Assembly (NCBI GenBank): GCA_003990745.1
Contig: RBNI01002400.1
Location: 1-18,647, forward strand
Direction: 5' to 3'
DNA length: 18,647 nt
Origin: Jimgerdemannia flammicorona
Taxonomy: Eukaryota; Mucoromycota; Endogonomycetes; Endogonales; Endogonaceae
Shown here one piece after another: positions 1-18,647 of this stretch; position 1 is the stretch's first letter; each line of letters starts with the position of its first letter. Below the pieces are notes generated by a model that worked only from the letters and a program-made list of their open reading frames with translations, was not told the origin of the DNA and made no database searches. Position numbers and translations under genes: made by a program.

Positions 1-23
1 AAAAAAAAAAAAAAAAAAAAAAA
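1..23 (+). repeat. Poly(A) tract at the window edge
   Basis: Twenty-three consecutive A residues start the window. With a second poly(A) run at 138-172 it suggests two successive poly(A)-tailed insertions, or one nested in the tail of another. The left part lies outside the window. Confidence 0.7.
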
Positions 24-134
24 CAAAAACTAGACAAGGATAATGGAGGGGCAGTGCTTGGTGGGTGGTGAGGGAGGGTTTTGGTCTATATAGTCTAGGT
101 TCCCTTCCAATAAACATCTGCGGGACTTGAGTCC

Positions 135-172
<38 letters not shown>
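24..172 (+). mobile_element. 3' tail of a poly(A)-ended retroposon (SINE- or truncated LINE-like)
   Basis: About 114 bp of moderately GC-rich, non-coding sequence is followed by 35 A residues (138-172). An AATAAA signal sits at 109-114, about 24 nt before the A run, the normal spacing for mRNA 3' ends, so this looks like the reverse-transcribed end of a polyadenylated RNA. It interrupts the copia protease reading frame on the other strand: that frame is open up to 173 and then runs into the poly(A), which reads as poly-Phe. I found no clear target duplication, since the 5' end may lie beyond the left edge. The family is not recognised. It could share origin with the LINE piece at the right end, but the two do not overlap in sequence. 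Confidence 0.55.
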
Positions 173-175
<3 letters not shown>

Positions 176-1343
176 AGTTCTTTGACCTTTCCATGCAGGT
201 GTATTCCAACATTTCCTTTGCCCTGAGTGTAGATTACATTGTTGTCACCTAGTTTGATAGGTACAGGATGCTCGAACTTCTCGTACATAGAGAACCATTT
301 GCAGTGCACCATCATATGTTGTGTTGCACCGGAATCCATGAGCCAAACTTCTTCACTACACACATTAGCACTCATGCTTACATTTGCATGTTGGCAGCTC
401 TCCACCTCCACGAAAAACATCCCATTGCCACTCTGATTGTTGGTGTCTACGACGTTTGCCTGATTATGTTGGTCTCTCTTTTCTTTTTTCTTTAGATTGC
501 AGTCTTAGATGCGATGTCTGAGCTTATCACAGTAGAAGCACTTACCACCGAACTTGGCACGTTGACCGTCTCATTGACCTCATCCTTTACTTGGCTTTCC
601 TTTGCCTCAACCATGCATGCCATAGAATGCTTTCTCGTCATAGTCTTCATTTGTGCCGTTATTCTGCCTCGATTCATTATTTAATAGGCTCATAACGATA
701 TGCTTGTAGTCTGAAAGCTTATCAAATTCCCGCATAGCGGATACGACCATGTTATACGCATCTGGGAGGCCTCGTATAAGAGCCAGGACCTTGTCTTCCT
801 CCCTGATGAGGTCCGCCGGCATAGAAAGAGAATTCACCTGATTCGTCAGATTGTTGACGTGGTTGGCATATTCCTGAATGCTCTCTCCTTGGGCTTCATC
901 CATAGGGTAAATAATTGTCCCTTCAGGTGGAATCTGTTGGATGTGGATGCTTGTTAATGATGGTCGCATAGGGTCTCCCAGGCTTCATTCACTGTCATAG
1001 CGTCCATAACAAGTTTCATTTGCTCATTCGATAGAGTGAACATGATCTCCCTCAATGCCTTGCAATCCTTCGCTGGGTCGTATCTCATTATTTGCACCTG
1101 TGGCTTCCAATAGTTCTCTAGACCACATTCCTCCAAGAGGTTCCTCATATGGTATGCCCATATGGTGTAATCCTTACCGTCGAAGACAGGAATCATCCTT
1201 CTTGTCGTCATAGCCACCACTGGAGCAATCACTGGGGCACCCACCAGAGGGACTGTAGTACCCACACCAGTACCTACTCCACTTGTGTTACTTGCTGGGC
1301 TTAGCACTGCAACACTTGAGCTTGGGCTTCCTGGGGTTGACAT
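173..1343 (-). pseudogene. Copia Gag-protease polyprotein, broken
   Basis: Gag forms the particle and protease cleaves the polyprotein. The ATG at 1343 begins a Ser/Thr/Pro/Val-rich leader of about 45 residues, then a copia gag core (FDGKDYTIWAYHMRNLL, followed by the NEAWETL motif). A frameshift lies near 955-970. The next frame (969 to 607) holds the helical gag tail, including LIRGLPDAY. A CCHC knuckle CFYCDKLRHRI follows at 540-499, with a TAA at 507-505 inside it. The frame then passes into the protease at 420, where VWLMDSGATQHM keeps the catalytic Asp (codon 336-334). Three TGA codons lie between 607 and 545. The frame ends at a poly(A) insertion at 172. The family call is firm; the gene is clearly dead because of the frameshift, stops and truncation. 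Confidence 0.85.
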
Positions 1344-1399
1344 CTTCGTACATTGTAGTGTAGCGTATATTAAAGATATGTGTATATTATCTGCTAACC

Positions 1400-1414
1400 G
1401 GGGCTCATAACCTT
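1400..1414 (-). other. Putative primer-binding site of the copia element
   Basis: Immediately inside the LTR the minus strand reads AAAGGTTATGAGCCCC. This resembles a decayed initiator-Met primer site (copia elements often have TGGTATCAGAGC here). The position is right, but the match is weak. Confidence 0.35.
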
Positions 1415-1571
1415 TGTTGTGAACTTTTTGGAGGAATAGGAGAGAGGAAAAGAGAGAGAGATATTTATTGATCACTCAAGTAACATGCTTTTATGCATTT
1501 GTTGATGATGTTACCCCAATGCCACTGCACCACAAATTATCTATATCGAGTTATAACCTGTAATCTCAACA
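1415..1571 (-). repeat. Copia 5' LTR, about 157 bp
   Basis: On the minus strand the segment begins TGTTGAGATTAC and ends TTCACAACA, giving a 5-bp terminal inverted repeat TGTTG/CAACA. It lies directly upstream of the primer-site-like stretch and 71 bp upstream of the gag ATG. An AATAAA-type signal and a long CT-rich stretch lie inside on the same strand. A 157-bp LTR is short but within the copia range. The second LTR is outside the window, so the borders cannot be confirmed by comparison. Confidence 0.5.
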
Positions 1572-1581
1572 GTTTTTAGTC

Positions 1582-1755
1582 TTAGAGATTGTTTGGAAGG
1601 TTGGGGCCTTTATGAATGATATAATAGTTAGACTTAGTTCTATTAATAATATTAGTGAGCTGAGAGCTACTATTGACTGATACAAGAGGGCTAAGCTTAA
1701 CTAGTATAAGTATAAAACAATAGTATTAGAGAATAGTTTAGTAAAGATATTGTAA
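1582..1755 (+). pseudogene. Small decayed coding remnant, family unknown
   Basis: Frame 1 reads from 1582 to a TAA at 1753 with only two internal stops (TGA at 1678, TAG at 1702). Both follow an otherwise protein-like Lys/Tyr/Leu-rich pattern (ELRATID, then YKRAKLN, then YKYKTIVLEN) and would be explained by Trp codons changed to stops, the same damage seen in the gypsy elements. The C-terminal part could form a helix. I do not recognise the family. It sits just outside the copia LTR and may be the target DNA of that insertion. It could also be a chance open stretch in AT-rich DNA. Confidence 0.3.
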
Positions 1756-2021
1756 ATACTATTGTCTCTATTAAAACTATAGTATAGTTATAGATATTTT
1801 CTTGTCAGTATATGGATCAGCCTTGCCCAAGACTTAGTAGAAGAGAAAGATAGTAAAATAGAGAAAGCTTTTAGAATATCTGTTTTTAGAAACTAATCTA
1901 CTAATAACTAAATATTGAAATTACTTATATATCTATAGTACTCTGAATAAGTTGATTCAAATCAAATCTGGATTCAATTTGTCACATGACAGTTTGACTC
2001 AAATCTTAAATCCAAAATAAT
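1756..2021. other. AT-rich stretch without recognisable gene
   Basis: No frame longer than a few dozen codons, no RNA gene and no repeat could be supported here. The segment leads into the 14-bp minisatellite. Confidence 0.5.
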
Positions 2022-2290
2022 CTAAATCAACTCAGATTAATCTAAATCATTTCATCCAAATCACTCTATCTAAACTACTCTATCTGAATTACTCTATCCA
2101 AATTACTCCATCTAGATCACTCTATCCAAACCATTCAATCTGAACCACTCAATCTGAACTATTCAATCCAAATCACTCAATTCAAACTACTCAATCTGAA
2201 TTACTCACTCTGAATTATTCAATCTAAATTATTCAATCTGAATCACTCAATCTGAATCACTTAATCTAAATCATCTCATTCAAATCATCC
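2022..2290 (+). repeat. 14-bp minisatellite, left part (about 19 copies)
   Basis: A degenerate tandem array with period 14 and consensus close to CAATCTGAATCACT. Copies differ mainly by C/T and A/G transitions. The best-kept units are near 2160-2260. The array stops exactly at 2290, where the LTR of gypsy element A begins, and resumes in the same register after the element at 8490. Confidence 0.85.
2286..2290. repeat. Left target-site duplication CATCC of gypsy element A
   Basis: CATCC abuts the LTR end TATAAC on the left and recurs at 8485-8489 after the inverted LTR end ATTATA. Five base pairs is the usual Ty3/gypsy duplication. Taking out the element and one copy restores the 14-bp period of the minisatellite. 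Confidence 0.7.
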
Positions 2291-2754
2291 TATAACAGTT
2301 CTAGTTTCTTTAAGAAAAAGCAGCTAAATCTGAAGGTTCTAGTTAGCCTAAAGTAGCTTGAAGAGATACTTAAAGATTCAAGTATTCTTGAAGAATTTCT
2401 GGGAGAAAATATTCTGAGCTTTATTCAGATAGTGAACAAGGATATTTATACATAATCTGAAAGAAATATCTAGAAGGTTCTTGGGAAGAAAGAGAAATGC
2501 TAAGAAATAGATTCTCAGCAAAGCTGACTAAAACAATTCTACAATATTCCAAAATGTTCTATAACTAGCTAAGATAAGATACTTGGTACTAAGAAAAGAC
2601 AAAAATGTTCTAGTAGTGTCTGGGCACCAAGAGAAGGTTTCTAAGCAACTAAAAGATGGTAGAACATAGTAGAATGTTCAATAAATAATAAGAAAAGACT
2701 AACTAAAAGATGCAAAAATATACTAAGACTAAATATATCTGTAAAATTATTATA
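2291..2754 (-). repeat. 3' LTR of gypsy element A, 464 bp
   Basis: Plus-strand ends are TATAAC and ATTATA. The matching right LTR starts TGTAAT, so the original termini were probably TGTAAT/ATTACA and the left copy has lost TG/CA to transitions. Homology with 7856-8240 runs for about 380 bp (shared landmarks TCTAGTTTCTTTAAG, GCAGCTAAATCTGAAGG, GAGAAAATATTCTGAGC). The inner end at 2754 directly abuts a polypurine tract, which fixes it as the 3' LTR. Confidence 0.85.
2420..2450 (-). promoter_or_regulatory. LTR core promoter and poly(A) signal of element A
   Basis: On the minus strand TATAAATA (2450-2443) is followed 17 nt later by AATAAA (2425-2420). The same pair with similar flanks occurs in the putative LTR of element B (12335-12367), which supports both as LTR control regions. 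Confidence 0.5.
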
Positions 2755-2767
2755 TTTCTCTCTTCTT
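2755..2767 (-). other. Polypurine tract of element A
   Basis: The minus strand reads AAGAAGAGAGAAA directly before the 3' LTR, the position where plus-strand DNA synthesis of LTR elements is primed. Confidence 0.7.
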
Positions 2768-3079
2768 AAGAACTAACATTCTTGTTGAGTTCTTAGATAA
2801 TACAAGACTAGATATACTTAACCAAAATTTCTCAAACTTATATTAGTATATTGGCAAGAATTGACCATTCTTGTATAGGGCAGAGGGTCTATTACTAGAC
2901 TAACCAACTGAAAGAGATTCAAATCCAGCTAGTAGCTTCATTTCAGTAGACTTCTTATTCATTAAATGTTCTGCTGGTTCTGGGGTCCCAAAGTAAACTT
3001 CTGATGTATAAGGCACTAGTTATTACTGTAAGTTGTTGATAATATAAGGAAGTTACTACAGAGATTAGACAATACATTT

Positions 3080-4300
3080 TACCTCAAAGTCTTGAACTAG
3101 ATCTTGAGAGTTCTTAAGATTGACTAGTAGTTTCCAGATAGCATCATATTCAGAGTAGCTCATCTACTTGACTAAATATTCAGGACAGTAGTAGTGGATT
3201 CATTTGTCAATGATTTTATACTTGATATGGTCTTCAATAATCACTGGGGCAGATGGCTTAGGAATTTGACTAGAGTAGAGTGGTGACTGGTTCCAGGTCT
3301 TGAGGTGTGATACATAAAAGCTAAATATACTCTTATGGTTTTAGGTAGCTTGAGGTAGTAGGAGGATGCAGAGACTTAAAAAGGTTCAATATACTTGAGT
3401 TGGAACTTGTTCAAAGGATAGTTGACTTGAGATTATATCTTGAGATTCTCAGTAGACAGTAGAACTTGATCTTCAACAGTATAAGTAATATTATGGTATT
3501 TCTTATCAGTATACTTGGCTTGATGCTGTTGAGCCTTCTAAAGATTCATAGTGGCAGTCTTGAGTAGTTTGTATAAGGCTCTTGATAGTAGGGACTTGAC
3601 TTGCAGGGGTCTCAGGATCTTGACCATAGAGTAACTAGAAAGGGGAAAGATCAGTAGATGATTGAATAGCATTGTTGTATACAAACTCCACATAAGTCAA
3701 GTAGTAGTCTCAATTATCTTGCTCATAAGAAATATAGTCTCTAAGTATCTGTTCTAGAGTTCTGTTCATGCACTTAGTTTGTCTATTAGTTTGTAAGTAG
3801 AAGGTAGTAGACATAGCCAATTGGGTTCCCAGGGTCTTGAAGAGAGTTTGCTAGAAGTGACTGGTGAACTTGGGGTCATAATTACTGATAATTACTTATA
3901 GCAGACTATAGTGATAGAAGATAGACTTGAAAAATATTCTTGTAAACTCAAGTATAGTAGTATTAATAGTAATTGGTTTGGCAACTATAGTATTGGTCAG
4001 AAAGTCAATGAATATGATGATAGCATCAGTATCAGATTGAGTTCATAGTAATTAAGTTATAAAGTCCATGGTAACTTTCTTGAATTTCTTAGTGAAAATT
4101 AGCAGTGGTTGTAGCAAACCAACTAGTACTTGGTTGGTAGACTTGTTGCACTGACATAGATCACAGCTGGCAATATAGTTCTTGATTTCCTTGCCAATAA
4201 TAGCAGCATTGGATGTTCTTGACAGTCTTCTCAATTCCCAGGTGACTGACAAGAGGGGAGTCATAGTGTTCTTGTAAAATCTTATAGTATAGGTTTATGT
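3080..4300 (-). pseudogene. Element A integrase with C-terminal chromodomain, broken
   Basis: Integrase inserts the cDNA; the chromodomain of chromoviruses guides insertion to marked chromatin. The frame open from 4264 to 4052 carries the zinc-finger cysteines (CDLCQ), the linker VGLLQPL and the first catalytic Asp in VTMDFIT (4066-4064). The second acidic position reads Asn (SNYDPKF, codon 3883-3881) and the third reads Lys (NRQTKCMNR, codon 3775-3773). Spacings are exactly x60 and x35, so two of the three catalytic residues have been lost by G-to-A changes without indels between them. A chromodomain-like stretch follows at 3250-3080 (IIEDHIKYKI, EYLVK, SEYDAIWKLLVNL, NSQDLVQDF), with TGA and TAG at positions where chromodomains normally have Trp. 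Many other stops are present. Confidence 0.85.
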
Positions 4301-4479
4301 TTTTGGATAGATAGACTTATTCTTGATGATAGATCAGGTTATTCTCAATAGTATATATGTATATCCTTGAGCTCATTTGAGAAAACTCTAGTAGCAACTG
4401 TATCTTCTTTATAAGCTTACCTGATTTGGTCTAGAAATTCTGATGCCAAGGTGACTTGTATGATTGTAGCAAGATCCAG

Positions 4480-5700
4480 ATATCTTGATAAGGTATCTGA
4501 TACTACAAGTGTCTTGCTAGGCTTGTAGATGATCCTCAGGTTGAAAGTTTGAAGTTTGAGGCTCCACTTGACTTATAAGCATAATAGAGTAGACTGGGTG
4601 TTAATGTACTTAAGAGATTGATAGTCAGTAATAACATTAAACTCAATATTCTCTAGATAGTATTACCAGTGGTCTAGTATATGTATTATTGCTAGTAGTT
4701 CCTTTTCATAAGTGACTAGCTTCTGTTTAGCTGTGGCTAACTTGTGGGACTCAAAAGCAATAGAATGATGTCCTTTGCCATCATCTTGTGACAGGACTAC
4801 TCTAATGGTAAAATTTTATATATCAGTAGTGACTGTGAATTTTAGGTCTTGATCTATATTATGTAGGACTAAAGCATGGGTCAGGCAGTTCTTGAGTTCT
4901 TGAAAGGCTTGTTGACAGAAGAGATCCCAGGTATAGGATACATAGTGGTCTGAGTGTGGAGTCTTCCTCATGAGATTAGTCAGTAGCTCAGCAATGCTAG
5001 AGAAGTTTCTGATAAAGTGATAGTAGTAGCCAGCTAGGCCAAGGAAGGATTGGAGTTCTGTAAGGTTTGATAGAATAGACTATTCTTGAATTACCTCTAT
5101 CTTGTGTGAGTTTACTTAGATTCCTTATGCAGAGACAATATGGTCAAGATATTTGACTTGTTCCTTAAAGAATTTATACTTCTTGAACTTAGTATAAAGC
5201 TTGTGTTTTTGCAGAATCTTTAGGACTTTTTGAATATATTTGAGGTATTCTTCTTTAGTTGTACTAAAGATCAGGATGTTGTCAAGATATATTAATAGAA
5301 AAATATATAGTTAGTCCTTGAATATCTTATTCATCAAGGTCTAGAATATGGCAGATTCATTGATGAGACTAAATACTAAGACCAGGAATTCATAAAGTCT
5401 AAAGGGGGTCATAAATACAGTCTTGGAAATATCTTCTGACTTGATTTGGATCTGGTGGTATTCTGACATAAGGTCTAACTTAGTGAAATACTTAGCATTC
5501 TTAAGAGCATCAAAGATTTGATCAATCAAGGGTAGTGGATAGTAGTTCTTGACAGTGAGCTTATTGAGTCTATGTATATTTACAGAGTACTATCCTTCTT
5601 CTTGATGAATAGGACTGGTGAGCCATAAGGAGATTTGCTTGGCTGAATGGCTCCTCATGCAAGTAGTTCTTCTAGTTCCTTCTTGACTGCTTCAATTTCA
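4480..5700 (-). pseudogene. Element A reverse transcriptase and RNase H, broken
   Basis: RT copies the element RNA and RNase H removes it. In order on the minus strand: SPYGSPVLFIKKKD (about 5645-5600), the open segment 5529-5341 with FTKLDLMSEYHQIQI and FMTPFRLYEF, then YLDN at 5289-5278, FLGLAGYYYHFIRNFSSIA near 5030, and RNase H with VTTDI, IAFESHKLATAKQKLVTYEKELLAI and VITDYQSLKYI (about 4850-4600). The catalytic pair of the RT box is YLDN instead of YLDD; the change of the second Asp codon to Asn is a G-to-A at a former CpG. At least one frame change separates this part from the protease, and stops occur throughout. The domain call is firm; activity is ruled out. Confidence 0.85.
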
Positions 5701-5774
5701 AGTAGTGATATATAGTACATATGTTTCTTGAGTGGTACAGTTCTTAGGGTCAGTTTGATTTCATAATCAACTTC

Positions 5775-6355
5775 TCATATAGGCAGTAGACCAGGGAGTT
5801 TATCTGGAAAGATATTCTTGAATTCTTCTAGCAGTAACTTGATGTTTCTATTGACTAATAGTTTCTTATCTTGTTTCTTGAGATGGACTATTACAATAAA
5901 GGCATATATTACTTTCTTGAGTACTCTCTTATACTGTATAGCTGACAGTATTGTAATCTGGGTCTTACTTATAGTCTTGTCTGTCTTGATAGTGATGTTG
6001 GCTCTATCTTGAAGTAAGGTGACTTCATTCTTACACCAATTAATGTCTGAGTTGTGTTTTATAAGCCAGGGTTTTTCTAGGATTAGATCATGATCTCCTA
6101 GTGGTGCAAATTCAAAGTCTATCCATTCCCAATATTTCTGGATCTTGATGGATAGTTTGGAAGAAATTGACTTGATGGAGTATAGTATACCATCTGTAGT
6201 GACTATACTGTTATTCTTGAGTATAGGCTTGGTGAGGATCTTGAGACTTTTGATGAAATTCTGATTGATGAAGTTCCCTGCAGCTCTGCTGTCTATGAGC
6301 ACTTGAACTTCTTTTTCTTTAACCAGACCTTTGAAAATGAGTATAGCTTGAGCTC
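5775..6355 (-). pseudogene. Element A aspartic protease, catalytic Gly lost
   Basis: The protease cleaves the Gag-Pol product. An open frame of 176 codons (6302-5775) begins VLIDSRAAGNFI. In active enzymes the motif is D-S/T-G; here Gly is Arg (codon 6287-6285, AGA), a G-to-A change at a position that would have been CpG. The flap and C-terminal part follow (DHDLILEKPWL), then the linker into RT (EEFKNIFPDKLPGLLP), the usual start of the gypsy RT region. The frame upstream is continuous with the dUTPase-like domain, separated by a short Lys/Glu-rich linker with one TGA (near 6350). GTG at 6302 is only the edge of an open stretch, not a real start, because the protein is part of a polyprotein. 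Confidence 0.85.
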
Positions 6356-6357
6356 AA

Positions 6358-6745
6358 TTTTCAGTAAGACTTACTGCTTGATCAGTGCTATCAAAATCTT
6401 TTTGATCTCACTTAGTTTCAGAGAGTTCATGGACTTCTGCAATCTTAAGTTGACTGGCTTTTTCTAGGATCATTTGTACAACTCAGTCTCCTTCCTTGAC
6501 TGTATAGTCTTGATCCTTCTGATTGATAAGCAGAACTTAAACTTGTCCTTGAAAGTCTGGGTCAATAATACCAGCACCTATATTTAAATAATGTTTGATA
6601 CTGAGTCCTGATTGTAGTACAATTCTGGCATAATATCCTTCAGGACATTGGACTGCAATTTCAGTAGGCACTAGAGTTCAGCTCTTGGCTAGAATGGTGA
6701 CTTGTTTGACAGTATAAGTCAAGACAAATGGCTTCTTCTTTTTGA
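6358..6745 (-). pseudogene. Element A dUTPase-like domain, placed before the protease
   Basis: dUTPase hydrolyses dUTP to dUMP and pyrophosphate and keeps uracil out of DNA. In one frame with the protease the minus strand shows motif II as GYYARIVLQSGLS (normally RSG; Arg codon now CAA, about 6614), motif III with the catalytic Asp as GAGIIDPDFQGQV (6578-6540), motif IV as GD-stop-VVQMILE (TGA at 6485-6483 where Arg is expected, CGA to TGA), and motif V as KDFDSTD (6401-6381), where the family has GFGSTG, so each Gly reads Asp. Stops also at 6539 (TAA) and about 6390-6410 (TGA). I could not find motif I (AGxDL) upstream; it may have decayed or this version may lack it. The motif order and spacing make the family call strong for the C-terminal two thirds. 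Confidence 0.78.
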
Positions 6746-6859
6746 TATTGAGGGGCCTGGGCCTTAGATGAAGCTTCTTGATCTTGAGCTCAGATTGACA
6801 AATAGTAGGGTTGACAGGTGTGTCTTTGGACAACATAGTGACTGATCTAGAAGATTTGC

Positions 6860-7765
6860 TAGCCTTCTTAGGATATTTGGTTGTAATATATCCTATTTGA
6901 CAATAGAAAAAATAGGCTCCAGATTTCTTCAGATAGTCCTTTTCTTCAGAGATGAGCTTGGTGTTCTTTTGTTCATAGTGTCTAAGTTCATTAGTACTGG
7001 ACCAACTATCCTTGGTTGGTTTCTATTGTAGTTTTTGAAGTAGTTCTTCTTGTAGTATTCTGGTTCAAAGCAGTTATCAAAGGTGATAACATTGAACCTA
7101 TTGGCAATCCTCATAGCTTCATCAAGACTTTGTAACTCTTCTAGCTTGACCTTGACTCATGTGTTTTCCTTCAGACCTCAGATATAGCAGTCTATCATTT
7201 TATTCTCAGCTATCACTAATAGTTCAAGGAGGATTGACAGGAACTTTACATTATAGTATTGTACAGACTTGAGTTGCTTGATGTTTGCTAGCTTATCTCT
7301 AGCTAGCTTGGTAGTATTAGCAGGCTTGAACTGCCTATGAAGGGCTCTCTTAAAAGCTTCCCAATCTTTGATTTGTATATGTAAGTATATAGATATAATC
7401 ATAATATAATTATATCACCAAATGACTGCATTTCCTCAGAGAAGTGTGGTGGCAAATTGGACTTATATGTCTTCTTTCATTCTTATAAGCTCAAAGTATT
7501 GGTCTAATTAGAAGGTCCATACATCTATAGATAGTCCTCCTCAGTAACTATTGAAGATATCTAGCTTGAGTGGCTTGAAACTGACTAGTACTATAGCAGA
7601 ATGTGATGTACTTACAGTTCTTGTTTTCTGCTATTCTAGTTGTGCTTGAAGTGCTTGGATTTAGTGGACCATAGAGATGATTATATCCTCTATGCTAACT
7701 TGTGGTTCTCCTGCTTCTTCTATAGCAGTAAGGTCTGGCTATTAGGCTGACTCTTCACAGCTCAT
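6860..7765 (-). pseudogene. Element A Gag with obliterated CCHC knuckle
   Basis: Gag is the structural protein that packages the RNA. The likely start is ATG at 7765 (MSCEESA), 91 nt inside the right LTR. A coiled segment (IQALQAQLE) follows, then a matrix/capsid region with the open part 7402-7178 (WEAFKRALHRQFKPANTTKLARDKL, pattern typical of gypsy gag), and 7114-6929 (RIANRFNVITFDNCFE). A frame change lies near 6990-7010. The knuckle at 6914-6873 reads Y-x2-Y-x4-Y-x4-Y: spacing is exactly that of C-x2-C-x4-H-x4-C, but all four ligands are Tyr (TAT codons). Each is one C:G to T:A step from TGT or CAT. About ten stops interrupt the frame, most at places where Gln or Trp would fit. Confidence 0.8.
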
Positions 7766-7855
7766 TTTAGGTTTGTGTGACTAGTTGTGACTGGTTTCTG
7801 GATTTGTATAAGGTTTCTTAATAAGGCAAGATATAACAATACTACTGCTACTAAG

Positions 7856-8240
7856 TGTAATGGTTCTAGTTTCTTTAAGAGGAAGCAGCTAAATCTGAAG
7901 GTTCTAGTTAGCCTAAAGTAGCTTAAAGAAATACTTAAAGGTTCAAGTATTCTCAAAGAATTTCTGGGAGAAAATATTCTGAGCTTTATTCAGGCAGAGA
8001 ACAAGGATATTAATACATAATCTGAAAGAAAGATCCAGAAGGATCTTGGAAAAAAAGAGAAATTCCAAGAAATAAGTTCTCAGTAAAGCTAATTAATACA
8101 ATTCTATATATTCTGAAAGGTTCTATAACTAGCTAAGATAAGGTACTTGGTGCCAAGGAAGGATAAGAATGTTCTAATAGTTTCTGGGTACCAAGAGAAG
8201 ATTTCTAAGGAAGTAGAAGGTGGTGGAATATTGTAGAATT
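7856..8240 (-). repeat. 5' LTR of gypsy element A, truncated on its outer side
   Basis: Starts TGTAATGG on the plus strand and matches 2291-2685 in the same orientation. About the last 80 bp of the LTR are missing: at roughly 8225-8240 the sequence switches into an inverted copy of the same LTR. The switch point shares a short word close to TAGAAT in both orientations, as expected for a template switch. No primer site beginning TGG is visible next to it on the inner side (minus strand CTTAGTAGCAG), so the primer type is unknown. Confidence 0.8.
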
Positions 8241-8484
8241 ATATTAGTCAGCTTTGCTGAGAATCTATTTCTTGGCATTTCTCTTTCTTTCTAAGATCCT
8301 TCCAGATCTTTCTTTCAGATCATGTATAAATATTCTTGTTCTCTATCTAAATAAAGCTCAGAATATTTTCTCCCAGAAATCCTTTGAGACCACTTGAACC
8401 TTTAAGTATCTCTTCAAGCTACTTTAGATCAACTAGAATCTCTAGATTTGGCTACTTCCTCTTAAAGAAACTAGAACCATTATA
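8225..8484 (+). repeat. Inverted LTR fragment forming the right end of element A
   Basis: The reverse complement of 8225-8484 matches LTR nucleotides 1-270 (2291-2560). Landmarks are GTCAGCTTTGCTGAGAATC, TATTTTCTCCCAGAAATC and CTTAAAGAAACTAGAACC. It ends CCATTATA, the inverted form of the LTR start, and is followed by CATCC, the target duplication. With 7856-8100 it can fold into a hairpin of about 240 bp. Confidence 0.85.
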
Positions 8485-8489
8485 CATCC
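8485..8489. repeat. Right target-site duplication CATCC of element A
   Basis: Matches 2286-2290 exactly and directly follows the inverted LTR end. Confidence 0.7.
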
Positions 8490-8535
8490 AATCTGAATTC
8501 ATCAATCTGAATCCTCTAATCTGAATTCTCCACAT
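8490..8535 (+). repeat. 14-bp minisatellite, right part (about 3-4 copies)
   Basis: CAATCTGAATTCAT, CAATCTGAATCCTC and TAATCTGAATTCTC are consecutive 14-mers that continue the left array in register if element A and one CATCC are removed. Confidence 0.8.
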
Positions 8536-8547
8536 AACTCATATATT

Positions 8548-8680
8548 GAATACATCTATACAAACACATATATACACAAACACACATGTATACAAACATA
8601 TATGTATACAAATACACATATATGCAAATATACATATATATATAAAAACACCCATATAACTATATAAATACATATATATA
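8548..8680. repeat. Degenerate CA/TA microsatellite
   Basis: A purine-pyrimidine alternating tract rich in ACACATATATACACA-type words. Open frames across it encode only Ile/Tyr/Val repeats and are not genes. Confidence 0.7.
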
Positions 8681-8999
8681 TCAATAGATCAGTCTTCAAT
8701 AGTTCATAGTATTGATGATGCTTCAAGTCAAACATCCTCAATAGTTCCACACTTTCCATGCAATCCTTACTCCAAAATCTAGCAATATTGTACTAAGACC
8801 AGAGATGATGTTATTTGTAATTATTGTGGGTAAAAAATTAAAAAAAAAAAGATATATATATTTATAATATAACTAATGCTTTTGTTTGATGTGTATATAC
8901 ATAATGTTATTTCTATCAACCCCCATATACTATATAGCCAGAAGTTCAAAATGCTTGATAGGTTAACTTCAAATATATATTGATATATAAAAGACAAAT
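8681..8999. other. AT-rich stretch without supported gene
   Basis: It contains an A-rich tract (8836-8850) and a hydrophobic minus-strand open frame (9081-8821) rich in Ile, Phe, Leu and Tyr, which is what very AT-rich DNA gives by chance. Nothing else could be supported. Confidence 0.5.
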
Positions 9000-9330
9000 A
9001 CTCTGAAAAAATCAAAAATAATATGAAAACAAATAAAATTGATATCCAAGCTGTAGTGAGTATATTTATCTGATTGCCCAACTAATTCTATATTAATAAC
9101 CTCATTTAATCAAAAATATTTAGCTATATTCTTTAGCAGAATTTCAAAATTAACTCATTCACTGGATTGTATACATAGACCAACTATTTATAACTATTGA
9201 GAGTAACCAGTTACATAGTATCTTTGGCCTTCTCAAGTATGATTTATATCTATCAAGTACTAATACTATTTACAAAGATATCTAGAGACCTATAGAAAGG
9301 AGCATAATAATCTTTACCAGATACTTCAGA
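9000..9330 (-). pseudogene. Possible decayed minus-strand coding remnant
   Basis: One minus-strand frame from about 9327 reads protein-like blocks (EVSGKDYYAPFYRSLDIFVN, ILEKAKDTM, LVTLNSYK, LVYVYNPVNELILKFC, LGNQINILTTAWISILF) separated by about ten TAA/TAG/TGA codons, nearly all where Gln or Trp would fit. The neighbouring LTR-like unit begins at 9377. It may be part of the same gene as the fragment at 10380-10974, because both are on the minus strand on either side of that unit. The family is unknown and chance cannot be excluded. Confidence 0.3.
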
Positions 9331-9376
9331 TAAAATAAATAAATAAAAGCTACATATTGTAAGCTTAATTATATAT

Positions 9377-10396
9377 TGTAACAGTGATCTCAGAATAGTG
9401 ATATCATTATAGGAGACAGTCTTTCTTTATAAGTTATAAGATCAGAGCACAAGAATATCATACAGTATAACTTATCCAGGCTATAAGATGAGCAATGATG
9501 ACTAACTATGAGTTATTGTAACTACAAGATAGACATCTCAAGGAATATAAAAGAAGAACTAAGAAACTATAGCAACAGCAACTCAAACAAGACTTACAAA
9601 ACCCCAAAATAGCTCAAAGACTCACTATAAACAAAATGTCTACTACCTATCAAATCTCAAAGTCTAGGAACTACCAAGGATTCTCAGTCCAAGAAAGAAT
9701 ATTCCAAGATATCAGAAGAGCCATAAGGACCCACACAAGAAGAACTCTTAGTCTCAATCTGAGTACTGATGACTTTTATCACTTTATCCTCTACTACTGT
9801 AAAATGGAAATAAGGATCACTATTACTACCAAATACCTCTGGATGTGGCAGGAATACAAAATAGGAAACCTTCGCTATCAGAAATTTCCTCAGGCCAGTC
9901 CCCAAGAGATACAAGATACCACCTCTATAGATATATATAAAATAAGGATAGCCAAGAAGATTTATCAGATCTTCAGATATACACTATGGTCAATCCTCAA
10001 CTTGGATATACCAGAGTCTCAGACTTCAAGGAATTGACAGCTTGCCATATAAATACACTAGAGGCCATCATGGCAACAGAAGTCTAATTCACTATCACCC
10101 TCAATAGTGATAAGATATAAGAGTTCTGGAATCCTATTCTCCAAGACAATCCAGATCAATTTCTGCAAGGATTGATCTCAGTATTCCAAGGCCCCAGTAT
10201 CTAGGTTAGATCTCCCCAAGACCCCACATTTGTCTTTTATTTTGTGAAAGAGAATGCCATAGACTGAAGAGACCTGGATCTCCTTGCTCTCTCTACCACT
10301 GCCAAATATAATGATGTCATCCCACTAATTAGCAACATGTGTAAAGTATGCAAAATACATAACATATATGAAACTACTAAGCTAATCTGCTGTTAA
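9377..10396 (+). repeat. LTR-like unit, copy 1 (truncated on the right)
   Basis: Direct repeat of 11045-12060. Both copies start TGTAACAGTGA and are preceded by ATAT. They share GACAGTCTTTCTTTA, AGATGAGCAATGATGAC, AATAGCTCAAAGACTCACT and CAAGGATTGATCTCAGTATTC. Copy 1 lacks the last 300 bp or so that in copy 2 contains TATAAATA and AATAAA. It may be an older solo LTR of the same family, cut by deletion or by a later insertion. Confidence 0.75.
9495..10396 (+). pseudogene. ORF X copy 1, unknown protein inside the LTR-like unit
   Basis: The frame begins at two adjacent ATGs (9495, 9498). The first 45 residues are charged and Gln/Leu/Lys-rich and could form a coiled coil (HLKEYKRRTKKL; stops near 9519 and 9573 where Gln fits). 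The open part 9636-10037 continues with SVQERIFQDIRRAIRTHTRR and FILYYCKM. After a single-base frame change near 10005 it reads RVSDFKEL, ATEV, EFWNPILQDNPDQFLQGLIS, SPQDPTFV and ENAID-stop-RDLDLL, ending at TAA 10394. The same blocks occur in copy 2 with mostly conservative replacements, so this was once a protein of about 300 residues. I do not recognise the family: no zinc finger, protease or polymerase motif is visible. The unit's place in an LTR would make it comparable in position, not in sequence, to LTR-encoded accessory genes of some retroviruses. Confidence 0.6.
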
Positions 10397-10974
10397 GTCC
10401 AGCAATTTGCTCAAAGAACTCCAGATTATAGTCACCATCACTATATAGGCTATGTTATACTTACATATAGCTTATTCTTCAACAGCACTTCTAAAGTTCT
10501 GATAAGGATACTGAATCTTGTATATTTCTGAAAATTTAACAAAAATAGGTTAGTAAAGAAAATCTCAAAAAAAATAAAGATGAATGTGAAAAAAACTCTG
10601 GAGAACTCACTCTTTGCCAATGTTGTAGTATATTCAATTCTCATCCAAACTCTCCCTATCTGCTTTTTATACTCCCTCTTTTCTGCTATCTAGTATTTGA
10701 TACAATCCTTACAAACCTTATTGATATAGTAATAAAGCTCATTACTGTAGAGATTTCCTATCACTACTGTAACAATCTCTTTATATTTGTTAACAATAAT
10801 GTAGTTCTCTTCATCATTGAATACTCCAGTAGGCCAATGGACATCTTGATTGAGAATTATTGGCTCTAATTTGAATATAGACCCCCAAGTATTAATAGTA
10901 ATACTGGTATTGCTTATACTAAATAACTTACTCTTGAACTTCCCTATTTGATCAGATATCAGACATGATTGAAC
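10380..10974 (-). pseudogene. Minus-strand gene fragment with spliceosomal intron, unknown family
   Basis: A frame free of stops from 10974 to 10693 (94 codons), then one TAG (10692-10690, where Trp would fit), then open again to 10611, reads like a real protein: GSIFKLEPIILNQDVHWPTG, NYIIVNKYKEIVTVVIGNLY, INKVCKDCIKY, KKQIGRVWMRIEYTTTL. It has no ATG in its long part, so the start lies upstream or is lost. An intron follows at 10610-10528. The next exon keeps phase and reads IYKIQYPYQNFRSAVEE, then TAA, and a GTAAGT at 10464. A further open bit DYNLEFFEQIAGLNSR lies at about 10434-10387, but I cannot place its splice acceptor. No function can be given. It lies between two LTR-like units on the opposite strand. 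Confidence 0.6.
10528..10610 (-). other. Spliceosomal intron, 83 nt
   Basis: Donor GTGAGT (10610-10605), branch site TACTAAC (10555-10549) and acceptor TTTTCAG (ending 10528). The branch A is about 22 nt from the AG, and the intron body is T-rich with stops in some frames. Joining the exons keeps a protein-like frame (phase 1). Size and branch sequence are typical of fungi. Confidence 0.7.
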
Positions 10975-11148
10975 TTAAGTAACTTTGAATTATCCTCTAC
11001 AGTGGAACTAGGTCTTGATCTGAGTAGTGGGCCAAGTTAAATATTGTAACAGTGACCCCAGATTGATGACATCAGCATAGAAGACAGTCTTTCTTTACAA
11101 GCTACCAGATTGGAGTACAAGAAGATTATATGGCATATGAGATGAGCA

Positions 11149-12107
11149 ATGATGACCAACTGTAAGTCATTGCAACCACAGTATGAGTATCTTGAGGAAT
11201 ATAAAAGAAGGATCAAGGAACCACAGTACCAGCAACCAATAAGACCCACTAATTCCAAAATAGCTCAAAGACTCACTCTAAATGAAATGCCTGCTGCTTG
11301 CCAAACCTCAAGGTCAAGAAACCACCAAGGCACCTCAGTCGAAGAAAGAATGTTCTAAGACATTAGAAGAGCCATGAGGACCCATACAAGAAGGACTCCT
11401 AGTGTCAATCTGGATACTGCTGACTCTTATCACTATATCCTCTACTATTGTAAAATGCACCATTACTACTGAATGCCTCCAAATAAGGCAGGAGTATGAA
11501 ATAGGAAACCTCCTCTGCTGGGAGTTCCCACAGATCAGCACTCAAGAGCTATAAGATGCCACTTCCATGAATATACATGAAATAAGGACAGCTAAGAAGA
11601 TTCATCAGATCTTCAGGCATGTACCATAGTCAATCCCCAACTTGGAGTATGTTAGAGTCTCAGACTTCAGAGACCTATCAGCCCACCATATCAATGTACT
11701 AGAAGTCAGAGTGGCTACAGAAGCCCAGTCCACTATCACCTTGATAGCAACAAAGTAGAAAACTTCTGGCATCTCATCCTTCAGGATAACCCAGACCAAT
11801 TCCTGCAAGGATTGATCTCAGTATTCTAAGGTCCAAGCATTTGGTTAGATCCCCCTAAGACCCCACATTTGTCCCCTATTTCATGGAAGAGAACCTCATA
11901 GACTGGAGAGTACCAGACCTCCTTCCTGCCACCAAACATGATGACATCATCAGAAATGACATCATCCTACATGACATACATGAAGCATGCACAGTACATG
12001 AAATGCACGACCTATATGACAATGATGAATTTGCAGACCTCATCTCCTTTGAAGACATTCTGACCTCTGATGATGAAGCCCCCATAGTCCTGAACATTCT
12101 GCTCTAA
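11149..12107 (+). pseudogene. ORF X copy 2, unknown protein with acidic C-terminus
   Basis: Same protein as copy 1. The frame starts at ATG 11149 and is open to a TAA at 11356 (YLEEYKRRIKEP, AQRLTLNEM, SVEERMF), then continues DIRRAMRTHTRR and YILYYCKM. An indel of about 10 bases relative to copy 1 lies near 11460. The next frame reads QEYEIGNL, AKKIHQIFRHVP and RVSDFRDLSAHHIN, a one-base loss lies near 11745, then FWHLILQDNPDQFLQGLIS. The last part (11883-12107) is fully open: NLIDWRVPDLLP followed by an Asp/Glu/His-rich tail ending SFEDILTSDDEAPIVLNILL. The total is about 310 residues. The acidic C-terminus is better kept than in copy 1. The family is not recognised. Transcription would start upstream of or within U3, so a separate promoter or readthrough would be needed. 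Confidence 0.6.
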
Positions 12108-12334
12108 GTCCTTTGGTTATACTGAATAATGCCAGTACTGATATTCTGATGTAACACTGAATATTACCAGCACTAGTATTCTGATATGATACTAAATTAT
12201 ATCAGCATCCTGAACCTATACAACCATCAGTACTGACCCTGGAACTTAGCTGTTTTTCCTGTCCTGGTAATTTATTTTAGTTATTGGAATTTATATTTAG
12301 CTTTATATCTTAGCAACTATTGAATTATATTTTG

Positions 12335-12367
12335 TATAAATACTCCTCTCATTTCCTCTGAAATAAA
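12335..12367 (+). promoter_or_regulatory. LTR core promoter and poly(A) signal of element B
   Basis: TATAAATA at 12335-12342 and AATAAA at 12362-12367, separated by a CT-rich spacer, the same layout as in the element A LTR (TATAAATA, CT-containing spacer, GAATAAAG). Confidence 0.55.
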
Positions 12368-13332
12368 GTCAGTTAATTCAGTTCCTCTCAGTATAATATA
12401 CATACTTCCTTGCAAGCAATCTAAGAGATAACAAGACAGTTTAAAGATAAGAAGTTTGAGGACTATAAGATCTTGGGAAGATGCTTCAATAAGAACTTGC
12501 TTATAACAAATTTGAGTTAGTCTAAGAGATACATATATCTTAAAAAGAATCTGGCATATTTGAAGAACTCAGTGACTACTATGTAACAACTTAGTACCCA
12601 TTGGCTGGTGATTCAAGACGAATCCCTCACTTTCAAGCTGAAAAACAAACAACCTCCACAACAACTATACTAACTACAAGAGTCACCCCTGCAAGAATAC
12701 AAGATAAGATGGAAATGCATCTCACCACATTCTATAGATATACTACTGAAGAGTCAATTCTGATCTTTATTGAAGACTTTGAACAATTCGCCACTGTACA
12801 AGCCCTTAGTGTAGATGTACAATTGGCTCTTCTACCAGTCAGCCTCAGAGGACCTGCCAGAGACAAGTTCAATGTAGCCACTATTACTGATAATGGTACA
12901 GCCAAACTTGCAAACATAAAGGCCTTCCTCAGAACAACATACTATACTGAAGAGATCAAGCAAGCTCTCAAGGATTAACTCAATACTATCTGCCAGGGAC
13001 TTAGTGAAGATCCTAACTTATTCTATATCCGAATCTGCCACCAGATTATCTTGGCTGGCTATGATGATGCCCTCAAGGAACAAATAGTGGATTCAACCTT
13101 TCTCAAAGGAGTTCACCCTGAAAATGCCCCAGCAATCTGGTCTACCCTAGATGTACTGACCCTTGATCAGAAAGTGGTCTTTGCACAGAGATATTGGACT
13201 GCCAGATACCCTGCCAAACACTTAATGGAGAAAATAACTGACATCAAGATGGAGCCATCAAAGCCAACTAGTATCATATCTACTACAGTTGTAAACAGAC
13301 AACCATCCCCACCTACCCCCAAGACAGCCAAA

Positions 13333-13340
13333 GCTGACCC
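13333..13340 (+). repeat. Left 8-bp target duplication of the MITE (GCTGACCC)
   Basis: Identical to 13765-13772. Eight base pairs is the hAT superfamily length. Confidence 0.9.
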
Positions 13341-13764
13341 TAGTGCTCCCAAACAAGTCGAATCAATTCGAATCGAATCAAATTGAGGGTTAAATGAGTC
13401 GAATCGAATTGGGGATTTTTCAATTTGAATCAATTTGAATCGAATCAAAAGTCGAATTGAATTGAGGGTCTGATTTGAACCCTAAATTTCAAAATGCAAT
13501 AACTCAGCGTAAACTCATCCAAATCTAACGTACTTTAGCTTGTTAGAATCACATTAATACAGTGAATCTAACAAGCTAAAATATATTAAATTTGGATGAG
13601 TTTTCGTCGAGTTATTACATTTTTAAAATTAAGGTTCAAATCAAACTTTGAATCGAATTGGACCTTTGATTCGATTTGAATCGAATCAAATTGGACCCTT
13701 GATTCGATCGAATCGAATCAAGTTTGGGCCAAATTTGATTCGATTCGATTCATTGGGAGCACTA
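13341..13764. mobile_element. hAT-type foldback MITE, 424 bp
   Basis: Perfect 12-bp terminal inverted repeats TAGTGCTCCCAA/TTGGGAGCACTA with an 8-bp duplication GCTGACCC on both sides, the signature of non-autonomous hAT elements. Subterminal regions are packed with GAATCGAATC words in inverted orientation. Inner arms (for example AATAACTC, AACTCATCCAAAT, TAGCTTGTTAGA at 13498-13545 against 13570-13618) pair as well, so nearly the whole element is one long hairpin centred near 13555. It has no coding capacity; a transposase in trans would be needed. It keeps many CpGs, unlike the gag around it, and its termini are undamaged, so it is the younger insertion. Confidence 0.92.
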
Positions 13765-13772
13765 GCTGACCC
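13765..13772 (+). repeat. Right 8-bp target duplication of the MITE (GCTGACCC)
   Basis: Exact copy of 13333-13340 directly after the right terminal inverted repeat. Confidence 0.9.
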
Positions 13773-14277
13773 AGTGGAGGAACTTATCAAGCAGTTCACT
13801 AAGATTACTACACACCTTGGTGATGTTGTTAGAGAAGTCTGAAGTGCCAACAGGAGACCAGTGTAGAGATTTGCAACTACTACACAAGAATGCAATATCA
13901 CATGCTTCAGATATGGAGAAGAAGGCTACTATGCAAAGAATTGCATGACCAAAACAAGATGTAAAGCCCAACTAAGCAATGCTAGCAGAACCAGAGAACA
14001 AACTAATACAGTAGTCATCAAGGAGATTGGTGATACTGATGATGAAGAATACTATGAGGAGCTCGAATTTTACCTCACTACTAAAGGTACCAGAACCCAG
14101 TCCAAGCTCTATGACAAGAAGAGCAACAGTAAGCCAGTTAGAAGACCAAAGAAGACCCCAGCTGTCACTATTCAAAGTAAGACTCAACATCAAGACATAG
14201 AGTTAGATGAAGCTGCTTGCAAAATTATTGAAGGCACTACTCCAGTCTCAGGAGAAAGCGAAAGCAAAAAGGAATAG

Positions 14278-14856
14278 AAGCTGTACAAGACCAAGATCTA
14301 CCAGTATGATATCTACAAGGATCTCAAGGAACAGAAGGTCAATGCTACTTTTGGACAGCTAGCCAAAGTCTCTGCCTTCAGACAGCAGTTGAGAGTAGGA
14401 CTTACAACTACTGCTAAGAATCAAGAGTACAAGATTGTAGAAGCTCACAATATACAGAAAGAATCTGAAAACTCAGGTAAAGAATCCAAAGACCAGCACA
14501 AGACATCAGCCTATACCCCATGTCAGATTGAAGACTGTATTGTTGATGCCATCATTGATACTAGTGCTAGAGGATGCCTCATAAGTAAGAAGACTATTGA
14601 CTACCTAGGCTGGGACATTGAAGAGTCTACCAAGATGGTCTATGTCACAGTAGATGGTACACAAGCTACCTCTCTTGGAAAAATCCAAGAAGTCTCCATC
14701 AAGATAGGAGGAGCAACCATCCCAGTAGATATGATAGTTACAAGCACCACCAACTATGACATCCTCATTGGCAACCAATGGCTTTACAAGGCCAAGATCA
14801 TCATTGACCTCAATGCCCAGAAGATGCAGATCAACTATAGAGGGAGAAAGGTATGA
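14278..14856 (+). pseudogene. Element B aspartic protease, D-T-S instead of D-T-G
   Basis: Continues the gag frame after a TAG at 14275. A basic/Tyr-rich linker (KTKIYQYDIYKDLKEQK) leads to the open stretch 14389-14856. The active-site block is DAIIDTSARGCLISKK; the catalytic Asp codon is 14557-14559 and the Gly expected third reads Ser (AGT at 14563, GGT to AGT). The flap region (YVTVDGTQATSLGKIQEV) and the C-terminal block NYDILIGNQWLYKAKIIIDL fit a retropepsin fold of normal length (about 100 residues). It ends at TGA 14854, where Trp fits. It would be inactive or nearly so because the D-T-G glycine is structural in this family. The family call is firm. Confidence 0.85.
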
Positions 14857-15639
14857 GTCTCTATCAATATCCATAAAGAAGTCCTACCAGACATGGAGGA
14901 AAGAGATGAAGAGGACACAGAGGTCTTCATGCACTCAGTGAATAAGAACAAGAACAAGACACCCAAGCTCATAGATGAGCAGTGGTACAACAAGATCATC
15001 AATGGCTATGCCCCTCAAAGAAGATGCCCCTATGGTACTAGGATGTACTGCTCTGAACACCTGAATAACTACTGGTCCTGTATCAGTGAAGTCAGGAAAA
15101 TCCACCAACAGAAACACAAGCAAGAAGCCATCAAAGCAAAAAGGAAAGCTAAAGAAGATGACCAGCCCCCAGAGCTTCAAGCTGATAATGATGATGAGGA
15201 AGAACAAGAACCAGATATCACCCTCAAGGTCAAGAAGTTCCACCCTGAAGCCAAGATCCCAGAATACAAGACTGAAGGAGCCATAGGAATAGACCTTGCC
15301 AGCATTCAAGATGCTACCTTCAAACCACAGACCACCACCATACTTGGCACTGGAATTGGAGTCAAGCTGCCAGAGAACTATGTCAGAATTATCAAGACCA
15401 GGAGCAGTCTGGCCAAAATTGAAATCTCAGTTAAAGGAGGAGTAATTGACCCTGATTACACTGGAAAGATCTTTCTTATAGTCAGAAATCACAACTCCAC
15501 CACTCCATTCAAAGTCAAGAAGCATGACAGGATTGGTCAGATACTGATCTACGAAATCAAGAAGCCCAAGACTATAGAAGCCATTGAACTCCACAAGACC
15601 AAGAGAGAAGAACAAGGCTTTGGATCAACTAGAAGATGA
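14857..15639 (+). pseudogene. Element B linker and dUTPase domain (all five motifs)
   Basis: An open run of 248 codons (14893-15639) in the polyprotein frame. The first 110 residues form a linker with a Cys/His-bearing block (CPYGTRMYCSEHL, YWSC) and a Lys then Asp/Glu-rich stretch. The rest is a trimeric-type dUTPase: motif I EGAIGIDLAS (15271-15300), motif II RSSLA (15400-15414), motif III GGVIDPDYTGKI with catalytic Asp at 15448, motif IV HDRIGQILI (15523-15549), motif V GFGSTR (15616-15633). The enzyme turns dUTP into dUMP. Lesions are light: motif IV starts HDR rather than GDR, and two Gly of motif V are Glu/Arg. It sits between protease and RT, and ends at TGA 15637 where Trp or Arg fits. 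It is marked pseudogene because the surrounding polyprotein is broken; the domain itself is the best kept in the window. Confidence 0.88.
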
Positions 15640-17110
15640 GCCTATGCCACCATCAAGATTACCGAACTTGAACACAAGAAAGACAAGGACCAGAACAAGC
15701 ACACATATACTATTGGAGAAAACTTTCTCCTGAAAGAACAACTTCTTAAGATCCTGCACTAGGATGAAGGAGTACTTGCTACAGACTTCAGGGATATCCA
15801 CAATCAAGGACCCAAGTATTACTACAAAGTTGACACTGGTGATACTAAGCCCATCTACCAGAAAGCCAGACCCATACCACCTGCCTACAGAGAATGGCTG
15901 TGAGCAGAACTCAAGAAAATGGAAGAAGCTAGAATTATCAAACAAGCTATCAGTCTCTAGGCTTCACCCATTGTCCTTGCCTCAAAGAAAGGAAGCAAGC
16001 CTAGAGAGTTTGTACCAAGACTTTGCATTGACTACAGGAAGCTCAATGCCATCACCAAGAAGGATAGGCAGCTCTTGCCAAATATTCAAGAAATCCTTAC
16101 CACTCTTAGAAGTGAAGCCAAATACTACACTATCTTAGATCTGTTTTCAGGCTTCCATCAGATTGGTCTCACTCAAGATGCCAGTGAGAAATCTGCCTTT
16201 ATCACACCTAATGCCACCTATATCTACCTGTGAATGCCATTTGGAATGTACAATGCCCTAGCAAGTTTCCAGTGAATGATAAACAGAGTCTTCAGTAATG
16301 AGATTGGAAAATGACTCTTTGTCTATATTGATGATGTGATCATCTTCAGCAATACTGCATGGGAATATGTCAATCATATATAGCTAGCCCTCAAGAAGCT
16401 CAAGGAGCATGGTCTTTATATTAAGTCCAAGAAATGCAAGTTTGCAGTCCAGGAAATCACCTACCTAGGACACCTCATCAACCAGACCAGAATCCACACA
16501 GACCCCATGAAGATTGAGGCTGCTGTAGCCTACCCAAGACCCAGAACAACCACAGAAGTCCATGCCTTTCTTGGACTGGCCAGCTACTATAGAAGATTTA
16601 TCAAAGGATACTCCAACATTGCAGTACCTATCTATGAGCTACTGAAGAAGGAAACCAAATTCAAATGGACTAAGGAATACCAAGAAACCTTCAATGAACT
16701 CAAGACCAGGTTGACCCAAGCACCTATCCTCAGAAGACCAGATTGGAATCTAGAATTCATCCTGCAGACAGATGTAAGTGCTATAGGACTTGGAGCAGTC
16801 CTAGCTCAGAAGAAAGATAGACATGAATATATCATCTCCTATGTAAGCCAAGATATCCATAGAGCAGAACAGAACTATGAGTCATGCCAGCTTGAATGCT
16901 TAGCAGTAGTTTGGACAGTAGACAAGTTCCACTACTACCTAGCTGGGAAACACTTCACTATTCAAACAGATCATTCTGCTCTTGCCTGGCTATTCCACAC
17001 TCTGAACCCCAAAGGAATATATGCCAGATAGATCTATAGGCTGTAATAGTATGACTGTACTGTCAAGCACTGCTCAGGAAGAACCAATACTAATGCTGAT
17101 GCACTCTCAA
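15640..17110 (+). pseudogene. Element B reverse transcriptase and RNase H, broken
   Basis: Same frame as the dUTPase. Order: TAG at 15760; KPIYQKARPIPP; TGA 15901; TAG 15958 before ASPIVLASKKGS; LCIDYRKLNAITKKD; LDLFSGFHQIGL; TGA 16231 before MPFGMYNALASFQ; TGA 16273; TGA 16312; VYIDDVIIFS with intact YIDD (16324-16335); TAG 16381; KCKFAVQEITYLGHLI; then the open part 16507-17031 with FLGLASYYRRFIKGYS and RNase H acidic residues in LQTDVSAIGLGAVLAQ, YESCQLECLAVVW and FTIQTDHSALAWL. TAG 17029 and adjacent TAA/TAG follow, then GRTNTNADALSR at the end of RNase H. Several TGA codons sit where Arg is usual in this family (CGA to TGA), others where Trp is. The catalytic residues survive, but at least nine stops rule out expression. 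Confidence 0.9.
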
Positions 17111-17129
17111 GGACACTCTGAAACACCTC

Positions 17130-18165
17130 CATCAAGATTACTCAATATGAATAAGAAGTTATACTATGGATTAATCAGCTATCTTGGGCAGCAAAAGATG
17201 CCCAACCACCTTGAACCCTGGACAATCACCATTATTAATGAGACTTGGAAACAGTTTGAACTAGACAACACTATACTCAGAAAAGGAGGAAAACTAGTAA
17301 TACCTGAATACAAGAAGTATCAAGTAATGAAGGAAGTATACAAGCAAGAACACCTAGAAGAAACCAATACATACAACAAGGCAAGAAGAATCATGTGGTG
17401 GCCCAAGATGGAAGAAAACCTGTGCCAATTTGTCAAAGGGTATGATAAGTACCAAAAGGAGAAACAAGATCAGCAAGACTAGGCACCTGGGTCATCAAGA
17501 ATTGAGCATATCCCCTTCCATTACATTGCAATAGATATCATTGGGCTACTACCAGTAACACTATCAGGAAACTGCTATATTATAGTTATTATAGACCTCT
17601 TTACCAAATGGATAGAAGCAGGAGCATTACAAGAAGCCAATACCCTCTCTATAGCTAACTTCCTGCACTAAGAAATCATCTGCCACTATAAGACACTGAA
17701 GCAAATCACAACAGACCATGGCACAGAATTTGTCAATAGATTCTATGAGATAATATATCAGAAATACAAGATCCAGTATATCAAGACCACTGTATACCAC
17801 CCTCAAGGAAATAGACAGACAGAAAGAACCAACAAGATCCTTAAGAACATCCTGGCAAAAATCTCAGAGACATACGAGAATTAGTATAACTATCTCTCAA
17901 CTGCTCTCTCTATTCTATGAGACATATGGTCACAGAGTACACACTTTACCCCAAGGGAACTGCTCTTTGGAGAAGAAGATTCTGATGGAACCTTAGCCAC
18001 AAATCAAGACCTAACTTGGAGATAGGTCAATACAGAAATCTAGAGACTACACCAAATCAGGAAGAAGGCTGAAGATTACATCATCAAGTCACAAGTGCTG
18101 ACAAGGAAGAATACAGAAAAGAATCACAAGACCCTAGAACCCATCTGAATCAGAGAAAAGGTTCT
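17130..18165 (+). pseudogene. Element B integrase, catalytic triad intact, zinc finger lost
   Basis: In the second frame relative to RT (one-base shift at about 17105-17160). The N-terminal finger reads EHLEETNTYNKARRIMWWPKM then YDKYQKEK: the two cysteines expected as C-x2-C are both Tyr (TAT, TAC near 17441-17453). The core has IAIDIIG (Asp 17534), TTDHGTEF (Asp 17714) and PQGNRQTERTNK (Glu 17822), spacing D-x59-D-x35-E, all unmutated. Stops lie at 17480, 17669, 17882, 17918, 18023, 18041 and 18146. The C-terminal part continues FTPRELLFGEED and AEDYIIKSQ, then is cut near 18165 by LINE sequence; no chromodomain or 3' LTR is left. The call is firm and the gene is dead. Confidence 0.88.
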
Positions 18166-18167
18166 AC

Positions 18168-18647
18168 AGGTGCTCACACTACCCTTGGAAAGAGGTGGGC
18201 TAGGCTTAGTGGACTTTCCTAAGCGGCTCCTATGCCTTAGAGCTTGGTGGTTGAGAAGAGCTAGTGAGCTTCATGGTCGGGAGTGGGTGCCACTCATGCA
18301 GCGATTGTGGGAGGTTCAGTACTCCCCACGTGGTGACTCAGGTGATTTGCTCATGATGGTGGCTATGGAGGGGAGCAGGAGGGTGCGGTTTACGGGCTTC
18401 TGGTGGGGGGTGGTGGATAGCGCGAAGAAGATTGGACTTCGGTGGCGAGGTGATGAGGCCGAGGACGATTAGGGACCACAGATGTGGCGGTGGGACAGGT
18501 TGTTGCTCGGTGGTGTCCCGGTGGAGGACTTTAAGCTTGGAGAGGGCCTGGAGTGTCTGCGTGGCCTAGGTGTAGACCTGTGGCCTGAAGCGTGGCAGAG
18601 AGTTGGAATCGGCGAGGAGTGGGACTGGAATGGAATCTGGCTCTGGA
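18168..18647 (+). pseudogene. LINE-type polyprotein, C-terminal piece beyond RT, runs off the window
   Basis: A non-LTR retrotransposon fragment. The frame opens LTLPLERGGLGLVDFPKRLL followed by a Trp/Arg/Leu-rich stretch (CLRAWWLRRASEL), the pattern found after the RT domain of plant and fungal LINEs. After a TAG at 18470 (Gln fits) the same frame goes on to the window end (MWRWDRLLLGG, VEDFKLGEGLECL, EEWDWNGIWLW). Base use is GC-rich with many CpGs, in sharp contrast to element B just before it. The start lies inside the integrase of element B, consistent with a 5'-truncated insertion. No RT catalytic motif is in view, so the exact clade cannot be given. It might be joined to the poly(A)-tailed type seen at 24-172. 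Confidence 0.6.

Follow-up and report, generated by a model that had tools for sequence, protein, structure and literature searches.

Two Ty3/gypsy retrotransposons in one fungal contig carry a dUTPase at different places in Gag-Pol

Retroelement dUTPases are best known from animal retroviruses; betaretroviruses have the order Gag-dUTPase-protease. The stretch of DNA analyzed here (the window) is 18,647 nucleotides from Jimgerdemannia flammicorona. Agreeing with a fungal host, 51 Zn2Cys6 matches were obtained, the exon positions of actin-type genes imply short introns by eye, and ribosomal L3 is nearest to fungal chains. Very probably the window contains two Ty3/gypsy LTR retrotransposons, both decayed and belonging to different families of a repeat-rich fungal genome, each with a trimeric dUTPase in its Gag-Pol, and the difference in dUTPase place stems from events that recurred on the Ty3 tree. 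These would be more than one acquisition, exchange or relocation between families, or both. At least five Ty3 families of one genome contain a dUTPase, at either of two positions, each stable in its family. This makes the reasons why retroelements keep a dUTPase comparable, and from hundreds of copies in a single host one can read trees of RT, protease and dUTPase along with domain positions and decay. Families were picked up via their dUTPase or via a dUTPase-bearing element, so the set is no census of Ty3 families.

Elements A and B (Table 1) both show the protease-RT-RNase H-integrase order typical of Ty3/gypsy (Metaviridae), and both contain a trimeric dUTPase inside Gag-Pol, as in dUTPase-containing fungal Ty3 elements. 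The complete order would read Gag-knuckle-dUTPase-protease-RT-RNase H-integrase in A and Gag-protease-cysteine-rich segment-dUTPase-RT-RNase H-integrase in B. A profile search matched PF00692 in both elements far beyond chance, bearing out the original prediction of two gypsy elements with dUTPase at two different places. For B the match reached 89.2 bits (cut-off 22) over residues 131-258 of the open frame 14857-15639; with PF13975 upstream and RVT_1 downstream from 15961, its five motifs lie between protease and RT, as had been proposed. Element A had been credited with motifs II to V between Gag knuckle and protease. Translated with stops as X (6677-6378), this part scores 76.9 bits across profile positions 32-128 of 129 and its position holds, but motif I had been overlooked. 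Using tblastn we found it at 6759-6712 in another frame, with 75% identity to copy L041 (E 2e-4) and 62.5% to copy L042 (E 0.01), which rules out its absence. The whole A dUTPase spans 6759-6378 on the minus strand, and the survival of motif I in a different frame indicates that the five motifs were formerly complete in A, whose frame has since been broken. Gag capsid and CCHC knuckle are both present in A (Ty3_capsid E 3.4e-10), the knuckle in degenerate form. No Pfam Gag or knuckle match was obtained for B in three frames tested or in L062:2952-3533, and its knuckle was recognized by eye. The direct-repeat comparison revealed no LTR pair for B, and the window stops soon after the B integrase. 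The chromodomain search yielded Chromo for A at E 0.035 and 14.5 bits, under the cut-off of 25.1, and none for B among matches up to E 0.05.

Table 1 Features of elements A and B in the window
Feature	Position	Strand	Evidence
A LTR, 3' end of element	2291..2675	-	direct repeats D1/D3 with 7858-8239; aligned pair K2P 0.17
A integrase core, broken	3761..4225	-	38% over 155 aa to family E integrase, E 6e-31; H2C2 finger just upstream, 4.3e-6
A reverse transcriptase and RNase H, broken	4612..5586	-	tblastn with B (L062) and D (L061) frames, E 3e-52 and 3e-94; RT_RNaseH 3.9e-19
A aspartic protease	5979..6353	-	RVP_2 E 4.8e-11, in frame 6353-5775
A dUTPase motifs II-V, in-frame stops	6378..6677	-	PF00692 E 1.6e-21
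A dUTPase motif I, frame differs from remaining motifs	6712..6759	-	16 residues, 75% identity to L041 dUTPase
A zinc knuckle, degenerate	6864..6914	-	aligned to knuckle of family C copy L003
A Gag capsid region, broken	7046..7465	-	PF19259 Ty3_capsid E 3.4e-10; PF03732 1.7e-8; X-masked frame
A LTR, 5' end of element	7858..8239	-	direct-repeat partner of 2291-2675; K2P 0.17
B Gag region, CCHC-like knuckle near 13890 by eye	12595..14277	+	frames in one phase
B aspartic protease	14488..14847	+	PF13975 E 3.8e-10, residues 81-169 of frame 14278-14856
B cysteine-rich segment, conserved, between protease and dUTPase	14965..15150	+	84% to P0006 (1e-33), 42% to family E (4e-14), 37% to family D (3e-9)
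B dUTPase, open, all five motif regions	15247..15636	+	PF00692 E 2.4e-25
B reverse transcriptase and RNase H	15961..17031	+	RVT_1 7.3e-9; RT_RNaseH_2 1.2e-34
B integrase zinc finger and core, broken	17234..17836	+	H2C2 2.1e-9; rve 7.6e-10; 26% to family E integrase, E 1e-15

Variation of the dUTPase place within one fungal genome is of a known kind. Novikova et al. 2010 (PMC2864245) describe Ty3 elements of a single fungus whose dUTPase occupies one of three places, namely the amino end of Pol, the carboxyl end of Pol and between protease and RT. The elements named there are PosPlaTy3-3, -4 and -5 of Postia placenta and those of Phanerochaete chrysosporium and Tuber melanosporum, and independent acquisition is proposed there as well. 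Judged by these descriptions, they resemble the window in having dUTPase at differing places within one genome; an element with dUTPase at the carboxyl end of Pol was not seen among the copies sampled here. Juno, Vesta and TelKA from bdelloid rotifers, as described in PMC5408684, have dUTPase between protease and RT like B, but in an animal instead of a fungal host; Juno has an additional zinc knuckle after its dUTPase, whereas B has the cysteine-rich segment before it. For A and for the further families C, D and E, the descriptive counterpart is the betaretroviral place between Gag knuckle and protease (compare Hizi and Herzig 2015, PMC4531489).

Families C, D and E belong to the same genome and have dUTPase first at every fetched locus; the order of dUTPase and protease is a family trait. 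Stop-free frames contain either order. L062 encodes protease-dUTPase-RT-RNase H in 854 aa and P0003 protease-dUTPase-RT, while P0001 encodes the end of a dUTPase followed by protease and RT, and L061 knuckle-dUTPase (knuckle 19.8 bits, slightly below the cut-off of 20.8). P0001 and P0003, which show the two orders, are from other records. In P0076, entered as a comparison row, the end of a protease precedes the dUTPase.

The original prediction further held that the domain was captured at least twice, or moved. In its favor, an AU test rejected a single clade of all 12 Ty3 dUTPase rows against 35 other dUTPases (p-AU 0.0018), a grouping chosen after a first tree was seen. Likewise, the RT tree nests P0003 (protease-dUTPase-RT) between D and E (dUTPase-protease-RT) with support 89/90 and 86/87, values below the tool's starred level in a tree that has two starred branches only and in which B with P0004 drew a long-branch warning. 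The protease tree was left unused for E because the protease row of its copy L067 is out of frame. On the other side, one clade of A, B and C was not rejected (p 0.333 and 0.337), so that capture and relocation are indistinguishable for the pair in the window. One clade was also not rejected for A-D (p 0.216) or for B, D and E (p 0.372). The dUTPase alignment has 138 columns, and deep forks are mostly weak. For the 82-row tree, 116 comparison proteins were thinned at 70% identity to 66, with P0089, P0109 and P0124 excluded beforehand; the 47-row tree includes 35 of these 66 (every second and six named), with two long-branch rows removed and P0076 moved to the element rows. Placement of P0076 is unstable, with A and C at 98/93 in the 82-row tree and with B and P0003 at 59/95 in another tree. 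No host dUTPase gene emerged: P0063 drew 5105 candidates, and the 150 of these that were scored showed at most 46% identity.

The cysteine-rich segment lies between both domains in both orders, as dUTPase-segment-protease in D and E and protease-segment-dUTPase in B. The small segment alignment was used without the out-of-frame L067 (E) and L061 (D) rows. Pfam gave no match up to E 10 for the segment of L066, one weak match for that of the window's B copy (PANTS-like, E 0.0063, below its cut-off) and none at the corresponding place in P0001. A PDB search with the L066 segment, the sole one tried, gave no match up to E 10, and the AlphaFold model is of low confidence (mean pLDDT 64.0, pTM 0.40). 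The segment is without mention in the available portion of Novikova et al. 2010 (PMC2864245). It is a serious, though still tentative, possibility that, within the Ty3 elements of one fungus, dUTPase and protease switched sides around this conserved segment. If true, the middle of Gag-Pol would be made up of mobile cassettes that pass from family to family, dUTPase having been gained or reshuffled repeatedly under selection. The shared segment provides a marker for tracing domain rearrangement.

Possible, if somewhat doubtful, is a single ancient capture, in which dUTPase entered the ancestor of the genome's Ty3 families and one lineage later shifted it to the other side of the protease. One clade of A-E was not rejected (p 0.186), and A, C and B have a similar motif I (EGAIGxDL; EGAIDLDL in some A copies) that by eye is unlike most comparison rows. 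The segment common to B, D and E also fits this history. Moreover, D, E and P0003 are near 60% identical in RT but 32-36% in protease and 37-45% in dUTPase, so that the dUTPase distance fits ordinary divergence. However, the free trees leave the families ungrouped (A/C, B, D; A/C, B, D, E), albeit at weak forks, motifs II and III differ between C (RSGL and AGVID) and B and D (RSSL and GGVID), and one clade is rejected once P0003, P0004 and P0076 are added.

The dUTPase is predicted to be released by the adjoining protease or to work within the polyprotein. As its enzyme family suggests, it would hydrolyze dUTP in or near the particle and thus keep uracil out of the cDNA, and selection for this function is plausible. 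A role other than dUTP hydrolysis, with catalysis dispensable in some families, is unlikely. By eye, motif IV of D (IGFCIAQ) and motif III of E (VVDQGF) are atypical, and B in the window reads REEQGFGST versus RGEQGFGST in L062 and P0006. Nevertheless, stop-free copies of B, C, D and E show five motif regions by eye, and each family still scores as dUTPase. In betaretroviruses dUTPase is reached via frameshifting from Gag, whereas Gag, dUTPase and Pol are in one phase in D and, through RNase H, in B. In L061 the knuckle and dUTPase frame (from 412) shares its phase with the protease and RT frame (from 3088), stops separating the two, and a frameshift of the betaretroviral type from Gag to dUTPase was not found there. 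With Gag and Pol in one phase in B and D, the dUTPase position should not alter the enzyme dose, unlike in betaretroviruses.

Across copies, dUTPase precedes protease in 80/80 paired copies of A, and protease precedes segment and dUTPase in 45/45 of B; the fetched loci have dUTPase then protease in family C (30/30) and family A (30/30). Pairing covered two sets entered whole (147 and 150 rows), 51 and 83 rows from two further sets of 150 each on contigs seen as shared, and 30 rows each from two more sets on shared contigs; rows were chosen by eye, so pairs may be missed, and 102/147 and 70/150 stayed unpaired. As far as sampled, the order is constant inside each family. Further copies in the genome and proteins from other records repeat both orders, so these orders do not stem from rearranged single copies, a concern that the original prediction had raised. 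That decay, chimerism or misassembly produced the two orders as an artefact is highly improbable: A is frame-broken with several stops and contigs are short, yet the order is constant in 60/60 A and C loci and 125/125 paired A and B copies, and both orders occur in stop-free frames, including P0001 and P0003. An additional weak protease-B match on the opposite strand of L038 (30%, E 1e-5) was left uncounted. In viral contigs, P0003 and P0001 had no relatives, and P0006 matched one locus, L070 (38%, E 3e-21), over residues 165-302, its dUTPase part.

The minus-strand Ty3/gypsy LTR retrotransposon (element A) and the plus-strand element B both encode a dUTPase. In element B the domain order is aspartic protease, dUTPase, reverse transcriptase (RT) and RNase H, bearing out the original prediction of a dUTPase between protease and RT. 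In element A the domain sits between the Gag knuckle and the protease, as predicted, but the earlier description of motifs II to V only was incomplete. Motif I was found in a different frame, so element A has all five motifs in a broken frame.

dUTPase domains of elements A and B and the LTRs of element A (window positions)
Feature	Position	Strand	Evidence
Element B dUTPase, open	15247-15636	+	PF00692, E 2.4e-25
Element A LTRs	2291-2675 and 7858-8239	-	bracket element A
Element A dUTPase, main part	6677-6378	-	profile match, stops read as X, E 1.6e-21
Element A dUTPase motif I, different frame	6759-6712	-	sequence match

Both orders recur in related copies. Searching the assembly (134.8 Mb, 7754 contigs) with the PF00692 profile, the element A dUTPase and the element B unit scored at least 150, 150 and 147 places from 5391 loose, 4819 and 7046 candidates, respectively; each scored count is a minimum, and candidates should not be read as copies. 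The dUTPase lies upstream of the protease in all 60 loci of family A (30/30, the window among them) and family C (30/30), a further Ty3 family whose dUTPase is 52.6-58.8% identical to that of element A. With coordinates from separate searches matched up, a protease lies directly downstream of the A dUTPase in 80/80 pairs and directly precedes the B unit in 45/45; 70/150 and 102/147 rows, respectively, had no partner among the rows entered into pairing. A stop-free frame of 854 residues in a family B locus (L062) holds protease, dUTPase, RT and RNase H, and that of P0003, a comparison protein from another record, holds protease, dUTPase and RT. In two further families of this genome the dUTPase is ahead of the protease, namely in the single family D locus fetched and in 3/3 loci of family E (L065-L067). 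The D locus L061 has a stop-free frame of 803 residues with knuckle and dUTPase, and P0001, a protein from a JGI record and 96% identical to family D across 62% of the dUTPase query, reads stop-free from the dUTPase end through protease to RT.

The least expected result is one cysteine-rich segment with both neighbours swapped. This stretch of about 50 residues, [WF]-Y-x-x-I-x-x-x-Y-x-x-x-x-R-C-P-[HY]-x-x-x-M-Y followed by more cysteines, has the dUTPase before it and the protease after it in D and E, and in B the other way round; it is upstream of the protease in 30/30 paired E copies. The segment of P0006 (B type) is 56% identical to that of the E locus L066 over 50 residues (E 5e-13) and 43% identical to that of P0001 (D type) over 54 residues (E 4e-10). 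It was not found at E 0.01 in 60 A and C loci (2.0 to 3.4 kb each) or in P0003 and P0004. Pfam and PDB gave no convincing family match for it, and its predicted structure is of low confidence.

The original prediction held that the domain was captured at least twice or moved. A and C belong to a single lineage, judged by per-domain identities (RT 70%, protease 68%, dUTPase 60%). RT identity is about 60% among D, E and P0003, and in the RT tree P0003 groups with E (86/87) inside D+E+P0003 (89/90), both branches short of the tool's starred level; elements that are quite closely related thus differ in the side of the protease on which the dUTPase lies. The dUTPase trees (138 columns) are weak at depth. 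A single clade was not rejected for A+B+C (p 0.333, 0.337), A-D (0.216), A-E (0.186) or B+D+E (0.372); it was rejected when all 12 Ty3 rows were set against 35 other dUTPases (p 0.0018, a grouping tested after viewing a first tree, a practice against which the tool cautions). P0076, in which a protease end is followed by dUTPase, varies in placement between trees. We conclude from these comparisons that the sampled Ty3 elements require more than one event, and that A and B themselves may descend from one capture or from separate ones.

Arrangements of this kind are already known, and A and B are further examples. Passages in Novikova et al. 2010 (PMC2864245) describe several Ty3 elements of Postia placenta with dUTPase at the Pol amino end, the carboxyl end or the protease/RT junction, a variation like that between A and B with the last site being that of B; they refer to previous examples from Phanerochaete chrysosporium and Tuber melanosporum and suggest that the domain was acquired independently. 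Excerpts of other reports describe protease-dUTPase-RT, the order of element B, in bdelloid elements (PMC5408684) and dUTPase domains enriched alongside retroviral domains in Entomophthora muscae (PMC11105155). In the comparison proteins P0002 and P0005 a copia-type RNase H-like region (copia label by eye, only the dUTPase Pfam-matched) precedes the dUTPase within one protein; this would place the enzyme downstream of RNase H in a Ty1/copia element.

Trimeric dUTPases convert dUTP to dUMP, and retroviral dUTPase is thought to reduce uracil in cDNA. Domains, domain order and, in some copies, open motif regions are directly seen here; the dUTPase may be processed, packaged, active and kept by selection. 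By eye, motif IV of D and motif III of E deviate from the usual form, so activity is not to be assumed for every family. A dUTPase dose effect is described for betaretroviruses in a passage of PMC4531489. Unlike in those viruses, the frames of B (Gag to RNase H) and of D share one phase without a Gag-Pol frameshift, and the dose effect should therefore not apply.

Element A (2291-8240, 5,950 bases) has 0 CpG against 176 expected, and CpG observed/expected is 0.118 in element B. Across 30 A loci the ratio averages 0.042 (range 0 to 0.198), across 30 C loci it averages 0.225 (range 0.072 to 0.392), and three gene loci have 0.96-1.05. The host is fungal, its ribosomal protein L3 being closest to chains from fungi and its genome giving 51 matches to Zn2Cys6 domains. 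CpG-directed decay is described for fungal transposons in parts of PMC4352252 and PMC4165359, and it can explain many stops in element A. Sequence decay is thus a poor guide to when selection on the dUTPase ended; the family means could act as a decay clock.

An inverted copy of the element A LTR (8214-8485, 87-88% complementary) adjoins the 5' LTR, and the element B Gag region holds a 132-base inverted repeat (13421-13693, 82% complementary, arms 9 bases apart). Region 9369-11927 contains a pair of blocks, spaced about 1,650 bases apart, with six pieces 75-84% alike, and 9301-12000 has 2 CpG against 89 expected. Positions 1-2200 retain 36 of 82 expected CpG. By eye, 136-1475 holds copia-like fragments, the first two frames on the minus strand and the others plus or unsettled, and 18149-18472 a LINE reverse transcriptase end.
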